A model generated the notes under the pieces. The model ran no database searches. It was not told the DNA's origin and saw nothing but the letters and a program-made list of their open reading frames with translations. A stretch of DNA of 64,000 nt from Paenibacillus sp. FSL R5-0912 (lineage in GTDB: Bacteria > Bacillota > Bacilli > Paenibacillales > Paenibacillaceae). Positions 1 through 64,000 of this stretch are shown here, piece after piece; positions within the stretch are counted from its first letter, which is position 1, and each line of letters begins with the position of its first letter. The stretch covers positions 4,836,001 through 4,900,000 of the forward strand of contig NZ_CP009282.1 in the NCBI RefSeq assembly GCF_000758605.1. The letters run 5' to 3'. Made by a program: the position numbers and the translations under genes.

Positions 1-1243
1 CAAGCTCGGCTACCTTGCGTTTCTTCGCATGGCTGACACCGGCAATGATCAGATTCTGATTCGGCGTCAGGCGGAAATCCCCGCCGTGAATCTTGGCGAT
101 CTCCCGCAGGCCTGTCATCAGCGGATATCCCGGGACATCCTGAATCCGTCCGCTCTGGATATACAGCGTCAAATTCCATTTGCCGTCGAAGCCTTTCACC
201 CAGCCGTAGCGGTCGCCGTTGTGGTCGAAATGATATTCCCGTGCCGGCTCAAGCGTCCAGCCCAGCCGCTCATGCAGCTCGCCCGTGAACCAGTCCAGAC
301 CGTGGCGGTCGATCGTGTACTTGAAGCGGGCGTTCTTGCGGACCGAACGGTTACCGTAGTCGCGCTGAATGGTGACGGTTTTCTCCGCCAGATCAATCAT
401 CTGCTCCGGACGGCAGAAGCCGATAATCCGCCCCAGCTGAGGATACGTGCTGGTGTCACCATGCGTCATCCCCATACCGCCGCCGACCGAGACATTGAAG
501 CCGGCCAGCTTCCCATCTTCCAGAATAGCAATGAAGCCCAGGTCCTGGGAGAACACATCTACATCGTTGGAGGGCGGTACCGCCAGGCCGATCTTGAACT
601 TGCGGGGCAGGTACACAGGCCCGTAAATCGGTTCAACCACCTTGCTGTCCACTACCTTCTCGCCATCCAGCCAGATTTCATGGTAAGCCGCGGTGCGCGG
701 GGCTAAGTGGTCACTGATTTTTCTGGCCCAATCGTTTACCTCGGCATGAACCTCTGACTGATACGGATTGGGTCCGCTCATGACATTGCGGTTGACGTCA
801 CCGCAGGCTGCGAGCGTAGTCATCAGCGTATCATTAATCCCCTTGATCGTCTTTTTCAGATTCCACTTAAGCACTCCGTGCATTTGAAAAGCCTGTCTTG
901 TCGTGATACGCAGTGTGCCGTTGCCGTATTTCTGGGCCAGATCGTCCATTACGAGCCATTGCGCCGGTGTCGCCACTCCGCCTGGCGCTACAACACGCAG
1001 CATGAACTGGTAAGCAGGCTCCAGCTTGGAGCGTTCACGCTCACTGCGCAAATCCCGGTCATCCTGCATATAACTGCCGTGGAATTTCAGCAGACGGTTG
1101 TCATCCTCCGGCAGCCCTCCGGTGATCGGGTTGCTGAGGGTTTCGACAAGCGCACCGCGCAGATAATTGCTCTCCAGCTTAATATGTTCAACATCACTCG
1201 GGGGTCCGCCAATCGGCTTCACCGCTGGTTCATTGTTTGCCAC
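1..1243 (-). CDS. cysI: Sulfite reductase hemoprotein subunit, partial (cut by left edge)
   Basis: This is the N-terminal 414 residues of the assimilatory sulfite reductase beta subunit, which reduces sulfite to sulfide with electrons from CysJ using siroheme and a 4Fe-4S cluster. Recognisable nitrite/sulfite reductase segments include [12 protein letters not shown] (about residues 90-105), [13 protein letters not shown] and [10 protein letters not shown]. The C-terminal cysteines that bind siroheme and the cluster lie beyond the window edge, so their integrity cannot be judged. The start is a GTG preceded by GGAGAGGA with normal spacing. It follows cysJ by about 85 nt in the same direction, the usual cysJI order. 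No frameshift is visible in the part present. Identity is well supported by the pairing with cysJ. Confidence 0.95.
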
Positions 1244-1327
1244 TATTGATCCTCTCCTTCCGCATTGCCTCGTGCTCCTCAAGAATTGTAAAGTAAGCCC
1301 AGCGGAGGTCCCTCCGCTGGATATCGT

Positions 1328-3199
1328 TTAATATACATCACGCTGATATCGCTGCACCTGCTGCAGATTCTCCAGATAAGCGGCTGCCCCTTCCGGACTC
1401 AGTCCGCCTTCCTGCTGGATTACTGTAATCAGCGCAGCGTGTACATCATGGGCCATATGCTTCTCGTCTCCGCATACATAGACATGTGCACCCTCCTGCA
1501 GCCAGGTGTACAGCTCCCGGCTCTTCTCCAGAATGCGGTGCTGTACGTAAACTTTCTCGTCTGTATCGCGTGAGAAGGCAACGTCCAGCCGGTTAAGAAC
1601 ACCGTCCTTCAGCATTCTCTGCCAATCGGTCTGGTAGAGGAAGTCTGTGACGAAATGCCGGTCGCCGTAGAACAGCCATGACTTCCCCTGTGCCCCCTGC
1701 TCTTCCCGTTCCTCCAGGAAGGAGCGGAACGGGGCGACACCAGTACCCGGTCCGATCATGATCACCGGAGTATCCGGATTTGCCGGAAGCTTGAAGTTCG
1801 GATTGTTCTGGATGTAAACCGGCAGTGTAGCGCCCGGCTCTGCACGTTCCGCACAATGCACGGAGCAGACTCCGTAGCGTTCACGTCCATGCGACTCATA
1901 ACGTACAGCCCGTACCGTGAAGTGCACTTCATCCGGGTTGGCATTGTAGCTGCTGGCAATGGAATACAATCTTGCCGGCAGCTTGCGCAGAATCGTCACG
2001 AAGCTGCGGGCCGGAACTTCCCACGGTGCGAAATCCTGAATCAAGTCCAGCAGATCACGCCCATGGATGTAATTCTTCAGCTCCTGCTGCCGGTCCGGGG
2101 ACAGCAGCTCCTGCAGGGCAGGTGCTGAGTTCAGCTTGGCTGCCTGCTCCAGCAGCGGTTTCGTCAGTACGGTAATTTCATAATGCCGCAGCAACGCTTC
2201 ATGCAGTGTGCCCTCTTCCCCCTTCTTGTTCAGGGGAACGGATTCACCAGCCTCCAAGCCCATGGCAGCAATGATATCCTGCACAAGCTGCGGGTGGTTC
2301 TCCGGATAGACTCCGAGCGAATCACCGGGCTCAAACGTAATATTCGAACCGGCCAGCGACAGCTCCAGATGGCGGGTCTCACGGTCTGAGCCGCGTCCGT
2401 TCAGATTCAGGTTCTCCAGCACCTCGGCATGGAACGGATGATTCCGTGAATATGCCGATTCCAGCGATTCTGCGCTCTCGGCTGCCAGCACAGCGTCATC
2501 CGCGATCCCCGCAGCCTGCTGCGAACCGGAACCGCTTAGCGAGCGGATAACATGCTCGAACCATTCGGCTACAGGCTCATCATAATCGAGATCGCAGTCC
2601 GCACGAGATGTTAAGCGCTGTGCGCCAAGCTCTTCCAGCTTCTGATCGAAATCTTTCCCGGTCTGGCAGAAGAATTCATAGGAAGTGTCGCCGAGTGCAA
2701 GTACCGAGTAACGCAGCTGCGGAAGCTGCGGGGCTCTTTTACTGTAGAGAAATTCATGGAAGGCACGTGCATTATCCGGCGGTTCTCCTTCACCATGGGT
2801 GCTGACCAGCAGCAGCAGATTCTCGATCTTCTTCAGTCCATTCGGCTTGAAGCTGTTCATTGCGGCAACCGTAACCTTGAAGCCCTGCTCTTCCAGCTTA
2901 CGCGCAAGACTCGCCGCCAGCCGCTGACAGTTGCCGGTCTGGGAGCCGAACAATACGGTCACCTCACGGGATACCTCCGGCTGGGGCATTGTGGCTGTAG
3001 ACGTTGACACTCCTGGTGCCGCTTTAGCAGCAAGGGGGAGCACCGCCGGGCCTGCTTGACCCGTGTCTCCCAGCAGAGACACAGCGGATAAATAACCGCT
3101 TAGCCATACCTGCTGCGAATGGGTCAGCGTCGGCAGCAGCTGGTTGAGAAGCTCAACCTGGCTCTCATTAAAGGGACTGTTCGTAACTTGTAATTGCAA
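1328..3199 (-). CDS. cysJ: Sulfite reductase [NADPH] flavoprotein subunit
   Basis: This diflavin reductase passes electrons from NADPH through FAD and FMN to CysI. Order of domains: a short N-terminal segment, a flavodoxin-like FMN domain (VLFGSQTGNCQRLA, then STHGEGEPPDNA), an FAD-binding domain with RLYSIASS, and a C-terminal NADPH domain with GPGTGVAPFRSF and YVCGDEKHMA. About 623 residues, near the family length. An upstream TTG at 3226 is in frame, but it precedes the ribosome binding site AAGGAGAGG (3209-3217). The paired TTG codons at 3202 and 3199 are better starts, and LQLQVTNSPFN matches the N-terminus of Bacillus CysJ as I remember it. It is the first gene of the cysJI operon. I see no clear CymR box or riboswitch upstream. 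Confidence 0.95.
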   Translation of the reverse strand: MQLQVTNSPFNESQVELLNQLLPTLTHSQQVWLSGYLSAVSLLGDTGQAGPAVLPLAAKAAPGVSTSTATMPQPEVSREVTVLFGSQTGNCQRLAASLARKLEEQGFKVTVAAMNSFKPNGLKKIENLLLLVSTHGEGEPPDNARAFHEFLYSKRAPQLPQLRYSVLALGDTSYEFFCQTGKDFDQKLEELGAQRLTSRADCDLDYDEPVAEWFEHVIRSLSGSGSQQAAGIADDAVLAAESAESLESAYSRNHPFHAEVLENLNLNGRGSDRETRHLELSLAGSNITFEPGDSLGVYPENHPQLVQDIIAAMGLEAGESVPLNKKGEEGTLHEALLRHYEITVLTKPLLEQAAKLNSAPALQELLSPDRQQELKNYIHGRDLLDLIQDFAPWEVPARSFVTILRKLPARLYSIASSYNANPDEVHFTVRAVRYESHGRERYGVCSVHCAERAEPGATLPVYIQNNPNFKLPANPDTPVIMIGPGTGVAPFRSFLEEREEQGAQGKSWLFYGDRHFVTDFLYQTDWQRMLKDGVLNRLDVAFSRDTDEKVYVQHRILEKSRELYTWLQEGAHVYVCGDEKHMAHDVHAALITVIQQEGGLSPEGAAAYLENLQQVQRYQRDVY

Positions 3200-3337
3200 C
3201 AATATCGACCTCTCCTTAACGTGCAATCTTCTATCCTCTTAACATCATGAATTCAGGCTAACACATTAATAAGAAACGATCAACGAAGCAGATAACAGTC
3301 ATTTTATGGTATAAAAGCTTAATAAAGGTACAAAACA

Positions 3338-3386
3338 CACAAAACCCGCCTAAATCATAGTAAAAAGCTCTGATTTAGGCGGGTTT
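3338..3386 (-). terminator. Rho-independent terminator after lspA
   Basis: A 16-bp perfect stem (3342-3357 with 3371-3386) closes on a loop of 13 nt. On the minus strand it is followed by a T-rich stretch. It lies between lspA and the cysJ promoter region and separates the two transcription units. Confidence 0.85.
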
Positions 3387-3457
3387 ATTACAAATAATGA
3401 TAACTTGCATTAGATAAAATGATAAACCGGAATAGCCTTAGGACCGCTTTGCTTCCC

Positions 3458-3913
3458 TTACCGGGCAGCTTTGTGTCCAAAGTGGTCAACCAGCAGGTAG
3501 ACTGCAATCAGGATTGCCCCGGCATTAATCGCCAGATCCGCCAGATTGAGAATCCCCCCGCGGTTACCGAACACTAGAAAGTCCGTTACCTGATGGTAGA
3601 TCACACGGTCAATCGCATTGCCGAGCGCTCCGCCGACCAGTAACCCGCTGGCTGCCTCAAGCAAAGGCCCGCGAATTTTGCCCTGCCGCCGGTAATAGAA
3701 CACTGCCGCTACAAAAACCACAGCGATTATGGAAAAATACTTCCCGTAGCCCTGAAAGGAGCTGAAGGCTGCCCCGCTATTCTCATAATAGACGAACTGC
3801 AGGTGCGGACTCCAGAAGGGAATCCTCTCCCCAAGCTCCATATGAGTACGGACCAGCCATTTGGCGGCTTGGTCAATCAGCACTACCAATATGGAAATCA
3901 GATAAAAAAGCAT
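3458..3913 (-). CDS. lspA: Prolipoprotein signal peptidase (signal peptidase II)
   Basis: This membrane aspartyl protease removes the signal peptide from diacylglyceryl-modified prolipoproteins. The 151-residue protein has four hydrophobic segments. The family motifs NSGAAFS, GGALGNAIDRV (catalytic Asp) and VTDFL...NLADLAINAG (second catalytic Asp) are all present, so it should be active. Two ATGs compete. The downstream one, at 3913, has GAGGTGG at good spacing, while the upstream one (3928) has none, so 3913 is preferred. The gene stands alone between its own terminator and a decayed upstream stretch. Its substrates would include the several lipoproteins encoded in this window. Confidence 0.93.
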   Translation of the reverse strand: MLFYLISILVVLIDQAAKWLVRTHMELGERIPFWSPHLQFVYYENSGAAFSSFQGYGKYFSIIAVVFVAAVFYYRRQGKIRGPLLEAASGLLVGGALGNAIDRVIYHQVTDFLVFGNRGGILNLADLAINAGAILIAVYLLVDHFGHKAAR

Positions 3914-4150
3914 TTGCCGCCACCTCATCCCCCTGTGATATCATCAGAATGATTTCACTTCTCACCTTCTAGTCTATCACAGGTCGGAGCCGGGAATCAT
4001 CCTGCCAGCTCCAGCGGACAGGCCGCTGTCCCGGCCAGAAGTTGCTTGTTACATGATCTGGGGCATTGGTTAAACACTCTTAGATTCATTCATATCTGGA
4101 GGGTGGCAGCCAATGGAGTACGGATCGATATTCATTAAGCTGATCGCCGA

Positions 4151-4321
4151 AATGAGGTTGCTTATGCGATCTATGAAACGAACGGCTCGCTCAGCATTCT
4201 GAAGAAGCCGCAATAGGAACCGGTAACCCAGGAAGATCTGGATATTGACGCGAAGGGAGTTGGTCTTCCGCAATGCGTCGTTGAATCCGGCACGCATCAG
4301 GCAAAACCCGGTGAATTCTGA
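4151..4321 (+). pseudogene. Remnant of a DUF421 (YetF-type) membrane protein, C-terminal domain
   Basis: Read on the plus strand from 4151, the frame gives NEVAYAIYETNGSLSILKKP, then a stop, then EPVTQEDLDI and LPQCVVESG before a second stop. That order matches the cytosolic C-terminal domain of DUF421/YetF proteins. The N-terminal membrane part is missing and one internal stop interrupts the domain, so it is a dead fragment of about 57 codons. A terminator directly downstream at 4355 could be its original one. Family recognition is from memory of the conserved motif and has not been searched. Confidence 0.7.
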
Positions 4322-4354
4322 GCAGCTTAGTCCCACAGTCGAAGGGCTTAAACA

Positions 4355-4394
4355 GAAAGGCCGGACTACCTCCCAAAGGATAGTCCGGCCTTTC
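4355..4394. terminator. Bidirectional terminator after the aldo/keto reductase
   Basis: A perfect stem of at least 13 bp (4356-4368 with 4381-4393) with flanking A and T residues. It would end the minus-strand aldo/keto reductase transcript and, from the other side, the DUF421 remnant. Confidence 0.8.
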
Positions 4395-4440
4395 TCGTTA
4401 TAAGAACAAGAATTTGTATTGAATTATGGTAATTACAATC

Positions 4441-5415
4441 TTACCAGGCGTAGGCTTCCGGTGCCGGCTTGCCCGGTCCAGGGAAAATCTCGTCCAGCTT
4501 CTTCAGCACAGCTTCTTCCAGTACAATCTCCGTAACACGCAGCGAATCCTCGAACTGCTCTATCGTACGCGGCCCGATAATCGGCGCTGTTACTGCCGGA
4601 TTAGCGAGTACCCAGGCCAGAGCAACCTGATCCTCATGCTCGCCAAGCTCCTTGCAGAGCGCGGAGAATTGCTCCAGCTGGCTGCGGTGCTGCTCCAGCT
4701 TGGCGGAGCGGGCGCTGCGCACACCCGTCTTGGACAAGGCGTTGCGGCCCAGCAAGCCTCCGGCCAGCGGACTCCATGGAATGACGCCCAGCCCCAGCTC
4801 CTTGGATGCCGGCAGCACTTCAAGCTCCGGTGTCCGTTCCAGCAGGTTATACAAATGCTGCTCGGACACAAGGCCGAGGAAATGACGTTCTTTGGCCTTA
4901 GCCTGCGCAGCGGCGATATGCCAGCCGGCGAAATTGCTGGAGCCGATATAATCAGCTTTGCCCTGGGAGACAAGAATTTCAAATGCGCCCCACAGCTCTT
5001 CCCAGGATACATTCCGGTCAATATGATGCATCTGGTAAAGCTCAATATGATCCGTCTGCAGACGTTTCAATGAGCCTTCGAAATGCCGTCTGATCTTATA
5101 AGCGGATAAGCCGGAGGCGGAATTGGGTCCGTCCTGCTCGTCGAACATGTCACCATACACCTTGGTGGCCAGCACAACCTTCTCGCGCCGTCCGCCCCCC
5201 TGCTGAAACCAGCGGCCGATAATTTCCTCGGTCCAGCCGCGGCGGTCCTGGCCGCCGTACACATTGGCCGTATCGAAGAAATTGATTCCCGCATCCAGTG
5301 CGGCATCCATAATCCTGAACGCTTCCTTCTCCTCGGTTTCCGGCCCGAAATTCATCGTGCCCAGACATAATTGACTGACCTTCAAACCGGATTTACCCAA
5401 ATAGCTGTACTTCAT
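4441..5415 (-). CDS. Aldo/keto reductase family oxidoreductase
   Basis: A 324-residue NADPH-dependent aldo/keto reductase of the TIM-barrel superfamily. The catalytic tetrad can be assigned: Asp and Tyr in FFDTANVYGG, Lys in LATKVYG and His in YQMHHID. The cofactor-binding tail IIGPRTIEQFEDSL is also present. The start is the ATG at 5415 behind GGGAGGAAATGCG; an in-frame codon 15 nt upstream lies before that site. It is a single-gene unit with a terminator downstream. The physiological substrate cannot be told from sequence. General aldehyde or ketone detoxification is the usual guess for this subfamily. Confidence 0.88.
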   Translation of the reverse strand: MKYSYLGKSGLKVSQLCLGTMNFGPETEEKEAFRIMDAALDAGINFFDTANVYGGQDRRGWTEEIIGRWFQQGGGRREKVVLATKVYGDMFDEQDGPNSASGLSAYKIRRHFEGSLKRLQTDHIELYQMHHIDRNVSWEELWGAFEILVSQGKADYIGSSNFAGWHIAAAQAKAKERHFLGLVSEQHLYNLLERTPELEVLPASKELGLGVIPWSPLAGGLLGRNALSKTGVRSARSAKLEQHRSQLEQFSALCKELGEHEDQVALAWVLANPAVTAPIIGPRTIEQFEDSLRVTEIVLEEAVLKKLDEIFPGPGKPAPEAYAW

Positions 5416-5430
5416 CGCATTTCCTCCCAT

Positions 5431-5720
5431 TCATTTCGGTTAGGTTGTCTGCATCGGGTTTAATATAATCCTTAGAGTAGGCTCTAAGGCAAGCTTTTTG
5501 TTGGACAAACTTCAAGCTGCAGTATTGCTGGGCCGGGCAGACGCTGGGGACTTCGCTTATGCTGGCCTAATTAACAATATAACGGATTCTCAGTCCGTTT
5601 CAGCTGTGATAAGAGCTTTTCAGTGAATATAAGGTCTTCTCAGTCCGCTTAATCTTATTTAACCAGCAAACTGAATAACGTATGAAGACTCCGGTGATGT
5701 TCTGTTTATGCTCATATACT
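5431..5720. other. Intergenic stretch without a gene
   Basis: No credible coding frame is seen. The middle part carries short repeated phrases such as CTCAGTCCG (twice) around CTTTTCAGTG, which look like worn copies of a low-complexity intergenic repeat, too diverged to define ends. Promoters for the aldo/keto reductase must lie near its upper end. Confidence 0.4.
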
Positions 5721-5752
5721 CAAAAAAATAAGCCCTCCGCGAAGAAGGACTT
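5721..5752 (-). terminator. Terminator after the hybrid kinase operon
   Basis: On the minus strand a G/U-containing hairpin (about 8 bp with a TTCGCG loop region) is followed by an unbroken run of seven T residues. It lies about 70 nt beyond the kinase stop codon. Confidence 0.6.
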
Positions 5753-5821
5753 GTTCAATGAATATATATAATCAGCAAAAGATTGCATTCACTCTATATA
5801 ACTATGTTCTCTATTATACGC

Positions 5822-8800
5822 CTACTGCTCAGCGCTGTCCGGGAAAAGAACCTCACCCGTCTTCGGCTTGATTTGCACAATATCCTGCAAGGTATTTGAC
5901 AGCTCGCCCGGCGGATACGGTTTGGTCAGATATTTCTGCACTTTATCCATCATGCTCTTATCTTCCTTATCCAGCGCCGAGGAGATGACAATCGGCACAT
6001 TCTCCGTGCGGGGATCATTCTTCAGCATACGGATCAGATCCCAGCCGTCCAGCTCTTCACCGAGCATCAGATCCACGACGATAGCTACAAAAGGCGTCTT
6101 CACCGCCTGATCAAATGCTTTTTGCGGATGATAGTGATGAGTCACTCTGAAGCCTTTGCCCTTAAGCTCCTCAGAGAGCAGCAGGGACAAGCTGTAATCG
6201 TCCTCAACGATCATCACATTCGGCTTTTGCTCCTTGTCGGCACTCCATTTATGCGGCTCCTCTTCATGACGGCTGCTCTCCGCTTGGAGGACCGGCAGGC
6301 TAAACCACACCGCGGTGCCTTCGCCTTCAACCGAATCGATTCCGATCATCCCCTTCTGCTTCTCAATGATCTCCTTGCAGATCGCAAGTCCGAGACCCGT
6401 TCCGCCAATCCGCTTGGATGCACTGTTATCCACCCGGCGGAATTTCTGGAACAGCTGTCCGATCTGATTCTTCGGAATTCCCAGTCCATGATCCTGTACC
6501 CGGACTATAACCGAATCCCGCTCATTATGCAGCGTTACCTTGATCTCATTGCTGCCTGGAGAGAACTTGATGGCATTGCTCAGCAGGTTGGTCAGCACCT
6601 GGATAATCTTATCCTTATCCACCTCGACCTCGGCGTTCAGCGCCTCATCCTCCACAAGGATATGGTGGGTACCGCTAAGCTTGTACTGGTCAATTACACT
6701 AAGAACGGTCTCGCTGAGATTGACCGGCTCTGCATTGTACAGCTGTGTGCCGGATTCCATGCGCTGCAGGTCAAGGAAATCATTGATCAGCTCAGTCAGA
6801 CGTTTGGCTTCCTTATGAATCGTTTCCAGGTATTTCAGCTGCTTCTCCGGCTTCATTGTCTTGGATAACAGGAGCTCGGTGAAGCCCAGAACACTGGACA
6901 GCGGTGTCCGCAGCTCATGGCTGACCGTACTGACCAGCTCCGACTTCATCAGATCCAGCTCGTATTCCCGGGTGATATCCCGGTGTACAAACAACGTTCC
7001 CACCCGCGCTTCACGGCGGAACACCGGAATCGCATAGACGTCGACATGCTTCATCGCTTCCTTGCCCAGGGAATACTTCATCGTGCTGGAATCCACGGAG
7101 TGCTCGGACATCGCCTTCTGGTAGAACTGCCCCATCTCTTCCGATTCATTCACGCGAAGGGTGAAGTGATCCATCCATTGCTCTTTGGGGATCAGCATCC
7201 CCTCTGCCCACACATCATAGTCGAACAATTGACTGAGCGCCTTGTTGATATGCTGAATGACGCCTTCCGTGTTGACGAACTGGATGCCTTCGTTGACATT
7301 GTTGACTATATCCCGGTTCAGCTTGCGGCCATTCTCGATTTCCTCATACATGAACAACCGCTCGATGGCCAGCGCCACCCGGTTCATCATCCCCTGAATT
7401 TCGCTGATTTCCTCTTCGGTGAAGGAATGCCCGATTCGTGTACCACAGAAGATCGCCAGGATCTCATCCTCGGCATTGACTACAGTTGTATAGAAATCAT
7501 AGCAGTAAACTTCTTTGTCGGAGATTCCCTGCTCTCTGGGGACTCCGGTCCGTTTCACAATATAGGACTTCTCCGTGCTCATCCGGTATAACATATCCTT
7601 GCTGTTGGCATCGATATAGCGCTCCACATTCTCCTGCGGAACCCCTTTGACCACCGATATCTTATCTTTGACCAGCAGGAAAAGACTGCTGTCGAACGAG
7701 TACAGCCGGTTCATGAACTTGATGAATTTCTCGGCAAATTCCTGCTTGTCCAGCGTGTAGGTAATTTCATGATTGAGCTGGTTGTTAAGCTCCAGCATGA
7801 TGGTGGTCTGCTCCGTGCTTTTCAGCGTCTCGGCCAGCTCCTGCTGGACACTCTTCATGGAGGTAATGTTGTTAGCAATCAGAATGTACTGGTAAATCTG
7901 ACCCTCATCATTCAGATACGGCATGATCGTCAGCTGGAGCCAGACGGCAGAACCATCTTTTGCCACAATTTGTGACTCATCGCTCCATACACCGCCAGTC
8001 GCCAGCTTGCGTATAATCTGTTCCATCTGAATATCCGAAATATTATGCAGTTCAAACAAACGGAAGGTATATCCGATAATCTCAGCGTTCTTGTAGCCGG
8101 TGTAGACGCTAATGTTATCATTGGCATAGGTGAATACTCCCTTGCTGGACAGAATGCCGACAGCGGAGGTCTGATTCAGCGCCTTCATCATACTTTCGAT
8201 TTCACTGAGTGAACGCTCCAGCTTGAACTGCTGATCCTGCAGCTCATCCTGCTGGGCATGCAGCTCTTCATTCTGCATCATCAGCTCTTCTTCTTTATCC
8301 TGGATACTCCGGGCCATATTAAGGAAGGCCTCATAGAGGCGGCCGATCTCATCCTGCTTATGCAGCTTGCCGAGCAGCACAGCCTCGCCTGCCGCCAGCG
8401 AATTCGTTGCTTCTTCCAGCTTAACAATCGGATCAAGCACCACTCTAAGCATCCGCCAGATCATCAGTGTGAAGAATAACAGCAGTACAGCGCTGAGCCC
8501 GAAGGCGATAAATGTGAAGGTGTCCGCCTGCTTGATGGACTGAGAATCCATGGCGTTCAGCTTGCTGTCCGAGCTTGTTTTGAACGCTTTGGTATAGGCC
8601 AGAAATTCATTCAGAGCCTGGGTGCTGCCGCCCTGAGAGAGATGGCGGATGCCTGTATAATCATCATTCTCCACCAGCCGGATCGCTTCAGGAAGGGTCT
8701 TGGTCTTGTACTGCTCATAGAATAACTTCAGATCATCACGGTATTGCGCTTCTTCAGGCGACAGATTCAGAGCCGAATATTGCTCCAGAATTCTATCAAG

Positions 8801-9079
8801 GCCCGTGAGTGCAGTGTTCAGCAGCTTAAGCTCACCGTCGCTTTTGAGGGCAACATAACCTCTCGCCCGGAAAAAGACATCATTCAGCGTCGCCGCCAGC
8901 TCATTGATGGTCTCTGTCTTATGCTGCAGGACACCGCGGTCATGCTTCAGCTTGTCCTGCTGGTTATTGATGTAGAAGAACAGGCCGATACCAGATAACA
9001 TAATCACCAGAAACAAGATGAAAATAATCCGGAAATACTTGGTTTTGATGCTCACATCAGCAAGTTTATTGTTTATCAC
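5822..9079 (-). CDS. Hybrid sensor histidine kinase with PAS/GAF and C-terminal receiver
   Basis: A 1085-residue membrane sensor. Two membrane segments (about 13-35 and 189-211) bracket an extracellular CHASE3-like helical domain. A HAMP domain, a coiled coil rich in Glu/Gln (about 265-300), a PAS domain, a GAF-like domain and a second PAS domain follow. Then come HisKA with SHELRTPLSS (His721), a GHKL ATPase (NLLSNAIKFS, DHGLGIPKNQ, GTGLGLAI) and a C-terminal receiver with phospho-acceptor Asp near 1003 (VVDLML). It starts at GTG 9079, behind GGAGGG, and overlaps the preceding receiver gene by 14 nt, implying translational coupling. With the receiver and the HPt-containing cyclase upstream it has the parts of a phosphorelay. 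The stimulus is unknown. It has no DNA-binding output. Confidence 0.92.
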   Translation of the reverse strand: MINNKLADVSIKTKYFRIIFILFLVIMLSGIGLFFYINNQQDKLKHDRGVLQHKTETINELAATLNDVFFRARGYVALKSDGELKLLNTALTGLDRILEQYSALNLSPEEAQYRDDLKLFYEQYKTKTLPEAIRLVENDDYTGIRHLSQGGSTQALNEFLAYTKAFKTSSDSKLNAMDSQSIKQADTFTFIAFGLSAVLLLFFTLMIWRMLRVVLDPIVKLEEATNSLAAGEAVLLGKLHKQDEIGRLYEAFLNMARSIQDKEEELMMQNEELHAQQDELQDQQFKLERSLSEIESMMKALNQTSAVGILSSKGVFTYANDNISVYTGYKNAEIIGYTFRLFELHNISDIQMEQIIRKLATGGVWSDESQIVAKDGSAVWLQLTIMPYLNDEGQIYQYILIANNITSMKSVQQELAETLKSTEQTTIMLELNNQLNHEITYTLDKQEFAEKFIKFMNRLYSFDSSLFLLVKDKISVVKGVPQENVERYIDANSKDMLYRMSTEKSYIVKRTGVPREQGISDKEVYCYDFYTTVVNAEDEILAIFCGTRIGHSFTEEEISEIQGMMNRVALAIERLFMYEEIENGRKLNRDIVNNVNEGIQFVNTEGVIQHINKALSQLFDYDVWAEGMLIPKEQWMDHFTLRVNESEEMGQFYQKAMSEHSVDSSTMKYSLGKEAMKHVDVYAIPVFRREARVGTLFVHRDITREYELDLMKSELVSTVSHELRTPLSSVLGFTELLLSKTMKPEKQLKYLETIHKEAKRLTELINDFLDLQRMESGTQLYNAEPVNLSETVLSVIDQYKLSGTHHILVEDEALNAEVEVDKDKIIQVLTNLLSNAIKFSPGSNEIKVTLHNERDSVIVRVQDHGLGIPKNQIGQLFQKFRRVDNSASKRIGGTGLGLAICKEIIEKQKGMIGIDSVEGEGTAVWFSLPVLQAESSRHEEEPHKWSADKEQKPNVMIVEDDYSLSLLLSEELKGKGFRVTHHYHPQKAFDQAVKTPFVAIVVDLMLGEELDGWDLIRMLKNDPRTENVPIVISSALDKEDKSMMDKVQKYLTKPYPPGELSNTLQDIVQIKPKTGEVLFPDSAEQ

Positions 9080-9437
9080 TAAGGATGCCCTCCACGATCT
9101 GCAGCAGCTCCATCGGGCTGAACGGTTTAGGCATGAAATAACGTGCTCCGGCTTCCCTTGCCCTGTTCCGGTCCATTTCCTGTGCTTTGGCTGTCAGCAT
9201 CATAATAGGGGTCTTGTTCTTCAGCTCTTCATTCAGCTCACCGAGCACTTCAATTCCGGTCATTTCCGGCATCATATAGTCCAGAATCACGAGATCATAG
9301 CGGTCCGAAGTAAGCCGCGTTAGCGCCTCAACCCCATTCTCGGCGGTATGAATCTCTACATCCTCCAGATCCTCCAGCGTATCTTCAATCAGCATGCGCA
9401 GTACATCTTCGTCGTCCACAATCAGTATTTTTTGCAT
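9066..9437 (-). CDS. Single-domain response regulator (CheY-like receiver)
   Basis: About 123 residues, a bare receiver domain: acidic pair in ILIVDDED, phospho-acceptor Asp53 in VILDYMMPEMTG, Thr in MMLTAKA and Lys in FMPKPF. No output domain, so it acts by protein contact or as a phosphate shuttle. The ATG at 9437 is used here; an in-frame GTG lies six bases upstream and the ribosome binding site is weak for both. It sits between the cyclase and the hybrid kinase, overlapping the kinase start. In this context it could carry phosphate between the kinase's own receiver and the HPt domain of the cyclase. That path is inference. Confidence 0.9.
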   Translation of the reverse strand: MQKILIVDDEDVLRMLIEDTLEDLEDVEIHTAENGVEALTRLTSDRYDLVILDYMMPEMTGIEVLGELNEELKNKTPIMMLTAKAQEMDRNRAREAGARYFMPKPFSPMELLQIVEGILSDKQ

Positions 9438-9485
9438 TAACACTCACGCTCACTTTCAGTTTATCCATGGATGGATATATTGCTA

Positions 9486-11120
9486 TTAGAACAAGAATCT
9501 GTGGGCCAGGCGCTCAATCCGGGACAGCAGCTCCGGCACATGAAACGGCTTAATCACATAATCGTCCGCCCCCAGCTGCAGGGCATGGATAATATCGCGC
9601 TGATTATTGCGGCCTGTCAGCATAATCACCAGGATGTTCACTTCAGGATAGCTGCTGCGGATCTTCTCCAGAACCTCAAGACCGTCGAGGCCGGGCATCA
9701 CCCCGTCCAGCAGAATAATGTACTTCTCCTCCGGAACATACCAGTCCGATTTCAGAAAAAGCTCGCCGTCGGCATAACTGTTCACTTTCATTCCACCGAT
9801 ATTCCCCGGCTCCCAGGAGGCGAAATTGCCTGTAATAATTCTGCGGATCAGCGGATCATCATCAACAATAATTACATTGAGTACCGTTTCCCTCTGGCCC
9901 GTTGACAGTCCTTCGCTGTACAAGGTTGTCTGGTTGCGTCCGCTATACTTACTGGAATACAAGGCCTGGTCTGCCTCGTCAATTAGTTTATCGGTATCCT
10001 GCTGCCGTTCGCTTATCTCTGTAATGCCGCAGGAGAAGGTAACATGGAAGCTTTCCCGTTTGGCACAGAATTCCCTGGAGGCGAATTTCCCCTGAATCCG
10101 TTCAATGACAAGCAGTGCTGAGTCCGCAGAGGTATTTGGCATGAACAGGGCGAATTCCTCTCCCCCGTAGCGGCACAGTGTATCCTCCGTACGAATTGAA
10201 TCTCTGACCAGCTCCGAAAAAGTCTGCAGGACCTCGTCCCCCACAAGATGACCATACGTATCGTTGACATGCTTAAAGTAATCCAGATCCAGCAGCGCGA
10301 GCGAGAACGTCCGGCCCGTCCGTCTGAAGTCCGATGAGAGCAGCTTCAGGGTCTGATTGAAATATTTCCGGTTAAAAGCACCCGTCAGCTCATCTACAAT
10401 GATGGATTCCTGCCATTCTTTTTTCAGTTCAAACCGGTTCTTGATCAGCACCAGGAACAGGTCGATATCCACCGGCTTCCGGATGTAATCCATCACACCG
10501 AGCGAATAGGCATATTTCTGGACTTCCTTGGAGTGTTCACCGCTGATGATAATGATCGGAATCCGCTCTTTTTTGGCTTTGCCGATAATCTGATTGAGCA
10601 CATCAATCCCGCTGCGGTCCGGCAGCAGAATATCCAGCAGAATTAAATCCGGCTTGGTCTCATAAAAAATCTTAAGTCCGCGTTCAGCAGATAGGGCAAT
10701 GCTTACATAGTATGACTGCTTCTCCAGCGACTCGCGCAAAAAAGCCACCAGCTCCACATCATCGTCAATGACCAGAATTTCGTACTGATGGTGGGTGCTC
10801 CCATGGGACAACGCAATTCCCGGAATCTGGGGAGGCACTGCACCTGTACTTTCAGGCTCATCAAACAGCTCCAGCAGCGGATATAAATAATCCCCCCACT
10901 CGGCTTCCGTCCAGCTTCTATGGTTATCATCCGAGAAATAGAGCAGAGAGTTGCCGGAGAACGCCTCCACCGCGTCAAGGCCCACTGTACCGGAAGTCCC
11001 TTTTAAATTATGCAGAAAGCGATAGATATCTCTTTCCTCAACTGCCGGCTCCCGCGACCACTTCTGCAAGGTTTGTCTGGTGCGCTGTTCAACCAGCTCT
11101 TTATATTTTCTCGTTGTCAT
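9486..11120 (-). CDS. HPt-REC-GGEEF-REC diguanylate cyclase
   Basis: A 544-residue soluble signalling protein. An N-terminal HPt domain has the phospho-His motif LHNLKGTSG (His37). A first receiver follows (Asp163 in LLDILLPDRSG). The GGDEF domain has an intact active site GGEEF (319-323) and the product-inhibition I-site RTED (310-313) exactly five residues before it, so it should make c-di-GMP and be feedback-inhibited. A second receiver ends the protein (Asp472 in LLDGVMPGLDG). The start is ATG 11120 behind AAGGAG. It is the first gene of the operon with the bare receiver and the hybrid kinase. HPt plus two receivers in a cyclase is an uncommon architecture. Confidence 0.92.
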   Translation of the reverse strand: MTTRKYKELVEQRTRQTLQKWSREPAVEERDIYRFLHNLKGTSGTVGLDAVEAFSGNSLLYFSDDNHRSWTEAEWGDYLYPLLELFDEPESTGAVPPQIPGIALSHGSTHHQYEILVIDDDVELVAFLRESLEKQSYYVSIALSAERGLKIFYETKPDLILLDILLPDRSGIDVLNQIIGKAKKERIPIIIISGEHSKEVQKYAYSLGVMDYIRKPVDIDLFLVLIKNRFELKKEWQESIIVDELTGAFNRKYFNQTLKLLSSDFRRTGRTFSLALLDLDYFKHVNDTYGHLVGDEVLQTFSELVRDSIRTEDTLCRYGGEEFALFMPNTSADSALLVIERIQGKFASREFCAKRESFHVTFSCGITEISERQQDTDKLIDEADQALYSSKYSGRNQTTLYSEGLSTGQRETVLNVIIVDDDPLIRRIITGNFASWEPGNIGGMKVNSYADGELFLKSDWYVPEEKYIILLDGVMPGLDGLEVLEKIRSSYPEVNILVIMLTGRNNQRDIIHALQLGADDYVIKPFHVPELLSRIERLAHRFLF

Positions 11121-11367
11121 AATAGCTCCTTCAGTTCGTTCCTTCAAATCGATTGGTTCTTCAAAATTTTAATTAATCATATTTTTAAGACGGTGTCAAT
11201 TTTTATCTATTTTTGTCGAATTGCAAGCTCAAATCTCTAATCAGCCCTACAAAAAAAGCTTTGGTTGATAACCTTCTATTCATTTGACATAATAATTGAA
11301 ACCGTTCATTCCGTTAAAGCGGCAGTGGGCGGAGAAAACAGAGTAATCTAAAATAGGAGGCTTTCAA

Positions 11368-11637
11368 TTGAAGGGGATTATTACGGTACTGGGAAAAGAC
11401 AAAGTGGGAATTATTGCCAAAGTATGTACATACCTCGCAGAACACAATCTGAATATTCTGGATATTTCCCAGACGATTGTGCAGGACTATTTCAATATGA
11501 TGATGATTGTGGACATTTCTGCACCCTCTAAGTCCTTCGAGGAAATCGTAGAGGATCTGCAGCATGTCGGTGAGGACATCGGTGTGGAAATCAAGCTTCA
11601 GCATGAAGATATCTTCAATATTATGCACCGGATCTAG
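11368..11637 (+). CDS. ACT domain protein
   Basis: An 89-residue protein that is essentially one ACT domain (GIITVLGKDKVGIIAKVCTYLAEHNLNILDISQT), a small ligand-sensing fold that usually binds amino acids. It starts with TTG at 11368 behind AGGAGG with 7-nt spacing. Thirty bases downstream begins the UPF0210 gene. These two families are commonly adjacent in Firmicutes, so the ACT protein is probably the regulator or partner of that protein. The ligand is not known. The first residue pattern resembles the ACT part of GcvR-like proteins, but there is no second ACT domain. Confidence 0.88.
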   Translation: MKGIITVLGKDKVGIIAKVCTYLAEHNLNILDISQTIVQDYFNMMMIVDISAPSKSFEEIVEDLQHVGEDIGVEIKLQHEDIFNIMHRI

Positions 11638-11667
11638 CCGGGCGGCAAAGAGAGGAACAACCATACT

Positions 11668-13026
11668 ATGATCTCAATTGGAGAAGTGCAGGAAACCAAT
11701 AAAATGATCCGGGAAATGAACCTGGACGTGCGCACGATTACCATGGGCATCAGTCTGATGGACTGCGCGCATACGGATATGAAGATCTTTAACCGCAATG
11801 TATATGACAAAATTACCCGCTCCGCCGAGAAGCTCGTGAAGACCGGTGAGGATCTGGAGCGTCAATTCGGCGTGCCGATTGTGAACAAGCGTATTTCCGT
11901 AACTCCGATCTCAATCGCTGCCGGCGCTGTACATACCGATACTTATGTTCCTGTAGCACAGATTCTCGACAAGGCGGCCAAGGAGGTTGGCGTCAACTTT
12001 ATCGGCGGTTATTCCGCACTGGTTCAGAAAGGCTGCACCAAAGGTGACCGGATTCTGATCGACAGCATCCCGGAAGCGCTGGCGGTGACGGAACGCGTCT
12101 GCTCCTCCGTGAATGTCGGCTCCTCGCGCAGCGGCATCAACATGGACGCCGTGAAGCTGATGGGCGATATTATCATCCAGACTGCACAGCGCACCAAAGA
12201 CCGCGATTCCATCGGCTGCGCCAAGCTGGTCGTCTTCTGCAACGCCGTTGAAGATAATCCGTTCATGGCTGGAGCCTTCCACGGTGTCGGCGAACGGGAA
12301 TGTGTCATTAATGTTGGCGTCAGCGGTCCCGGCGTAATCAAGCGGGCGCTGGAAGAAGTGAAGGGACAGGACTTCGAAACGCTGTGCGAGACCATTAAGC
12401 GTACCGCCTTCAAGGTTACCCGCGTCGGGCAGCTCGTTGCCCAGGAAGCCTCCAAGCGGCTGAATGTGCCCTTCGGCATCATCGATCTGTCGCTGGCGCC
12501 TACACCTGAAATTGGCGACTCCATTGCCGAGATCTTCCAGGTCATGGGTCTTGAAGAAGCAGGAGCTCCCGGCACCACGGCTGCGCTGGCTATTCTTAAC
12601 GATAATGTCAAAAAAGGCGGGGTCATGGCCTCCTCCTATGTCGGCGGCTTAAGCGGCGCGTTCATCCCGGTCAGCGAAGACCACGGCATGATCCAGGCTG
12701 TTCAGCGCGGTGCACTGACGCTGGAGAAGCTCGAAGCAATGACTTGCGTGTGCTCCGTCGGCCTCGACATGATTGCCATTCCGGGCAGCACCAGCAAGGA
12801 GACCATCTCAGGTATCATCGCCGATGAAGCGGCGATCGGCATGGTCAACAACAAGACAACCGCAGTCCGCGTCATTCCGGTTATCGGCAAGGACGTCGGC
12901 GAAATGGTTGAGTTCGGCGGCCTGCTGGGTTATGCACCGGTCATGGCGGTCAACCCGTTCAATTGTGCAGGCTTCGTTAACCGCGGCGGACGTATTCCGG
13001 CGCCGATCCACAGCTTCAAGAACTAG
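11668..13026 (+). CDS. UPF0210 / DUF711 (PFL) family protein
   Basis: A 452-residue cytosolic protein of the PFL/DUF711 family, recognised by the family-wide segments [11 protein letters not shown] near the N-terminus, [26 protein letters not shown] and [16 protein letters not shown] at the C-terminus. The biochemical role is not established, although structural resemblance to glycyl-radical enzymes has been noted for the family. I see no glycyl-radical motif at the C-terminus. The ribosome binding site AGAGAGGAAC precedes the ATG. It forms a two-gene unit with the ACT protein and ends at a strong hairpin. Length is normal for the family and no defects are seen. Confidence 0.88.
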
Positions 13027-13077
13027 GACACCCTGATAGCGACAGGACGGCTGGTTGAGGACCGCCCTTAAGAACAT

Positions 13078-13120
13078 AAAGACCCGTTACTCTCCCGGCA
13101 GGGATTTGTAACGGGTCTTT
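13078..13120. terminator. Terminator hairpin between convergent units
   Basis: A perfect 13-bp stem (13078-13090 with 13108-13120), A-rich on one side and T-ending on the other, between the convergent UPF0210 and sigma factor genes. It can serve both directions. Confidence 0.75.
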
Positions 13121-13136
13121 GGGTTCTGCTCCGAGA

Positions 13137-14099
13137 TTAACTCCGCGGCGTCACCGGATGAACTGTAATATGGCTCATTTTGGCCGGGTCCATCATTAGG
13201 TAGATGTTCTGGATCTGCTCGCCGCTCCGGTCGGGAATCAGACAGATCACTCCTTTGATCTCACCCTGATGGGTGAAGATCAGGCCAGGCTCGCCATTGA
13301 CTATTCCATAGTGCTGCTCCCATTCCCGGAGATAATGCATCACCCTGCGTGAGGTCAGCAGCGCCAGCACGCCTTTGCGGCCGGTCATCGGCCGGAGAAT
13401 CGTATGCACTTCCTGTCCGCCACCGTCAGCAACCAGCACAGGATGTTCCCCCAGCAGCTTCAGCATGCTGCCGACATCATAAGAGGTGAACGCGGCAGTG
13501 AAGCTCCGCAGCAGATTCTCTTTGACGGCTCCGTAACCGGGAGAAGGGGAAGGCGATGTAGCCGCACGCTCCGCCTGCAGTGTGCGCTTCGCCCGGCTGA
13601 AGATTTGCCGGCAGTTGCTCTCCGTCTTGCCAACCATCCCGGCAATTTCCTCGTAGTCGTACTGGAATGCCTCACGCAGTACAAATACGGCCCGCTCCGT
13701 TGGCGCCAGACGTTCCAGCAGCACCAGAAAAGCATACGATAGGCTATCCTTCCGCTCTGCCTCCGCTTCCGGACCATCATACCCTGTGCTGACCGGCTCC
13801 GGCAGCCACTCTCCGATATAGGTCTCTCTCCGGCTGCGCGCAGAATTCAGCATATTCAGGCAACGGTTGGTGACGCCTTTGGCCACATAGGCTTTGATAT
13901 TCTGAATTCCGCTCCGGTCCCGGCGCTGAAGCTCTGCGAATGTATCCTGAACAGCATCCTCCGCATCCGCAACCACACCTAACATCCGGTAGGCAATGGA
14001 GAATGCATAGCCTTTATAGTGCTGATACAGCTCCTCCATACCTAAACTCTCCGCAGACGGACTCTCAACCTTCATGCCTTCATTATCCCGGATCTCCAC
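13137..14099 (-). CDS. ECF41-type RNA polymerase sigma factor
   Basis: A 320-residue extracytoplasmic-function sigma factor. Regions sigma-2 (about 21-85) and sigma-4 (about 118-175, with the helix EEIAGMVGKTESNCRQIFSRAK) are followed by a long SnoaL-like C-terminal extension. Two hallmarks of the ECF41 group are visible: WLPEP (98-102) in the linker and DGGG (225-228) in the extension. In this group the extension replaces an anti-sigma factor and controls activity. The start is GTG 14099, behind AAGGAGGGG at 6-nt spacing; the longer frame upstream overlaps the previous gene. The upstream gene encodes an AhpD-like protein, the classic ECF41 partner and target. Confidence 0.9.
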   Translation of the reverse strand: MEIRDNEGMKVESPSAESLGMEELYQHYKGYAFSIAYRMLGVVADAEDAVQDTFAELQRRDRSGIQNIKAYVAKGVTNRCLNMLNSARSRRETYIGEWLPEPVSTGYDGPEAEAERKDSLSYAFLVLLERLAPTERAVFVLREAFQYDYEEIAGMVGKTESNCRQIFSRAKRTLQAERAATSPSPSPGYGAVKENLLRSFTAAFTSYDVGSMLKLLGEHPVLVADGGGQEVHTILRPMTGRKGVLALLTSRRVMHYLREWEQHYGIVNGEPGLIFTHQGEIKGVICLIPDRSGEQIQNIYLMMDPAKMSHITVHPVTPRS

Positions 14100-14139
14100 G
14101 CGCTGCCCCTCCTTACCCTTAAGACTATCTATTTCAAAC

Positions 14140-14586
14140 TCAGCTGATACATCCGGGGAACATCCCCGTGGTAATTGCAATCCGGTTCCAGCTATTGATC
14201 GTATTGATCGCCATAATCCAGTCAACCATTTCCTCTTCGCTGAAATGCTCCAGTACCTTGAGATACAGCTCCTGCGGAACACCTGCCTGGCTAATCAGGG
14301 TTACATGCTCGGCGAATTCCAGCAGCACCCGTTCTTTATCAGTGAATATCGGCGCTTCACGCCAGACACTCAGCAGCAGAATATGATCAGCATAGTTGCC
14401 CAGCTTCATCAGATCCTTGGCATGCATATCCAGACAGAACGCACAGCCGTTGATTTGGGAGACACGTATTTTGACCAGCTCATACAGTACCTTATCCTTG
14501 CTGCGGCTTCCTGCATGCTGCTCCAGTGTCATCATTGCCCGGAAAGCCGGCGCGTTAACCTCACGATAATTCATTCTCAGACTCAT
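14140..14586 (-). CDS. Carboxymuconolactone decarboxylase / AhpD-like protein
   Basis: A 148-residue protein of the AhpD-like fold with the redox pair in NGCAFCLDMH (CxxC followed by His), typical of the alkylhydroperoxidase-type members. It probably reduces peroxides or a related oxidised substrate. It starts at ATG 14586 behind GGAGG. It is the first gene of a unit with the ECF41 sigma factor 40 nt downstream, and a promoter with the ECF41 signature lies 37-63 nt upstream. The sigma factor therefore probably drives this gene and itself. The substrate is unknown. Confidence 0.9.
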   Translation of the reverse strand: MSLRMNYREVNAPAFRAMMTLEQHAGSRSKDKVLYELVKIRVSQINGCAFCLDMHAKDLMKLGNYADHILLLSVWREAPIFTDKERVLLEFAEHVTLISQAGVPQELYLKVLEHFSEEEMVDWIMAINTINSWNRIAITTGMFPGCIS

Positions 14587-14622
14587 GTCCAATCGCCTCC
14601 ATTCGTGTTCTACATTACTGTA

Positions 14623-14649
14623 GACAAGATGGGGCTGTGGTTTGTGACA
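14623..14649 (-). promoter_or_regulatory. ECF41-type promoter
   Basis: On the minus strand TGTCACA (14643-14649) is followed after exactly 16 nt by TGTC (14623-14626). The published ECF41 target motif, as I recall it, is TGTCACA-N16-CGTC, so this matches in ten of eleven positions and in spacing. It lies just upstream of the AhpD-like gene. Confidence 0.7.
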
Positions 14650-14735
14650 GGATATAGACAAATTTATTAACTCGGATTTCTAAACACCTCTCCGCTGTTT
14701 AAGCGGGAAAATTCCATAAAGTGATTTAGTTCGTT

Positions 14736-16190
14736 TTAAGCGTTCAATCTCTTAGCCCTGCGGGACGAGAACAGCCGCCAGCCGGTCAGCAGCGCCGATA
14801 ACAGGCAAATGCTGGACGAGGTCATGAAGACCACATGCATCCCTGAGAGGAAAATGTCCGGGCGTCCTTCGATTAGTCCGGTCACCCGGTAGCCTGCCCT
14901 GCTGCTCATCACGTTGAATAGTATGGACGTAGCAACAGTGATTCCCACGACCATCCCTACATTGCGGACCAGTGAATTCACACTGCCTGCGGAGCCAAGC
15001 TGGGTGCGCGGCACGGTCGACATCACCAGTGAATTATTCGGCGAGCCGAATAAACCGCTGCCGATTCCGAGCATGGCAATCCATACGCCGACCAGCAGTA
15101 CCGGACTGCCTTCATGCAGCCTGGCCAGCCCGAACTGGGCAATGACCATAACAATCAGCCCGGCAAAGGTCAGCAGCTCTGAACCAATCTTATCGGACAA
15201 CGCCCCGCTAAGCGGCGCGACAATGACCATGGATATCGGAAAGAGCATCAGCAGGAAGCCGGCACTGAAGGGCGACATATTCAGCATATTCTGTGCATAG
15301 AACGGCGCGATAATGTTGAAACAGAAGTTGGAGACAAACACCAGAAAAGCACAGAAAATACTCAGCGAGAACAGCGGATTCTTAAACAGCGACAGCTGAA
15401 GCAGCGGCTGCTTGCGGCGCAGCTCCACCATCAGAAATGCTATAAGGGTTATAGCAGCCGCTATCAGGGAGGCTAGAATCCGGTTATCCCTATATCCAAG
15501 CTGCTGGCCAAGCAGCAGACCGGCGAATAAAGTAACAATAAAGACAGCAAACAGCAGGCTGCCGGGAAGATCGATTCTGGACTTCACCCGGACTAGATCC
15601 TTCGGCAGCACCTTCCACCCGAGCACAATCGCAATCAGTCCAATCGGAACATTTACCCAGAAAATATATTCCCAGCCCATAGTGGAAACTATGATTCCCC
15701 CGAGACTTGGTCCGGCTATACTGCCCAGTGACACGAAGGTCCCGATCAGTCCCAATGCCTTGCCGCGTTCGGTGGACGGGAAAATATCCGTAACAATCCC
15801 CTGGCTGTTCGCCATAGTCATCGAAGCGCCGATCGCCTGAACCACACGCGCCGCAATCAGCAGCGGCAGACTGTGGCTTAGACCGCAGAGCAGGGAGCCG
15901 GCGGTGAATATAATCATGCCTAACTTAAAAATCCTGATCTTCCCGGCAATATCGCCAAGCTTCCCGAAGAATAGGATGACAGTGCAGATGACCATCAAAT
16001 ATCCGGTAGTCACCCATTCTACTTGAGCAACCGGCAGCTGCAGTTCCTTCACCAGCACCGGCAGCGCAATATTCACAATACTTCCGTCCAGCGTAGACAT
16101 AAATGTAAATAAATTCAGGACGATCAGAATAATCCAGCGTTTCTTCTGAATCACTGCATCCTCCTGGTATGTAGCACTTATACTGCTCAT
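14736..16190 (-). CDS. DHA2-family MFS multidrug efflux transporter
   Basis: A 484-residue polytopic protein with many hydrophobic segments, typical of the 14-helix DHA2 (EmrB/QacA-like) drug:H+ antiporters. Family motifs include STLDGSIVNIALP in helix 1, the loop motif GKLGDIAGKIRIFKLG and the helix-5 antiporter motif GPSLGGIIV. The start is ATG 16190 behind AGAGGTG. It is divergent from a MarR regulator across a 174-nt region that contains two operator-like inverted repeats, so the pump is probably repressed by that regulator and induced by its ligand. Drug specificity cannot be read from sequence. Confidence 0.9.
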   Translation of the reverse strand: MSSISATYQEDAVIQKKRWIILIVLNLFTFMSTLDGSIVNIALPVLVKELQLPVAQVEWVTTGYLMVICTVILFFGKLGDIAGKIRIFKLGMIIFTAGSLLCGLSHSLPLLIAARVVQAIGASMTMANSQGIVTDIFPSTERGKALGLIGTFVSLGSIAGPSLGGIIVSTMGWEYIFWVNVPIGLIAIVLGWKVLPKDLVRVKSRIDLPGSLLFAVFIVTLFAGLLLGQQLGYRDNRILASLIAAAITLIAFLMVELRRKQPLLQLSLFKNPLFSLSIFCAFLVFVSNFCFNIIAPFYAQNMLNMSPFSAGFLLMLFPISMVIVAPLSGALSDKIGSELLTFAGLIVMVIAQFGLARLHEGSPVLLVGVWIAMLGIGSGLFGSPNNSLVMSTVPRTQLGSAGSVNSLVRNVGMVVGITVATSILFNVMSSRAGYRVTGLIEGRPDIFLSGMHVVFMTSSSICLLSALLTGWRLFSSRRAKRLNA

Positions 16191-16224
16191 TTGCAAACAC
16201 CTCTTGCGTCATATTGAACAACTA

Positions 16225-16238
16225 GTTGCATGCGCAAC
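16225..16238. promoter_or_regulatory. MarR operator 1 (GTTGC-N4-GCAAC)
   Basis: Inverted repeat GTTGC-ATGC-GCAAC, between the divergent pump and MarR genes and 35 nt upstream of the pump start. Identical arms recur at 16270-16283. Confidence 0.7.
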
Positions 16239-16269
16239 AAAACAGCCAATCCCAGTGTACTGCAAATTA

Positions 16270-16283
16270 GTTGCACACGCAAC
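16270..16283. promoter_or_regulatory. MarR operator 2 (GTTGC-N4-GCAAC)
   Basis: Inverted repeat GTTGC-ACAC-GCAAC. Its arms are the same as those of operator 1, the centres are 45 bp apart, and the flanking TA before the left arm is also shared. Confidence 0.7.
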
Positions 16284-16364
16284 CATATTGTTGTAGTATT
16301 TGAGGCAGACGGTATTCAGAGGTATCCAGAACGCCGTCATTATCCCCTGAAGAGGTGTCCGTCA

Positions 16365-16808
16365 GTGACTTCAAACAAAGAACCGATCGGCAAGCTGATC
16401 TCCCATCTGCACCGCCAGAATCAAAAAATTCTGGCCAAAGAGCTGTTGCCCTATGGTATCGGCAGCGGTGGGCAGCATAGCTTCCTTAAGCTGATTCTGA
16501 GCCACCCGGGGATCACACAGGATCAGATGACCAGTGAAATAAAATGTGATAAAGCCACCACCGCCCGCTCCGTGAAACATCTGGAGGCCTCGGGATATAT
16601 CGAACGCCGGACTGATCCCAAGGACCGCCGCTCCTCCCTGCTGTACCCGACGGCCAAAGCGCTCGAATTCGCCCCGGTATTCCAGTCGCTGTTAGATGAT
16701 TTCAACCGCAAGCTGTCTGCAGATCTAACCGGGGAAGAAATCGACACTCTGATTACTTTGCTCCATAAGGTCACGCGGAATTCAGACCTGCTGAACGGGC
16801 AGAATTGA
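16365..16808 (+). CDS. MarR-family transcriptional regulator
   Basis: A 147-residue winged-helix repressor: an N-terminal dimerisation helix (LISHLHRQNQKILAKELLPYG), the recognition region GITQDQMTSEIKCDKATTARSVKHLEASGYIERR, and the wing motif TDPKDRRSSLLYPT. Start chosen at GTG 16365, 7 nt after AGAGGTG; the frame is open further upstream but runs through the operator region. It is divergent from the DHA2 pump and very probably controls both that gene and itself through the twin operators. A strong terminator follows at 16879. Confidence 0.88.
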   Translation: MTSNKEPIGKLISHLHRQNQKILAKELLPYGIGSGGQHSFLKLILSHPGITQDQMTSEIKCDKATTARSVKHLEASGYIERRTDPKDRRSSLLYPTAKALEFAPVFQSLLDDFNRKLSADLTGEEIDTLITLLHKVTRNSDLLNGQN

Positions 16809-16878
16809 CAGCAGCTTCTCCAGCGGCTGTGCAAGTTATCCAGCTCAGGTTATATAGGATGTTATAATCCGTGAAACA

Positions 16879-16926
16879 CAGCAGAGCAGCGGTTCTCCCG
16901 TCTTCCAGGGAGCCGCTGCTCTGCTG
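16879..16926. terminator. Strong hairpin terminator between convergent genes
   Basis: A perfect 14-bp stem (16879-16892 with 16913-16926) between the convergent MarR and DUF1796 genes. Confidence 0.75.
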
Positions 16927-16956
16927 TTCGCTTATATTATAGTCTGCTTATAATCC

Positions 16957-17601
16957 CTACAGCAGATATATACCGTCCAGAATATGATCCCAGCTCTCCG
17001 CATCCCCCGCACGGTTCGGAATTGCCAGAGACGCAATACCGGGCAGCGGCCAGTCACGGTCGAGCACGGACTCCAGTCCATCGACACCGTTTACAATCAG
17101 AATATGGAAATCCCCGCCGGTTAAGGTGCGCAGCACGGTCTGAAGCTCACAGGCTTCCTCATACGTACTGCCCCAGCGGATGAACAGCGCCTTCCGGCTC
17201 ATCTGCAGGGTGTCCAGCAGGCGCTGGGATCGCATATTGATTTTTTGCTTGAAATCCGGGTAGACGTGGCTCCACTCCAGCCCCTCCAGCACCGGAAAGT
17301 CATGCACTGAAATTACATTATAATGAAAGTCCTTCACGAAATAGGATTTGACCGGCTGGACGACTTCATTGTCCACAAACACATCATTGCCATCGATCAC
17401 ACCCATATTCGGGAGCTCCATATCCCCCGAGAAACGCTGGCCCAGCAGCCGGTTCACATCCGTAAGCGATAACGACACCACCCAGTCCAGCGGCGATGAA
17501 AATACCCGGAGGCCTCTGTGGCGCAAATGGGCTGCAGGCTCGCATGAGCTTCCCAGACTGACAATGCAATCATATCCTCCCCTGATTTCCTCAAATTTCA
17601 T
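16957..17601 (-). CDS. DUF1796 papain-like cysteine peptidase-type protein
   Basis: A 214-residue protein with the N-terminal hallmark YDCIVSLGSSCEPAAHLRHRGL and the following SSPLDWVVS, typical of DUF1796, a family predicted to have a papain-like peptidase fold. The Cys in GSSCEPA would be the nucleophile; a His and an Asp/Asn partner are plausible in the ISVHDFP and VNGVDG regions but are not proven. No signal peptide is seen. The start ATG follows AGAGGTGAGCGCGG. It is a single gene without an obvious functional neighbour. In other organisms the family sits near cell-surface glycan genes, but none is adjacent here. Confidence 0.75.
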   Translation of the reverse strand: MKFEEIRGGYDCIVSLGSSCEPAAHLRHRGLRVFSSPLDWVVSLSLTDVNRLLGQRFSGDMELPNMGVIDGNDVFVDNEVVQPVKSYFVKDFHYNVISVHDFPVLEGLEWSHVYPDFKQKINMRSQRLLDTLQMSRKALFIRWGSTYEEACELQTVLRTLTGGDFHILIVNGVDGLESVLDRDWPLPGIASLAIPNRAGDAESWDHILDGIYLL

Positions 17602-17680
17602 CCGCGCTCACCTCTCACCCTTATTTCTATATTAAATGCCGCCGGTGATTGAAATGTTTGGATCATAGATGAGGAATGTT

Positions 17681-17709
17681 TTGCAGAGTCTGGTGAAACA
17701 GGTTAGAAT
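17681..17709 (+). promoter_or_regulatory. SigA-type promoter of ybaK
   Basis: TTGCAG (17681-17686), 17-nt spacer, TAGAAT (17704-17709), placed 47 nt before the start codon. Five of six -10 bases and four of six -35 bases match consensus. Confidence 0.6.
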
Positions 17710-17756
17710 GTAACCCAATATGAAAACCATGTAATTTCAGAAAGGATGTCAAGATC

Positions 17757-18266
17757 ATGTCGATTGCCAATGTTAAAGAACATTTCCGTAAGTTCTCCCG
17801 CGAGCAGGATGTACAGGAGTTTGCTGCCTCCAGCGCTACTGTAGAGATGGCAGCCGCTGTGATTGGCGTCATTCCGGCCAGAATTGCCAAAACCCTCTCC
17901 TTCCGCGGTGCACAAGAAGATGCCATACTCATCGTTGCGGCTGGAGATGCCAAGATTGACAACAAGAAGTTCCGCGAGACCTTCGGGTTCAAGGCACGGA
18001 TGCTAAGTCCGGATGAGGTCTTGGAACAGACCGGACACGAGATCGGCGGGGTTTGTCCCTTCGGGCTGGCCCGTCCGCTGGATGTATATCTGGATGAGTC
18101 CATGAAGCGGTTCAGCACGCTTTTCCCGGCCTGCGGCAGCACCAATTCCGCCATTGAACTAACCTGCGGTGAACTTGCCGAATACTCCGGAAGCCGGGCA
18201 TGGGTCGATGTCTGCAAAGGCTGGAAGGAAGAACCTACAACATCTCAGATCGGAGACAACATCTGA
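17757..18266 (+). CDS. YbaK/EbsC-family aminoacyl-tRNA deacylase
   Basis: A 169-residue protein of the YbaK/ProX editing family, which hydrolyses mischarged tRNA (typically Cys-tRNA(Pro) or Ala-tRNA(Pro)). Characteristic segments: the lysine-containing AKTLSFRG, ILIVAAGDAKIDNKKFRE, the conserved IGGVCPFGL and the C-terminal STNSAIELTCGELAEYSG. The start ATG follows AAAGGATG. A good promoter is present 47 nt upstream. The residues expected to be catalytic are intact and the length is normal. The gene directly downstream is a broken transporter. Confidence 0.9.
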   Translation: MSIANVKEHFRKFSREQDVQEFAASSATVEMAAAVIGVIPARIAKTLSFRGAQEDAILIVAAGDAKIDNKKFRETFGFKARMLSPDEVLEQTGHEIGGVCPFGLARPLDVYLDESMKRFSTLFPACGSTNSAIELTCGELAEYSGSRAWVDVCKGWKEEPTTSQIGDNI

Positions 18267-18296
18267 TTATGAAATACGCTACAACCAAATCTGACG

Positions 18297-18587
18297 CTGC
18301 ATCATCCGCTCCTGGCCGTTGCCAACGTCTTTCTCTGGGGGATCGCCGCCTTCGGGATTATGACCGGCATTCAGCTGCGGATCATGAATCTGGCACATAA
18401 AGCACCGCTGCTAGCCACCACATCCAGCCATTCGGCGCTGAATCTGGGCAATGCCGCCGGTGCTTATCTCGGCGGGGTGACTATCAACACACTGGGAATC
18501 GCCTCGATTCCGTGGCTGGCCTCGGGACTTGCCGTTCTGGCCCTGTGTGGAGCCATGGGTCAGCTATCGCTCCACCCGCAACGATAA
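18297..18587 (+). pseudogene. C-terminal remnant of an MFS transporter
   Basis: An uninterrupted frame gives HHPLLAVANVFLWGIAAFGI, then MTGIQLRIMNLAHKAPLLAT, then SHSALNLGNAAGAYLGGV and a final helix ending in GQLSLHPQR. This corresponds to the last three helices of an AraJ-like sugar or drug exporter of the MFS. The first nine or so helices are absent and no start with a ribosome binding site is found. It is about 97 codons of a normal ~400. The truncation is immediately after ybaK, whose end may mark the deletion joint. Confidence 0.75.
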
Positions 18588-18658
18588 GGCAGAACATAGA
18601 CTTGCAGCCGAAATCGGTAAAACCGCCTGAGGAAGCCGCCTATTCCTTGATATAGTCT

Positions 18659-18722
18659 GCCTGAACATTGCCAATAGGCCGGAGTCCTGTGAAGGGCTCC
18701 GGCCTATTGGCAATGTTCAGGC
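18659..18722. repeat. Perfect 26-bp inverted repeat
   Basis: Arms 18659-18684 and 18697-18722 are exact reverse complements over 26 nt with a 12-nt loop. It lies between the MFS remnant and the convergent binding-protein gene and can serve as a terminator in both directions, although neither side has a proper T run. The stem is much longer than an ordinary terminator. Confidence 0.8.
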
Positions 18723-18779
18723 TGCATCTTTTGCGGATATGCTGATCCCTGTTCACCGTTTCCTGTTTACGATTCTTGT

Positions 18780-20486
18780 TCACCGGCTACTGCTGTTAGC
18801 CTGCTTACCCTCGGCATCCCGGAGGTTCACAATTTGCGTGACCTCCCGCGTGATTAGTCCGCCGCCCATGCTCATCCATTTCACGGTGAATTCGTCAAAA
18901 GAGCTTAGCGGCGCATCGCCGACGATAATGTTCAGAAACGTCTCACTCTCCAGCTTCTGCAGCGCCGGCCATTTCGCTGCCATATGCAGCGTACTTCCGT
19001 AATACACGCTGCGCACTCCCTCAACGGCTGTTGTGGACAATACGGCAACCCCGTATTTGTAGGCATTGGCCACCTTCCAGCCTTCCAGATTCTTCTTCGG
19101 CTGTTCTTCCTCCGCCAGCCAGCGTTCATAGATCAGCCGGGTATCGGGGTCGAGTGCATCCGGGTCAATCTTGCCGTGCAGCGCCTGCTGAATATCTGCA
19201 TAATGCTGTTCGATGGCATCGCTATAGTCAATCAGCAGATCGAACGGGTAATACGCCCGCGGCTGAATACCGGTCTGCGCCGCGAAATCATCCAGCTTGC
19301 TGACCTCCTCCACGTTAGGATCGCGTCTTCTTTCCAGCCGGGTGAACACATTCAGCAGCTTCACTACAGCCTCGGGATGTCCGTATCCTTTGCGGACAAC
19401 CAGATACCGGTCCGTGACCGGGGCTATATGGGCCACGAATTTGCCGGACTCATCCAGCGGTGCGGCGTAGGCCCGCCATTCGGCTTTGGTATCCTGGGCA
19501 ACCGCTTCCGACAAAGGATAGAAGGGCATCCACCAGGGCCCGAAGAAAATTCCGGCTTTGCCGGCAATAATCGGCTCCTGGGTTTCTTTGTACAGCGCAA
19601 ACTCAGGATCAATTAATCCCTGTTTGTACCATGCGGCGAGCTGGCCCAGCGCTTGGCGTGTCTCCGGGGTAACCGAGCCATAGACTACGTTACCGCCGCT
19701 GTCCTTAATCCAGTTGGTCGGGAAGGAATGAAAGGCGCTGAACACTGCGTCCAGACCGTTCACATACGGCTTGGTCCCGTACACAATATTCCTGTAGGCG
19801 CTAATGCCCACGGTATCACGCTTACCGTTGCCGTCCGGGTCCTTGTCGATAAAAGCTCTGGCGATTGCCTCAATATCCCCAAGCGTTCGCGGAGCCGGCA
19901 GCTCCAGCCGGTCCAGCCAGTCCTGGCGGACCCACAGCAGGGAGGTCGAATCGGCATGAATGGCTACATTGGGCAGTCCGTACAATCTTCCGCCCCGCTG
20001 CGCGTCGGCTAGGGCTTCGCCATGAGTCGAATCGTACATATCCTTGATCAGTTCGGAGCCGTACTGCTCATACGTATCGGTCAGTTCCTCAATCATATCG
20101 CTTGATATCAGCTTGCTGAGCTGATCCCGGTCCACCACCATTGCATCCGGCAGATCATTGCTGTCTATGGCCAGCTGCGCCTTTTGTGTAAACGGCTCTT
20201 CGCCTTTCGCCTCCCAGGAATGAATGACTCTGATGTTCGTAAGGCTCTCCAGATAGCGGGAGATCGGATTATTATCATTGCTGTCGCCTGTAGTCAGCCG
20301 GGAATCCGGCACCTTGAATCCGATCCGCATCACAACCGGCTCCTCATACCGGCCGTAAGCAGCGGCATCGGCAGCATTCGGGGCTGGCACTGCCCGTTGC
20401 GCAGGCCCCCCTGCACCACTGCTGCGGCAGGCGGACAGACTGAGCAGCAGCAATAGAGGCAGGGAATATCTCATGACCCGGTTCAC
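18780..20486 (-). CDS. Extracellular solute-binding lipoprotein (second in operon)
   Basis: A 568-residue lipoprotein. The signal peptide SLPLLLLLSLSAC ends in a lipobox (LSAC) and an Ala/Gly/Pro-rich tether follows. The rest resembles family-1 extracellular solute-binding proteins of the LipO/YtcQ type used with LplB/LplC permeases, with MRIGFKVPDSR at the start of the mature fold and GIFFGPWWMPFYPL in the middle. The start GTG overlaps the regulator stop codon in a GTGA; an ATG 12 nt further in is an alternative. It is the last gene of the operon, behind the kinase and regulator and far from the permeases, which suggests either an alternative receptor for the same transporter or a sugar sensor for the kinase. 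Confidence 0.85.
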   Translation of the reverse strand: MNRVMRYSLPLLLLLSLSACRSSGAGGPAQRAVPAPNAADAAAYGRYEEPVVMRIGFKVPDSRLTTGDSNDNNPISRYLESLTNIRVIHSWEAKGEEPFTQKAQLAIDSNDLPDAMVVDRDQLSKLISSDMIEELTDTYEQYGSELIKDMYDSTHGEALADAQRGGRLYGLPNVAIHADSTSLLWVRQDWLDRLELPAPRTLGDIEAIARAFIDKDPDGNGKRDTVGISAYRNIVYGTKPYVNGLDAVFSAFHSFPTNWIKDSGGNVVYGSVTPETRQALGQLAAWYKQGLIDPEFALYKETQEPIIAGKAGIFFGPWWMPFYPLSEAVAQDTKAEWRAYAAPLDESGKFVAHIAPVTDRYLVVRKGYGHPEAVVKLLNVFTRLERRRDPNVEEVSKLDDFAAQTGIQPRAYYPFDLLIDYSDAIEQHYADIQQALHGKIDPDALDPDTRLIYERWLAEEEQPKKNLEGWKVANAYKYGVAVLSTTAVEGVRSVYYGSTLHMAAKWPALQKLESETFLNIIVGDAPLSSFDEFTVKWMSMGGGLITREVTQIVNLRDAEGKQANSSSR

Positions 20487-21895
20487 CGCTCCCCCATCCC
20501 TTCTGCACGGTATTCACTGGGCAGCTTGCCTACATGCTCACGGAACAGCCTGCTGAAATAGCGGTCATCCTCAAAGCCGGACCGGCAGGCAATTTCGCAG
20601 ACCGGCGCATGGGTATCGCGCAGCAGGGATTTGGCCAGCTCCAGCCGCATGCTCCGCAGGCTGTCTCCGAAGGTCTCCCCGGCAAAGCGGGCAAAGCACT
20701 GGCTGAAATAGCCGCGGCTCATATTAATGGCGGCGGCTACATCGCCCTGATTGATTTTATCCCCGGCATGGCTCTTCATATAGTTCACAGCGCTAATCAG
20801 GCAGAACATCACTTCTTTGCTCATGCCCAGCTCAATCATCCGCTGCTGAACCTGACCGGAGAACTGGCGCAGCCAGCTTTTCCACTGGCACCAGTTCCGG
20901 TTGCGGTGTGCCGATAGTGCAAGCTCTGCCGCCTCCTCCGGCTTCATCAGCAGCCCGCTCCAACTCTGCAGCAGTTCCTTTCCAAACCCCGCGACCTCTT
21001 TCTGGCGCGGCTGCCGGGACAGAACGGCTGTAGTGAAACTTTCCCAGGCTCCCCGATCAAGCGTCCACCGGAGATTCATTGCAATCGCCAGCGGCTCCCC
21101 ATTCTCTGCAGCATCAGCGGGAAGGCCCCCTCCGGCCAGCGCCTTCAGTTCAGCAAAGTTCAGCCTCGGGAGCTCATCGCTTCCGGAATAGTAGAACAGC
21201 GCCTGTGGAACCGCCCGTTCCAGAACATCCTCCAGCTCCTTCAGCGGCTGATCACGCACGCCTTCCACAAGTACAGCTGCCCAGCCTGCTCCAAGCACAG
21301 CCTCCAGCTCACGGCGGATTTCCTCCACGGCCACACGGCAGGGAAGCGGGGTCATCCACAGGTTCTGGAATGAGATCAGCGGATGGTTCTTGACCAGTGA
21401 CAGTTCAAACAGCTCCGCTTCCTTCCCTTCAGGCTCCAGGGGCAGATAGAGTAGAGCCTTGTCCGCAGACATAACCTTCAGTTCGCCGGATACCAGGGCA
21501 CCCCGGTTGCCGTCCTCCCACCTGATCCGCTCCACCAGCCTGCGGATGGTTTCGTCGGCATTCTCCACCTCCAGCAGCGTTTTCACAATATAATCGACTG
21601 CTCCCAGCCGCAGTGCCTCCTGCACATAATCGAATTCATGGTGGCAGGTTAGCACCACACAGCGGACAGCCGGAAACCGCAGCCTGACCTGGCGGATCAG
21701 CTCGAACCCGGTCATGCCCGGCATTGTAAGATCCACGAACAGCAGATCCGTCTCCTGCTGGCGGAGCAGCTCCAGTGCAGCATTGCCGTCCCCGGCTTCA
21801 CCAGTAATCACCACCCCGAAGGACGGCCAGTCAATCAGCGAGATGAAGCCTTTGCGTACCAGCCGCTCGTCATCCACGACCACAGCTTTAATCAT
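20483..21895 (-). CDS. YesN-type response regulator (REC plus AraC)
   Basis: A 470-residue transcription factor. The N-terminal receiver has the acidic pair in VVVDDERLVRKG, phospho-acceptor Asp in LLFVDLTMPGMTG and Lys in YIVKTL. A long divergent middle part (about 130-360) follows. The C-terminal AraC double helix-turn-helix includes INQGDVAAAINMSRGYFSQCF and IACRSGFEDDRYFSRLFREHVG. The ATG follows AAGGAGG and overlaps the kinase stop by 8 nt. It is the expected DNA-binding partner of the upstream kinase. A 21-bp-spaced direct repeat upstream of the permease genes (27632-27665) is its most likely target. Confidence 0.92.
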   Translation of the reverse strand: MIKAVVVDDERLVRKGFISLIDWPSFGVVITGEAGDGNAALELLRQQETDLLFVDLTMPGMTGFELIRQVRLRFPAVRCVVLTCHHEFDYVQEALRLGAVDYIVKTLLEVENADETIRRLVERIRWEDGNRGALVSGELKVMSADKALLYLPLEPEGKEAELFELSLVKNHPLISFQNLWMTPLPCRVAVEEIRRELEAVLGAGWAAVLVEGVRDQPLKELEDVLERAVPQALFYYSGSDELPRLNFAELKALAGGGLPADAAENGEPLAIAMNLRWTLDRGAWESFTTAVLSRQPRQKEVAGFGKELLQSWSGLLMKPEEAAELALSAHRNRNWCQWKSWLRQFSGQVQQRMIELGMSKEVMFCLISAVNYMKSHAGDKINQGDVAAAINMSRGYFSQCFARFAGETFGDSLRSMRLELAKSLLRDTHAPVCEIACRSGFEDDRYFSRLFREHVGKLPSEYRAEGMGER

Positions 21896-23633
21896 TGAAG
21901 TCCTCCTTGCTCATTATGGGTATGATGATGGATACCGTTGTCCCGCCGCTCTCCCCGCTGAGAATTTCCAGGCTCATCTGCTCCCCGTAATACATGCGCA
22001 GCATCCGCATCACATAAGCGAAGCCGATGCCAAGTCCCCGTCTCCGCACGGCCTCCTCCGCAAGCAGCTCCTCAATCTTTGCCTGATCCATTCCCGCACC
22101 GTTGTCCTTCACCATGAGCTTCACTTCATCCGTACCCTGCGCGGTAATGATTACATCGACCTTACCGTTGTCACTCAGTCCGTGATAGATGGAATTCTCG
22201 ACCAGCGGCTGCAGCAGGAACCGGGGAACCGCAGCGGACAGCACCTCCGGATCGGCCTCTACATTGAACTCGAATTCATAATCGTAACGGATGCGCTGCA
22301 GCTCCATGTAATTACGGATCGCTTCAATCTCCTCCCCGATGGTGACGATGATGCTCTGCTTGCCGAGATTATAATGCAGCACCTTCACCAGCAGGGTTAC
22401 CAGCTTGTCAATCTCCTTCTGTCCGTTCAGCCGGGCGAGCCACTGCACCGTATTGAGCGTATTATGGAGGAAATGCGGATTGATCTGGCTGAGCAGCTTC
22501 TCAATCTCGAACTGGCTTTTCTGCTTCTCATTGCGGGCCACAGCCAGAATCAGCTCATTCACCTGATCCTTCATCTGCTGGAAGTTGTTCAGGACAGAAT
22601 CGAATTCCTCCACGTTCGTGAATGCTACCGGCGTGGTGACATTCTCCGCCATGCGGATAATTTCGAGATTGACCTTGCGCAGCGGACCATAGACCCTTCT
22701 CCAGATCAGCCAGGCCAGGAATCCTGCGAACAGGAGGGTGAGCAGCGCCAGCAGAATCATTTTGTAGATCCAGGTGTAAATCTCACTGTTGAACACCGAC
22801 CGTTTGACCACGGCTACAAGCTTCCAGCCCTGCGGACTCTCATAGCGGAACAAATGATAGCCATTTAGCACCTCATGGGCGGAACCCCCGTTTTGGCCGG
22901 CCTGCTTGACGATCCTTTCCGGCAATTCACCGTCAATGACATGAGTAAGGGTGCCGCTCTGATTCACCAGGAGATGATTGACCTTCATCCCGTAGGCTTC
23001 CTGATTGAAAATTTTGCGCAGCAGACTGTAATTGGTCTCCAGATAGATATAAAGCTCATGCTGCCCGCTTACCCGTACGATCCGCCGCTCCGAGAAGACG
23101 ACATTATCGCCGACAGCATACATCGTGCCATGCGGACCATAATAATCAGCCCCGTTATAGCGCATGAATGAAGGCAGGCTGCTGAGATCGAAGCCCCTTC
23201 GCGTACTCATGTTGGTGAACAGCACCGGATCTTCACTTCCAGGCATGATATAGGCGGTCAGGCCGATATAGGGATTGGTGAAATTGACCAGGTTGATCTT
23301 CTGATTGATCGAATTCATCATTTGCGACTTGCGGTAGATCTGCTTCTCCTGCAGAAAAGAAGACATCTCCTCCACAATCTGTCCGTCCAGCGCAAACTGC
23401 TTGGAGGCGAAATCCAGATTGTCGATCGCATTCTCCAGGCTCAGTGCTTCCTGGCGCAGACTGGCACTGATGCCGCTGCCGATTTTGCCGGAGAGAATGG
23501 AATAGATGGAAGTGTAGGATATGAAGCCGACAATCAGCAGCGGCAGCAGCGTACCGATCAGCAAATAAATCACCAAAGTAGTCCGCAGGGACTTCCCCTT
23601 CGGCGGATGGCCTGCTTGCTTCTTTCCAGGCAT
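21888..23633 (-). CDS. YesM-type sensor histidine kinase
   Basis: A 581-residue membrane kinase. Helix 1 (LVIYLLIGTLLPLLIVGFI) is followed by a ~240-residue extracellular dCache-like domain, helix 2 (ILLALLTLLFAGFLAWLI), a HAMP-like linker, the His_kinase motif QINPHFLHNTLNTVQWLA with the phospho-His, and a GHKL ATPase (LVENSIYHGL, DNGAGMDQ, GLGIGFAYV). The ATG at 23633 is preferred because GAGG lies at good spacing; an ATG 15 nt upstream has no site. It is coupled to the YesN-type regulator. In this family the stimulus is usually an extracellular sugar or oligosaccharide, in keeping with the transporter genes. Confidence 0.92.
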   Translation of the reverse strand: MPGKKQAGHPPKGKSLRTTLVIYLLIGTLLPLLIVGFISYTSIYSILSGKIGSGISASLRQEALSLENAIDNLDFASKQFALDGQIVEEMSSFLQEKQIYRKSQMMNSINQKINLVNFTNPYIGLTAYIMPGSEDPVLFTNMSTRRGFDLSSLPSFMRYNGADYYGPHGTMYAVGDNVVFSERRIVRVSGQHELYIYLETNYSLLRKIFNQEAYGMKVNHLLVNQSGTLTHVIDGELPERIVKQAGQNGGSAHEVLNGYHLFRYESPQGWKLVAVVKRSVFNSEIYTWIYKMILLALLTLLFAGFLAWLIWRRVYGPLRKVNLEIIRMAENVTTPVAFTNVEEFDSVLNNFQQMKDQVNELILAVARNEKQKSQFEIEKLLSQINPHFLHNTLNTVQWLARLNGQKEIDKLVTLLVKVLHYNLGKQSIIVTIGEEIEAIRNYMELQRIRYDYEFEFNVEADPEVLSAAVPRFLLQPLVENSIYHGLSDNGKVDVIITAQGTDEVKLMVKDNGAGMDQAKIEELLAEEAVRRRGLGIGFAYVMRMLRMYYGEQMSLEILSGESGGTTVSIIIPIMSKEDFND

Positions 23634-23655
23634 GGGGCAGGACCTCATCTCTTAA

Positions 23656-23668
23656 TGAAAGCGTTTCA
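23656..23668. promoter_or_regulatory. cre-like palindrome upstream of the kinase
   Basis: TGAAA-GCG-TTTCA, with perfect 5-bp arms, 22 nt before the kinase start and just downstream of the terminator at 23716. It deviates from the CcpA consensus at two positions, so it is a candidate only. Confidence 0.35.
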
Positions 23669-23702
23669 ATATATAGACTCAGAATACCAGATTTTTCTTG
23701 TT

Positions 23703-23743
23703 CTGAAAATAAGAAGGCAGAACAGCCCGGTCGCTGCCCTGCC
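23703..23743 (-). terminator. Intra-operon terminator between binding protein and kinase
   Basis: On the minus strand an 11-bp stem (with G-U pairs) and a six-base loop are followed by a T-rich tail TTCTTATTTTC. It lies directly after the first binding-protein gene and before the kinase, so it would reduce read-through into the regulatory genes. Confidence 0.65.
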
Positions 23744-23763
23744 TATTCCCTATCCGCTTCCGC

Positions 23764-25620
23764 TTACTTTACACTTTTGCGGGCTTCAAACAGCTCTTCC
23801 GCTTTCTTCACTGAGAAGTTCATCACGTCCTGATAGCCGAGACCGTTAACTTTGTCATGCATCTCTTTGTTCAGCTTATCGAATTCCGCCTGATTTTTGG
23901 CGAAGACCATCTTCCAGGAGATTTGCTGGATCACGGTACCGATCTGCTTGTTCTTCTGCTCCAGCGTTTTGTCCATCGTCAGCGGCTCTTTGCCGGTGAA
24001 GCCCTGCGGCGCTACGGCGAGCAGATTATTTTTCTCAAAATATTCCTTGGCCGTAAGCACGCCCATCTTCGCTCTCCAGTCACTGTCGAGCTTCGACGGA
24101 TTGCGCTTCAGTGTGGTCTGCCACAGATTGTGGTCATACGGCTCATTCGTAGCCGGATTCACCATCGCCGGAACCACGAAGGAGAAGTTCATCTGATTCG
24201 AGCCGTAATAGTAGTCACCGCCGCCGTATTCTTCGGGAACCTGCGTGTTCTGCTGATCGGCATAAGCCTTCCAGCCGAAGTCAGTCACGACCGGCTTGCC
24301 GCTGCTGTCAATATCCCAGGCCAGACCCTGCGGTCCATTGGAGACTGCGGTTCCGCTGCCTGCCGAGATCATCGCGCCTTCCGGTGTGTACATCCAGTTG
24401 ATGAACTCCATGATGCGGGCCGGCTCTTTGGCCTTGGCGCCGATGGCGATAATTCCGTTGCCGCCGTATACGTTGAAGCCTGTGGAGTACATCAGCTCAT
24501 CCTTGAACGGTACAAGCGCGAACCCTTTGCCTTCTGCGGTTCTCTCCGGTGTATTGTAGTTGGCTGCGCCCAGCCACGGGAACCAGGAGAAGAGCAGGCG
24601 GCCGTCCTTGTATTTCGCTACCACATCATCGAATTTCTGGGTAAGCGAGTCCGGGTCAAGCAGGCCCATCTGATTCGCTTCGAAGTAGAGCTTGAGCGAT
24701 TTCATATACCAGCTGTCCTCGGAAAGGAAATCATAGTACTTCTCTTCATCCGCCTTGACATACAACGCTGTATCGGCAATTTCATCATAGCCCATCATGT
24801 TGGCGAACTGCTTCGCCAGCGTCATTTTATAGTTCCCGTCCCAGTCGGACCATAAGGAGAACGCATAGGTTTTCTTCCCCTGCTCATTCTTTGGCTCCAG
24901 CTCCTGCATCTGCTTTAGCACCGGGAGATAATCCTCAATCTTGCTGATTTCAGGCGCACCGAGCTGCTGATACAGGTCCCAGCGCAGGTCGGGTCCCCAG
25001 GTCATATCCTTGCCCTCAGAAGGTCCTGAAGGGTTGGTTGCCACGTTATTGCCGATACCGAAGACGGAGCTTCCGCCGCCAAAGGCCACTTTAGCCTTCT
25101 CTATCGCTTTGGGGAACTGCTTCACAATATCCGCGCCGTATTTGTCCAGCAGGCCGTCCTGCGTCCAGTCCAGCAGCAGCTTGCCTTTGATCGCGTTCGG
25201 ATAATGGTTCTTATCATCCCCGAAGATGATGACATCGCCGAGGTCGCCGGAGGCCATCATGGCTGAGATTTTGGTATCCCCGCCGGTCAGGTTGGAGGCG
25301 ACAATATCCAGCTCAATGTTGAATTTGTCTTTGATGACTTTGGCGAACCAGCCGATTTGCGGGCCGGCGTAATTGGCCGTTGTCGAGAATACGGTCAGCT
25401 TGAGCGGCTTGGTGTGGTCCAGTGCCCCGTCTGCCGGAGCCGCCGTGGCCTCTGTGCCGGCGGCTGGCGTGGCTTCGGCCGCCGGCTTATCCGTGCTGGC
25501 CGCCGTACCCGAATTGCCTGAATTGCCTGAATTTCCGTTTCCCCCGCCGCAGGCTGCCAGCACCAGCACCATTATCATGCTTAGCAGAAATAGCGATACT
25601 TGTCTGAATCTGAATCTCAT
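23764..25620 (-). CDS. Extracellular solute-binding lipoprotein (main receptor)
   Basis: A 618-residue lipoprotein. The signal peptide has basic residues (MRFRFRQ) and a lipobox in LVLAAC, followed by a Gly/Asn/Ser linker and an Ala/Thr-rich stretch. The mature part is a family-1 solute-binding fold: LKLTVFSTTANYAGPQIGW at its start, MNWMYTPEGAMI-like repeat-hinge segment near residue 400 (FINWMYTPEGAM). It lies directly after the two permeases, spacing 31 nt, so it is the cognate receptor of this uptake system, probably for an oligosaccharide or complex glycan fragment. The ATP-binding subunit is not encoded here and is usually supplied by a shared MsmX-type ATPase. Confidence 0.9.
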   Translation of the reverse strand: MRFRFRQVSLFLLSMIMVLVLAACGGGNGNSGNSGNSGTAASTDKPAAEATPAAGTEATAAPADGALDHTKPLKLTVFSTTANYAGPQIGWFAKVIKDKFNIELDIVASNLTGGDTKISAMMASGDLGDVIIFGDDKNHYPNAIKGKLLLDWTQDGLLDKYGADIVKQFPKAIEKAKVAFGGGSSVFGIGNNVATNPSGPSEGKDMTWGPDLRWDLYQQLGAPEISKIEDYLPVLKQMQELEPKNEQGKKTYAFSLWSDWDGNYKMTLAKQFANMMGYDEIADTALYVKADEEKYYDFLSEDSWYMKSLKLYFEANQMGLLDPDSLTQKFDDVVAKYKDGRLLFSWFPWLGAANYNTPERTAEGKGFALVPFKDELMYSTGFNVYGGNGIIAIGAKAKEPARIMEFINWMYTPEGAMISAGSGTAVSNGPQGLAWDIDSSGKPVVTDFGWKAYADQQNTQVPEEYGGGDYYYGSNQMNFSFVVPAMVNPATNEPYDHNLWQTTLKRNPSKLDSDWRAKMGVLTAKEYFEKNNLLAVAPQGFTGKEPLTMDKTLEQKNKQIGTVIQQISWKMVFAKNQAEFDKLNKEMHDKVNGLGYQDVMNFSVKKAEELFEARKSVK

Positions 25621-25650
25621 TGCTTCATACCCCCTGATATATTAGTTCGG

Positions 25651-26544
25651 TCAGCCTTTGACGGCGCCGATCATGATGCCTTTGACGAAGAAACGCTGAA
25701 AGAACGGATACACAATCAGAATCGGCATGACCACGATCATCGTTACCGTCATCCGCACCGATGTCGGTGTCTGCATATTCTGGATGCCGGCTGCCATATC
25801 CGGTGAATTGCGGATCAGCGCGGCGAGCGAGCTGGACTCGTTCAAATACCGCCAGAGCAGGAACTGCAGCGTGTAATATTTCGTGTCAGTCATCAGGAAC
25901 GCCGTATCAATGAAGGAGTTCCACTGGTTCACCGCCGAGAAAATCGTAATCGTCGCCAGAATCGGCGTGGTCAGCGGCACAATGATGCTCCAGAATACCC
26001 GCAGGTATCCAGCACCGTCCATCGCTGCCGATTCCTCCAGGGAAGGCGGGATCGCCTCCACGAAGGTTTTGACCAGTATAATGTTGAACGGGGTAATAAT
26101 CGTCGGCAGAATATAGGCCAGATAATTGTTGGTCAGATGCAGATTGTGCATCGTGATGTACCAGGGGATCAGTCCCGCGCTGAAATACATCGTTACCACA
26201 ATGCTGCGGTACCAGATCTGCCGGCCCCACATTTCTTTCTTGGTAAACAGATAGCCGAGAAAAGCCGATGCCCCAACCGTCAGGAACGTGCCGACTACTG
26301 TTCTGTAGACCGAGACCAGTGCCGCGTGGCTTAGCCCGCTGATCCGCAGGACCTTGAAGTAGTTGTCGAAATGAATCTGCCGCGGATAGAATTTGATATA
26401 CCCTCCGGCGCTTAGATCATTGGAGCTAATCGTGTTAATGAACAGATAATAGAACGGATAAATACAGCTCAGGGTGAATAATCCGAAGAGCAGATAGATG
26501 ATTCCCTGAAAGAGGGCATTGCCCGGTTTACGCTTGTTCCGCAT
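25651..26544 (-). CDS. Carbohydrate ABC transporter permease (LplC/YtcP type)
   Basis: A 297-residue inner-membrane protein with six predicted helices, beginning LFQGIIYLLFGLFTLSCIYPF. The EAA loop that docks the ATPase is visible as EAIPPSLEESAAMDGAGYLRVFWSIIVPL. C-terminal VYPFFQRFFVKGIMIGAVKG is the usual end of LplC-type proteins. The ATG follows an AGGGCGGTGA site. It is the second gene of the operon, 15 nt behind the other permease, and forms a heterodimer with it. Confidence 0.92.
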   Translation of the reverse strand: MRNKRKPGNALFQGIIYLLFGLFTLSCIYPFYYLFINTISSNDLSAGGYIKFYPRQIHFDNYFKVLRISGLSHAALVSVYRTVVGTFLTVGASAFLGYLFTKKEMWGRQIWYRSIVVTMYFSAGLIPWYITMHNLHLTNNYLAYILPTIITPFNIILVKTFVEAIPPSLEESAAMDGAGYLRVFWSIIVPLTTPILATITIFSAVNQWNSFIDTAFLMTDTKYYTLQFLLWRYLNESSSLAALIRNSPDMAAGIQNMQTPTSVRMTVTMIVVMPILIVYPFFQRFFVKGIMIGAVKG

Positions 26545-26559
26545 GTGGAATCACCGCCC

Positions 26560-27519
26560 TTAAATAATGGATTCGTCACGCACAATCTTCGAGAGTGTAT
26601 TGGCCGCGAACAGCAGGATAACGCTGACCACCGACTTCAGCATGCTGACCGCCGTAGCGAACGGGAAGTTGTTGGCAAAAGCGATATTGTACACGTAGAG
26701 GTCCAGCACCTCAATCGTGTCCTTGTTCATCGCATTCTGGAAGGCAAAATACTGCTCCATTCCGTTATTGACAAAATTGCCGATGGAGAGCAGCAGCAGG
26801 ACGAAGAAGGTGGGAATGATGCCGGGAACCGTGATATGCCAGATCTTGCGGAACCGGCTCGCTCCATCCACTTCCGCCGCTTCATACAGCTCCTGGTCAA
26901 TTCCGGCAATGGCCGCAAGGTACAGGATCGCTCCCCAGCCCAGCGACTTCCACCAGTACCAGGCGATCATCGTGATCCAGACATGAGAGCTGGAGGCCAG
27001 GAAGTTGAAGCCATCATCCGCGAAGCCGAACTGGACCAGCAGGTGATTCACCACGCCGCTGTCTACGGAGAACAGCGAGAAGGCCAGCGCATAGACGAGA
27101 ATCCAGCTGATGAAATTCGGAATCGTGGTCAGCGTCTGCACCAGCTTGCGGTACCAGCCTGACCGGACTTCGGTCAGCAGTATTGCAAAGATTACGGGAA
27201 ACACCGAGGTCACCAGCCCGAGTGAGCTCATCGCGACCGTATTCTTCAGCACCCGCAGCACTTCAGCCGTCTGCGTGGGATTCGCAACAATGGTCTTGAA
27301 CCACTTCAGGCCGACAAAAGGCGTGTCCGACAGGGGAATGCCGGGAATGAAATCATAGAAGGCATAAATCCAGCCGCTGACCGGCAAATAATAGAAAATA
27401 AAAGTTACCGCCAGAAACGGAAGCGCCATGTAAAACAGCTTGTATTTGTTCTGCAGCTTCCTGCGGGGCGGTGGGGCCGGATCCACACTATGCAGCAGTT
27501 CACCAGAGGGTACTCCCAT
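26560..27519 (-). CDS. Sugar ABC transporter permease (LplB type)
   Basis: A 319-residue inner-membrane permease, first gene of the operon. A soluble N-terminal tail (about 30 residues, rich in Pro/Arg) is followed by six helices, with the EAA loop AGIDQELYEAAEVDGASRFRKIWHITVPGI and the terminal NTLSKIVRDESII typical of LplB homologues. The ATG at 27519 has AGGAG eight bases before it. It pairs with the LplC-type permease to make the channel. The promoter region upstream carries a 13-bp direct repeat that may bind the operon's AraC-type regulator. Confidence 0.92.
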   Translation of the reverse strand: MGVPSGELLHSVDPAPPPRRKLQNKYKLFYMALPFLAVTFIFYYLPVSGWIYAFYDFIPGIPLSDTPFVGLKWFKTIVANPTQTAEVLRVLKNTVAMSSLGLVTSVFPVIFAILLTEVRSGWYRKLVQTLTTIPNFISWILVYALAFSLFSVDSGVVNHLLVQFGFADDGFNFLASSSHVWITMIAWYWWKSLGWGAILYLAAIAGIDQELYEAAEVDGASRFRKIWHITVPGIIPTFFVLLLLSIGNFVNNGMEQYFAFQNAMNKDTIEVLDLYVYNIAFANNFPFATAVSMLKSVVSVILLFAANTLSKIVRDESII

Positions 27520-27631
27520 ATCGCAATCTCCTATATCCAGATTTTGTTCGCGCTTTCAGTCTAGCAGAAAGCACCGCGCTAACAGGAGAGAGGAACGGCT
27601 CCCGGCGCGTGACAGCGGTAGGAGGCTGTCA

Positions 27632-27665
27632 GACCATTTTCACAGCGCAGCGGACCATTTTCACA
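27632..27665. promoter_or_regulatory. 13-bp direct repeat, 21-bp period, candidate YesN-type binding site
   Basis: GACCATTTTCACA occurs exactly at 27632-27644 and 27653-27665. The 21-bp period places both copies on one face of the helix, as expected for AraC-type activators. It lies 113-146 bp upstream of the first permease gene. Confidence 0.5.
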
Positions 27666-27674
27666 AACCAGCAG

Positions 27675-27722
27675 CAAAAAAAGATGTTGTCCATCAGCAG
27701 CACTCCTGCCAAATAGACAACA
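27675..27722 (-). terminator. Terminator after the SMP-30 remnant
   Basis: On the minus strand a 7-bp stem (27716-27722 with 27685-27691) closes a 24-nt loop and is followed by TCTTTTTTTGC. It would stop read-through from the SMP-30 remnant into the sugar operon promoter. Confidence 0.55.
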
Positions 27723-27766
27723 CCTGACCTTACCTGAATTGAACGGAGATATTCATGATAACCATA

Positions 27767-27839
27767 TACAACTAGCACAACATCAGAACCAGAGATGTGA
27801 GCTGATGTTGATTCAATATCACAGCATGTGATAGTTGTA
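27767..27839. other. Three-helix inverted-repeat cluster
   Basis: Three inverted repeats are nested: TACAACTA (27767-27774) with TAGTTGTA (27832-27839) outside, and inside it AACATCAG/CTGATGTT (27779-27786, 27802-27809) followed by TATCACA/TGTGATA (27817-27823, 27827-27833). Together they can fold as a three-way junction. The outer and third helices share two bases. The cluster is in a gap without any gene. Confidence 0.45.
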
Positions 27840-27898
27840 AAATGTGCAATTAAAACAGCGAAAAGCTTGCTGGCGTCTAATAACTATATTCTGTACAA

Positions 27899-28372
27899 CT
27901 AAATCTCCCGAATGGGTGAGAACCGCTCTACATATGGCCGTTTAAGTAAATCTGATGTTATACTATCCGCATTAACTGCACAGCGGTTCCCCGCTACGCC
28001 CTTCACACCTGGCTTGATCTTGAATAATCCGCCGGCCAGCGGCCAGCGCTCCAGCTCCTCCGGGCTCATTCCGCCGCGTGCCGTGGTGATATACAGCTCA
28101 TCCAGATGTTCACCGCCGAAGGTACAGGAGGTCACATAAGGAACCGGAACTTCAATCTTCCGGAGCTGCTCCCCGGTCTGCGGATCCCAGCGGGACACAG
28201 CTCCCGCGCCAGTGGGCAATCCAGAGCATGCCATCACTGTCAATCGTCATCCCGTCCGGCCTGCCTTCCCCTTCAGCGAAACGGATCACCGGTCTGCGAC
28301 CGCTTACGGAGCCGTCATGCAGTGAATATTCCATCGCATCCACCGTGAAGGTCAGCGATTTGTCCGGTCAAC
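27899..28372 (-). pseudogene. Frameshifted, truncated SMP-30/gluconolactonase-family gene
   Basis: The first part reads DKSLTFTVDAMEYSLHDGS, then GRPDGMTIDSDGMLWIAHW in one frame. Near 28205-28210 the frame changes, and the second part reads GAGAVSRWDPQTGEQLRKIE, then SCTFGGEHLDELYITTARGG and GGLFKIKPGVKGVAGN. This is the second half of an SMP-30 beta-propeller lactonase, with its PDG and HLDELYITTA motifs. The N-terminal third is missing (upstream bases have stops) and a single frameshift splits the rest. It is therefore inactive. Confidence 0.8.
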
Positions 28373-28562
28373 GGAAGCCCTCCCAAGCTCATCATGAATT
28401 TAATATGAATCTGCATGAATACACTGCCTGATTATTCTACTTCCCAGCTCTTGCCTCCGCAAGACTATTTGTACTACCGTCTGCCTGCCAACATGACATA
28501 CACCTGTCCAGTTCAGCATGGTATCCTTCATATAGCAGAATAATAATGACGAGGTGATCCGG

Positions 28563-29189
28563 TTGAAAGTTGAATGGAGAAAACAAGACAAGTCTCTTTA
28601 CCTGCCCCCTGCCGAACCCGCGCTGATTCAAGTGCCCGCCTATAATTATTTCATACTGCGGGGTGAAGGCAATCCGAATGCTGCGCCTTTCGCTGAAGCC
28701 GTCGGCGTACTGTACTCCCTCTCTTATGCCATTAAGATGCTGCCCAAAAAAGGGCCCGAACCGGATGGGTATTACGACTATACGGTCTTCCCGCTGGAAG
28801 GCGTGTGGGATCTCAGCGAAGCCGGCCGTAAGAAAGCGGTCCTTGATAAAGACGAATTGGTGTACACCCTGATGATCCGGCAGCCGGACTTTGTAACCCC
28901 GGAGCTTGCCGCTGAAGTTCTGGAGAAGGTCAAGCACAGCAAGCCGCATCCGCTGCTGCACAAAGCCGCCTTCGATAGCTTCGAAGACGGCCTCAGTGTA
29001 CAAATGCTTCATACCGGACCTTATGATGATGAGCCGCACAGCTTCGCAAGGATGGAGCAATATTGTGCAGACCGGGAGCTGCAGCGGATTTCTCATCTTC
29101 ACCGGGAAATCTATATTTCGGATGCCCGCCGGGTCCAGCCGGAGAAGCTGAGAACGGTACTGAGGTTCAAGGTATCACGCCAGAATTAA
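28563..29189 (+). CDS. GyrI-like small-molecule-binding domain protein
   Basis: A 208-residue protein with a GyrI/SOUL-type effector-binding fold, suggested by VPAYNYFILRGEGNPN near the N-terminus, GYYDYTVFPLEGVW in the middle and QMLHTGPYDDEPHSFARMEQ, followed by HREIYISDARRVQPEKLRTVLRF at the end. Stand-alone members of this family bind or hydrolyse small organic molecules. There is no DNA-binding domain. The TTG at 28563 is preferred because GAGGTGAT lies 4-5 nt before it; a GTG nine bases earlier is possible. It converges on the bactofilin genes and their 3' ends overlap by four bases. Confidence 0.8.
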   Translation: MKVEWRKQDKSLYLPPAEPALIQVPAYNYFILRGEGNPNAAPFAEAVGVLYSLSYAIKMLPKKGPEPDGYYDYTVFPLEGVWDLSEAGRKKAVLDKDELVYTLMIRQPDFVTPELAAEVLEKVKHSKPHPLLHKAAFDSFEDGLSVQMLHTGPYDDEPHSFARMEQYCADRELQRISHLHREIYISDARRVQPEKLRTVLRFKVSRQN

Positions 29190-29866
29190 CGCAGTAATTT
29201 CACCGGATTCCGTACCGTTGCGCTCTTATGAATCTCTAGGGTATCACGGTATTCCACAGTATCGATCTCGCAGCCTGTGCCGATAATAACCCTTCCGCCC
29301 CGCACAGTCTGCGCCTGCGTACTCTGCAGCTCAATCTGATCCCCTTCAATCAGCCGGGCCTGAAAGCTCATTTTCTTGCCTTGTCCGGGCCTCAGCAAGG
29401 CCCCGGTCCGGCTGCGTTTGATAGAAATGCTGCTGCCGCCGACCGCATCCGCTCTGCAAGGGCCAAACAATCCCAGCTCGAGCTTCCCTGCATTAAGCAG
29501 TCCGCTTACCTCAATGATTCCGGTGAGCAGCAGCTCCTCTGCCTCGCAATCTCCGGTAACCATAATCCCGCCGGTTAGTTTGATATCTTCTATCCGCAGG
29601 CCTGCGCCTGCCGTAAGCTGACCTTGTCCGCGCAGACTGGCTCCGTTGATCAACCCCTTAACCTCACACTCTCCGGTAATCTTCATATGCTGCAGCCGCA
29701 GATTGCCGTCCACTTTGATCTCTCCGGTCTGGCTGAACTTCAGGCAATCCACATCCCCGGTGAATTTACATTCTCCGGTCACTTTGACATCCTTGAAATA
29801 CCCGCCAACAGAACTGGATGTCCCCAATATCTTCAGATCATTGCGCGTTACGGAATCATGCACCAT
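29186..29866 (-). CDS. Bactofilin-like polymer-forming protein (YhbF type)
   Basis: A 226-residue protein made of short beta-strand repeats such as VKVTGECKFTGDV, IKVDGNLRLQ, MKITGECEVKG and GGIMVTGDCEAEELLLTGIIEVSG. This right-handed beta-helix is the bactofilin fold, which polymerises without nucleotide. The C-terminal half (from about 150) breaks into a second strand-rich segment with GGRVIIGTGCEIDTVEYRD. The ATG at 29866 has GGAGGAGAAGA before it and overlaps the preceding gene by 11 nt, so the two are coupled. Third gene of a yhbD-yhbE-yhbF-like operon. Bacillus homologues are linked to motility or cell-envelope organisation. Confidence 0.82.
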   Translation of the reverse strand: MVHDSVTRNDLKILGTSSSVGGYFKDVKVTGECKFTGDVDCLKFSQTGEIKVDGNLRLQHMKITGECEVKGLINGASLRGQGQLTAGAGLRIEDIKLTGGIMVTGDCEAEELLLTGIIEVSGLLNAGKLELGLFGPCRADAVGGSSISIKRSRTGALLRPGQGKKMSFQARLIEGDQIELQSTQAQTVRGGRVIIGTGCEIDTVEYRDTLEIHKSATVRNPVKLLR

Positions 29867-30542
29867 TCTTCTCCTCCTTCTCCACACGGGCTCCGGGATG
29901 TACTGTCAGTCCCGTTCTATATTCGACCCGCCCGATGCTGCAGCCTTCCCCGATAATGACGGTGCCGCCCCGGACCACATCTGCTGCCGTATATTCCAGA
30001 TCAATATAATCCCCTTCAATGAGCTTGGCCCGCAGCTCCAGTTTGAACTTGGGAATGATTCCTCCGAACAGCCTGCCCCAGGCTGCGGAGCCGGTTTTGC
30101 GGATAATCAGGCTCTCCACCCCAATTTCGCCGGCCTCTGCCAAACCATGAAGCCCGAATTCTATCCGCCCTGCACTGAGCAGCCCGCCTATAGTAAATAC
30201 CCCTTCACCCATCAGCTCCTCAACCTCACAATTGCCTTTCAGCTTCAGCATGCCGTCCAGCTCACAGCGCTCGCCCCGCAGACTGCCGTCTCCGGTCAGC
30301 ACACCGTTCAGCTTCATTACACCAGCCTGGAGGTTGCCCTTCAGTCTAAAATTACCGTTAATCTCCATCTCTTCCGCGGCAAGATCACCGTTCATCTTCA
30401 TTACGCCGTCACATTTATAGGTATGCGCACTCAGCGCTCCGTTAATCTTGCTTACGCCATTAATATTCACCTTGTTATACTTGCCTCCGGCGGCGGTATT
30501 GACCCCATCCATCTGCAAATCCGGCAGCTCCTTCTTCTCCAT
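29856..30542 (-). CDS. Bactofilin-like polymer-forming protein (YhbE type)
   Basis: A 228-residue paralogue of the next gene, with the same repeated strands (VNINGVSKINGALS, VMKMNGDLAAEEMEINGN, VMKLNGVLTGDGSLRG) and the same C-terminal pattern, here GGTVIIGEGCSIGRVEYRTGL. The ATG at 30542 is preferred over the one at 30557 because GGGAGG lies between them. Sequence likeness over the full length shows that the two bactofilins arose by duplication and probably co-polymerise. Located 14 nt after the YhbD-type gene. Confidence 0.82.
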   Translation of the reverse strand: MEKKELPDLQMDGVNTAAGGKYNKVNINGVSKINGALSAHTYKCDGVMKMNGDLAAEEMEINGNFRLKGNLQAGVMKLNGVLTGDGSLRGERCELDGMLKLKGNCEVEELMGEGVFTIGGLLSAGRIEFGLHGLAEAGEIGVESLIIRKTGSAAWGRLFGGIIPKFKLELRAKLIEGDYIDLEYTAADVVRGGTVIIGEGCSIGRVEYRTGLTVHPGARVEKEEKNGA

Positions 30543-30556
30543 TGCCAGTCCTCCCA

Positions 30557-31186
30557 TTAGCTTAATCTTATTTTCAATTGTTCTGTCAGATCGGTAAGAC
30601 TAAGCCTGCTGACTACCCGGACGCCTTCATCGAAGGCCAGCTCTGCCCCGGACAGCGCCATCAGATAGAAACTGACCCCCATCTTCCGTACAAAAAACAG
30701 CTCCCAGTTCTTTCCCGCAAATCCCGGGGTATGCACTCCAAGTGTCAGATAGAGCCGGTCTGCTTCCTCCAGATTCAGCTCACCCTTGCTCAGCAGCAGA
30801 TCTACAGTGAATAGATTCAGAATCTGCTCAAAGGTTAGCTGCATCCCTTCACTGTTCGGCCTGCCGAACCGCTCCAGGCTACTGTTCGAAACAATGTTAC
30901 GTTCCCTTAGCTGCGCTACTGTTAATATGACCTGATGCTGAGACAAAGGCTCTGACAGCTTTCCGGCTAGTTCATCGAGAGAAAGATCATCTTTCTTCTG
31001 CAAAATATGCTGCACCCGTCCCAGTATTCGTTCCCGCGGGAAAAAAGTCTCTTGTCCGGTAAACGTGGACTTGCGGATGAACCATTCCTCAGGAATCAAT
31101 TGTTTCCTCTTCCAGCGGTATAACTGGCCGTATGAGATGCCGGTTTCATCCAGCAGCTCCTTCTTGGAGATTAAATCCTCTTCCAT
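30557..31186 (-). CDS. YhbD-family regulator-like protein (DUF4004)
   Basis: A 209-residue protein whose first ~60 residues form a MerR-like helix-turn-helix (SKKELLDETGISYGQLYRWKRKQLIPEEWFIRKS). The remainder is helical (LTFEQILNLFTVDLLLSKGELNLEEADRLYL) without a familiar effector domain. The start ATG 31186 follows AAGGAG at 7-nt spacing. First gene of the operon with two bactofilins, an arrangement like yhbD-yhbE-yhbF of Bacillus. A 20-bp inverted repeat directly upstream (31208-31227) suggests autoregulation. Recognition of the family is by this context and the N-terminal motif. Confidence 0.82.
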   Translation of the reverse strand: MEEDLISKKELLDETGISYGQLYRWKRKQLIPEEWFIRKSTFTGQETFFPRERILGRVQHILQKKDDLSLDELAGKLSEPLSQHQVILTVAQLRERNIVSNSSLERFGRPNSEGMQLTFEQILNLFTVDLLLSKGELNLEEADRLYLTLGVHTPGFAGKNWELFFVRKMGVSFYLMALSGAELAFDEGVRVVSRLSLTDLTEQLKIRLS

Positions 31187-31207
31187 ACGATCACTCCTTG
31201 CGGCCAT

Positions 31208-31227
31208 CGTAACATAACACTGTTACG
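31208..31227. promoter_or_regulatory. Inverted repeat upstream of the bactofilin operon
   Basis: CGTAACA-N6-TGTTACG, perfect 7-bp arms, 22 nt upstream of the YhbD-type start. Position and symmetry fit an operator for a MerR-like dimer. Confidence 0.55.
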
Positions 31228-31364
31228 TAGTAAATAAACAAGCTGCGATTACTCTTTATATACTTTCTTGAATTCATACTGAGGTTATCAGTAGAATTCA
31301 GCAGACAAAACCTGACACCCCTCTCCTTCAGTTCCATAATTCTCTAGACGTTTTCTTAATCATC

Positions 31365-31399
31365 ACCAAAAAACCAGGCAACCAATTGGCTGCCTGGCT
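31365..31399 (-). terminator. Terminator after the secreted FN3-CBM56 protein
   Basis: On the minus strand a stem of at least 8 bp (core CCAGGCA/TGCCTGG) is followed directly by a run of six T residues, about 50 nt beyond the stop codon. Confidence 0.85.
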
Positions 31400-31451
31400 A
31401 CTCCTGCTTACTTCATGACAATAGCTCTATTCCGCAACCAGCTAACGCTGT

Positions 31452-33290
31452 TTACTGTACATAAGTGTAATGCGGCGAGTCGTACTGCGGGCCGGATTTC
31501 TCGTAGGTGAACCAGTATTCAATACTGCTGCCTGTGCTGAGGCCGCTTACCGTCTGGCGCCAGGTTCCTGAAGTAAGCGTCATGCGGTAATTCAGCTGTG
31601 CGCCGCCGTTCACCTTATAGTGGACATCCACATACAGAGCGGAGGTTACCGGTGTGATGAAGATGCTGGCCTCAGCAGCCGATACCTTGGTTACGCCTGC
31701 CGTATAATCCGCTGTCACGTGATTCCCGCTGCCGCCGGAAGCGTTCGTGGTTAAGGTCACGGCATTACTTGCAGCGGAGAGGTTGCCTGCGGCATCGGCC
31801 GCTTTTACCGTGAAGGTGTAGGCCGTTGAAGCCGTTAGGCCGCTGACGGTTGCTGCAGTTCCGGTAACGGAAGCCGCCTGGGTACCGCCGCGGTACACGT
31901 AATAGCCGGTTACTCCCGTGTTATCGGTGGATGGCGACCAGCTTAGGCTGACTGTCGTGTCTGTTTTACCTGTAGAGGCTAGATTCCCTGGTACCGTAGG
32001 TGCCGTAGTATCTCCAGGATTGCTGCCCCCGGTCAGATACTGGCCGGTGAACGGGTTGAAACGGTGCAGCGAGAGGATCAGCCACCCGGTGCTTGATACA
32101 CAGTTCTGCTGGGCCATCACCCAGTAGCTGTTGCTTGTACCCTTGAGGGAATAAGGGATTCCGCCGAGCGACGGGCCGCTGGTTCCCTGTTTTTTGATAA
32201 TCTCCGTGTTGATGGCATTTGCCTTCGTTGTATTTCCCTGCATGTAGTAGGCAAGCGACATAAAAGCCGTTCCCTCCAGCCATACATCCGCCCCCGTATT
32301 GCCAATCTGATTGCCGTTGTCGTCATAAGCCGGGAGCACTTCATCCGTCCAGTCGAAATCATACCCGGAAAGTGTATTTCCGGCATCGTTATAGGTCAGG
32401 TTCTGCTTATAGCGCGGATTAGCGAGTGTTCCCGGTGTACCGGCCGCATTCTCCACGTAGGTCAGGCTTGCCCCGTAGTTGCGCGTTCCGTTCAGCCCGA
32501 GGGCGAGCACTCCCCAGGGATTTACATCCAGCGGGATTTTGGGATCGATCAGGTTCGTATCATTCTTCCAGCCGCCCTTGAAGCGCTTAGCCGCATCATC
32601 CCAGACCACATTGTCCAGGAAGCTCTTCACACCCGTTGCCGCAGCTGTATAGGATGCCGTCTTGCTGGAATCTACAGATGCATAGTACTGCAGCACGCGG
32701 TACAGATCGATATTATGCTCCGTCGAGCTCCAGGGCTCATCCGAATTGCTCCATGCGCTCCAGCCACCGGCGATGCCGCCGTTTGCTTTGGAGTAGGTCA
32801 GGCACCAGTCCAGCGCCTTAATCGCCATCGGACGATAGCGGGTATCATTATACTGCTTCTCATATGCCATAGCCGCCATGGCCATCCAGGATACAGGTCC
32901 GACATGCTTACGGATTTCTTCGCCATAGCCGTTATTGTACCAGTAGGAGTTCAGCCAATAGCCGGACGGGTCCTGAATGTCACGCATTTTGTTCAGCACC
33001 TTCTCAGCCCGGGTCCGTTCCCCTTTGACGATGAAAGCGATGGCTGCGACGGCCTGATCGTACGTGTAGACGATTTGCTTTGGATTGTCCGGACCCCAGA
33101 AATCCTCGAAGCTGTCAACCAATCCGTCAAAAGCATATCCGGCCGTTGCATCCTGCTGCACCTGCAGCCAGGTCAGCGCCCGGTTTGAAGCATCACTTGC
33201 CGCATCCGCGCGGGCAATACCGGCAGCGGGCAGCGCAGCACCCAGAATCAGCACTGCGGTCATCAGGAAGAGAATAAGCTTTCTTTTCAT
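31452..33290 (-). CDS. Secreted glycan-active enzyme-like protein with FN3 and CBM56
   Basis: A 612-residue secreted protein. Signal peptide: MKRKLILFLMTAVLILGAAL to the ARADA cleavage region (about residues 1-30). Residues ~31-405 are rich in paired helices with aromatic loops (GPVSWMAMAAMAYEKQYND, GGIAGGWSAWS, then WSSTEHNIDLYRVLQYYA), as in (alpha/alpha)6-toroid glycoside hydrolases or lyases. I cannot place it in a numbered family. An FN3 module follows (about 425-515, APTVPGNLASTGKTDTTVSL) and then a C-terminal CBM56-like beta-glucan-binding module (TSALYVDVHYKVNGGAQLNY and IEYWFTYEKSGPQYDSPHYT). Two CcpA-like sites precede it, one over the probable promoter. Beta-1,3-glucan is the likely bound polymer, by the CBM. 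Confidence 0.75.
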   Translation of the reverse strand: MKRKLILFLMTAVLILGAALPAAGIARADAASDASNRALTWLQVQQDATAGYAFDGLVDSFEDFWGPDNPKQIVYTYDQAVAAIAFIVKGERTRAEKVLNKMRDIQDPSGYWLNSYWYNNGYGEEIRKHVGPVSWMAMAAMAYEKQYNDTRYRPMAIKALDWCLTYSKANGGIAGGWSAWSNSDEPWSSTEHNIDLYRVLQYYASVDSSKTASYTAAATGVKSFLDNVVWDDAAKRFKGGWKNDTNLIDPKIPLDVNPWGVLALGLNGTRNYGASLTYVENAAGTPGTLANPRYKQNLTYNDAGNTLSGYDFDWTDEVLPAYDDNGNQIGNTGADVWLEGTAFMSLAYYMQGNTTKANAINTEIIKKQGTSGPSLGGIPYSLKGTSNSYWVMAQQNCVSSTGWLILSLHRFNPFTGQYLTGGSNPGDTTAPTVPGNLASTGKTDTTVSLSWSPSTDNTGVTGYYVYRGGTQAASVTGTAATVSGLTASTAYTFTVKAADAAGNLSAASNAVTLTTNASGGSGNHVTADYTAGVTKVSAAEASIFITPVTSALYVDVHYKVNGGAQLNYRMTLTSGTWRQTVSGLSTGSSIEYWFTYEKSGPQYDSPHYTYVQ

Positions 33291-33318
33291 CCATATTCCT
33301 CCTTGGTCGAATCTATCA

Positions 33319-33332
33319 CTAAAGCGTTTTCA
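33319..33332. promoter_or_regulatory. cre-like site 1
   Basis: On the minus strand TGAAAACGCTTTAG, two mismatches from the CcpA consensus TGWAANCGNTNWCA, 29 nt before the start of the secreted enzyme. Confidence 0.4.
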
Positions 33333-33381
33333 AAGGGCGAAAAAGCGGGTCAAGCTATGCCATACCATGGTATTTATCCTC

Positions 33382-33410
33382 ATTCTCAGCTCTGATAGCG
33401 CTTTCGTCAA
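33382..33410 (-). promoter_or_regulatory. Promoter overlapped by cre-like site 2
   Basis: On the minus strand TTGACG (33405-33410), 17-nt spacer, GAGAAT (33382-33387). A CcpA-like site, CGAAAGCGCTATCA (33393-33406), with one mismatch from the consensus, covers the -35 and spacer, so catabolite repression is expected. A perfect 12-bp palindrome ATACCATGGTAT (33362-33373) lies just downstream. Confidence 0.5.
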
Positions 33411-33540
33411 TCTAAAACTGGGACATTTTTACTAAATGAGGCGAAACGCCTGTTCGCCCCTTTTTTCGACAAAGCGAAAGTCCTGAATAGGTTTCTGCAG
33501 AATTCGTTAATATGCATTTTTTGACAGCAAAGCATGCCAA

Positions 33541-33576
33541 AAAGCTCCGGAATGCTGATTAACGCTCCGGAGCTTT
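33541..33576 (-). terminator. Terminator after the TerD-vWA gene
   Basis: A perfect 11-bp stem (33541-33551 with 33566-33576) followed by TTTTT on the minus strand, 20 nt after the stop codon. Confidence 0.85.
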
Positions 33577-33596
33577 ACTCTCATTTCAATTGCTTT

Positions 33597-34934
33597 CTAT
33601 GAGCGCAGGACACCCTTCTCCCGGGCTTCATGTAGCCACTTAGGATACTCATTGAACAGGCGGTCATACAAATCCTCATCACTGACCTCATCCAGATCGT
33701 CCAGCGCAAAGAAATCGGCATTATCAACATAACGGCCCTGCAGATCATCGAGCTCACGCAGCACACCATAGTCCGCGTTGCCCAGCCCGACAAATTGCCA
33801 GAAGAGGTTATGCTTCGAGCTTTGGATCAGCAGCTTCGAGATCTTCGGTGTCTCATAAATCCCGCCGTCACTGAAGAACACAATGTAAACGGGCAGAGCG
33901 CCCGGCTCTTCCTTCGTGTACTTTTTGATGATATCAGCCATAACCACCGGCTCATTATTGCCGATGCCCAGCCCGCCGAACATCTTCGGCCCCGGGTATG
34001 TTCTCTTCACATAATCCTCGTACCCGTGCTCATCTACACTCGGCATCCGCTTGCTCTTGGTCGCGAAGAACCATACATCCAGCCTGCCGTCGTCATCCAT
34101 GCTGGCTGCCACAGCCAGAATCCGCTCAAATGCCCGCTGAACAACGCCCTTCGCATACAGCCCGGACATGGAACCCGATGCATCGAACACAACAGCCACC
34201 CTTGCCTTCTCCTGCTCCAGATTCTTCTTGCTCAGCGAGATCCCGACCTTCTGCTTCAGCAGGTCAATCTTCGTTAAGTTCAGCGGAGGCCGGGAAGCCG
34301 TCTCCTGCGCCACACTTCCCTCGGTTCCGCTATATGTAGCAGCAGCTTCCGGGTGACCCTGCATCACTTCTGACGCTGCCTGGCTGCTGTTTCTGTTCTC
34401 CGGCTCTTCGTCCTCCACCTCGACTCCGTGCGCTTCAGCCAGCGGCTTCAGGCCGCCGTGAAACCCCCGGCCGACAGCTCTAAGCTTGAAGCCTTCGCCA
34501 TGACGGTATAACTCTGCCAGCACCAGCGAGGTCTCGGCATTACTCTCATTTACTTCATACACCAGCTCCGTGTTGGCCGCAGCCGCACTGATTCTGCAGC
34601 CCCTGACATCGGCAAAAGTCCCCGGCCCGTCCAGCGTGGCTGCGAAAACGCATTTGGCAACCTCAGATTGCCGCAGCGCATGCAGGTCAATGGCAAACTC
34701 GCCGCTGTACTTGTCGATGGCATTGAACTCTACGATCCGCTTGGGATCGGCGGGCTGGTTGTAGAAGATGAAATAATCATCGGACGTAACCTTGCCGTTC
34801 TCCCCGACCATGAAACAGCTGATATCCAGCTCCGCCGGTGAGCTGCTGCAGGAGATCTTCACCGTCGCCTGCGGCGAGGCTTCATCCAGCTTGGCATTGG
34901 AGCCGGTGACCAGCTTAACGATATTCAGATTCAT
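33597..34934 (-). CDS. TerD-domain and von Willebrand A-domain fusion protein
   Basis: A 445-residue cytosolic protein. Residues 1-160 are a TerD/CABP-like domain: LDEASPQATVKISCSSSPAE, YFIFYNQPADPKRIVEFN, VCKFAATLDG-like strand and ETSLVLAELYRHGEGFKLRAVGRGF. An Ala/Ser/Glu-rich linker follows (about 165-215). The C-terminal 220 residues are a vWA domain with the intact metal site DASGSMSG, a Thr/Asn loop in GNNEPVV and FFSDGG. Stress-linked Ter proteins bind calcium; vWA domains mediate metal-dependent binding. ATG 34934 is preceded by AGGGAGAGTGCATTC. It is a single gene, without the usual terABCDE partners, ended by its own terminator. The function of the fusion is unknown. Confidence 0.85.
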   Translation of the reverse strand: MNLNIVKLVTGSNAKLDEASPQATVKISCSSSPAELDISCFMVGENGKVTSDDYFIFYNQPADPKRIVEFNAIDKYSGEFAIDLHALRQSEVAKCVFAATLDGPGTFADVRGCRISAAAANTELVYEVNESNAETSLVLAELYRHGEGFKLRAVGRGFHGGLKPLAEAHGVEVEDEEPENRNSSQAASEVMQGHPEAAATYSGTEGSVAQETASRPPLNLTKIDLLKQKVGISLSKKNLEQEKARVAVVFDASGSMSGLYAKGVVQRAFERILAVAASMDDDGRLDVWFFATKSKRMPSVDEHGYEDYVKRTYPGPKMFGGLGIGNNEPVVMADIIKKYTKEEPGALPVYIVFFSDGGIYETPKISKLLIQSSKHNLFWQFVGLGNADYGVLRELDDLQGRYVDNADFFALDDLDEVSDEDLYDRLFNEYPKWLHEAREKGVLRS

Positions 34935-34995
34935 GAATGCACTCTCCCTTAATTTCACAATGTATATTAGATGATTGCAGGATTCAGCTTTTAGC

Positions 34996-35035
34996 AAAAA
35001 AGAGCAGACAACTCCCTGATGAGGATATGTCTGCT
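34996..35035 (-). terminator. Terminator after rplY
   Basis: An 8-bp stem, AGCAGACA (35003-35010) with TGTCTGCT (35028-35035), followed on the minus strand by a run of six T residues. Confidence 0.85.
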
Positions 35036-35129
35036 CCCGGTTGATCAAGCTTATGATCCGCATATCAGCCAGACTAAACGGGCTGTGGTGCGGCTTGTCC
35101 AATGAACTGGACTATAAATATATAATAAG

Positions 35130-35744
35130 TTACTCTTCTGTCTTACCTTCGTCAGCTGCTTCTGCCGCTACTGGTTCAGCAGCAGCTGTATCCGCAGGCT
35201 CTTCAAGGACAAGTGGAGGTGAGATCCGCACGATCAGCGTATCCTCAGGGGTAAGGATCTCCCAGCCTTCATGCTTCGGCAGATCGGAGACCAGCAACTG
35301 ATCACCGATGTCCAGTCCGCTGATATCCACCTCGAAGGAAGCGGTCAGCTTGTCCGGCAAGGTACGGATATCCAGCTCGTAGAGCTCTACCTGCTGGACA
35401 CCGCCGCTCTTGACACCGACAGGATCGCAGGTGAAGTGGAACGCAACCTTGGTGTCGAGTTCTGCCTTCATATCAATCTGCTGCAAGTCTACATGGAGCA
35501 AGGAACGTGACAGCGGCTGGCGCTGTACTTCCTGAATGACCGCATTTTTGGAGCCTGAACCGGGGAATTCCACTTTCAGGATGGCCCGCGGGTTTTTGCC
35601 GAGAATCTCATTGAGTGTTTTGGCTTCTGCTGTAAAGGACTGGGTATCTGAACCTGCACCGTAGACGACGACCGGTACAAGGCCTTTGCTGCGCTGGGAA
35701 GAGGTAGAGCCGGATCTTTCTGTCAAGCGTACTGTGGTATTCAT
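35130..35744 (-). CDS. rplY: 50S ribosomal protein L25 / general stress protein Ctc
   Basis: A 204-residue two-domain L25 (Ctc/TL5 type): the N-terminal 5S-rRNA-binding beta-barrel (STSSQRSKGLVPVVVYG...FPGSGSKNAVIQEVQRQPLSR and LLHVDLQQID) and a C-terminal TL5-like domain ending in a disordered Glu/Ala-rich tail. The ATG follows AGGAGGAATATC. It is monocistronic. In Bacillus the ctc gene belongs to the sigma-B stress regulon; no clear sigma-B promoter is visible here. A GU-rich terminator hairpin about 160 nt upstream (35897-35936) suggests leader attenuation or an upstream transcript end. Confidence 0.95.
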   Translation of the reverse strand: MNTTVRLTERSGSTSSQRSKGLVPVVVYGAGSDTQSFTAEAKTLNEILGKNPRAILKVEFPGSGSKNAVIQEVQRQPLSRSLLHVDLQQIDMKAELDTKVAFHFTCDPVGVKSGGVQQVELYELDIRTLPDKLTASFEVDISGLDIGDQLLVSDLPKHEGWEILTPEDTLIVRISPPLVLEEPADTAAAEPVAAEAADEGKTEE

Positions 35745-35896
35745 GATATTCCTCCTAAAGGTTTTTTAGCGGTACACACTTTCAGGGGCAGCTTCTGATG
35801 CTGAACAAAGCTGGCCCTGCAAGCATCCGCCAAGTGGTGTCAGCATAGCTGCAAGTAATGATTCTTCGTACAATACTGGCTTATTGCTTAGGTAAT

Positions 35897-35936
35897 AAAA
35901 AACAAGACCAATTAGATGTCTTAAGTCTAATCAGTC
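35897..35936 (-). terminator. Terminator-like hairpin upstream of rplY
   Basis: On the minus strand an 11-bp stem with two G-U pairs (35926-35936 with 35906-35916) is followed by TTGTTTTTT. It lies between rplY and the decayed ABC ATPase. Confidence 0.6.
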
Positions 35937-36089
35937 TCTTATTAACCATATTTGCCTGCTGTGGAATCAGTATAGCACTGGGAAGTAGGCAAGTCAAAAT
36001 AGGTGGATATTCAATTTAAATCCATATTTAATATATTTTATACTAAAATACAGGCTGCAAAATGGCCATCGCCCGCGTCCCGGAACAGT

Positions 36090-36375
36090 GGAATCTCCAA
36101 CTACAGACCACTACGGCGAAAGGGCAGCGCATATGGAATTTACAGCAGGACGGCGGATTCGCCGGGCTCGGAATATCCGTCAGCCGCAGCACTGGCCGTC
36201 CCACAGTGCTTTTGCAGTGCAGGATTCGATGACAAGGCCGAACGTCTCGCCCGGACGAAGCTTACTACTGATGTCGTCCACTGCTTTGACATGTTCCGCT
36301 GTGCGGTCCAGCTGTTTATGGAATACGCATGTCTTATTGCTGGCATTCCTGCCATGCCTTTTCTCGCTTTTTGCC
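36090..36375 (-). pseudogene. Remnant of an oligopeptide ABC transporter ATPase (OppF/AppF type)
   Basis: One minus-strand frame gives [20 protein letters not shown], then [12 protein letters not shown]. After a frame change at the Walker A region it reads CKSTVGRPVLRLTDIPSP. This is the N-terminal part of an OppF/AppF ATPase, whose normal sequence is close to [32 protein letters not shown]. The Walker A is destroyed, the ABC signature and Walker B are missing, and stops follow. It is an inactive fragment of about 90 codons. Confidence 0.75.
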
Positions 36376-36424
36376 GGGCAGGGTAGTAAAATATAGGCAA
36401 TACACCGGAATGGAGTGAAGAAAC

Positions 36425-36700
36425 ATGGAACAGATTGCTAAGGGAGAAGGACGTTTCTATATAGCTGGTGACGGTAAGGACCTTGCCGAGATTACATACA
36501 GAACGGAAGAGGCTACAGGTAACCTCGTGATTGATCATACCTATGTCTCCGAAGAGCTGCGCGGTCAGGGTGCCGGGGAGAAGCTTGTGCGGGCGGTCGT
36601 TGACCTGGCCCGGGAAGAGAAAGTTAAAATAGTGCCTGAGTGCCCGTATGCGGCCCATCAATTCGAGAAGCACACGGAGTACCGGGATCTGCTGACATAG
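36425..36700 (+). CDS. Small GNAT-type acetyltransferase (YjdJ-like)
   Basis: A 91-residue protein of the single-domain N-acetyltransferase-like family (YjdJ/GTLP type). It has EITYRTEEATGNLVIDHTYVSEELRGQGAGEKLVRAVVDLAREE, with the acetyl-CoA-binding RGQGAG, and CPYAAHQFEKHTEYRDLL at the end. ATG at 36425 follows GGAGTGAAGAAAC. It is followed after 12 nt by a second acetyltransferase and probably forms an operon with it. The substrate is unknown; members of this family act on acetyl groups of unidentified acceptors. Confidence 0.85.
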   Translation: MEQIAKGEGRFYIAGDGKDLAEITYRTEEATGNLVIDHTYVSEELRGQGAGEKLVRAVVDLAREEKVKIVPECPYAAHQFEKHTEYRDLLT

Positions 36701-36712
36701 GGGGAAGTTAGA

Positions 36713-37564
36713 TTGACTACGGCTGATACACTGAAAGAAATAGAAGAACTGCAGCAGCGCTGCGAGCAATACGAAGGCATCACACTCAAACTGAATTGGG
36801 ACATGCTGCGGCTACCGGCCGGAACAGGCGGAGTGGAATGGCTGGTGACCTATGAAGAGGAGCTGCTGGTCGGCTTCATCGGGTTATACAATATCGGCGG
36901 TGATATGGAGGTCTGCGGTATGGTACGGCCGGGATACCGCCGCCGGGGCATCTTCAGCTCACTCTGGCAACGGGCGCAGACCCTCATCTCACGCAGTAAG
37001 ATTAAGACGCTGCTGTTGAATACGCCCGCGGCCTCTGCCTCAGGTACTGCTTATCTGAAGACACTGCCGCTGGAATTCAGTCACGCGGAATTTCAGATGA
37101 AATGGGATGACGCAGCCAAGAATCGCGGGGCCTCTGAAGCAAGTTCAGCCGCCGGTAACGTTATGCTACGGCCTGCACGTGCCGATGAGATTCCGGTATT
37201 AATCGCCTTCGACTGCGACGGATTCAACATGACCGAGGAAGACGCCACCGAAACGTACGCGCAGCTTGAGCTCGAAGGCTCACAGGAGCATATTATCATC
37301 GAAATGAACGGCCGGCCGGCCGGCAAAATGCGGCTGTGGTCCGAAGACAACGAGACCTGGATTTTCGGCCTTACCGTAGACAAGAACCTGCGGGGCCTCG
37401 GCATCGGCCGGAGCGCCCTGATGCAGACCATTGAGCGGGAACGGCGGAATTACAACAACGTGAATCTTGAGGTGGCCCTGGATAATCCGAATGCGCTGAA
37501 GCTCTATGAGAGCTGCGGGTTCGTCATTCTGAACCAGCAGGATTACTACCGTTCTGCGCTCTGA
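36713..37564 (+). CDS. Tandem-domain GNAT acetyltransferase
   Basis: A 283-residue protein with two GNAT folds. In the N-terminal domain the acetyl-CoA site is in MVRPGYRRRGIFSSLW. In the C-terminal domain it is in LTVDKNLRGLGIGRSALM, followed by NVNLEVALDNPNALKLYESCGF. Both sites keep the RxxGxG/A-type loop, though the first (RRRGIF) is less canonical. The start is TTG 36713 behind AGGGGGAAG. It is paired with the small acetyltransferase upstream. Architecture recalls mycothiol synthase-like GNATs, but no mycothiol pathway is expected in this lineage, so the substrate is open. Confidence 0.85.
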   Translation: MTTADTLKEIEELQQRCEQYEGITLKLNWDMLRLPAGTGGVEWLVTYEEELLVGFIGLYNIGGDMEVCGMVRPGYRRRGIFSSLWQRAQTLISRSKIKTLLLNTPAASASGTAYLKTLPLEFSHAEFQMKWDDAAKNRGASEASSAAGNVMLRPARADEIPVLIAFDCDGFNMTEEDATETYAQLELEGSQEHIIIEMNGRPAGKMRLWSEDNETWIFGLTVDKNLRGLGIGRSALMQTIERERRNYNNVNLEVALDNPNALKLYESCGFVILNQQDYYRSAL

Positions 37565-37626
37565 ACCTTAAGCATCATTGTAAGCACATTTAACAACTGT
37601 TCAGAATTATAGTTACCGACAGTCAA

Positions 37627-37675
37627 GCATTCTTTCCTCCGGGCCGGATCAGCCCTCAGGAAAGGATGCTTTTTG
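37627..37675 (+). terminator. Terminator after the GNAT genes
   Basis: A 12-bp stem with one G-U pair (37627-37638 with 37658-37669) followed by TTTTTG, about 60 nt after the stop codon. Confidence 0.8.
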
Positions 37676-37782
37676 TTGTCCTTATGTTACCTCAAGGTTC
37701 CTATATGACCTTAAAGTGCGTACTGTTCAGTATTCCTGCGGCAATACATAATGATGGAATACTTAGTGAAGGAGAACTGCAC

Positions 37783-38853
37783 ATGAACCCTTTAGATTCA
37801 GACTTACGTAAAACAGCACTTGTAATCGGCGCGAACGGCGTCATCGGACGTAACCTGATTAATCATCTGGCTGCGCTTCCTGATTGGGATATCATCGGCG
37901 TGTCGCGCCGGGGAGGTCAGGACACCAGCCGTGTGCGTTATATAGCTGCTGATTTACTGGACCCATCGGAGAGCCGGCAGAAGCTTGGCGGCTTGGCGGA
38001 AGTGACGCATATATTCTATGCCGCGTATCAGGACCGGCCTACCTGGGCAGAGCTGGTCGCGCCTAATCTGGCTATGCTTGTTCACGCGGTTGAGGCGGTT
38101 GAACCTGCGGCGCACAAGCTCCGGCACATCAGCCTCATGCAGGGATATAAGGTATATGGCGCGCATCTCGGCCCGTTCAAAACACCGGCACGCGAAACCG
38201 ATGCCAATCATATGCCGCCGGAATTCAATATTGCGCAGCAGGATTATCTGGAAGAGAAGCAGTCTGGCAAAAGCTGGACCTGGTCGGCCCTGCGGCCTTC
38301 CGTCGTCTGCGGATACGCTCTCGGTAATCCCATGAACCTGGCGATGGTAATCGCCATTTATGCCTCCATGTCGAAGGAGCTGGGAATTCCGCTGCGCTTC
38401 CCCGGCAAGCCGGGCGCTTATCACAGCCTGCTTGAGATGACAGATGCCGGTCTGCTTGCCAGAGCAACAGTGTGGGCAGCAACAGAACCGCGCTGTGCCA
38501 ATCAGGCCTTCAATATCACCAACGGCGATCTATTCCGCTGGAACGAGCTGTGGCCTAAGATTGCCTCCAGCTTCAATCTGGACACGGCGCCCCCGCTCCC
38601 GATGTCCCTATCGATGGTTATGCAGGACAAAGAGCCGCTCTGGAACCGTATGGTCGAGAAATACGGGCTGGAGCAGAACAGCTATGCAAGTGTCTCCTCG
38701 TGGGCCTTCGGTGATTTTGTATTCTCCTGGGACTATGATTTCTTTGCCGACAGCACCAAATCACGCCGGGCAGGGTTCCTTGAGTTTATGGATACGGAAG
38801 CCATGTTTATGGACATCTTTGCGGATCTCCGCCACCGCCGGATCATTCCCTGA
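37783..38853 (+). CDS. PRISE-like short-chain dehydrogenase/reductase
   Basis: A 356-residue extended SDR. The Rossmann motif ALVIGANGVIGRNL is followed by VSRRGGQD. The later segments KVYGAHLGPFKTPARETD and WTWSALRPSVVCGYALGNPMN match progesterone 5-beta-reductase/iridoid synthase-like (PRISE) enzymes, which reduce enones with NADPH. A Lys/Tyr catalytic pair is suggested by KVYG and QQDYLEE. ATG 37783 follows GAAGGAGAAC; the open frame extends upstream without a good site. It converges on the HxlR regulator, with a shared terminator between them. No pathway partner is evident. Confidence 0.85.
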   Translation: MNPLDSDLRKTALVIGANGVIGRNLINHLAALPDWDIIGVSRRGGQDTSRVRYIAADLLDPSESRQKLGGLAEVTHIFYAAYQDRPTWAELVAPNLAMLVHAVEAVEPAAHKLRHISLMQGYKVYGAHLGPFKTPARETDANHMPPEFNIAQQDYLEEKQSGKSWTWSALRPSVVCGYALGNPMNLAMVIAIYASMSKELGIPLRFPGKPGAYHSLLEMTDAGLLARATVWAATEPRCANQAFNITNGDLFRWNELWPKIASSFNLDTAPPLPMSLSMVMQDKEPLWNRMVEKYGLEQNSYASVSSWAFGDFVFSWDYDFFADSTKSRRAGFLEFMDTEAMFMDIFADLRHRRIIP

Positions 38854-38860
38854 TCCGCGC

Positions 38861-38899
38861 AGAACAGCCGGTCTCTGAAATTCAGAGACCGGCTGTTCT
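38861..38899. terminator. Bidirectional terminator between SDR and HxlR genes
   Basis: A near-perfect 18-bp stem (38861-38878 with 38882-38899) and a tight loop. It overlaps the HxlR stop codon. Confidence 0.85.
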
Positions 38900-39266
38900 A
38901 TTCTTCCTTCTGCGTTTGGGAGAGCACAACTGCCGTATCCCCGTAAACCCTTTCGACATGGGCATCGCCCCATCTGCACATCAGATGCAGAATCTCCTTG
39001 AGGCTCCAGCCATAGTCGGTCAGCTCATACTCCACTCTGGGAGGCACCACATTATACGAGGTTCTTGTGATCACCCCGTCCGCTTCCAGTTCCCGCAATT
39101 GCTGCGTAAGCACCTTCTGTGTAATGAACGGCATTTGGCTGATGAACTCCCCGTTGCGCTTCTTCCCAAAGGTGAGCAAGAACAAAATGACCGGTTTCCA
39201 CTTGCCCCCAATCACTTCGAGTGTCGCTTCCACTCCGGTGTTGTAGGTTCTAATTCCTTCAGACAT
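38898..39266 (-). CDS. HxlR-family transcriptional regulator
   Basis: A 122-residue winged-helix regulator: EATLEVIGGKWKPVILFLL, the recognition part FGKKRNGEFISQMPFITQKVLTQQLRELEADGVI and the wing VVPPRVEYELTDYGWSLKEIL, all diagnostic of HxlR. Unlike some members it has no Cys near the N-terminus, so thiol sensing is unlikely. ATG 39266 follows GGAGGTG. It is convergent with the SDR gene; its target may instead be that gene or one outside the window, as no divergent neighbour exists. Confidence 0.88.
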   Translation of the reverse strand: MSEGIRTYNTGVEATLEVIGGKWKPVILFLLTFGKKRNGEFISQMPFITQKVLTQQLRELEADGVITRTSYNVVPPRVEYELTDYGWSLKEILHLMCRWGDAHVERVYGDTAVVLSQTQKEE

Positions 39267-39344
39267 AGGCCAAGGACACCTCCTGTGGCTTAACCATATC
39301 TTCTTTGAACGCCCCCTGCAAGGATTACGCCGAAGTTCTCCTGC

Positions 39345-40124
39345 CTACATCAGCCCGTATCCGCGAAAGATAGGCTCATCCCGGTCGTTCCGGCGGCTGC
39401 CGTATTTCATGCAGCCTTCCACATGCTCTTCCCGTTCCAGGAACACAGACAGCAGACGCACATAGTCGAGCGACTCCTGCAGTGGGATACCCGCTCCGTC
39501 AAAGATATGCCGGCGTCCATCCAGAAGCGAATAGATTCCGATCGTTTCTGCCGGTTTCCCGTAGGCCTGATGGCAGAAGACACTGGCCATATGCAGAAAA
39601 CCGGTGATTACATCCTCATTCCCGTTTACCATAAATTTCTGGATGTTCAGACAACGCCCCTCCTGCCCTGAGTTCCAGGCAAGCTGGAAAATCATCGCCA
39701 GCTCGATCGCCAGCTCCGGTACAGGAACATGCCACTGCTCATACAGCATTACCGGAATCTCACCGGTATGATTGCCGGCAACAATCCGCGTCAGCTCATC
39801 GGCAACCGTTTGCTTGATATCCCAATAATGCATCAGGGAAGGAAAAGCATGACCCTTCGGCGGCCAGCGGCGCTCCAGCAGAAATTGCACAGGCGTCTCC
39901 CGGCGCACCTCAGGCTGCAGACTGTAGAAGTCATTAAGCGTATGTCCGACCGCGTACTGGACCTGCTGTCTCCAGCGGGGAATTCCCGTGGCCGGAGCTC
40001 CGCTGCCGTTCATCTCTGCTCCGCCCAGCATGATATGCTCCATCCGGAAATCATTCAGCCGGCTGTAGCGGACAGTCCCTGCATCCTGCATCTTTCCTGC
40101 GAAGCATCCTGCCCCGGCGCCCAT
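39345..40124 (-). CDS. YkuO-like conserved protein, coupled to flavodoxin
   Basis: A 259-residue protein of unknown function, recognisable by ERRWPPKGHAFPSLMHYWDIKQ and VMLYEQWHVPVPELAIELAMIFQLAW, with GYGLM at the end. In Bacillus the gene ykuO lies between the flavodoxin genes ykuN and ykuP, and I assign this gene to that family mainly by context. The start is ATG 40124, 3 nt after the flavodoxin stop, or a later ATG (at M12). The two genes share the Fur-type promoter, so it probably functions in iron limitation. No membrane segments and no metal-binding motif are seen. Confidence 0.6.
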   Translation of the reverse strand: MGAGAGCFAGKMQDAGTVRYSRLNDFRMEHIMLGGAEMNGSGAPATGIPRWRQQVQYAVGHTLNDFYSLQPEVRRETPVQFLLERRWPPKGHAFPSLMHYWDIKQTVADELTRIVAGNHTGEIPVMLYEQWHVPVPELAIELAMIFQLAWNSGQEGRCLNIQKFMVNGNEDVITGFLHMASVFCHQAYGKPAETIGIYSLLDGRRHIFDGAGIPLQESLDYVRLLSVFLEREEHVEGCMKYGSRRNDRDEPIFRGYGLM

Positions 40125-40126
40125 CC

Positions 40127-40579
40127 TTAAGAAACCGCCGCGCAGGTCTCGATGAACTGGCGTCCGAAGCTGCGGCAAGCCTCTTTCTCTGCTGCGTTCG
40201 GCCCGTACTCAATCTTCAGACTGGCTTGTACGATCTCGGCACCGTGTTCCTTCAGCTTCTCTTCAATCTGATCAACCGCTCCGCAGTAGATTTCATAACC
40301 GGTATCTCCGCTTCCGAAGGCGGCAGCCTTGCAGGAGCTGAGGTCGAGCTCATCCAGCTCTTCATAGAAGTCAAGGAATTCATCCGGCAGCTCGCCGTCC
40401 CCCCAGGTATACGCACCCAGCAGCACAGCCTCATAAGCCTTTATCTCATCCGCATTGCAGTCAGTGACCGATTTCAGCACGGCCTCTCCGCCTGCCTGGC
40501 GTATCCCTTCCACAATCAGTTCAGCGATTTCCTCCGTATTGCCTGTCAGGCTGGCATATGCCACTAGCACCTTAGCCAT
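40127..40579 (-). CDS. Flavodoxin (YkuP-like)
   Basis: A 150-residue short-chain flavodoxin. The FMN phosphate loop is SLTGNTEEIA, the isoalloxazine loops are GAYTWGDGELPDEF and GSGDTGYEIYCGAVDQ. It replaces ferredoxin as an electron carrier, typically under iron limitation. ATG 40579 follows GGGAGG at eight-base spacing; the longer frame has no site. A near-perfect Fur box lies 87 nt upstream, consistent with iron repression. The next gene is the YkuO-like protein, so the pair corresponds to two of the three genes of ykuNOP. Confidence 0.92.
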   Translation of the reverse strand: MAKVLVAYASLTGNTEEIAELIVEGIRQAGGEAVLKSVTDCNADEIKAYEAVLLGAYTWGDGELPDEFLDFYEELDELDLSSCKAAAFGSGDTGYEIYCGAVDQIEEKLKEHGAEIVQASLKIEYGPNAAEKEACRSFGRQFIETCAAVS

Positions 40580-40665
40580 CACTCTGTCCTCCCAAGGTAA
40601 ATATGAAATGTATTCTGTATAGTCCATCTCAAAAGGCAACCATGTTTTGCTAATCCCATTCTATT

Positions 40666-40686
40666 TGATAATGATTATCATTGTCA
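40666..40686. promoter_or_regulatory. Fur box
   Basis: TGATAATGATTATCA (40666-40680) is a perfect match to the Bacillus Fur core TGATAATNATTATCA, continuing TTGTCA. It lies in the promoter region of the flavodoxin gene. Confidence 0.85.
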
Positions 40687-40742
40687 ATATTTTAAAAGCT
40701 AGCCGCTCCGGAATTTAGGCACTTTTGTCCCCGATAACAGAA

Positions 40743-40788
40743 CCAGCGGCAATGCCGGACTTGAACTGCTGTCCGGCATTGCCGCTGG
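40743..40788. terminator. Strong terminator hairpin after the glyoxalase genes
   Basis: A perfect 18-bp stem (40743-40760 with 40771-40788), downstream of the glyoxalase genes and upstream of the Fur promoter. Confidence 0.8.
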
Positions 40789-40833
40789 TATATATCCATA
40801 TTTTCAGATGAAATGCAGTGAAGAAGGCCTAAC

Positions 40834-41229
40834 CTATTCTCCTTTGCCGTCCGAACAAATCTCGATCAGATTCCCTTCCGGATCAGCGACGTAACAGATT
40901 CGCAGTCCGTATGGTTCAGTTGTAGGCGGGTACACCGGTTGGACACCGGCCTCTATCAGCCTGTCATATTCCAGATCGACATCTGTAAAGTGTGGCACAC
41001 CAAAAGTGATTTCCATCGTACCGTTCAACCCGCCGGGATAGTCAAACTTCCTCGATAACTGGCTCTCGAACAGTGCACGCTCACACAAATTGAAATAGAT
41101 GCCTCCTGCTGTCCTGACTCCTGTAAACCCGCCGCCGTCATAGTCCAGTTCCATCCTCATTAAATCTCTGTAGAACCGGACCATCTTCTCCATATCATCC
41201 ACGCACAGGGCGATTGCTCCCAGCTTCAT
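40834..41229 (-). CDS. VOC/glyoxalase-fold protein 1
   Basis: A 131-residue member of the vicinal oxygen chelate superfamily, with two beta-alpha-beta-beta-beta units: LGAIALCVDDMEKMVRFYRDLMRM and, C-terminal, CYVADPEGNLIEIC. The metal ligands expected in a full enzyme (His/Glu) are only partly visible; Glu in LIEIC is present. It may be a resistance or isomerase-type protein. The next gene begins 3 nt upstream and is a paralogue, so the two form a unit. The substrate is unknown. Confidence 0.82.
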   Translation of the reverse strand: MKLGAIALCVDDMEKMVRFYRDLMRMELDYDGGGFTGVRTAGGIYFNLCERALFESQLSRKFDYPGGLNGTMEITFGVPHFTDVDLEYDRLIEAGVQPVYPPTTEPYGLRICYVADPEGNLIEICSDGKGE

Positions 41230-41232
41230 GCG

Positions 41233-41607
41233 CTAAACCTCCAAATATCCGCCTTCAAGCAGGGTAATGCCGTTGCCGTCCGGATCTCGGAAATTCATTT
41301 CTTTCCCGCCGTATTCCATCGTCACCGGAGGCTGACAATCCAGCCCTTTCCCCTTAAGCTGCTCATAGGTTTCATCCAGGCTGCTGCAGGAGAATACCAG
41401 ATTAACGACTCCTGTCGTGTGCTTGCCCCATTTGCTCTCGTCCCAGATAATCAGCCCCGGCTGTCTGCGGTCGAAACCAATCTTCGCGCCGTCATACTGT
41501 CCAAAGCCTTCAAACGGAATCGGGACTCCCAGCACCTCGGAATAGAATGCCGCGAGCGCCGCCGGGTCCTTGCTGTACAGATTGATGCCGTCAAAACTTG
41601 TTATCAT
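41233..41607 (-). CDS. VOC/glyoxalase-fold protein 2
   Basis: A 124-residue VOC-superfamily protein: INLYSKDPAALAAFYSEVLGVPIPFE and MNFRDPDGNGITLLEG (Glu at the second metal position present). ATG at 41607 follows GGAGATTTAACTT. First gene of a two-gene unit with the paralogous VOC protein, 3 nt apart. It probably came from duplication of the neighbour. No specific reaction can be named. Confidence 0.82.
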   Translation of the reverse strand: MITSFDGINLYSKDPAALAAFYSEVLGVPIPFEGFGQYDGAKIGFDRRQPGLIIWDESKWGKHTTGVVNLVFSCSSLDETYEQLKGKGLDCQPPVTMEYGGKEMNFRDPDGNGITLLEGGYLEV

Positions 41608-41717
41608 AAGTTAAATCTCCTTCCGTTCTGTAGCTGTATTATGATCCGGCCGTGATTAGCCTGTCTGAACTCATTGTACTTCTGCCCTGCCGGGCCTGTA
41701 TTGCAAAAAAACGACAT

Positions 41718-42623
41718 TCAGCTCCGCGCATAGCTCAGGGCATCCAGCGGCGTTCTGCCGGCGAATTTGCGGAAATTGTTGATGAAATGCGACTGGTGGC
41801 TGTAGCCGTAAGCAAATACAATATCCTGCAGCCCGCCTCTGTGCAGCGGAGTCCGGTACAGCTCCAGCCAGGCATTCTGGAAGCGGACAAGATCTGCCAC
41901 CTTTTTGGGAGGAAGTCCGATATGCCGGCGGAACAGGCGTTCAAGCTGGCGGCTGCTAAGGCCAGAGCTAAGCTCCAGCTCCCCTGCACTCACCACCCCG
42001 CGGGATTTAAGCATCCTGTGGACAGCATTCATCATCCCGTCACTGCTGCGGCCGGCATAATCCAGTCTCCGCAGGAGGAATACCTCTGCGATGGCGATGC
42101 GTTCAGACATCGTGTGAGTCCCCCGCAGCTTGTCTCCCAGCTCCATACGGAAGGAACGGAAGTATTGCTCCACCGGAGCATGAACATTCAGCACATCCTG
42201 CAGCTGCTCATCTGCAAACAGATGAACCGCCCAGAAATGAAACCGGATGGCGAAACGCTGTTTCCCCGCAGGCTGGCGGGCTTGTCCCACTTCAAACGGG
42301 GCATCGTTAATGCCGCAAAAAATCCCGCCAGACTCCCCTGTACGCTCGTCCCATTCCCATATGATGTCCATACAACTATCCGGTATGATCGTTTCCGGCC
42401 GGTTACTGAAAACACTTTTACTTTCACTTTCAGTTTCACTTATATCTGCTCCGTTATTCCCTTCTGTAATTCCAACGGACTGTGCATCCAGCGGTTCCGC
42501 CGTTGGTGATACAGAACCCCAGAAACAACGGATGTACGGCTGCAGCAGCCTGCCGGGCCGGTACTCGCCGCCTCCGGCCGGGTTCGCTGTAATCGGATGG
42601 TACAACTCCGAGAGGTTGAACAT
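41718..42623 (-). CDS. AraC-family transcriptional regulator
   Basis: A 301-residue AraC/XylS regulator of the DUF6597-type N-terminal group: LQPYIRCFWGSVS and ETIIPDSCMDIIWEW near the N-terminus. C-terminal helix-turn-helix pair: VSAGELELSSGLSSRQLERLFRRHIGL and LQDIVFAYGYSHQSHFINNFRKFAG. The start ATG 42623 follows AAGGTGAGG; an in-frame GTG 15 nt upstream is less good. It ends about 110 nt from the VOC pair, transcribed the same way, and may control it. The effector is unknown. Confidence 0.85.
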   Translation of the reverse strand: MFNLSELYHPITANPAGGGEYRPGRLLQPYIRCFWGSVSPTAEPLDAQSVGITEGNNGADISETESESKSVFSNRPETIIPDSCMDIIWEWDERTGESGGIFCGINDAPFEVGQARQPAGKQRFAIRFHFWAVHLFADEQLQDVLNVHAPVEQYFRSFRMELGDKLRGTHTMSERIAIAEVFLLRRLDYAGRSSDGMMNAVHRMLKSRGVVSAGELELSSGLSSRQLERLFRRHIGLPPKKVADLVRFQNAWLELYRTPLHRGGLQDIVFAYGYSHQSHFINNFRKFAGRTPLDALSYARS

Positions 42624-42971
42624 AACATCCGGCCTCACCTTCGTTATGCTCAGGCTGCAAGGGACGGAGTTAGCCGTTCATCTGCGCCTAAGCTGATATA
42701 TTTTAATAGCCTGTAGTAAATTCACTATTGGGTTTGATCTTGTCACGAAGCCTGATATCTTCCGGGAACTGTTTACTAATTCCGTCGGTCCACGTGTAAT
42801 CTGATCATACACAATCCGTGCAGGAAGTGCCAGCAGCACTACCTGCACGGTCATCCGGGACTTTGTCTTCGAAACTGCCACGGTTCAGCCTGCTCTCCTA
42901 TACTTTTATGGCAATATCATACACCGGTGATCTCTTGGCTAAAATGAGAAGAGTCGCAGCTTTGCAACCAA
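42624..42971. other. Intergenic stretch with a 9-bp hairpin
   Basis: No recognised gene. A short minus-strand frame (42678-42881) exists, but it has no ribosome binding site or recognisable motif. CCGTGCAGG (42816-42824) pairs with CCTGCACGG (42842-42850) and encloses a second small inverted repeat. This may be a terminator remnant of a lost gene. Confidence 0.4.
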
Positions 42972-42976
42972 TTTGT

Positions 42977-43006
42977 TTGTAGCAGCAGGCTTAAATGTTG
43001 TACAAT
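42977..43006 (+). promoter_or_regulatory. SigA-type promoter of the methyltransferase operon
   Basis: TTGTAG (42977-42982), 18-nt spacer, TACAAT (43001-43006), 35 nt before the start codon. Confidence 0.6.
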
Positions 43007-43041
43007 AAAGGCTAAATGACTTTTTGAAGGATGGATTAATA

Positions 43042-43905
43042 ATGTATATAGCAAGTGACTGGAAGGACTATGAAGTGATTGATACCGGTGGCGGAGAAAA
43101 GCTGGAACGCTGGGGCGATATTATCCTGCGCCGCCCGGATCCGCAAATCATCTGGCCGCTGGCCAGCGAGAGTGCCAAATGGCGTGATGTGCACGGACAC
43201 TATCACCGCAGTTCCGCCGGGGGCGGGCAATGGGAAATGAAGAAAAGCATTCCGGATGACTGGAAAATCAGCTACGGCAAGCTGAAGTTCCATCTCCGTC
43301 CGACGAACTTTAAGCACACGGGTCTCTTCCCTGAGCAGGCGGCCAACTGGCGCTGGATGATGGACAAGATCGCTGCGGCTAACCGCCCAATTTCCGTGCT
43401 TAACCTGTTCGCATATACCGGCGGAGCAACCGTTGCAGCGGCAAGTGCCGGAGCCTCCGTAGTTCATGTCGATGCAGCTAAGGGTATGGTTCAGTGGGCC
43501 AAGGAGAATGTAGCCTTATCCGGGCTTGCCGACAAGCCGGTCCGCTACATTACAGATGATGTATTCAAGTTCGTGCAGCGTGAACAGCGCCGCGGCAGCA
43601 AATATGATGCGATTATCATGGACCCGCCTTCCTACGGAAGAGGCCCGGGCGGCGAAATGTGGAAGCTCGAAGCCAGTCTCTATCCGTTCCTGGAGAGCTG
43701 CATGGAGATTATGAGCGATCGGCCCCTGTTCATGCTGATTAACTCCTACACTACCGGCATTTCACCTACCGTACTGCGCAACATGCTGTCGATGACGATG
43801 GGCAAGCGCTACGGCGGTAAGCTTACCTCCGGTGAGATCGGACTGCCGATCACCTCCTCAGGCATGAATCTGCCTTGCGGAATTCTGGGCCGCTGGGAGG
43901 CGTAA
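43042..43905 (+). CDS. Class I SAM-dependent methyltransferase (RlmI-like)
   Basis: A 287-residue Rossmann-fold methyltransferase of the RlmI/RlmK group, with VLNLFAYTGGATVAAASAGA (SAM motif I), VVHVDAAKGMVQWAKENVALSGL and the catalytic DPPSYGRGPGG. These features match the catalytic domain of 23S rRNA m5C-type enzymes, but the N-terminal PUA domain of RlmI is absent. Start ATG 43042 follows AAGGATGG at seven-base spacing. The RluA-type pseudouridine synthase begins three bases after the stop, so both act on RNA and are cotranscribed. Confidence 0.88.
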   Translation: MYIASDWKDYEVIDTGGGEKLERWGDIILRRPDPQIIWPLASESAKWRDVHGHYHRSSAGGGQWEMKKSIPDDWKISYGKLKFHLRPTNFKHTGLFPEQAANWRWMMDKIAAANRPISVLNLFAYTGGATVAAASAGASVVHVDAAKGMVQWAKENVALSGLADKPVRYITDDVFKFVQREQRRGSKYDAIIMDPPSYGRGPGGEMWKLEASLYPFLESCMEIMSDRPLFMLINSYTTGISPTVLRNMLSMTMGKRYGGKLTSGEIGLPITSSGMNLPCGILGRWEA

Positions 43906-43908
43906 GCC

Positions 43909-44655
43909 ATGACCGCGCAGAACAACGGAACATCCGGGGTGTCCGGCAGCGGACAATCCCGGTTTGAAATTCTGTATGAGGACAACCATCTGCTCGGCAT
44001 CGTGAAGCCCGTTAATATTCCGGTGCAGGAGGATGCTACAGGCGATGCGGATCTGCTGACCCTGCTGAAGGAAGATGTGAAGGAACGTTTCGCCAAGCCG
44101 GGGAATGTCTTCATGGGCCTCGTTCACCGGCTGGACCGGCCTGTAGGCGGCGCGATGATCTTCGCCAAGACTTCGAAGGCAGCCTCACGGCTGTCTGAGA
44201 GTGTTCGCACACACGCCTTCCACAAGGTGTACCTGACCGTCGTTCATGGCAAGCCCCCTGCCTCCCAGGGCCGGCTGATTAATACGCTGCTGAAGGATGA
44301 GCGGAGCAACACGGTCAGTATTGTCCGCACAGGAACACCGGGAGGCAAGGAAGCGATTCTCGATTATACGGTGCTCGGCAGCGCTGAGGGCTACACCCTA
44401 CTCAAGATCGATCTGCTTACCGGACGCTCCCACCAGATCCGCGTACAGCTGAGCGGCATCGGCTGCCCGCTGTACGGAGATCAGAAGTATGGGGCCGCAG
44501 TGAACAGACCCGGCCAGCAGATTGCGCTGTGGTCAGCACTTGTCGGGTTCCCGCATCCGGTGACCAAAGAGGAAGTTGAATTGATCTCCCTGCCTCCACA
44601 GACCTATCCCTGGAATCTGTGGACCCCGCAGAACCAAAAGCAGGCTATCCGGTAA
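43909..44655 (+). CDS. RluA-family pseudouridine synthase
   Basis: A 248-residue pseudouridine synthase with the catalytic HRLDRPVGG (Asp nucleophile) and the RluA C-terminal motif LLTGRSHQIRVQLSGIGCPLYGDQKYG. It has no S4 domain at the N-terminus, as in the short RluA/TruC-like members. It modifies a uridine in rRNA or tRNA; which one cannot be said. Coupled to the methyltransferase 3 nt upstream. A terminator overlaps the stop codon region. Confidence 0.92.
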   Translation: MTAQNNGTSGVSGSGQSRFEILYEDNHLLGIVKPVNIPVQEDATGDADLLTLLKEDVKERFAKPGNVFMGLVHRLDRPVGGAMIFAKTSKAASRLSESVRTHAFHKVYLTVVHGKPPASQGRLINTLLKDERSNTVSIVRTGTPGGKEAILDYTVLGSAEGYTLLKIDLLTGRSHQIRVQLSGIGCPLYGDQKYGAAVNRPGQQIALWSALVGFPHPVTKEEVELISLPPQTYPWNLWTPQNQKQAIR

Positions 44656-44674
44656 CGGACAGCCTGCTTTTGTG
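44637..44674 (+). terminator. Terminator overlapping the RluA gene end
   Basis: AAAGCAGGCT (44637-44646) pairs with AGCCTGCTTT (44661-44670), closed by an inner TCCG/CGGA, then TTTTG. The left arm is inside the coding sequence. Confidence 0.75.
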
Positions 44675-44710
44675 TGTATGCATCTATATGAGGTCAACAC
44701 TGGACATCTA

Positions 44711-45142
44711 TTAAGGAGTCGAACCTTCCGGAGCCGGAGCTACCGCCATCTTCCCCATCAGATAGAGCAGCAGCTGCTGGTTATGTGATGAAATGGGATC
44801 GAGCGCTTCGGCAAAAAAATCGCTGCGGATCTTCAGTCCGCGAGAGGTCTCGTTCTTGCCAGTCTCGGTGATGCTTACCCAGACGATCCGCCTGTCGGAG
44901 GCATCGCGTTCACGGATAATCAGATTATGTTTCTCCATCCGGTCAAGCAGCATAGTTACAGCCGCCGGGCTGGTGGCCAGATGCGGAGCCAAATCAGAAG
45001 GTTTCATCGCGTCACGTTCCTGCAGCAATTCCAGTACGGTAAGCTGGGCATCGGTCAGTGTAGGGGCAAGCTTGCTATCCATATGTAGCTTATAGTCCTT
45101 TAATATCTTATGCCAGATTTTACTGAATTCAGTGGAGTGCAC
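44711..45142 (-). CDS. MarR-family transcriptional regulator
   Basis: A 143-residue MarR regulator: FSKIWHKILKDYKLHMDSKL (dimer helix), LTDAQLTVLELLQERDAMKPSDLAPHLATSPAAVTMLLDRMEKHNLI (winged helix) and ERDASDRRIVWVSITETGK (wing). Start chosen as GTG 45142 behind GGAAGGAA; an ORF extends 26 codons further upstream without a site. It is monocistronic, with no divergent partner within the window, so its target is unknown. It converges on the RluA operon. Confidence 0.85.
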   Translation of the reverse strand: MHSTEFSKIWHKILKDYKLHMDSKLAPTLTDAQLTVLELLQERDAMKPSDLAPHLATSPAAVTMLLDRMEKHNLIIRERDASDRRIVWVSITETGKNETSRGLKIRSDFFAEALDPISSHNQQLLLYLMGKMAVAPAPEGSTP

Positions 45143-45460
45143 ACTTATTCCTTCCTTTCCCTGCGGATCTCTATCCGGTATACCTAAACATTTTCGCGAA
45201 ATAAATTCCATTTCCTGCAAAAGAAAAAAATAAAATCACGGCCGCTAGTGAATTTAAGGTACGCACTTACAGATTTCTCAATGAACCCGCTGTTTGTGGT
45301 GGTGATGGAGTGACTGCTGATTATACCTTGGAATCCATGAATCTAAGTTGTAATACCTGCAAAAGTAATCATTCTATACACTGTTTGACGTGTCTCGGAG
45401 CGAACCGTGTAATTCTCCGTTGCCTGATCAAACTTGTAAATCCCAGGTTAATACAAATAG
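45143..45460. other. Intergenic stretch without a gene
   Basis: Short plus-strand frames exist but lack ribosome binding sites and motifs. A part near 45240-45420 has codon-like composition without a stop-free frame of use. I see no feature apart from the terminator at its right-hand end. Confidence 0.4.
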
Positions 45461-45502
45461 ACGGCGTTCGGAGCTCTTTAAAATTGAGCAGCCGGACGCC
45501 GT
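45461..45502 (-). terminator. Terminator after parC
   Basis: A stem of about 10 bp (45461-45471 with 45492-45502, one bulge or mismatch) about 35 nt beyond the parC stop codon, with a short U-rich tail. Confidence 0.6.
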
Positions 45503-45536
45503 TTAAATTAATTAATATTATAAGCTTCTGCCCCGG

Positions 45537-47978
45537 CTATTTGACTGCCGGGTACAGGCTGATGATCTCATCCTTCTTCTCGACAGCAACCAGCTGCTTG
45601 CCGATGGAACGGCGCTCACCAATCGGTGCCGATTCGGAGGAGAAGGTATGAACCGCACCGCTCTGGGTGATAGCGGTCAGCTCCACCGGCTCTTTGCAGT
45701 AGAAGGCCCCCACAAGTCTGCTGCCGTTCGGGCGAACCCGTTTGCCTTCTTTGAACTCGAATGTCGGCATCCCTTTGCCTCCGCGGCTCTGTGAAGGGTA
45801 ATCCAGCAATAGAGAGCGTTTGGCATAGCCAATCTCGGTAACCGCAAGAATCTCCCCTTCGTCCTCACTGACCCAGAAGCTGGAGACGACCTCGTCGCCT
45901 TCTCGCAACTGAATCCCTCTTACCCCTGTGGCCACACGGCCCATAGGGTTAACTTCACTCTCCCGGAAGCGGATACTCATCCCTTCACGGGTCACAAGCA
46001 CGATGTCCTTGTCTCCGCTGCTCAGCGCCACTGTAATGATCTCATCACCGTCAGCTACCTTACAGGCGGCTACGGCTCCGGAACGGCTTGTAGAGTACTC
46101 CTTGAGCTCTGTACGCTTCACCTGCCCCTTACGGGTGACGAAGACCAGACTTGCCAGCGGGTCCTCCAGGTTGCCGACCGGCAGCACACTGACAATGCCA
46201 TCACCCTTGGCGAGACCGATCACGTTCACAATCGCCGTACCAGGCTCCTTCCATTTGAATTCCGGTATCTGATGAACCGGAAGCAGGAAGTATTGGCCCT
46301 TGCGGGTGAACACAAGCAGGCTGTCCCGGGTATTCAGGTCCAACAGCCTGACGATATGGTCGCCGTCCTTGACACCCGATGCGTGGCGCTCTCCGCCTGA
46401 ACGGGTGAAGGATGGCATGCCTGTCCGCTTGATATAGCCACCCTCAGAAATGGCGACCAGCACATCCTCGGCATTCACGAGAACCTCCATGCTGACCTTC
46501 AATTCCTCCACTTCACCCTGAATCAGTGAACGGCGGTCGATCCCGTATTTATCACGGATCTCGAGCAGTTCTTTGCGGATGACGGCCACCAGCTTCTTGT
46601 CACTGTCCAGAATGCCCTGCAGGACAGCAATCTTGGCATGCATCTCATCAAGCTCCTTCTGGAGCGAATGAATCTCCAGATTGGTTAACCGGTATAACTG
46701 CAAGGTAAGGATCGAATCGGCCTGGCGTTCGCTGAAGCCGAACATCCACACGAGATTATTCTGGGCATCCTGGCGATTCTTCGATGCCTTGATTGCGGCG
46801 ATGACTTCATCCAGAATGTTCAGAGCTTTAACCAGCCCTTCCAGGACATGGGCCCGGTCCTCTGCACGCTCCAGATCAAACTGGGTGCGGTGGGTAACCA
46901 CTTCACGCTGATGGGCGATATAGGCTTCAAGGATCGACTTCAGGCCGAGCTGCTGCGGAGCCTTGTTAACGATGGCCACCATGTTGAAGTTATAGGTGAT
47001 CTGCAGATCGGTTTTTTTGAGCAGGTAGGCCAGAATACCATTCGCATCGGCTTCCTTCTTCAGCTCAACCACAATCCGCAGACCCTCACGGCCACTCTCG
47101 TCGCGGACTTCGGCAATGCCTTCGATCTTCTTCTCCAGGCGGATGTTCTCCATGGAGGTCACGAGCCGTGACTTCACAATCTGGAAAGGCACTTCGGTAA
47201 TAACAATCTGCTGCTTGCCGCCGCGCAGGTTCTCAATCTCCGTCTTCGAACGCAGGTAGATGCGGCCTTTACCAGTACGGTACGCATCCATAATGCCATC
47301 GCCGCCCATAATCGTTCCGCCCGTAGGGAAGTCTGGACCTTTGATGAAGGTCATGATGTCCTCCAGCGCGATGTCCGGCTTCTGCATGACAGCGATACAG
47401 GCATCGATGACTTCACGCAGGTTATGCGGCGGAATTTCCGTGGCGAACCCGGCAGAGATCCCGCTCGTCCCGTTGACAAGCAGATTCGGATACCGGGATG
47501 GAACCACGACCGGCTCCTTTGCCGTATTATCGAAATTGTCTTTGAAAAGCACGGTGCGTTTTTCAATATCACGCATCATCTCCAAAGCGATTGGAGACAG
47601 GCGCGCTTCTGTATAACGCATAGCTGCTGCAGGGTCATCATCCATTGAACCCCAGTTGCCGTGTCCGTCGACAAGCACATGTCCCATCTTCCAGGGCTGA
47701 GCCATCCGGACCATCCCGTCGTAGATCGAGGAATCTCCATGGGGATGGTAGTTACCCATGACGTCACCGACTGTTTTGGCCGACTTGCGGTATGGCTTAT
47801 CCGGCGTGTTGCCCGAATCGTACATCGCGTACAGAATCCGGCGCTGCACGGGCTTCAGCCCGTCGCGGACGTCCGGAATCGCCCGGTCCTGAATGATATA
47901 TTTGGAATACCGGCCAAATCGGTCACCAACGACCTCTTCCAGAAAAGCCGGCAAAAATTGCTCTGATAAACTGCTCAT
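45537..47978 (-). CDS. parC: DNA topoisomerase IV subunit A
   Basis: An 813-residue type IIA topoisomerase breakage-reunion subunit. The active-site Tyr is Tyr122 in [10 protein letters not shown]; the quinolone region [10 protein letters not shown] has the usual Ser83/Ser84 (wild type for that site). The C-terminal half has beta-propeller repeats ([31 protein letters not shown]). It decatenates daughter chromosomes with ParE. Assignment to ParC rather than GyrA rests on the partner type, the length and the parE-parC order. It is separated from parE by a 585-nt stretch that contains nested hairpin repeats. The ATG has AAGGTG ahead of it. Confidence 0.93.
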
Positions 47979-48096
47979 TCCCTATTCACCTTCTGTTCCT
48001 CAATCTGTCCACGTCTTTAAATATTGATGATCTGACCGCTGCGCTCTTGCGTTATTAAATTCAAAAACCAAACAAAATTTTGATAACAGGTAAGTC

Positions 48097-48436
48097 GTAA
48101 CTGCGGTGAGTTTGGACTTTCGGCCGCTGTTATATTTAGATTCTAGTCATACGCTTAATAGATTGAACTTAAAATGAATCCAATGAGATGTTGTTCATAA
48201 CTGCGGTGAATGTTTGGACTTCCGGCCGCTGTTGTCTCCGGATTTCTTGATTCTTACCGCTTATAGCGATTGAAATCCGGTGACAAAGGCGGACGCTGTC
48301 GCTCCTACAGTTCCAAAATTCCCCTCCGTTATTCTCATCTGTTATTGTCTTCTTCAGTTCAAGCTATATAGCGGATGAAATCTAAATACAAAGGCGGACG
48401 CTAACGCTCCTACAGTTCCAAAATCCCCTCCGTTAC
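48097..48436 (+). repeat. Outer hairpin repeat, interrupted by a second copy
   Basis: An old, diverged copy of the 135-nt hairpin element. The left arm GTAACTGCGGTGAGTTTGG begins at 48097; the right arm ends in TCCCCTCCGTTAC at 48436. The inner stem ATTTAGATT (48133-48142 region) still pairs with AATCTAAAT near 48380. Between these the younger copy 48198-48332 sits in the loop. The whole lies in the parE-parC gap. Confidence 0.75.
48198..48332 (+). repeat. 135-nt hairpin repeat, inner copy
   Basis: It has the same two arms as the others: TAACTGCGGTGAATGTTTGG at the left and TTCCCCTCCGTTAT at the right. The inner stem TTGTCTCCGGATTTC pairs with GAAATCCGGTGACAA with one mismatch. Length is exactly that of the copy at 57536-57670. 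No reading frame of note is inside. Confidence 0.85.
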
Positions 48437-48563
48437 TTTCCCTTGTATCAGTTTATCAAGACATAGTTCACCATCCATTGAATTCAAGAACCAACCGCTG
48501 CGCGTAAACCGATCATCAAAAAATTAAAAACAGCGGAAGTAATCGTTACTTCCCCACTAACCC

Positions 48564-50546
48564 CTACTCTACTATCTCTGTAAAGTCGACGTTCTCGACG
48601 ATCCAGCGCTTACGCGGATCAACCTTGTCGCCCATCAGTGTGGAGACGCGGCGTTCCGCCTTGGCGGCATCCTCGATCTGCACCTGCAGCAGCGTGCGGG
48701 AATCCGGATTCATCGTTGTTTCCCACAGCTGGTCCGGGTTCATCTCACCGAGTCCCTTGTACCGCTGCAGCTCGAAATTCTTGCCGAATTCCTTCAGGTA
48801 ATTCTGCAGCTCCTCATCACTCCAGGCGTAGCGGACGGTTTCCAGCTTACCCGATTTACGCGTCAGCTTATACAGCGGAGGCTGGGCAATGAAGACCTTG
48901 CCGGCATCGATCAGAGGCTTCATGTAGCGGTAGAAGAAGGTCAGCAGCAGCACCTGAATATGCGCACCGTCCGTATCGGCATCGGTCATAATGATAATTT
49001 TGGAATAATTGCTGTCTTCCACGGCAAAATCAGGACCTATGCCCGCACCAATCGCCGATATAATCGCCTTGTATTCATCGTTCTTCAAGATATCCAGCAG
49101 CTTGGCCTTCTCCGGATTCATCGGCTTCCCCTTCAGAGGAAGAATGGCCTGAATCTTCGAATCACGGCCCTGCTTGGCTGAGCCTCCGGCGGAGTCGCCT
49201 TCTACGATGAAGATTTCGGTACGCGTAACATCCTTGGATTGTGCAGGCGACAGCTTGCCGCCAAGATTCGAGCTCTCGCTGCGTTTCTTGCCGCTGCGGA
49301 TTTCATCGCGGGCTTTGCGGGCCGCTTCGCGCGCCTTGGAAGCCTGGATCGATTTCTTGAGCAGGCTCTGCGCGACCTGGGGATTCTCCTCGAGGAAGCG
49401 CGCCATTTTCTCCGAGACAATAAAGTCCACGGCACTGCGGGCAGAAGCACTTCCCAGCTGATCCTTCGTCTGTCCGACAAATTCCACATCCGACATCTTA
49501 ATGCTGATGACCGCCATCATTCCCTCGCGGAGATCATTGCCCTCCAGATTCTTATCCTTCTCCTTAAGCAGCTGCGTCCGCCGGGCATAGTCGTTCAGCA
49601 CACGTGTATAGGCTGTCTTGAAGCCGGTCTCATGCGTCCCGCCGCTGCGCGTAGGAATCGAGTTGACGAAAGAAGCAATGGTCTCCGTGTACCCCGCATT
49701 GTATTGCAGCGCAATTTCCACTTCAATCTCATCCTTCTCGGAGCTGAAATGAACCACATCATGCAAGACATCCTTACCCTCATTGAGGAACTGTACAAAC
49801 TGGCTCGCGCCGCCCTCATAAAAGAACTCATCCTGCCGCCCGCTCCGCTCATCGCTGAGGTTGATCCGCAGGCCCGAGTTCAGGAAGGCGATCTCCTGCA
49901 CCCGTTCCGCAAGTGTATCGTAATTCAGTGAAATGCCAGTCGGGAAGACGCGAATATCCGGCTTGAAGGTGATCTTCGAACCGGTCTTATTCGTATTTCC
50001 CAGTACCTCAAGGCCAGTCACAGGCTCGCCGACATGTTCTTTCCCGTTTTTGTCGACCCAATATTCGAAGCGTTGCCGGTGGATCTTGCCTTCACGGTAA
50101 ATCTCCACTTCCAGCCACTCGGACAAAGCATTGGTTACTGATGCCCCTACGCCGTGCAGACCGCCCGATTTCTTATAGCCGGAGCCTCCGAATTTACCAC
50201 CCGCATGCAGAATGGTGAAAACAACCTGCGGAGTCGGCACTCCCGTCTTGTGCATTCCGGTCGGAATTCCCCGTCCGTTGTCAATTACGGTGACCGATCC
50301 GTCCTTGCGGAGTGTGATATCAATCTTCGAGCAAAACTTGGCCAAATGCTCATCTACGGCATTGTCCACTATTTCCCATACTAAATGGTGCAGTCCCGAG
50401 GAACTCGTACTGCCAATATACATGCCGGGCCGTTTGCGGACCGCAACCAGACCTTCGAGCACCTGAATGTCGTCAGCATCGTATCCAGTCCGGCCAACTT
50501 CGGCGTTCTTAGAGACTTTTGCAAACATATCGATCTGTTCGAGCAT
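48564..50546 (-). CDS. parE: DNA topoisomerase IV subunit B
   Basis: A 660-residue type IIA topoisomerase ATPase subunit. GHKL ATPase: VWEIVDNAVDEHLA (Asn/Asp and Glu catalytic sites), GRGIPTGMHKTG, GLHGVGASVTNALS. TOPRIM: FIVEGDSAGGSAKQGRDSKI and ITDADTDGAHI-like IMTDADTDGAHIQ. C-terminal QRYKGLGEMNPDQLWETTMNP. Length fits ParE. AAGGAGG lies only three bases before the ATG at 50546; the second ATG (50528) is possible, but the N-terminal residues up to M7 are unconserved anyway. It acts with ParC, downstream in the same direction. Confidence 0.94.
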   Translation of the reverse strand: MLEQIDMFAKVSKNAEVGRTGYDADDIQVLEGLVAVRKRPGMYIGSTSSSGLHHLVWEIVDNAVDEHLAKFCSKIDITLRKDGSVTVIDNGRGIPTGMHKTGVPTPQVVFTILHAGGKFGGSGYKKSGGLHGVGASVTNALSEWLEVEIYREGKIHRQRFEYWVDKNGKEHVGEPVTGLEVLGNTNKTGSKITFKPDIRVFPTGISLNYDTLAERVQEIAFLNSGLRINLSDERSGRQDEFFYEGGASQFVQFLNEGKDVLHDVVHFSSEKDEIEVEIALQYNAGYTETIASFVNSIPTRSGGTHETGFKTAYTRVLNDYARRTQLLKEKDKNLEGNDLREGMMAVISIKMSDVEFVGQTKDQLGSASARSAVDFIVSEKMARFLEENPQVAQSLLKKSIQASKAREAARKARDEIRSGKKRSESSNLGGKLSPAQSKDVTRTEIFIVEGDSAGGSAKQGRDSKIQAILPLKGKPMNPEKAKLLDILKNDEYKAIISAIGAGIGPDFAVEDSNYSKIIIMTDADTDGAHIQVLLLTFFYRYMKPLIDAGKVFIAQPPLYKLTRKSGKLETVRYAWSDEELQNYLKEFGKNFELQRYKGLGEMNPDQLWETTMNPDSRTLLQVQIEDAAKAERRVSTLMGDKVDPRKRWIVENVDFTEIVE

Positions 50547-50616
50547 TCATGCTCCTCCTTCTTGTGTCACTATCTCTATAAAATGCAAACAAACGTTTTC
50601 GTTCACTTTGTACATT

Positions 50617-51606
50617 CTAATTCAAAATATCCCGTTTCGTAAAGACGGCGAATGAAATGATTACTGCAGCCAGTCCCCAAATCGCCAATACCGCCATCGA
50701 AAATGCCAGTGTCATGCCCTCAATCGGTGCGGGAGTACCTGCTAAATACCCGGTAAGCCCCATATTAACCATAAATAAATATTTGGCCGCAGTCCAGGCT
50801 GAAGCCATATTCGTCAGGATCGTGCCTGCAATCAGCGCCGCCATCATCACCACGATACTGGCTGCCGTACTGCGTACCAGAACCGACACCATGAAGGCCA
50901 GCAGAGCAACAACTACGCTGACGAACCAGATCAGACCGCCCTGCATCAGCAGGTATTTCCATTGCGGCACGGCGTGAACCGTGGTCATATCGACCGTATC
51001 CCCGCTTAGCTGAAAGCCAGTGAACACCGGAACATCGAATCCTTTATATCCAAAAGCCAGCCCTGACACCAGGTAGCTGATGATAAAAGCAGACAGGACG
51101 ATTAAGGAGACAAACATCATGAGGGCCGTCATTTTACTGAACAGCACCTTCCAGCGTTTGACCGGACGCGTCAGCAGCATCTTGATCGTTCCTGTTGTTC
51201 TCTCTCCTGAGACCAGATCCGAGGCCACCGCCATAATCAGCAGAGGAATGAACAGGGATACGGAATTGTCCAGAAACTCACGGGTAAAGGTAACGCCGCT
51301 TGGCTCGTTCGGGTTCACATCGTGATCCAGATAATACTGCAGCTGCTGAACAAAAATCCTCCGGTATGACTTCCATTCTTCCGGAATCCGGTCGCTGCCG
51401 AGGGAGTTCTGGTTATCGGTAATCTGCTGCTGGACCTCCAGCCTCCAGTCAGAGTTAAACTTATCCCGGCTCCGTTCTGCTATCCGCATCTGTGCATAGG
51501 TAAACATAGGCACAAGCACAAGCAGAATCAGCAGGATGACATAAAACCGTTTCTTTTTTATGATTTTGAGGCACTCATTGCGGATGAGCGGCAGCAGGTT
51601 AGTCAA
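50617..51606 (-). CDS. ABC-2 type transporter permease
   Basis: A 329-residue membrane protein. One N-terminal helix is followed by an extracellular loop of about 90 residues rich in charged residues, then five helices (LFIPLLIMAVASDLVSGERTTGTIKMLLTRPV is the typical ABC-2 membrane junction with the SGERTTGT motif). Partner of the ATPase upstream. TTG 51606 is preferred since GGAAGGTG lies at good spacing; a GTG nine bases earlier abuts the site. The two genes overlap by 8 nt. Function: export, or more often peptide or lipid resistance in this family; substrate not evident. Confidence 0.88.
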   Translation of the reverse strand: MTNLLPLIRNECLKIIKKKRFYVILLILLVLVPMFTYAQMRIAERSRDKFNSDWRLEVQQQITDNQNSLGSDRIPEEWKSYRRIFVQQLQYYLDHDVNPNEPSGVTFTREFLDNSVSLFIPLLIMAVASDLVSGERTTGTIKMLLTRPVKRWKVLFSKMTALMMFVSLIVLSAFIISYLVSGLAFGYKGFDVPVFTGFQLSGDTVDMTTVHAVPQWKYLLMQGGLIWFVSVVVALLAFMVSVLVRSTAASIVVMMAALIAGTILTNMASAWTAAKYLFMVNMGLTGYLAGTPAPIEGMTLAFSMAVLAIWGLAAVIISFAVFTKRDILN

Positions 51607-52579
51607 TAGTTTCACCTTCCGTTAGCTTCAAGAATAGCTGTTCCAGTGTTGGGTTGATTTTATGCACAGCCCGGACCTCCACCTCATCTGTAACCAGTAC
51701 GGCGACAATTTCCGGGATTAGCTCCTCTTCCATAACCGTGATCAGGGAATTCTCTCCCATGCCTGCGATAATGGAGTCGTCCAGTGTTACCTCATCCAGC
51801 TCCAGCAGACGGATATCCGGCCGGCTGTTTAATAGTTCTCTTGCCTGCTTCAGCGGCTCCAGCTCCCACAGGACGTATGGAGAATTGCGGGCAACGAGCT
51901 CGTCCACACCGCCCACGGCGAGTACCCGCCCTTTACTGATGATCGCCACACGGTCGCACAGCAGCTGAATCTCGCTCAGCAGATGGCTGGAGACGAACAC
52001 GGCCAGCCCTTCATCCGCCAGCTTGCGGATGAATTCGCGCAGCTCCTTGATGCCCTTCGGGTCCAGGCCGTTCGTCGGCTCATCGAGAATCAGCAGCCGT
52101 GGCCGGCCCAAGAGTGCCTGGGCAATGCCCAGCCGCTGGCGCATCCCCAGTGAATACGTGCTCACCTTGTCATGAATTCGCTGATCCAGCCGTACAATAT
52201 CCACAACCTCGGCAATCCTCGCCTTGTCCACACCGGGCTGCATGCGGGCGAAATGCTGCAGGTTCTCCCAGCCTGTCAGATAGGTATATACCTCGGGATT
52301 TTCGACGATGGAGCCTACGTATTGCAATGCTTTTTCCGGGTCACGGTTTACATTGTAGCCGCAGACGGTAATTGTTCCTTCACTTGGCCGGATCAGGTCA
52401 ACCAGCATACGAATTGTCGTTGTTTTGCCGGCACCATTGGGACCCAGGAAACCGAATATCTCGCCTTTCCGGACGTCAAACGTAACATCATCTATGATCC
52501 ATTTACGGCCTATTTTTTTGCGGACCCCTTGTACGGACAGGACTACCTCCCCTGAGGCTTCTTGCATTGGTTTAGCCAT
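51599..52579 (-). CDS. ABC transporter ATP-binding protein
   Basis: A 326-residue ATPase with an N-terminal nucleotide-binding domain: Walker A GPNGAGKTT, signature YSLGMRQRLGIAQALL, Walker B LLILDEPTNGLD and switch His in FVSSHLL. The C-terminal ~90 residues form the extra domain found in BcrA/DrrA-type exporters, ending EQLFLKLTEGETID. It overlaps the ABC-2 permease by 8 nt. Start ATG 52579 follows AAGGAG at ten-base spacing. Homologues confer resistance to peptides or lantibiotics, but that is not demonstrated here. Confidence 0.9.
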   Translation of the reverse strand: MAKPMQEASGEVVLSVQGVRKKIGRKWIIDDVTFDVRKGEIFGFLGPNGAGKTTTIRMLVDLIRPSEGTITVCGYNVNRDPEKALQYVGSIVENPEVYTYLTGWENLQHFARMQPGVDKARIAEVVDIVRLDQRIHDKVSTYSLGMRQRLGIAQALLGRPRLLILDEPTNGLDPKGIKELREFIRKLADEGLAVFVSSHLLSEIQLLCDRVAIISKGRVLAVGGVDELVARNSPYVLWELEPLKQARELLNSRPDIRLLELDEVTLDDSIIAGMGENSLITVMEEELIPEIVAVLVTDEVEVRAVHKINPTLEQLFLKLTEGETID

Positions 52580-52658
52580 CGATATCCAACTCCTTGCTGC
52601 ACTCATTTCTGTTCACAATGCTCCTGTTCTGGCTCCATTCCAATCCCTGTGTTCCTTA

Positions 52659-53588
52659 CTAGTGCACAGCTTGTACAATCCGTTCACTTATCCGCTGATA
52701 ACCGTCCCCGTTGGGGTGGAAATGATCATTCGAGAGATACTTGTTCAGATGCCGGTTGAACAAATCGAAGGTCGGAACGAGTGTCATATTGCTATGGGTG
52801 TTGATGATATCCATCGCTGCATTGTTCCAGGCAGTTACAGCCTGATTGCCCGGAACCAGCAGGTCCGCAATATCTCCGAAGGGATTATACAATCCCACGT
52901 AATAAATCTGTGCCTGCGGATTAATCCCGGCAATGGTGTCAAGAATACTGCCCAGCCGCCCCGATGCATCAGGCAGAGCCGAGAGCAGAGACTCGGGAGT
53001 CAATTCGTCGGTGGAGGCTGTAGGCACGGGTGCTGAACCTTCTACCGTGTTATTCGCAGCGGATTCAGTCCCGAGCGGTGCTATTCCGTTCGTAGGATTC
53101 TCCGTATCTGCTGACGATGCTGCCTCTCCGCTACTGCTGCCTGATCCCATAATATCCGAGCCTCGGAACAGGTCATTGCCGCCTATAGAGATCAGGATTA
53201 CATTCGCCTGGCGCAGCGCGTACTGTACACCCTCCTCCTGAAGCTTGCTCTGCAGTCCGGCTGTGGTTAAGCCGTTAATGCCCATGTTGCCGAGCAGCTC
53301 CGCCTTGCCTCCGTCCGCCGATAACGCCTCCAGCGTACGCTTCACAAACCCCTGTCCGGAATTGTCGCCGGTCCCTTTGGCCAGAGAATCCCCCAGCGCC
53401 AGTATGTTCAATTCATCCGTTGCCGCTGCTGTCGGTGCAGCTGTTTCCTGCGGGAGGGAAGACAGGAGTGTCTCCCCTTTGGGGTTGATAATATCGCTTA
53501 CCGCGTACACAAACCCTATAATTAAAAGTAAAGTTGCCAGGATGGATACCAGGCCCACTGCCCTCCAGGTCCATTTGGAATCGTTCAA
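52659..53588 (-). CDS. Membrane-anchored GDSL/SGNH-family hydrolase
   Basis: A 309-residue protein with a single N-terminal membrane anchor (AVGLVSILATLLLIIGFVYA) and an extracellular SGNH hydrolase domain: Ser nucleophile in ILALGDSLAKG (about residue 68), the oxyanion residues in GINGL and SIGGNDL, and DHFHPNGDGY (Asp and His). A Ser/Ala/Glu-rich insertion of about 50 residues (SGSSSGEAASSADTENPTNG region) interrupts the fold between blocks III and V. TTG 53588 has GGAGGG at six-base spacing, better than the upstream ATGs. Lipase/esterase or peptidoglycan O-acetyl-type activity is possible. Confidence 0.85.
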   Translation of the reverse strand: MNDSKWTWRAVGLVSILATLLLIIGFVYAVSDIINPKGETLLSSLPQETAAPTAAATDELNILALGDSLAKGTGDNSGQGFVKRTLEALSADGGKAELLGNMGINGLTTAGLQSKLQEEGVQYALRQANVILISIGGNDLFRGSDIMGSGSSSGEAASSADTENPTNGIAPLGTESAANNTVEGSAPVPTASTDELTPESLLSALPDASGRLGSILDTIAGINPQAQIYYVGLYNPFGDIADLLVPGNQAVTAWNNAAMDIINTHSNMTLVPTFDLFNRHLNKYLSNDHFHPNGDGYQRISERIVQAVH

Positions 53589-53713
53589 TGCTATCCCTCC
53601 GTATGCCGATCTATTCTCCATTGTTCCACATTTTACAAACTTCTTAACTATGTAGATAAACATAATTCTTCTTTGCTTAATTTGCAAATAAAGCGGGGGG
53701 TTTAGGTGATGGG

Positions 53714-53784
53714 CGCGGCTGCGGTGATTTTGGGCTTCCGGCCGCTGTTGTCCGCTCCTACAGTTCCAAAATCCCCTCCGCCGC
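53714..53784 (+). repeat. Deleted copy of the hairpin repeat
   Basis: Left arm GCGGCTGCGGTGATTTTGGG through TTCCGGCCGCTGTTGTCC is fused directly to the right arm GCTCCTACAGTTCCAAAATC, ending TCCGCCGC. The central ~65 nt (the inner stem) are missing, so the unit is 71 nt. Confidence 0.75.
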
Positions 53785-53931
53785 TTCCACCTAAACGGTG
53801 TGGAGCAGGCAGGGCGGCACTATAGCGCTGCGCTGATCGTGCGAAACCGCAAAGCTCCATCCACTCTCACAAGTGGAAAAATGTATCTAAAATTCGTCAA
53901 TTTCTGAGCAGTGGACGGAAGCAAGTGGATA

Positions 53932-53994
53932 AACAACATCTAATAATGTAAGTTTTCGCTACTTTGGGTGAAAGGACATAATTTAAGTGTTGTT
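53932..53994. repeat. Second hairpin repeat in the CAP-GDSL gap
   Basis: AACAACATCTAATAATGT (53932-53949) pairs with ACATAATTTAAGTGTTGTT (53976-53994), an imperfect stem of about 18 bp with a 26-nt loop. The rest of the 53.8-54.1 kb gap shows no gene. Confidence 0.5.
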
Positions 53995-54158
53995 TTTCCA
54001 ACTATGGTTTTAACGCGGTCCATTGCTTCTTCAGCAGATGGACAAAATCCAACTAATTTCATTTCCCAGCAAAGCCCGGGCCTATCGAGTTCATTCTTCA
54101 AGTGTCATTCCCGCTCCACTATTATCCACCATAGACGATTGTGATATTTCCTAAACCT

Positions 54159-54188
54159 CAAAAAAAGTCCCCCGGCAAGCCGGAGGAC
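54159..54188 (-). terminator. Terminator after the CAP gene
   Basis: GTCCCCCGG-CAAG-CCGGAGGAC stem (54167-54188), followed on the minus strand by a T run (54159-54166). Confidence 0.85.
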
Positions 54189-54246
54189 GAGTGAAGCCTT
54201 ACAAATGAAGCATAAGAGGTTAGTTGATTTACGTTGAGTTGTTATA

Positions 54247-55035
54247 TTATTTACCGATGAATTCTTGAACCCAGTAATTATTGTCAAAGCCTACGCCGAT
54301 GTAGTTGAAATTCGTACTCAGAATGTTAGCCTTATGGCCCGGGCTGTTCATCCAGGCAGTCATAACTTCCTGCGGCGTTTTCTGGCCCATTGCGATATTC
54401 TCTCCGGCTGCCTGATAAGTAATACCGAACGCGGACATCATATCAAAAGGCGATCCATAGGTCGGGGAAGTATGGGAGAAATAGTTGTTCGTACGCATAT
54501 CCGTAGCCTTGGCCGCTGCCACTTTGTTCAGGCTGTCCAGTGCGGAGACAGGAGCCAGTCCTGCAGCAGCGCGTTCTTTGTTCACCAGGGCTACAACCTG
54601 CTGAATGTAGCTTGAAGCGCTGTCTGCGACAGCTGGAGCTGGTGTAGCTACTGGCTTAGCTGTGGCCACAGGGGCAGCCGTCGGTGCTGGTGTAACAGCA
54701 GGCTTAGCCGTTGCTACTGGCGCAGCTGTGGCTACTGGTCTAGCTGTCGCTACTGGTACAGCGGTAGCCACTGGCTTAGCTGTTGCTGCCGGGGCTGTCG
54801 CTACCGGATTCTTATAAATAACGGTTTGGGATACGGTGAACGTATTCCCGTCAAATACAAATGCCTTCGAATTGTACTGTGTGAAATATTCCATGAATTT
54901 TGCGAAATTCGTATCTGAAGCGGTTGCCGTAGTGGCTCCAGCTGCTGCGCTTGCCTGTAATGGAAGTGAAATGCTAAGTGCCATAACAGCGGCTACACTT
55001 CCACCTATCATTGCTCTTAAAGTCTTGCTTTTCAT
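54247..55035 (-). CDS. Secreted CAP/SCP-domain protein (YkwD-like)
   Basis: A 262-residue secreted protein. The signal peptide (MKSKTLRAMIGGSVAAVMAL to the ASA-A cleavage region) is followed by ~50 residues, then a ~60-residue linker of repeated PVATAKPVATAVPVATARPV-type units, and then a C-terminal CAP domain with VNKERAAAGLAPVSALDSLN, YFSHTSPTYGSPFDMM, GENIAMG and YWVQEFIGK. The CAP tetrad (His, Glu, Glu, His) is largely visible. Function: often sporulation or envelope proteins; not defined. The linker and the copy-number variation it invites are the only oddities. Start ATG follows AAGGAGATGGCAGA. Confidence 0.9.
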   Translation of the reverse strand: MKSKTLRAMIGGSVAAVMALSISLPLQASAAAGATTATASDTNFAKFMEYFTQYNSKAFVFDGNTFTVSQTVIYKNPVATAPAATAKPVATAVPVATARPVATAAPVATAKPAVTPAPTAAPVATAKPVATPAPAVADSASSYIQQVVALVNKERAAAGLAPVSALDSLNKVAAAKATDMRTNNYFSHTSPTYGSPFDMMSAFGITYQAAGENIAMGQKTPQEVMTAWMNSPGHKANILSTNFNYIGVGFDNNYWVQEFIGK

Positions 55036-55205
55036 TCTGCCATCTCCTTATTCTTGTTGTAGAATTACCTGGCTGCCGAGAGTTGCGGACATCAATTGTT
55101 ACAAAGTTGTAATTTGTTCCTCAGTCATTGTAACATAAAAGTTCCCGCTGTGCGCTTCTAAATTATGACATTTCCCTTCAGGCCTGAGGCTTGTCCGTTC
55201 CTCTA

Positions 55206-55256
55206 CAAAAAAGTGGAAACGGCTTGCCGTTCCATAATAAGGACGGTACCGTTTCA
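55206..55256 (-). terminator. Terminator after the WG-repeat gene
   Basis: GAAACGG...CCGTTTC stem with an internal ACGG/CCGT pairing (55215-55256), and a TTTTTT run on the minus strand. A second smaller hairpin lies at 55317-55341. Confidence 0.65.
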
Positions 55257-55379
55257 GCGAGAAATAGTAGGATAATCTATAGAGCGTGAAGCATATACAT
55301 TCTTATATTTCAAGAAACCGTCCTCTTCAGAACGGTCGCATGTTCTTATAGTTAATATCGGCATTTCACCGGCCGCCGC

Positions 55380-57344
55380 TTAATGAAAGGACTGCCAGAA
55401 TTCCCCTTCTGTCGAGATCAGGCCCATAATTTCGGCATACGGAATCCGGAATGTTGGAAAGCCCGCAGCATACGGAGCAATTTCATAAGGGGCAAAATAG
55501 AGATACAGCGCTTCGCCATCTACATAAAAAGGCTGGTCAGCCGTAATGCCTTTGTACGTATCCGGAAAAACATAGGAATACTGCGGATCATTCGCAATCT
55601 GTTTTCCGACAATATCACTGAGTTTCTGCACATATCTGCTGCCAGGCTTGAACAGATCACTCAGCGTGTAAAATTTGCCGTTGCGCAAATTGATATGCTC
55701 ATAGAGCATTGTCGGCATCCCATGTGCCGCCCCAAATGGAAAGCGGTATCCGCTGAGTTCCAGTACCAGCAGATTCTTGCGGAAGAAGGATACGGCAAAA
55801 TCTCCCGTATAGCTGAAATCCTGCCCCGCTCCCCCAGTTCCCGCACCTTCTGCGAGTGAGAGACTGCGCAGCTTGTCATTGACGGCTCTGGACACTTCGG
55901 AGATGGCAATACCTTCCACGACCGGATAGTAGACCAGGTAATCCCTGTTCGGTTTATATTTCTTCTCCAGCACGGAATACGGCGGTCTGAGCGGAATGAC
56001 CCCATTTTGCCGCCAAACCTGCTTGCCTCTGCGGTCATAGTAGGCAGTACGCTGGTCTACATCCGCACGGATCAGGTTGCCGCTGAAGGATAGCGATCCT
56101 GAGCCGGCAATGACCGGCGGCTGGGCAGCTTTTTTACCGCTTTTATCGATAAAATACGTATCCTTGGCATCATACACCGACGCTAGCCCGTTCTGATAAT
56201 TGTTCACCCCGAGCAGCGGATGGGTACTGAGAATTCTTCCTGTAAGCGCATCTGCGATCACATAGCGTGAGCCCCGGTACGGCTGATCGGCATAAAGTGG
56301 AGTTCCCAGCGCAACCCGGTTCTCACCAAGCTGCTGGACTTCATAGTAAGTTGCCGGAATAATGGCTTTGCCCTGCTTGTCGATCAGGCCATAAGCATTA
56401 CCGTAATTCTCTGCTGTGTTGATTACCGCACGCCCTTCGGAGAAAGGCAAGGCTGCTGTAAACTGCGGCTGGATGGCAATGCTGCCGTCTGTGTGGAGGT
56501 AACCGTATTTCCCGTTCTCTGTAGCCTGAAAAGCCAGCAGACCCTCCCCCGGATACCCCACGAATGGATATTTGTACGTATGCAGCACCGTTCCCTGGGG
56601 ATCAATCAGCGCGTACTCACCCTCAGCGACTTTGACCAGAGCCGTTCCGTCATTGAAATCCCCGGCATCCAGATACACCGCTGGCAGCACCTCTTTGCCT
56701 TGGGCATCCAGATATCCGTAGTATGAGTTCCCCCCGGTTGTATTCTGCTTGGAGAACAGCGCGCGGCCTTCATGCAGCGAATTCAGATAGTCATACCGCG
56801 CGGACGTGACCTCTTTGCCTTTTTCATCAATAAAAGTGTAGCCCTTAGCATCCGAAACCACAGCCCGCCCTTCGGCAAACGGAGCAATAAAGGAATATAG
56901 CGGTTTGACCTTCTCCCGCCCGGAGCTGTCAATCAGGCCGCTGTAATTCTTGCGCTGCACTACCGCCAGGCCATTCTCCTGGAAATCCTCCGCATAGTCG
57001 TATCTGGGCTCGATCACAGTTCGTCCGTCGTTATTAATGTAGCCCCACAGGGTTCCCTCTTTAAGCTTAAAAGGAGCCGGGTGCAGCAGCTCCGCCCGCA
57101 GCCCGCTGGCATCTACCTCCGGAAGGATGATAAGCGCCTCCAGCGGCTTTTTGGAGTAGTCTACGCGGTATAATCCCGCTTCTGCCGGGATCGTCACGAA
57201 CAGCTCATCATCCGCTCGGATGAAATCCTCCTCCTGCTGCGAAATAGCCTCATTCCAGCCGATCCCGTCCCACCGCCATACCTCCGCCATAATCAGACCA
57301 TTGTCATTCTCTTTTCCCAGCTCGTTCAGCTTAATCCTCAGCAT
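55380..57344 (-). CDS. WG-repeat protein with C-terminal DUF3298 domain
   Basis: A 654-residue protein with no signal peptide seen. Residues ~90-450 comprise about eight WG repeats, each with a GYI/GLID-DGK motif: LWGYINNDGRTVIEPRYDYA, SGLIDSSGREKVKPLYS, YTFIDEKGKEVTSARYDYL, YYGYLDAQGKEVLPAVY, KYGYLHTDGSIAIQPQF and AYGLIDKQGKAIIPATYYE. The C-terminal ~190 residues are a DUF3298/RsiV-like domain (YPVVEGIAISEVSRAVNDKL, GAAHGMPTMLYEHINLRNGK, YFAPYEIAPYAAGFPTFRIPY). WG repeats probably form a beta-propeller or solenoid for binding. The combination suggests a cell-surface sensor-like protein, though the secretion route is unclear. The start ATG follows AAGGGAGAG. Confidence 0.85.
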   Translation of the reverse strand: MLRIKLNELGKENDNGLIMAEVWRWDGIGWNEAISQQEEDFIRADDELFVTIPAEAGLYRVDYSKKPLEALIILPEVDASGLRAELLHPAPFKLKEGTLWGYINNDGRTVIEPRYDYAEDFQENGLAVVQRKNYSGLIDSSGREKVKPLYSFIAPFAEGRAVVSDAKGYTFIDEKGKEVTSARYDYLNSLHEGRALFSKQNTTGGNSYYGYLDAQGKEVLPAVYLDAGDFNDGTALVKVAEGEYALIDPQGTVLHTYKYPFVGYPGEGLLAFQATENGKYGYLHTDGSIAIQPQFTAALPFSEGRAVINTAENYGNAYGLIDKQGKAIIPATYYEVQQLGENRVALGTPLYADQPYRGSRYVIADALTGRILSTHPLLGVNNYQNGLASVYDAKDTYFIDKSGKKAAQPPVIAGSGSLSFSGNLIRADVDQRTAYYDRRGKQVWRQNGVIPLRPPYSVLEKKYKPNRDYLVYYPVVEGIAISEVSRAVNDKLRSLSLAEGAGTGGAGQDFSYTGDFAVSFFRKNLLVLELSGYRFPFGAAHGMPTMLYEHINLRNGKFYTLSDLFKPGSRYVQKLSDIVGKQIANDPQYSYVFPDTYKGITADQPFYVDGEALYLYFAPYEIAPYAAGFPTFRIPYAEIMGLISTEGEFWQSFH

Positions 57345-57419
57345 TCTGTCGCTCTCCCTTACAAAGGCATTTGCCTATAGAATATGAGAGTGAGGGGGAA
57401 AGGGTGTTTATGTGCCTGG

Positions 57420-57520
57420 GGCTGCCGAGACGCTTGAGTATGAGCGTCAACGTGAGCGTGGAATACGTTAAGAGCGTCGAATGCATTAAGAGCGTGAGGG
57501 CATACATGCGTTAAAAGATT
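57420..57520. repeat. Short direct repeats (18-nt period)
   Basis: GAATACGTTAAGAGCGTC is followed by GAATGCATTAAGAGCGTG, with further loose GAGCGT units upstream. No gene is in this stretch. Confidence 0.5.
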
Positions 57521-57535
57521 AGGAAAGGTGCGGCC

Positions 57536-57670
57536 GTAACTGCGGTGAATGTTTGGACTTCCGGCCGCTGTTAGGTTTGGATTTCCTGATTTTGACCGCG
57601 TTCGCGGTAGAAATCCAAACCTAAAGGCGGACGCTATCGCTCCTACAGTTCCAAACTTCCCCTCCGTTAC
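57536..57670 (+). repeat. 135-nt hairpin repeat, clean single copy
   Basis: The reference copy. Left arm GTAACTGCGGTGAATGTTTGG; right arm ending TTCCCCTCCGTTAC. The inner stem TTAGGTTTGGATTTC pairs perfectly with GAAATCCAAACCTAA and is capped by a small ACCGCG-TT-CGCGGT hairpin. It lies about 190 nt upstream of the WG-repeat gene start. Confidence 0.9.
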
Positions 57671-57748
57671 TCTCCACCTTTCTGCAGCAAAACCAAGGTC
57701 ACTGGCACAAACTACATCAAAGCATAAACTGCAACCCTAAGAGCAGCA

Positions 57749-57773
57749 CAAAAACACCCTTTCAGAGGGTGTT
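57749..57773 (-). terminator. Isolated terminator hairpin
   Basis: AACACCCT (57753-57760) with AGGGTGTT (57766-57773), followed on the minus strand by TTTTTG. No gene ends here, so it may belong to a lost gene. Confidence 0.55.
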
Positions 57774-58086
57774 AGCCGGATGTTCAAGGGCTGCTTCGCC
57801 TGCCCTTTCACTTGTTATTGGGGTTCTGCAGCTACGTGCGCTGGCATTGGAGAGAAAAAAGAGCAACTTCACTATCACTACTTCCTCTTCAATATAAAAT
57901 CCTGCACCAAATACAACATTTATACACCTGGTTACTTTTCGGGTGTGCTGCACACTTAAGTGTGCAGATATTTGGCATGGTTGTGGAGCAACGTTGCGAC
58001 AAAATCAACAATCTCAAAGCAAAAGGCGTTTGCGAAATACCGCAAACGCTTAAGATGCTCCCTCCCACCCCGGTGAGGTGATGGGA
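57774..58086. other. Intergenic stretch with a perfect 20-bp palindrome
   Basis: No recognised gene; several short overlapping frames look like noise. CTGCACACTT-AAGTGTGCAG (57948-57967) is a perfect palindrome. GCGTTTGCG...CGCAAACGC (58025-58048) is another inverted repeat. The stretch separates two hairpin-repeat loci. Confidence 0.45.
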
Positions 58087-58473
58087 GTAACGAAGGTAAA
58101 GTTTGGAACTGGAGGTACGGCAGCACCATTCTTGCATTCAATCGAAATGTGAGATGGACTATGAACTGTTAACCTATATAAGGTAAGAGTAACGGAGGAG
58201 ATTTTGGAACTGTAGGAGCGATAGCGTCCGCCTGAAAGCTTTCCAAAGGAAAGCTCACTTCGGAAGCATACTCTTGTTTGGATTTCTACCGCAAACAGCG
58301 GAATAAAATCAGGAAATCCAAACCTAACAGGGGCCGGAAGTCCAAAACTCACCGCAGTTACGATCATACCTGATATTTAAGATTTCCAGTTCATTTTACA
58401 TCTTACATGGACATTGAATGCAAGAAATCCGGGTGCACCAGCACCCGGAAGTCCAAACATTCACCGCAGCTAC
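58087..58473 (-). repeat. Outer hairpin repeat containing another copy (nest B)
   Basis: Read on the minus strand, the right-hand arm AGCTGCGGTGAATGTTTGG starts at 58473 and the left arm ends at GTAAC (58087). CTTGCATTCAAT (58131-58142) pairs perfectly with ATTGAATGCAAG (58413-58424), and AACTG (58164-58168 region) with CAGTT near 58387. The younger copy 58189-58361 lies in the loop. Confidence 0.75.
58189..58361 (-). repeat. Hairpin repeat, inner copy of nest B (173 nt)
   Basis: It has the same arms in reverse orientation: GTAACGGAGGAGATTTTGG at the left and ACTCACCGCAGTTAC at the right. The inner stem GTTTGGATTTC pairs with GAAATCCAAAC. About 40 nt extra after GTCCGCC contain a small AGCTTTCC/GGAAAGCT hairpin, which explains the greater length. 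Confidence 0.85.
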
Positions 58474-58493
58474 GGCTAATCACCGAACCACAA

Positions 58494-59501
58494 TTATTTC
58501 TTCGAAGAATATTTACGCATATCGAACGAGACAGCTGCGATGATGATGAGGCCTTTGATGATCAGCTGGTAGTAAGGGCTGATGCCGATAAAGGTCAGAC
58601 CGTAGTTGATCAGGGTGAAGATGATAACACCGACCAGGACACCCGGCACAGTACCGATACCGCCTGTTGTGGATACGCCGCCGACTACGCAAGCCGCGAT
58701 GGCATCAAGCTCGTACATGTTACCATAGTTGTTGGTAGCGCCGCCTGTTCTTGCAGCTTCAAGCACACCGGCCAGACCGTAAAGGGCACCAGCGATAGCG
58801 TAGATGTAGATCAGGTTCTTGGAAACGTTGATACCGGAAACCTTAGCAGCCTGCATGTTGCCGCCGATAGCGTACATGTTCTTACCCAGTTTGGTTTTGT
58901 TGAACAGCACCCAGACCACGGCCGCGACCGCCAGGGCTATGAGAACGATGTAAGGTATTGAATATTGGCCGCTGCCGATAAAGCCGGAGCCGATTTTGGT
59001 GAAGTCAGGACGCAGACCACCGATTGGCTGCGATTGGTTAGGGTCCATATCGAAGTACAGGGAGTTAAGTCCGTACACGATGAGCATGGTACCCAGGGTA
59101 GCGATAAATGGCGGTACATTCAGCTTGGAGACAATGATACCATTGACGAGACCGCAGAGCAGACCGGCAACAATGGCAATCAGGATGGGAAGCCATACTT
59201 GGACCTGCGGCATATCAGGGAAGAACCGGCGTGAGTAATCCGGTATCTGGAGCATGGAGGCGGAAATAACCGCCGTGAAACCAACTACCCGGCCTGCTGA
59301 CAAGTCGGTACCCGCTGTGATGAGGATAAAGGCTACCCCCAGCGCGATAATTACGCGTGTTGACGACTGAATCAGTACGTCACGCAGGGTGTTGATGGAC
59401 ATGAAGCTTGGTTCATATATGATGATCCCCATAATCAGCAGTATCAGCACGATGTAAATTGCGTTTTGAGTCACAAAGGACTGAGCTTTTTTAACGTTCA
59501 T
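58494..59501 (-). CDS. mglC: Galactose/methylgalactoside-type ABC permease
   Basis: A 335-residue BPD-2-type inner-membrane permease of the MglC/RbsC family, with about eight to ten helices. Family segments: LGVAFILITAGTDLSAGRVVGFTAV, VNGIIVSKLNVPPFIATLGTM and AGVLEAARTGGATNNYGNMYELDAIAACVVGGVSTTGG. ATG 59501 follows AAGGGGGAT. Last gene of the mglBAC-like operon. It differs from RbsC mainly by a longer N-terminal part and the Asp-Leu-Ser motif, which fits MglC better, but the substrate could be another monosaccharide. Confidence 0.85.
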   Translation of the reverse strand: MNVKKAQSFVTQNAIYIVLILLIMGIIIYEPSFMSINTLRDVLIQSSTRVIIALGVAFILITAGTDLSAGRVVGFTAVISASMLQIPDYSRRFFPDMPQVQVWLPILIAIVAGLLCGLVNGIIVSKLNVPPFIATLGTMLIVYGLNSLYFDMDPNQSQPIGGLRPDFTKIGSGFIGSGQYSIPYIVLIALAVAAVVWVLFNKTKLGKNMYAIGGNMQAAKVSGINVSKNLIYIYAIAGALYGLAGVLEAARTGGATNNYGNMYELDAIAACVVGGVSTTGGIGTVPGVLVGVIIFTLINYGLTFIGISPYYQLIIKGLIIIAAVSFDMRKYSSKK

Positions 59502-59553
59502 TAGTAGTGATCCCCCTTAAAATTACGCGAGCATATTCTCCTATCCGTACTCC

Positions 59554-61065
59554 TTAATGCTGTGCAGCGAGACGCATAACTTCGGTTTCCGTAGCTTGCT
59601 CGCCTTCTAATATTCCTGTAAGCCGTCCTTCCGACATCACCATTACACGGTCAGACATGCCCAGCAGCTCAGGCATTTCCGAAGAAATCATGATAATGCT
59701 CTTACCCTGCTTCGCCAGATCAGCAATAATCGTATAGATTTCAAATTTGGCACCAACGTCGATACCTCGGGTCGGCTCATCCAGCAGCAGGACTTCAGGC
59801 TCTGTAAGCAGCCATCTAGCCAGCAGCACCTTTTGCTGATTTCCGCCGGAAAGATTCATAATTTGTGTTTTGGTTGTTGGTGTTTTGGTACGCAGCTTCT
59901 CGATCATTTTATCGACTTCTTCTTTCTTCTTTTTGCCGTTAAGCAGGAAGTAAGGCGTCTTATAATGGTCAAGGTTGGCGATTGCCCCGTTTTCATGCAC
60001 GGACAATACCGGGAAGATACCGGTTACACGGCGTTCCTCTGTCAACAGGGCCAGGCCATGCTTCTTGGCATCCTGCGGCGAATTGATCTTCACCTTCTTG
60101 CCTTCAATGGAGATGGAGCCGGATTTAATGGCGCGGAGACCGAATAAGGCTTCGATAACCTCTGTTCTCTGCGCACCCACGAGACCGCCAACACCGAGAA
60201 TTTCACCACGTCTCAGCTCAAAGGATACATCTTTGAATGATCTTGGCTCCGGTGAGGTCAATCCTTCCACCTTCATGTAGACTTCGCCCGGAACATTTGT
60301 GCGTTCAGGGAATCGGTTAGTAAGGTCACGGCCGACCATTTTGGAGATAATCAGATCTGTGGTAAGCTCGGCCGAAGGCCAGGTGCCGATCTTTTTACCG
60401 TCACGCATGATGGTTACTTCATCAGAAATCTCCAGAATTTCTTCCATCTTGTGAGATATATAGATAATAGCTACGCCTCTTTTTTGCAGATCCCGGATAA
60501 TCCGGAACAAATGCTCAACTTCTACACTAGTTAAGGAAGAGGTTGGTTCATCCATGACAATGACGCGTGAATGAAAAGAGACAGCCTTCGCGATTTCAAT
60601 GGATTGGACCTTGGATACGGACAGCTTGCCCACCAAAGTTTCGGGATTCAGATCGATATCCAGATCTTTAAATAAATTTTCCGTGTCCGTGAACATTTTT
60701 TTGTGGTCAATGAACTGAATCGGCCCGATGCCCTTGGTCGGAAAACGTCCTAGCCAGATGTTCTCCATGACGCTGCGGAAAGGTACCGGGTGCAGCTCCT
60801 GGTGAATCATCGAAATTCCGTGCTTAAGTGCATCGTTGGAGTTAGAGATGGTGGCCTTTTGGCCATCCAGGAAGATCTCACCGGCATCCGGTGAATAGAT
60901 TCCAAAGAGACATTTCATCAGTGTCGATTTGCCTGCACCGTTCTCGCCCATAAGTGCATGAACCGAACCCGGTCTTACCTTTATGCTGACTCCGTCCAGC
61001 GCCTTAACGCCGGGAAATTCTTTAGTAATGCCGTTCATTTCCAGCAAAAACTCAGCATTTGCCAT
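59554..61065 (-). CDS. mglA: Galactose/methylgalactoside-type ABC ATPase (two domains)
   Basis: A 503-residue tandem ABC ATPase. N-terminal domain: Walker A MGENGAGKSTL, signature LSVSKVQSIEIAKAVS, Walker B VIVMDEPTSSLT. C-terminal domain: degenerate Walker A GGLVGAQRTEV, signature LSGGNQQKVLLARWL, Walker B LLLDEPTRGIDVG. This asymmetry is the norm in MglA/RbsA. The ATG at 61065 is preceded by AGGGGGCG; a much longer open frame upstream has no good site. It lies 52 nt ahead of the permease and about 150 nt behind the binding-protein gene. Confidence 0.92.
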   Translation of the reverse strand: MANAEFLLEMNGITKEFPGVKALDGVSIKVRPGSVHALMGENGAGKSTLMKCLFGIYSPDAGEIFLDGQKATISNSNDALKHGISMIHQELHPVPFRSVMENIWLGRFPTKGIGPIQFIDHKKMFTDTENLFKDLDIDLNPETLVGKLSVSKVQSIEIAKAVSFHSRVIVMDEPTSSLTSVEVEHLFRIIRDLQKRGVAIIYISHKMEEILEISDEVTIMRDGKKIGTWPSAELTTDLIISKMVGRDLTNRFPERTNVPGEVYMKVEGLTSPEPRSFKDVSFELRRGEILGVGGLVGAQRTEVIEALFGLRAIKSGSISIEGKKVKINSPQDAKKHGLALLTEERRVTGIFPVLSVHENGAIANLDHYKTPYFLLNGKKKKEEVDKMIEKLRTKTPTTKTQIMNLSGGNQQKVLLARWLLTEPEVLLLDEPTRGIDVGAKFEIYTIIADLAKQGKSIIMISSEMPELLGMSDRVMVMSEGRLTGILEGEQATETEVMRLAAQH

Positions 61066-61216
61066 GTTGTTACGCCCCCTACGCTTTTTTTCTTTTTCCA
61101 TGAGAGGCACAGCGGTTCCATCCTGTTCCCTACCCGAAAGGAATTCCGGAGAGCGGGTGACCACTCTCCGGGATTTTTGTTTATGAAGCTTATCTGTATC
61201 TGGAGCAATCTAACGA

Positions 61217-62296
61217 TTATTGAGCGTCAGCTACATTGTCTTTAGTGATCTTTTTGTAGGAGATCCATACGTATTGGTTGTCAGTGATGTCGAAGCCTAC
61301 GGTTTCTTTGGTAGGTGTTTCGCCTTTAGCCAGCAGGGACGCCAGGACGATTGCCGCTTTACCCTGATTGTTAGCGTCGTTCAGTACAGTACCGAGCATA
61401 GTGCCGTCTTGCAGCGCTTGAACCGCTGGAGCAGTTGCATCAACGCCTACTACCGGCATGTATTTGTCGCCAGTGAAGTATCCTTGAGCTTTCAGAGCTT
61501 CAATTGCACCGAGAGCCATGTCATCGTTGTTGGCAAGAACGGCTTCAATCTTGTCGCCGTGGGAGCCGAGGAAGGCTGCCATTTTTTCCTGTCCTTTTAC
61601 GCGATCCCACATTGCAGTATCTTCAGCCAATTTCTCAACCTTGATGCCGGCATCTTCGATAGCCTGGATGGAGTAGGTGGTACGCAGCTCAGCATCCTGG
61701 TGTCCCGGTTCGCCTTTGAGCATTACGTATTGCAGCACGCCGTCGCCGTTCTTGTCAGCTTCAGGGTGAGCCTTCCAGTAGTCAACAATCAGCTGGCCGG
61801 ACATCGTACCGGACTCTTCTGCTTTTGCGCCTACATAATAAACTTTATCCCATTTCTTCATATCTTCAGGAAGCGGTTCGCGGTTCAGGAATACAACCGG
61901 AATGTCAGCTGTTTTTGCTTTGTCGATGATAACACCTGCAGCTGTGCGGTCAACCGGGTTGATCAGCATGCCGTCATATTTTTTGGTGACGAACAAATCC
62001 ACCTTGTCATTTTGTGTAGGCTGGGAGTTCTGGCTGTCTACAATATCTACAGTGGCGATGCCTTTGGCAGCAGTATCAATGGCGTTTCGGACACCCGTCA
62101 TGAAAGTATCATCAAATTTGTAGATCGCTACGCCAACCTTTGGAGTTTCAGCAGCTGAACCAGAGTTTGCAGTTGCAGGAGCGTTGCCTGTGTTAGCTTT
62201 GTTACCAGTGTCAGCAGCGTTATTGTTGCCGCCGCAGCCTGCAAGAGCAGCACCCAGCAAAGCACTAGCAAGTAAAACGGAAGTGATTTTTTTCAT
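61217..62296 (-). CDS. mglB: Galactose/glucose-type substrate-binding lipoprotein
   Basis: A 359-residue lipoprotein of the periplasmic-binding-protein type I family. The signal peptide ends in a lipobox (ALAGC), with an Asn/Ala/Thr-rich linker. The ligand domain contains VGVAIYKFDDTFMTGVRNAI, LINPVDRTAAGVIIDKAK, PVVFLNREP and ANNDDMALGAIEALKAQG, as in MglB (galactose/glucose). It ends with the Thr/Val-rich ITDNQYVWISYKKI. Start ATG 62296 follows AGGAGG at ten nt; a TTG six bases upstream is nearer to the site. A CcpA-like site lies about 77-92 nt upstream. Confidence 0.92.
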   Translation of the reverse strand: MKKITSVLLASALLGAALAGCGGNNNAADTGNKANTGNAPATANSGSAAETPKVGVAIYKFDDTFMTGVRNAIDTAAKGIATVDIVDSQNSQPTQNDKVDLFVTKKYDGMLINPVDRTAAGVIIDKAKTADIPVVFLNREPLPEDMKKWDKVYYVGAKAEESGTMSGQLIVDYWKAHPEADKNGDGVLQYVMLKGEPGHQDAELRTTYSIQAIEDAGIKVEKLAEDTAMWDRVKGQEKMAAFLGSHGDKIEAVLANNDDMALGAIEALKAQGYFTGDKYMPVVGVDATAPAVQALQDGTMLGTVLNDANNQGKAAIVLASLLAKGETPTKETVGFDITDNQYVWISYKKITKDNVADAQ

Positions 62297-62372
62297 AATC
62301 AATTGACCTCCTGAGGATATTTCTTTTTTGTTATCCCGGTGTGTCCCGGGTACATCCTTATTATGCCCTACA

Positions 62373-62388
62373 TGAAAACGGTTGCGAA
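62373..62388. promoter_or_regulatory. cre-like site upstream of mglB
   Basis: TGAAAACGGTTGCG (on the plus strand), two mismatches from the CcpA consensus. On the minus strand a promoter with TTCGCA, 17 nt, CATAAT can be drawn across it. A TTTTCATGAAAA palindrome lies close by at about 62403-62414. Confidence 0.4.
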
Positions 62389-62443
62389 TATAAAATACTA
62401 CTCATTTTCATGAAAATTCTAATGTCTAAAATCTGATTTACTC

Positions 62444-63466
62444 CTATCTGACAAAAGGGAACAGCAGCTTCTGGTTCTCGGGCCATAGCATATTCTCCAG
62501 ATCAATCAGCTTGGTACCAGTGTCCACCCGCTCTGGAATAGTCACACCTTCAAGCGCTTCTACGGCGTATTTTACGGCTAAATACCCGTTGCTGAAAGGG
62601 TTCTGGATCACGGTCGCCTGCACCGTGCCATCTTGCAGCGATTCCATCATGGAAGGGGAACTGTCAAACGCAACCATCTTTATGTTGCCCATTTTTAAGC
62701 TTTGTATGACTTTGGCTGCTCCCTGGGATGCTATTTCATTCAAGGTGGCAATCCCGCGCAGATTCGGATGCTTCTCCAGCATTTCCCGGGTCAGGGTCTC
62801 GGCCTCCATCGTGCTTGAGGAAGTGTAGGAGATCTGCACCACTTTGACATTCGGATAACGGGCTGCGTAATTGAGGAATCCTTTCTCGCGCTCATCCGCA
62901 TCTCTGGCCCCGTAATCAATGCTGCCTGTAGACCCCGGGCCCGCATTCAAAGAGGAGTTGGTGAAATTGATAATTCCGACTTCGCCATATCCCTGCAAAA
63001 GCTGGATCAGCCTCTCCGCAGATTTCTGTCCCGCTTCATAACCGTTCGACCCTACATAGGCCTGTACCCTGGCTGATCCGACTTCCGCATCAACTGAAAT
63101 CACAGGGATTCTGTAATATGCTGCCTGGTCTACGACCTGAGCCAGTCCCATATAGCTGCTGGCAGCGAGAATAATCACATCCGCCTTCTCTTTAATGGAT
63201 TCCTCCACCATAACCACCTGCTCATCGATATCACTCTCCGAATCCGGCGCTTTGAACGTCAGCTTGACATTGAATTCCTTCGCTGCAGCTTCCGCTCCCA
63301 GCTTCACCGTATTCCAGTAATCCCCTTTATTCATCTTGACGATCAAATGAATATTGCGCGTCTTGTTCGTACTGATGTAAGCAGGTGACGAATTAAAGCA
63401 AGACGACACGGAGATCCAGAGCACCCCGCACAGCAGCAGAGTCAGCCAAAAACGTATGCTTCTCAC
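62444..63466 (-). CDS. Sugar-binding lipoprotein of the LacI/PBP-I type next to the kinase
   Basis: A 340-residue lipoprotein with a signal peptide ending in VSSC. The rest is a PBP-I fold: IHLIVKMNKGDYWNTVKLGAEAAAKEF, ADVIILAASSYMGLAQVV, IPVISVDAEVG and IKMVAFDSSPSMMESLQDGTVQATVIQNPFSNGYLAVKYAVEAL. It starts at GTG, overlapping the kinase stop codon in GTGA. Located between the kinase and the MglBAC genes, it probably senses extracellular sugar for the kinase, as in other BPI-type sensor pairs, or serves the transporter. It is a different protein from MglB (about one-third shorter in its linker). Confidence 0.85.
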   Translation of the reverse strand: MRSIRFWLTLLLCGVLWISVSSCFNSSPAYISTNKTRNIHLIVKMNKGDYWNTVKLGAEAAAKEFNVKLTFKAPDSESDIDEQVVMVEESIKEKADVIILAASSYMGLAQVVDQAAYYRIPVISVDAEVGSARVQAYVGSNGYEAGQKSAERLIQLLQGYGEVGIINFTNSSLNAGPGSTGSIDYGARDADEREKGFLNYAARYPNVKVVQISYTSSSTMEAETLTREMLEKHPNLRGIATLNEIASQGAAKVIQSLKMGNIKMVAFDSSPSMMESLQDGTVQATVIQNPFSNGYLAVKYAVEALEGVTIPERVDTGTKLIDLENMLWPENQKLLFPFVR

Positions 63467-64000
63467 CGGTTTGTCTCCTCCTTCTCCTCTTCCAGTCCTT
63501 CACCGGCCAGGCGGGCCGGGAATGTGATGGTGACGATTGTGCCTTCCTCAATTTCGCTCTGAAAAGCAAGCCCATATTCGCGGCCATAATATAAGCCGAT
63601 CCGTTCATGAACATTCCGTACGCCGACTCCAGACCCGCTTCCGCTTTTAACGCCTCCGCTCAGAATCACGTTCATCGTTTCCATGGACATCCCGAGGCCG
63701 TTGTCACTGACCCTGATGATAATGAGTCCATCCTGAAGCTCAGCGCTGATCGAGATCAGCCCTTCATCCGGCATCATTTCGATCCCATGGTAAAGTGCAT
63801 TCTCAACGATTGGCTGCAGGATCAGCTTAATCGTCTGGTACTGTAATACTTCATCCTGTGCCGTTATTTCGTAACGGAACTTATTTTTGAAACGGAAGCT
63901 CTGAATCACCAGGTAATGGCGGATATGATCCAGCTCCTCCTGGATGGTAATTATATTCTTGCCCTTGCTCAGACTGATCCGGAAAAATTTCGAAAGGGAC
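63463..64000 (-). CDS. YesM-type sensor histidine kinase, partial (cut by right edge)
   Basis: The C-terminal 179 residues of a sensor kinase. The frame runs off the right edge, starting within FFRISLSKGKNIITIQEELD. GHKL ATPase motifs are visible: PIVENALYHGIE, SDNGLGMSM and GSGVGVRNVHERIGLYYG. The His_kinase box and the membrane sensor lie outside the window. It overlaps the binding-lipoprotein gene by four bases, so sensor and binding protein are translationally coupled. A YesN-type regulator probably lies beyond the window. Confidence 0.9.
   Translation of the reverse strand, partial: SLSKFFRISLSKGKNIITIQEELDHIRHYLVIQSFRFKNKFRYEITAQDEVLQYQTIKLILQPIVENALYHGIEMMPDEGLISISAELQDGLIIIRVSDNGLGMSMETMNVILSGGVKSGSGSGVGVRNVHERIGLYYGREYGLAFQSEIEEGTIVTITFPARLAGEGLEEEKEETNR

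Follow-up and report, generated by a model that had tools for sequence, protein, structure and literature searches.

In the nest at 58087-58473 of the window (nest B), a complete inner element of a short hairpin repeat family lies inside the tip of an older, diverged copy of the same family. The window is the whole 64-kb stretch of DNA that was analyzed (C1:4836001-4900000, from a genome totaling 7,718,525 bases). The repeats were classified as a new family of IS630-type MITEs characterized by RNA-like conservation and by self-nesting restricted to the tip. Its members are probably miniature non-autonomous elements that are moved by an IS630-type transposase and carry an RNA-hairpin core, and their insertions into the tip probably survive because the fold is kept.

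Nested copies in the analyzed window

The following features were assigned to the two nests and to a solo copy of the family.

58087..58146, plus strand: left arm of the older outer copy of nest B (repeat match to the inner left end; weak profile match, 9.9 bits; G008/G041 alignment)
58129..58142, plus strand: outer apical stem of nest B, 5' strand (perfect 14-bp complement of 58413-58426)
58147..58408, plus strand: inner element of nest B as delimited by its terminal repeats, ~262 nt (ends ATGTGAGATG..GAAC / GTTC..CATCTTACAT)
58189..58361, plus strand: inner core of nest B, long form with a 39-nt extra module (profile, 108.9 bits)
58409..58473, plus strand: right arm of the outer copy of nest B (profile, 36.5 bits; model positions 78-138)
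58413..58426, plus strand: outer apical stem of nest B, 3' strand (perfect 14-bp complement of 58129-58142)
48096..48154, minus strand: right arm of the outer copy of nest A (profile, model positions 90-138; un-nested orthologues L147 and L127)
48155..48370, minus strand: inner element of nest A as delimited by its terminal repeats (terminal repeats; core 48196-48331 at 127.5 bits)
48371..48437, minus strand: left arm of the outer copy of nest A (profile, model positions 1-90 ending at 48437; orthologues)
57535..57671, minus strand: solo copy of the family, short form (profile, 136.5 bits)

Nest B is also present in two other genomes (G008 and G041), which share the rbsC-side flank and in which the inner terminal repeats are clearer (..AAGATGAAC..). 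The ends of the inner element were read against these two sequences, and its exact first and last bases are inferred. A previous sequence-only reading had described the inner unit as a 173-nt copy; these coordinates hold for the core, whereas the element as delimited by its terminal repeats is ~262 nt long. The AACTG/CAGTT pair, formerly assigned to the outer stem, is read here as part of the inner terminal inverted repeats (ATGTGAGATG..AACTG / CAGTT..CATCTTACAT). Mechanical detection returned 47-nt inverted arms (58129-58175/58380-58426), plus direct repeats common to the inner and outer ends, and the family profile recognized the inner core (58188-58362) as well as the right half of the outer copy (58414-58474). 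The folding energy of nest B is far below that of dinucleotide-shuffled sequences (z-scores of -9.7 as DNA and -8.65 as RNA, with 0/100 shuffles as low in each case). An un-nested orthologue of nest B was absent from the set of loci compared.

The 39-nt module (GAAAGCTTTCC..GGAAGCATA..; window 58230-58275, L228, and L230) is found in the inner nest B copy of this genome and of G008 and is missing in the G041 orthologue, a difference that amounts to the exact gain or loss of a hairpin module inside the element.

Nest A (48097-48437, minus strand) is real too and provides a clearer example than nest B; its locus is nested in two further genomes (L049 and L236). An interpretation of its outer arms as an extended stem of the inner element was ruled out by the un-nested orthologues. 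The presence of two nests within 10 kb, both of them confirmed, had been taken as an argument against chance, which is weakened by the fact that nests A and B are shared with other genomes.

Two other short features were observed in the window. At 53727-53782, the right end of a minus-strand copy is fused to the left end, the middle being gone. The region 54633-54800 contains coding-like repeats with a spacing of 18 bases (CTGGTGTAGCTACTGGCTTAGCTG.., six overlapping copies), which are unrelated to the hairpin family.

Size and distribution of the family

With the inner nest B copy as a query, at least 65 matching pieces were identified in this genome (40 of 101 first-look candidates were scored). 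Patterns for the left and right ends gave 53 and 73 matches, respectively, compared with 0 and 4 for the reversed-pattern controls. These matches group into 76 clusters, with six additional places, and stretches from most of the clusters contain 73 profile matches, of which 59 score 60 or higher (nest halves being counted singly). Both terminal repeats are present in 81 copies from our own and the related sets, including 52 copies of 210-219 nt and 18 copies of 250-259 nt. Thus, family elements are mostly 210-260 nt long, and the longer form contains the 39-nt extra module.

In total, 2,031 exact instances of an 18-base left motif are distributed over 66 of the 100 genus genomes. The matches listed include repeats of named species of Paenibacillus, a genus of soil bacteria, one genus label being 'Bacillus sp. 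FJAT-27264'. A search of Rfam gave 0 matches at threshold in the 64-kb window, and the region 57400-58500 gave 7 weak matches, all of them under the gathering score. No account of this Paenibacillus family was found in a search of mainly open-access literature.

Position and orientation of nests

A search for two left motifs located 76-106 bases apart identified 20 same-orientation nests in 14 of 100 genus genomes (0 for the reversed-pattern control), and clustering by flanks assigned these nests to 12 loci. The tip location proposed for nest B was supported: as judged by eye, the junction lies at the outer apical loop in 11 of the 12 loci (a count that excludes the G057/G081 ladder described below), typically as CCGC/TATATAG, where the slash marks the junction. 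The junction of nest L232 is located 8 nt to the 3' side of the tip. Five nests (L227, L231, L238, L242, and L244) have lost part or all of the right outer arm.

The tip contains 58 of the 500 TA steps in the scanned interval (11.6%), and the occurrence of 11 out of 12 junctions there has a binomial probability of ~5e-10 under a TA-only model. Uniform insertion into noncoding DNA would place ~4.0 nests (both orientations) within this interval and 0.5 within the tip, a rough expectation that uses the noncoding fraction of one window and ignores shared ancestry. By this rough comparison, nesting is commoner than random insertion would predict, and the sequence-only reading is not refuted on this point. 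Two neighboring spacing ranges, used as controls, gave two matches each, a partly contrary result. At 45-75 bases, both matches are the ladder locus (G057 and G081), itself a nest; at 107-137 bases, one match is the ladder locus of G081 and the other (G055) is no nest but two copies head to tail, the first of them shortened.

A pattern search for a reversed inner copy gave 0 cases in 100 genomes. Of the 115 aligned copies, 82 carry the right motif used in this search in exact form, compared with 100 for the left motif, and the sensitivity is thus only moderately lower. The orientation bias of solo copies alone gives a probability of 0.22 that all 12 loci have the same orientation, so the common orientation of the nests is not separate evidence.

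Several loci deviate from the usual outline. In L141:80-340 (P. phytohabitans), a full inner copy is bounded immediately by an outer left end (TTTGGAACT) on one side and an outer right end (GGCCGGAAGTCC) on the other, and looks like a replacement of the entire outer hairpin. A variant outer copy is found in L239, L245, and L115, where the left arm past TTTGGAACTG continues as ..GGCATCGGAAGGAT.. and not as the usual core.

Un-nested orthologues and the ladder locus

Locus alignments revealed the outer copy without an inner one at three or more nest loci, the orthologues being chosen among the matches listed of 169 filled/empty pairs. Un-nested orthologues are available for nest A (P. silagei L147, which carries CCGCTAGGCC at the insertion site, and P. 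tritici L127), for L229/L240 (L269 of this genome, P. phytohabitans L035, and P. piscarius L071), and for L241/L246 (P. auburnensis L095 and Paenibacillus sp. HW567 L137). Presence or absence alone gives no direction, and insertion is favored over loss because each inner copy possesses a complete set of ends. The proposal that a nest is one family member inserted in another is upheld by these ends and by the outer-only orthologues at the three loci.

A ladder-like arrangement, with arms spaced 70-71 nt apart, was observed in L248 (G081, ~1500-2000) and L249 (G057, ~1500-1760). It comprises two left and two right arms in G057 and four left and three right arms in G081; thus, the number of levels changes between species. 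The ladder, with its two to four levels located outside the tip range, may have grown by another route.

Terminal repeats, target site, and candidate transposase

The terminal inverted repeats have the form TATATAG/A..TGAAC.. and enclose the hairpin core, and the profile of 135 family ends reads TATATAAATTGAACTTAA. A search for an autonomous relative through terminal-repeat copies (40 matches, 18 places read) revealed no pair flanking a gene, and a candidate was found via a Pfam domain: an IS630-type element of 1151 bp (C1:628206-629356) with HTH_33 and other domains in one frame and DDE_3 (5.6e-39) in another. Its ends match the family ends at up to 15 of 18 positions. On the family end profile they score 20.7 and 20.6, values that are reached by 18 and 19 of 1,085,502 positions, respectively, some of these being themselves family ends; the scores of the IS630-type element equal those of good family ends.

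Among the exact TATATA ends, C precedes in 37 of 60 and G follows in 37 of 57 cases, and the IS630-type element also has C and G at these positions. Judging from the end sequences, these flanks would fit a TA target within CTAG, for which IS630 elements reportedly have a preference. In the arrangement C/TATATA..TATATA/G (slashes, element boundaries), the palindromic TATATA masks a TA duplication, and the un-nested orthologues have diverged at the site. CTAG alone is no proof of IS630, since a Pseudomonas MITE with a CTAG or YTAA target has a different presumed transposase (PMC3189936).

Conserved fold of the core

The core was analyzed in an alignment of 115 of 119 candidate short-form copies, from which four odd or truncated rows were excluded; the rows were picked by profile score, which favors canonical folds in the alignment. 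The consensus core hairpin contains 32 pairs, and compensatory changes were found in 21 of them. Pairing is kept in 97.5% of the cells vs. 90.8% after shuffling. The number of doubly changed cells is 226 vs. 47.3 in shuffled alignments (0/500 shuffles as high), which indicates covariation beyond column composition, although these shuffles do not keep relatedness and slid controls gave 29-91. Quasi-palindrome correction via template switching could mimic covariation.

The fold differs between the strands. The consensus folds at -68.9 kcal/mol in the sense and -60.1 kcal/mol in the antisense orientation, the sense strand being lower in 108 of 115 copies, and the ratio of G-U to A-C mismatches is 240:39 in sense and 149:112 in antisense. 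Such a bias is expected if sense RNA is what selection keeps; a strand-specific single-stranded form of DNA may also lie behind it.

Orientation relative to neighboring genes

Gene predictions were made with a basic in-house caller. From the related loci, a total of 123 near-complete copies was taken, and 22 were dropped at edges; the 101 placed copies include 75 in sense to both neighbors, 5 in antisense to both, 12 between convergent genes, and 9 between divergent genes. In this genome, 40 of 58 placed copies are in sense to both neighbors and 7 are in antisense to both. Nest B is one of the cases that are antisense to both adjacent genes, which makes an RNA role at this particular site doubtful. 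Replication direction as the sole determinant of copy orientation was rejected on weak evidence: all three well-scoring copies of this genome that lie between genes opposing replication follow the genes, but a partial copy, located at 456783 and with a score of 23 that falls below the cut, runs the other way.

Proposed mechanism and alternative explanations

Based on the similarity of the ends, a putative IS630-type transposase encoded by a two-frame gene would move the elements into TA sites, frequently within a CTAG-like context. Once cotranscribed with a neighboring gene, the core would act as an RNA hairpin affecting mRNA processing or stability, comparable to ERIC or Correia repeats. A copy landing in the loop would merely lengthen the stem, so that the old fold survives and a stacked hairpin is kept, whereas copies landing elsewhere or reversed would be lost. 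A preference of the transposase for the small TA-centered palindrome at the tip may contribute.

Self-nesting at the hairpin tip holds, and a direct preference for tips is the main alternative to survival. We regard it as somewhat unlikely that the transposase truly prefers the tip, either as an extruded cruciform or as a TA-centered palindrome (e.g., CCGCTAGCGG), so that old copies are hot spots. Such a preference would agree with the location of 11 of 12 loci at the tip, which holds only 11.6% of TA steps, with the CCGCTAGGCC of the un-nested P. silagei orthologue of nest A, and with the TA present in tip columns of 44 of 115 aligned copies; a precedent is IS1272, which replaces inverted-repeat targets (PMC5678879). 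However, survival of tip insertions alone yields the same pattern, CTAG also occurs in the core outside the tip, at about the same frequency (tip, 3; other columns, 8 of 11), and the flanks of the 81 full-length copies are not inverted repeats (2.19 of 8 positions complementary vs. 2.31 after shuffling, by a measure that takes no account of bases in a loop and failed to detect two copies known to be nested). The flanks of solo copies thus speak against hairpin tips as a general target, and the earlier suggestion of self-targeting is upheld only in part, as far as self-nesting at the tip is concerned. A further extension of the argument, in which the hairpin family grows via its own tips, old copies docking new ones, the transcribed hairpin lengthening unbroken, and ladders being kept as functional RNA, seems to us unlikely. 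The outer levels of the ladder in this docking-site reading amount to one in G057, and in G081 the outer arms number three on the left and two on the right.

Two explanations dispense with an IS630-type insertion. Growth of a palindrome at one locus, by template switching or inverted duplication and with no insertion, is a very improbable source of the nested arms. The G057/G081 ladder does resemble arm duplication, and the outer arms of nest B pair perfectly over 14 bp in this genome and imperfectly in G008 and G041; yet each inner copy has its own terminal repeats and matches copies elsewhere in the genome, and the un-nested outer copies refute palindrome growth for nest A, L229/L240, and L241/L246, the ladder excepted. 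Mobility of the RAYT/TnpA-REP type, with a Y1 transposase acting on single-stranded hairpins as in REP/REPIN systems, had been named from the sequence as a possibility to check and is improbable in the extreme. The family does consist of hairpin elements that are intergenic and strand-biased, and the genome contains seven Y1_Tnp genes, one of which is separated from a family copy by ~1 kb that includes a predicted gene. These genes show no matching ends in the places inspected: the Y1_Tnp elements examined there (four of six similar ones were compared, ~99% identical over 1.67 kb) contain neither the family core nor a matching terminal repeat at their ends, and the long terminal inverted repeats of the family are shared with the IS630-type element instead. 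IS630-type mobility combined with survival of tip insertions is the reading that we consider most likely.

Comparison with known repeat families

MITEs of the IS630/Tc1-mariner group, to which RUP of Streptococcus pneumoniae belongs, resemble the family described here in that they are short and gene-free, share terminal inverted repeats with an IS630-type element of the same genome, and have a TA-containing target. The family differs from them in its long, strand-biased, covarying core and in self-nesting restricted to the tip. A biochemical model for this group is ISY100 (PMC2170065). For the pneumococcal BOX, RUP, and SPRITE repeats, nesting mixes families, and the available portion of the account states no tip or orientation rule (PMC3049150).

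ERIC and Correia (CREE/NEMIS) repeats are likewise intergenic transcribed hairpins, ~100-150 nt long, with possible effects on mRNA, as far as the same portion describes them (PMC3049150). They come from different hosts, and the likeness noted here is one of description. Variants with internal inserts and TA-type ends also occur among ERIC and Correia repeats, and we know of no tip nesting in them. IS1272 (IS1182 family) resembles the nests in that its insertion is directed at inverted repeats, but it removes the target hairpin and makes no target duplication, whereas in the nests the outer hairpin is kept around the inner one (PMC5678879). REP/REPIN sequences with RAYT share with the family the intergenic palindromes and a transposase acting in trans; the family differs in element length and ends and in the lack of a Y1 transposase with matching ends.

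Nested repeats are usually seen as accidents of tolerated insertion, whereas here the tip position is consistent across loci and species. The un-nested orthologues, together with a likely transposase in the same genome, allow target choice to be separated from RNA-structure selection for a bacterial MITE. The family thereby provides a ready model of a mobile element with a conserved part that behaves like a structured RNA.

The terminal repeats of the family were also observed on a second short element of ~110 nt with another core (L317:2984-3090, L319:2987-3100, and L320:2911-3020), which suggests that unlike cargoes share one kind of ends. In L314:2981-3020, two terminal repeats are fused without a core (~34 nt), perhaps as a result of an internal deletion or as a trace of excision.
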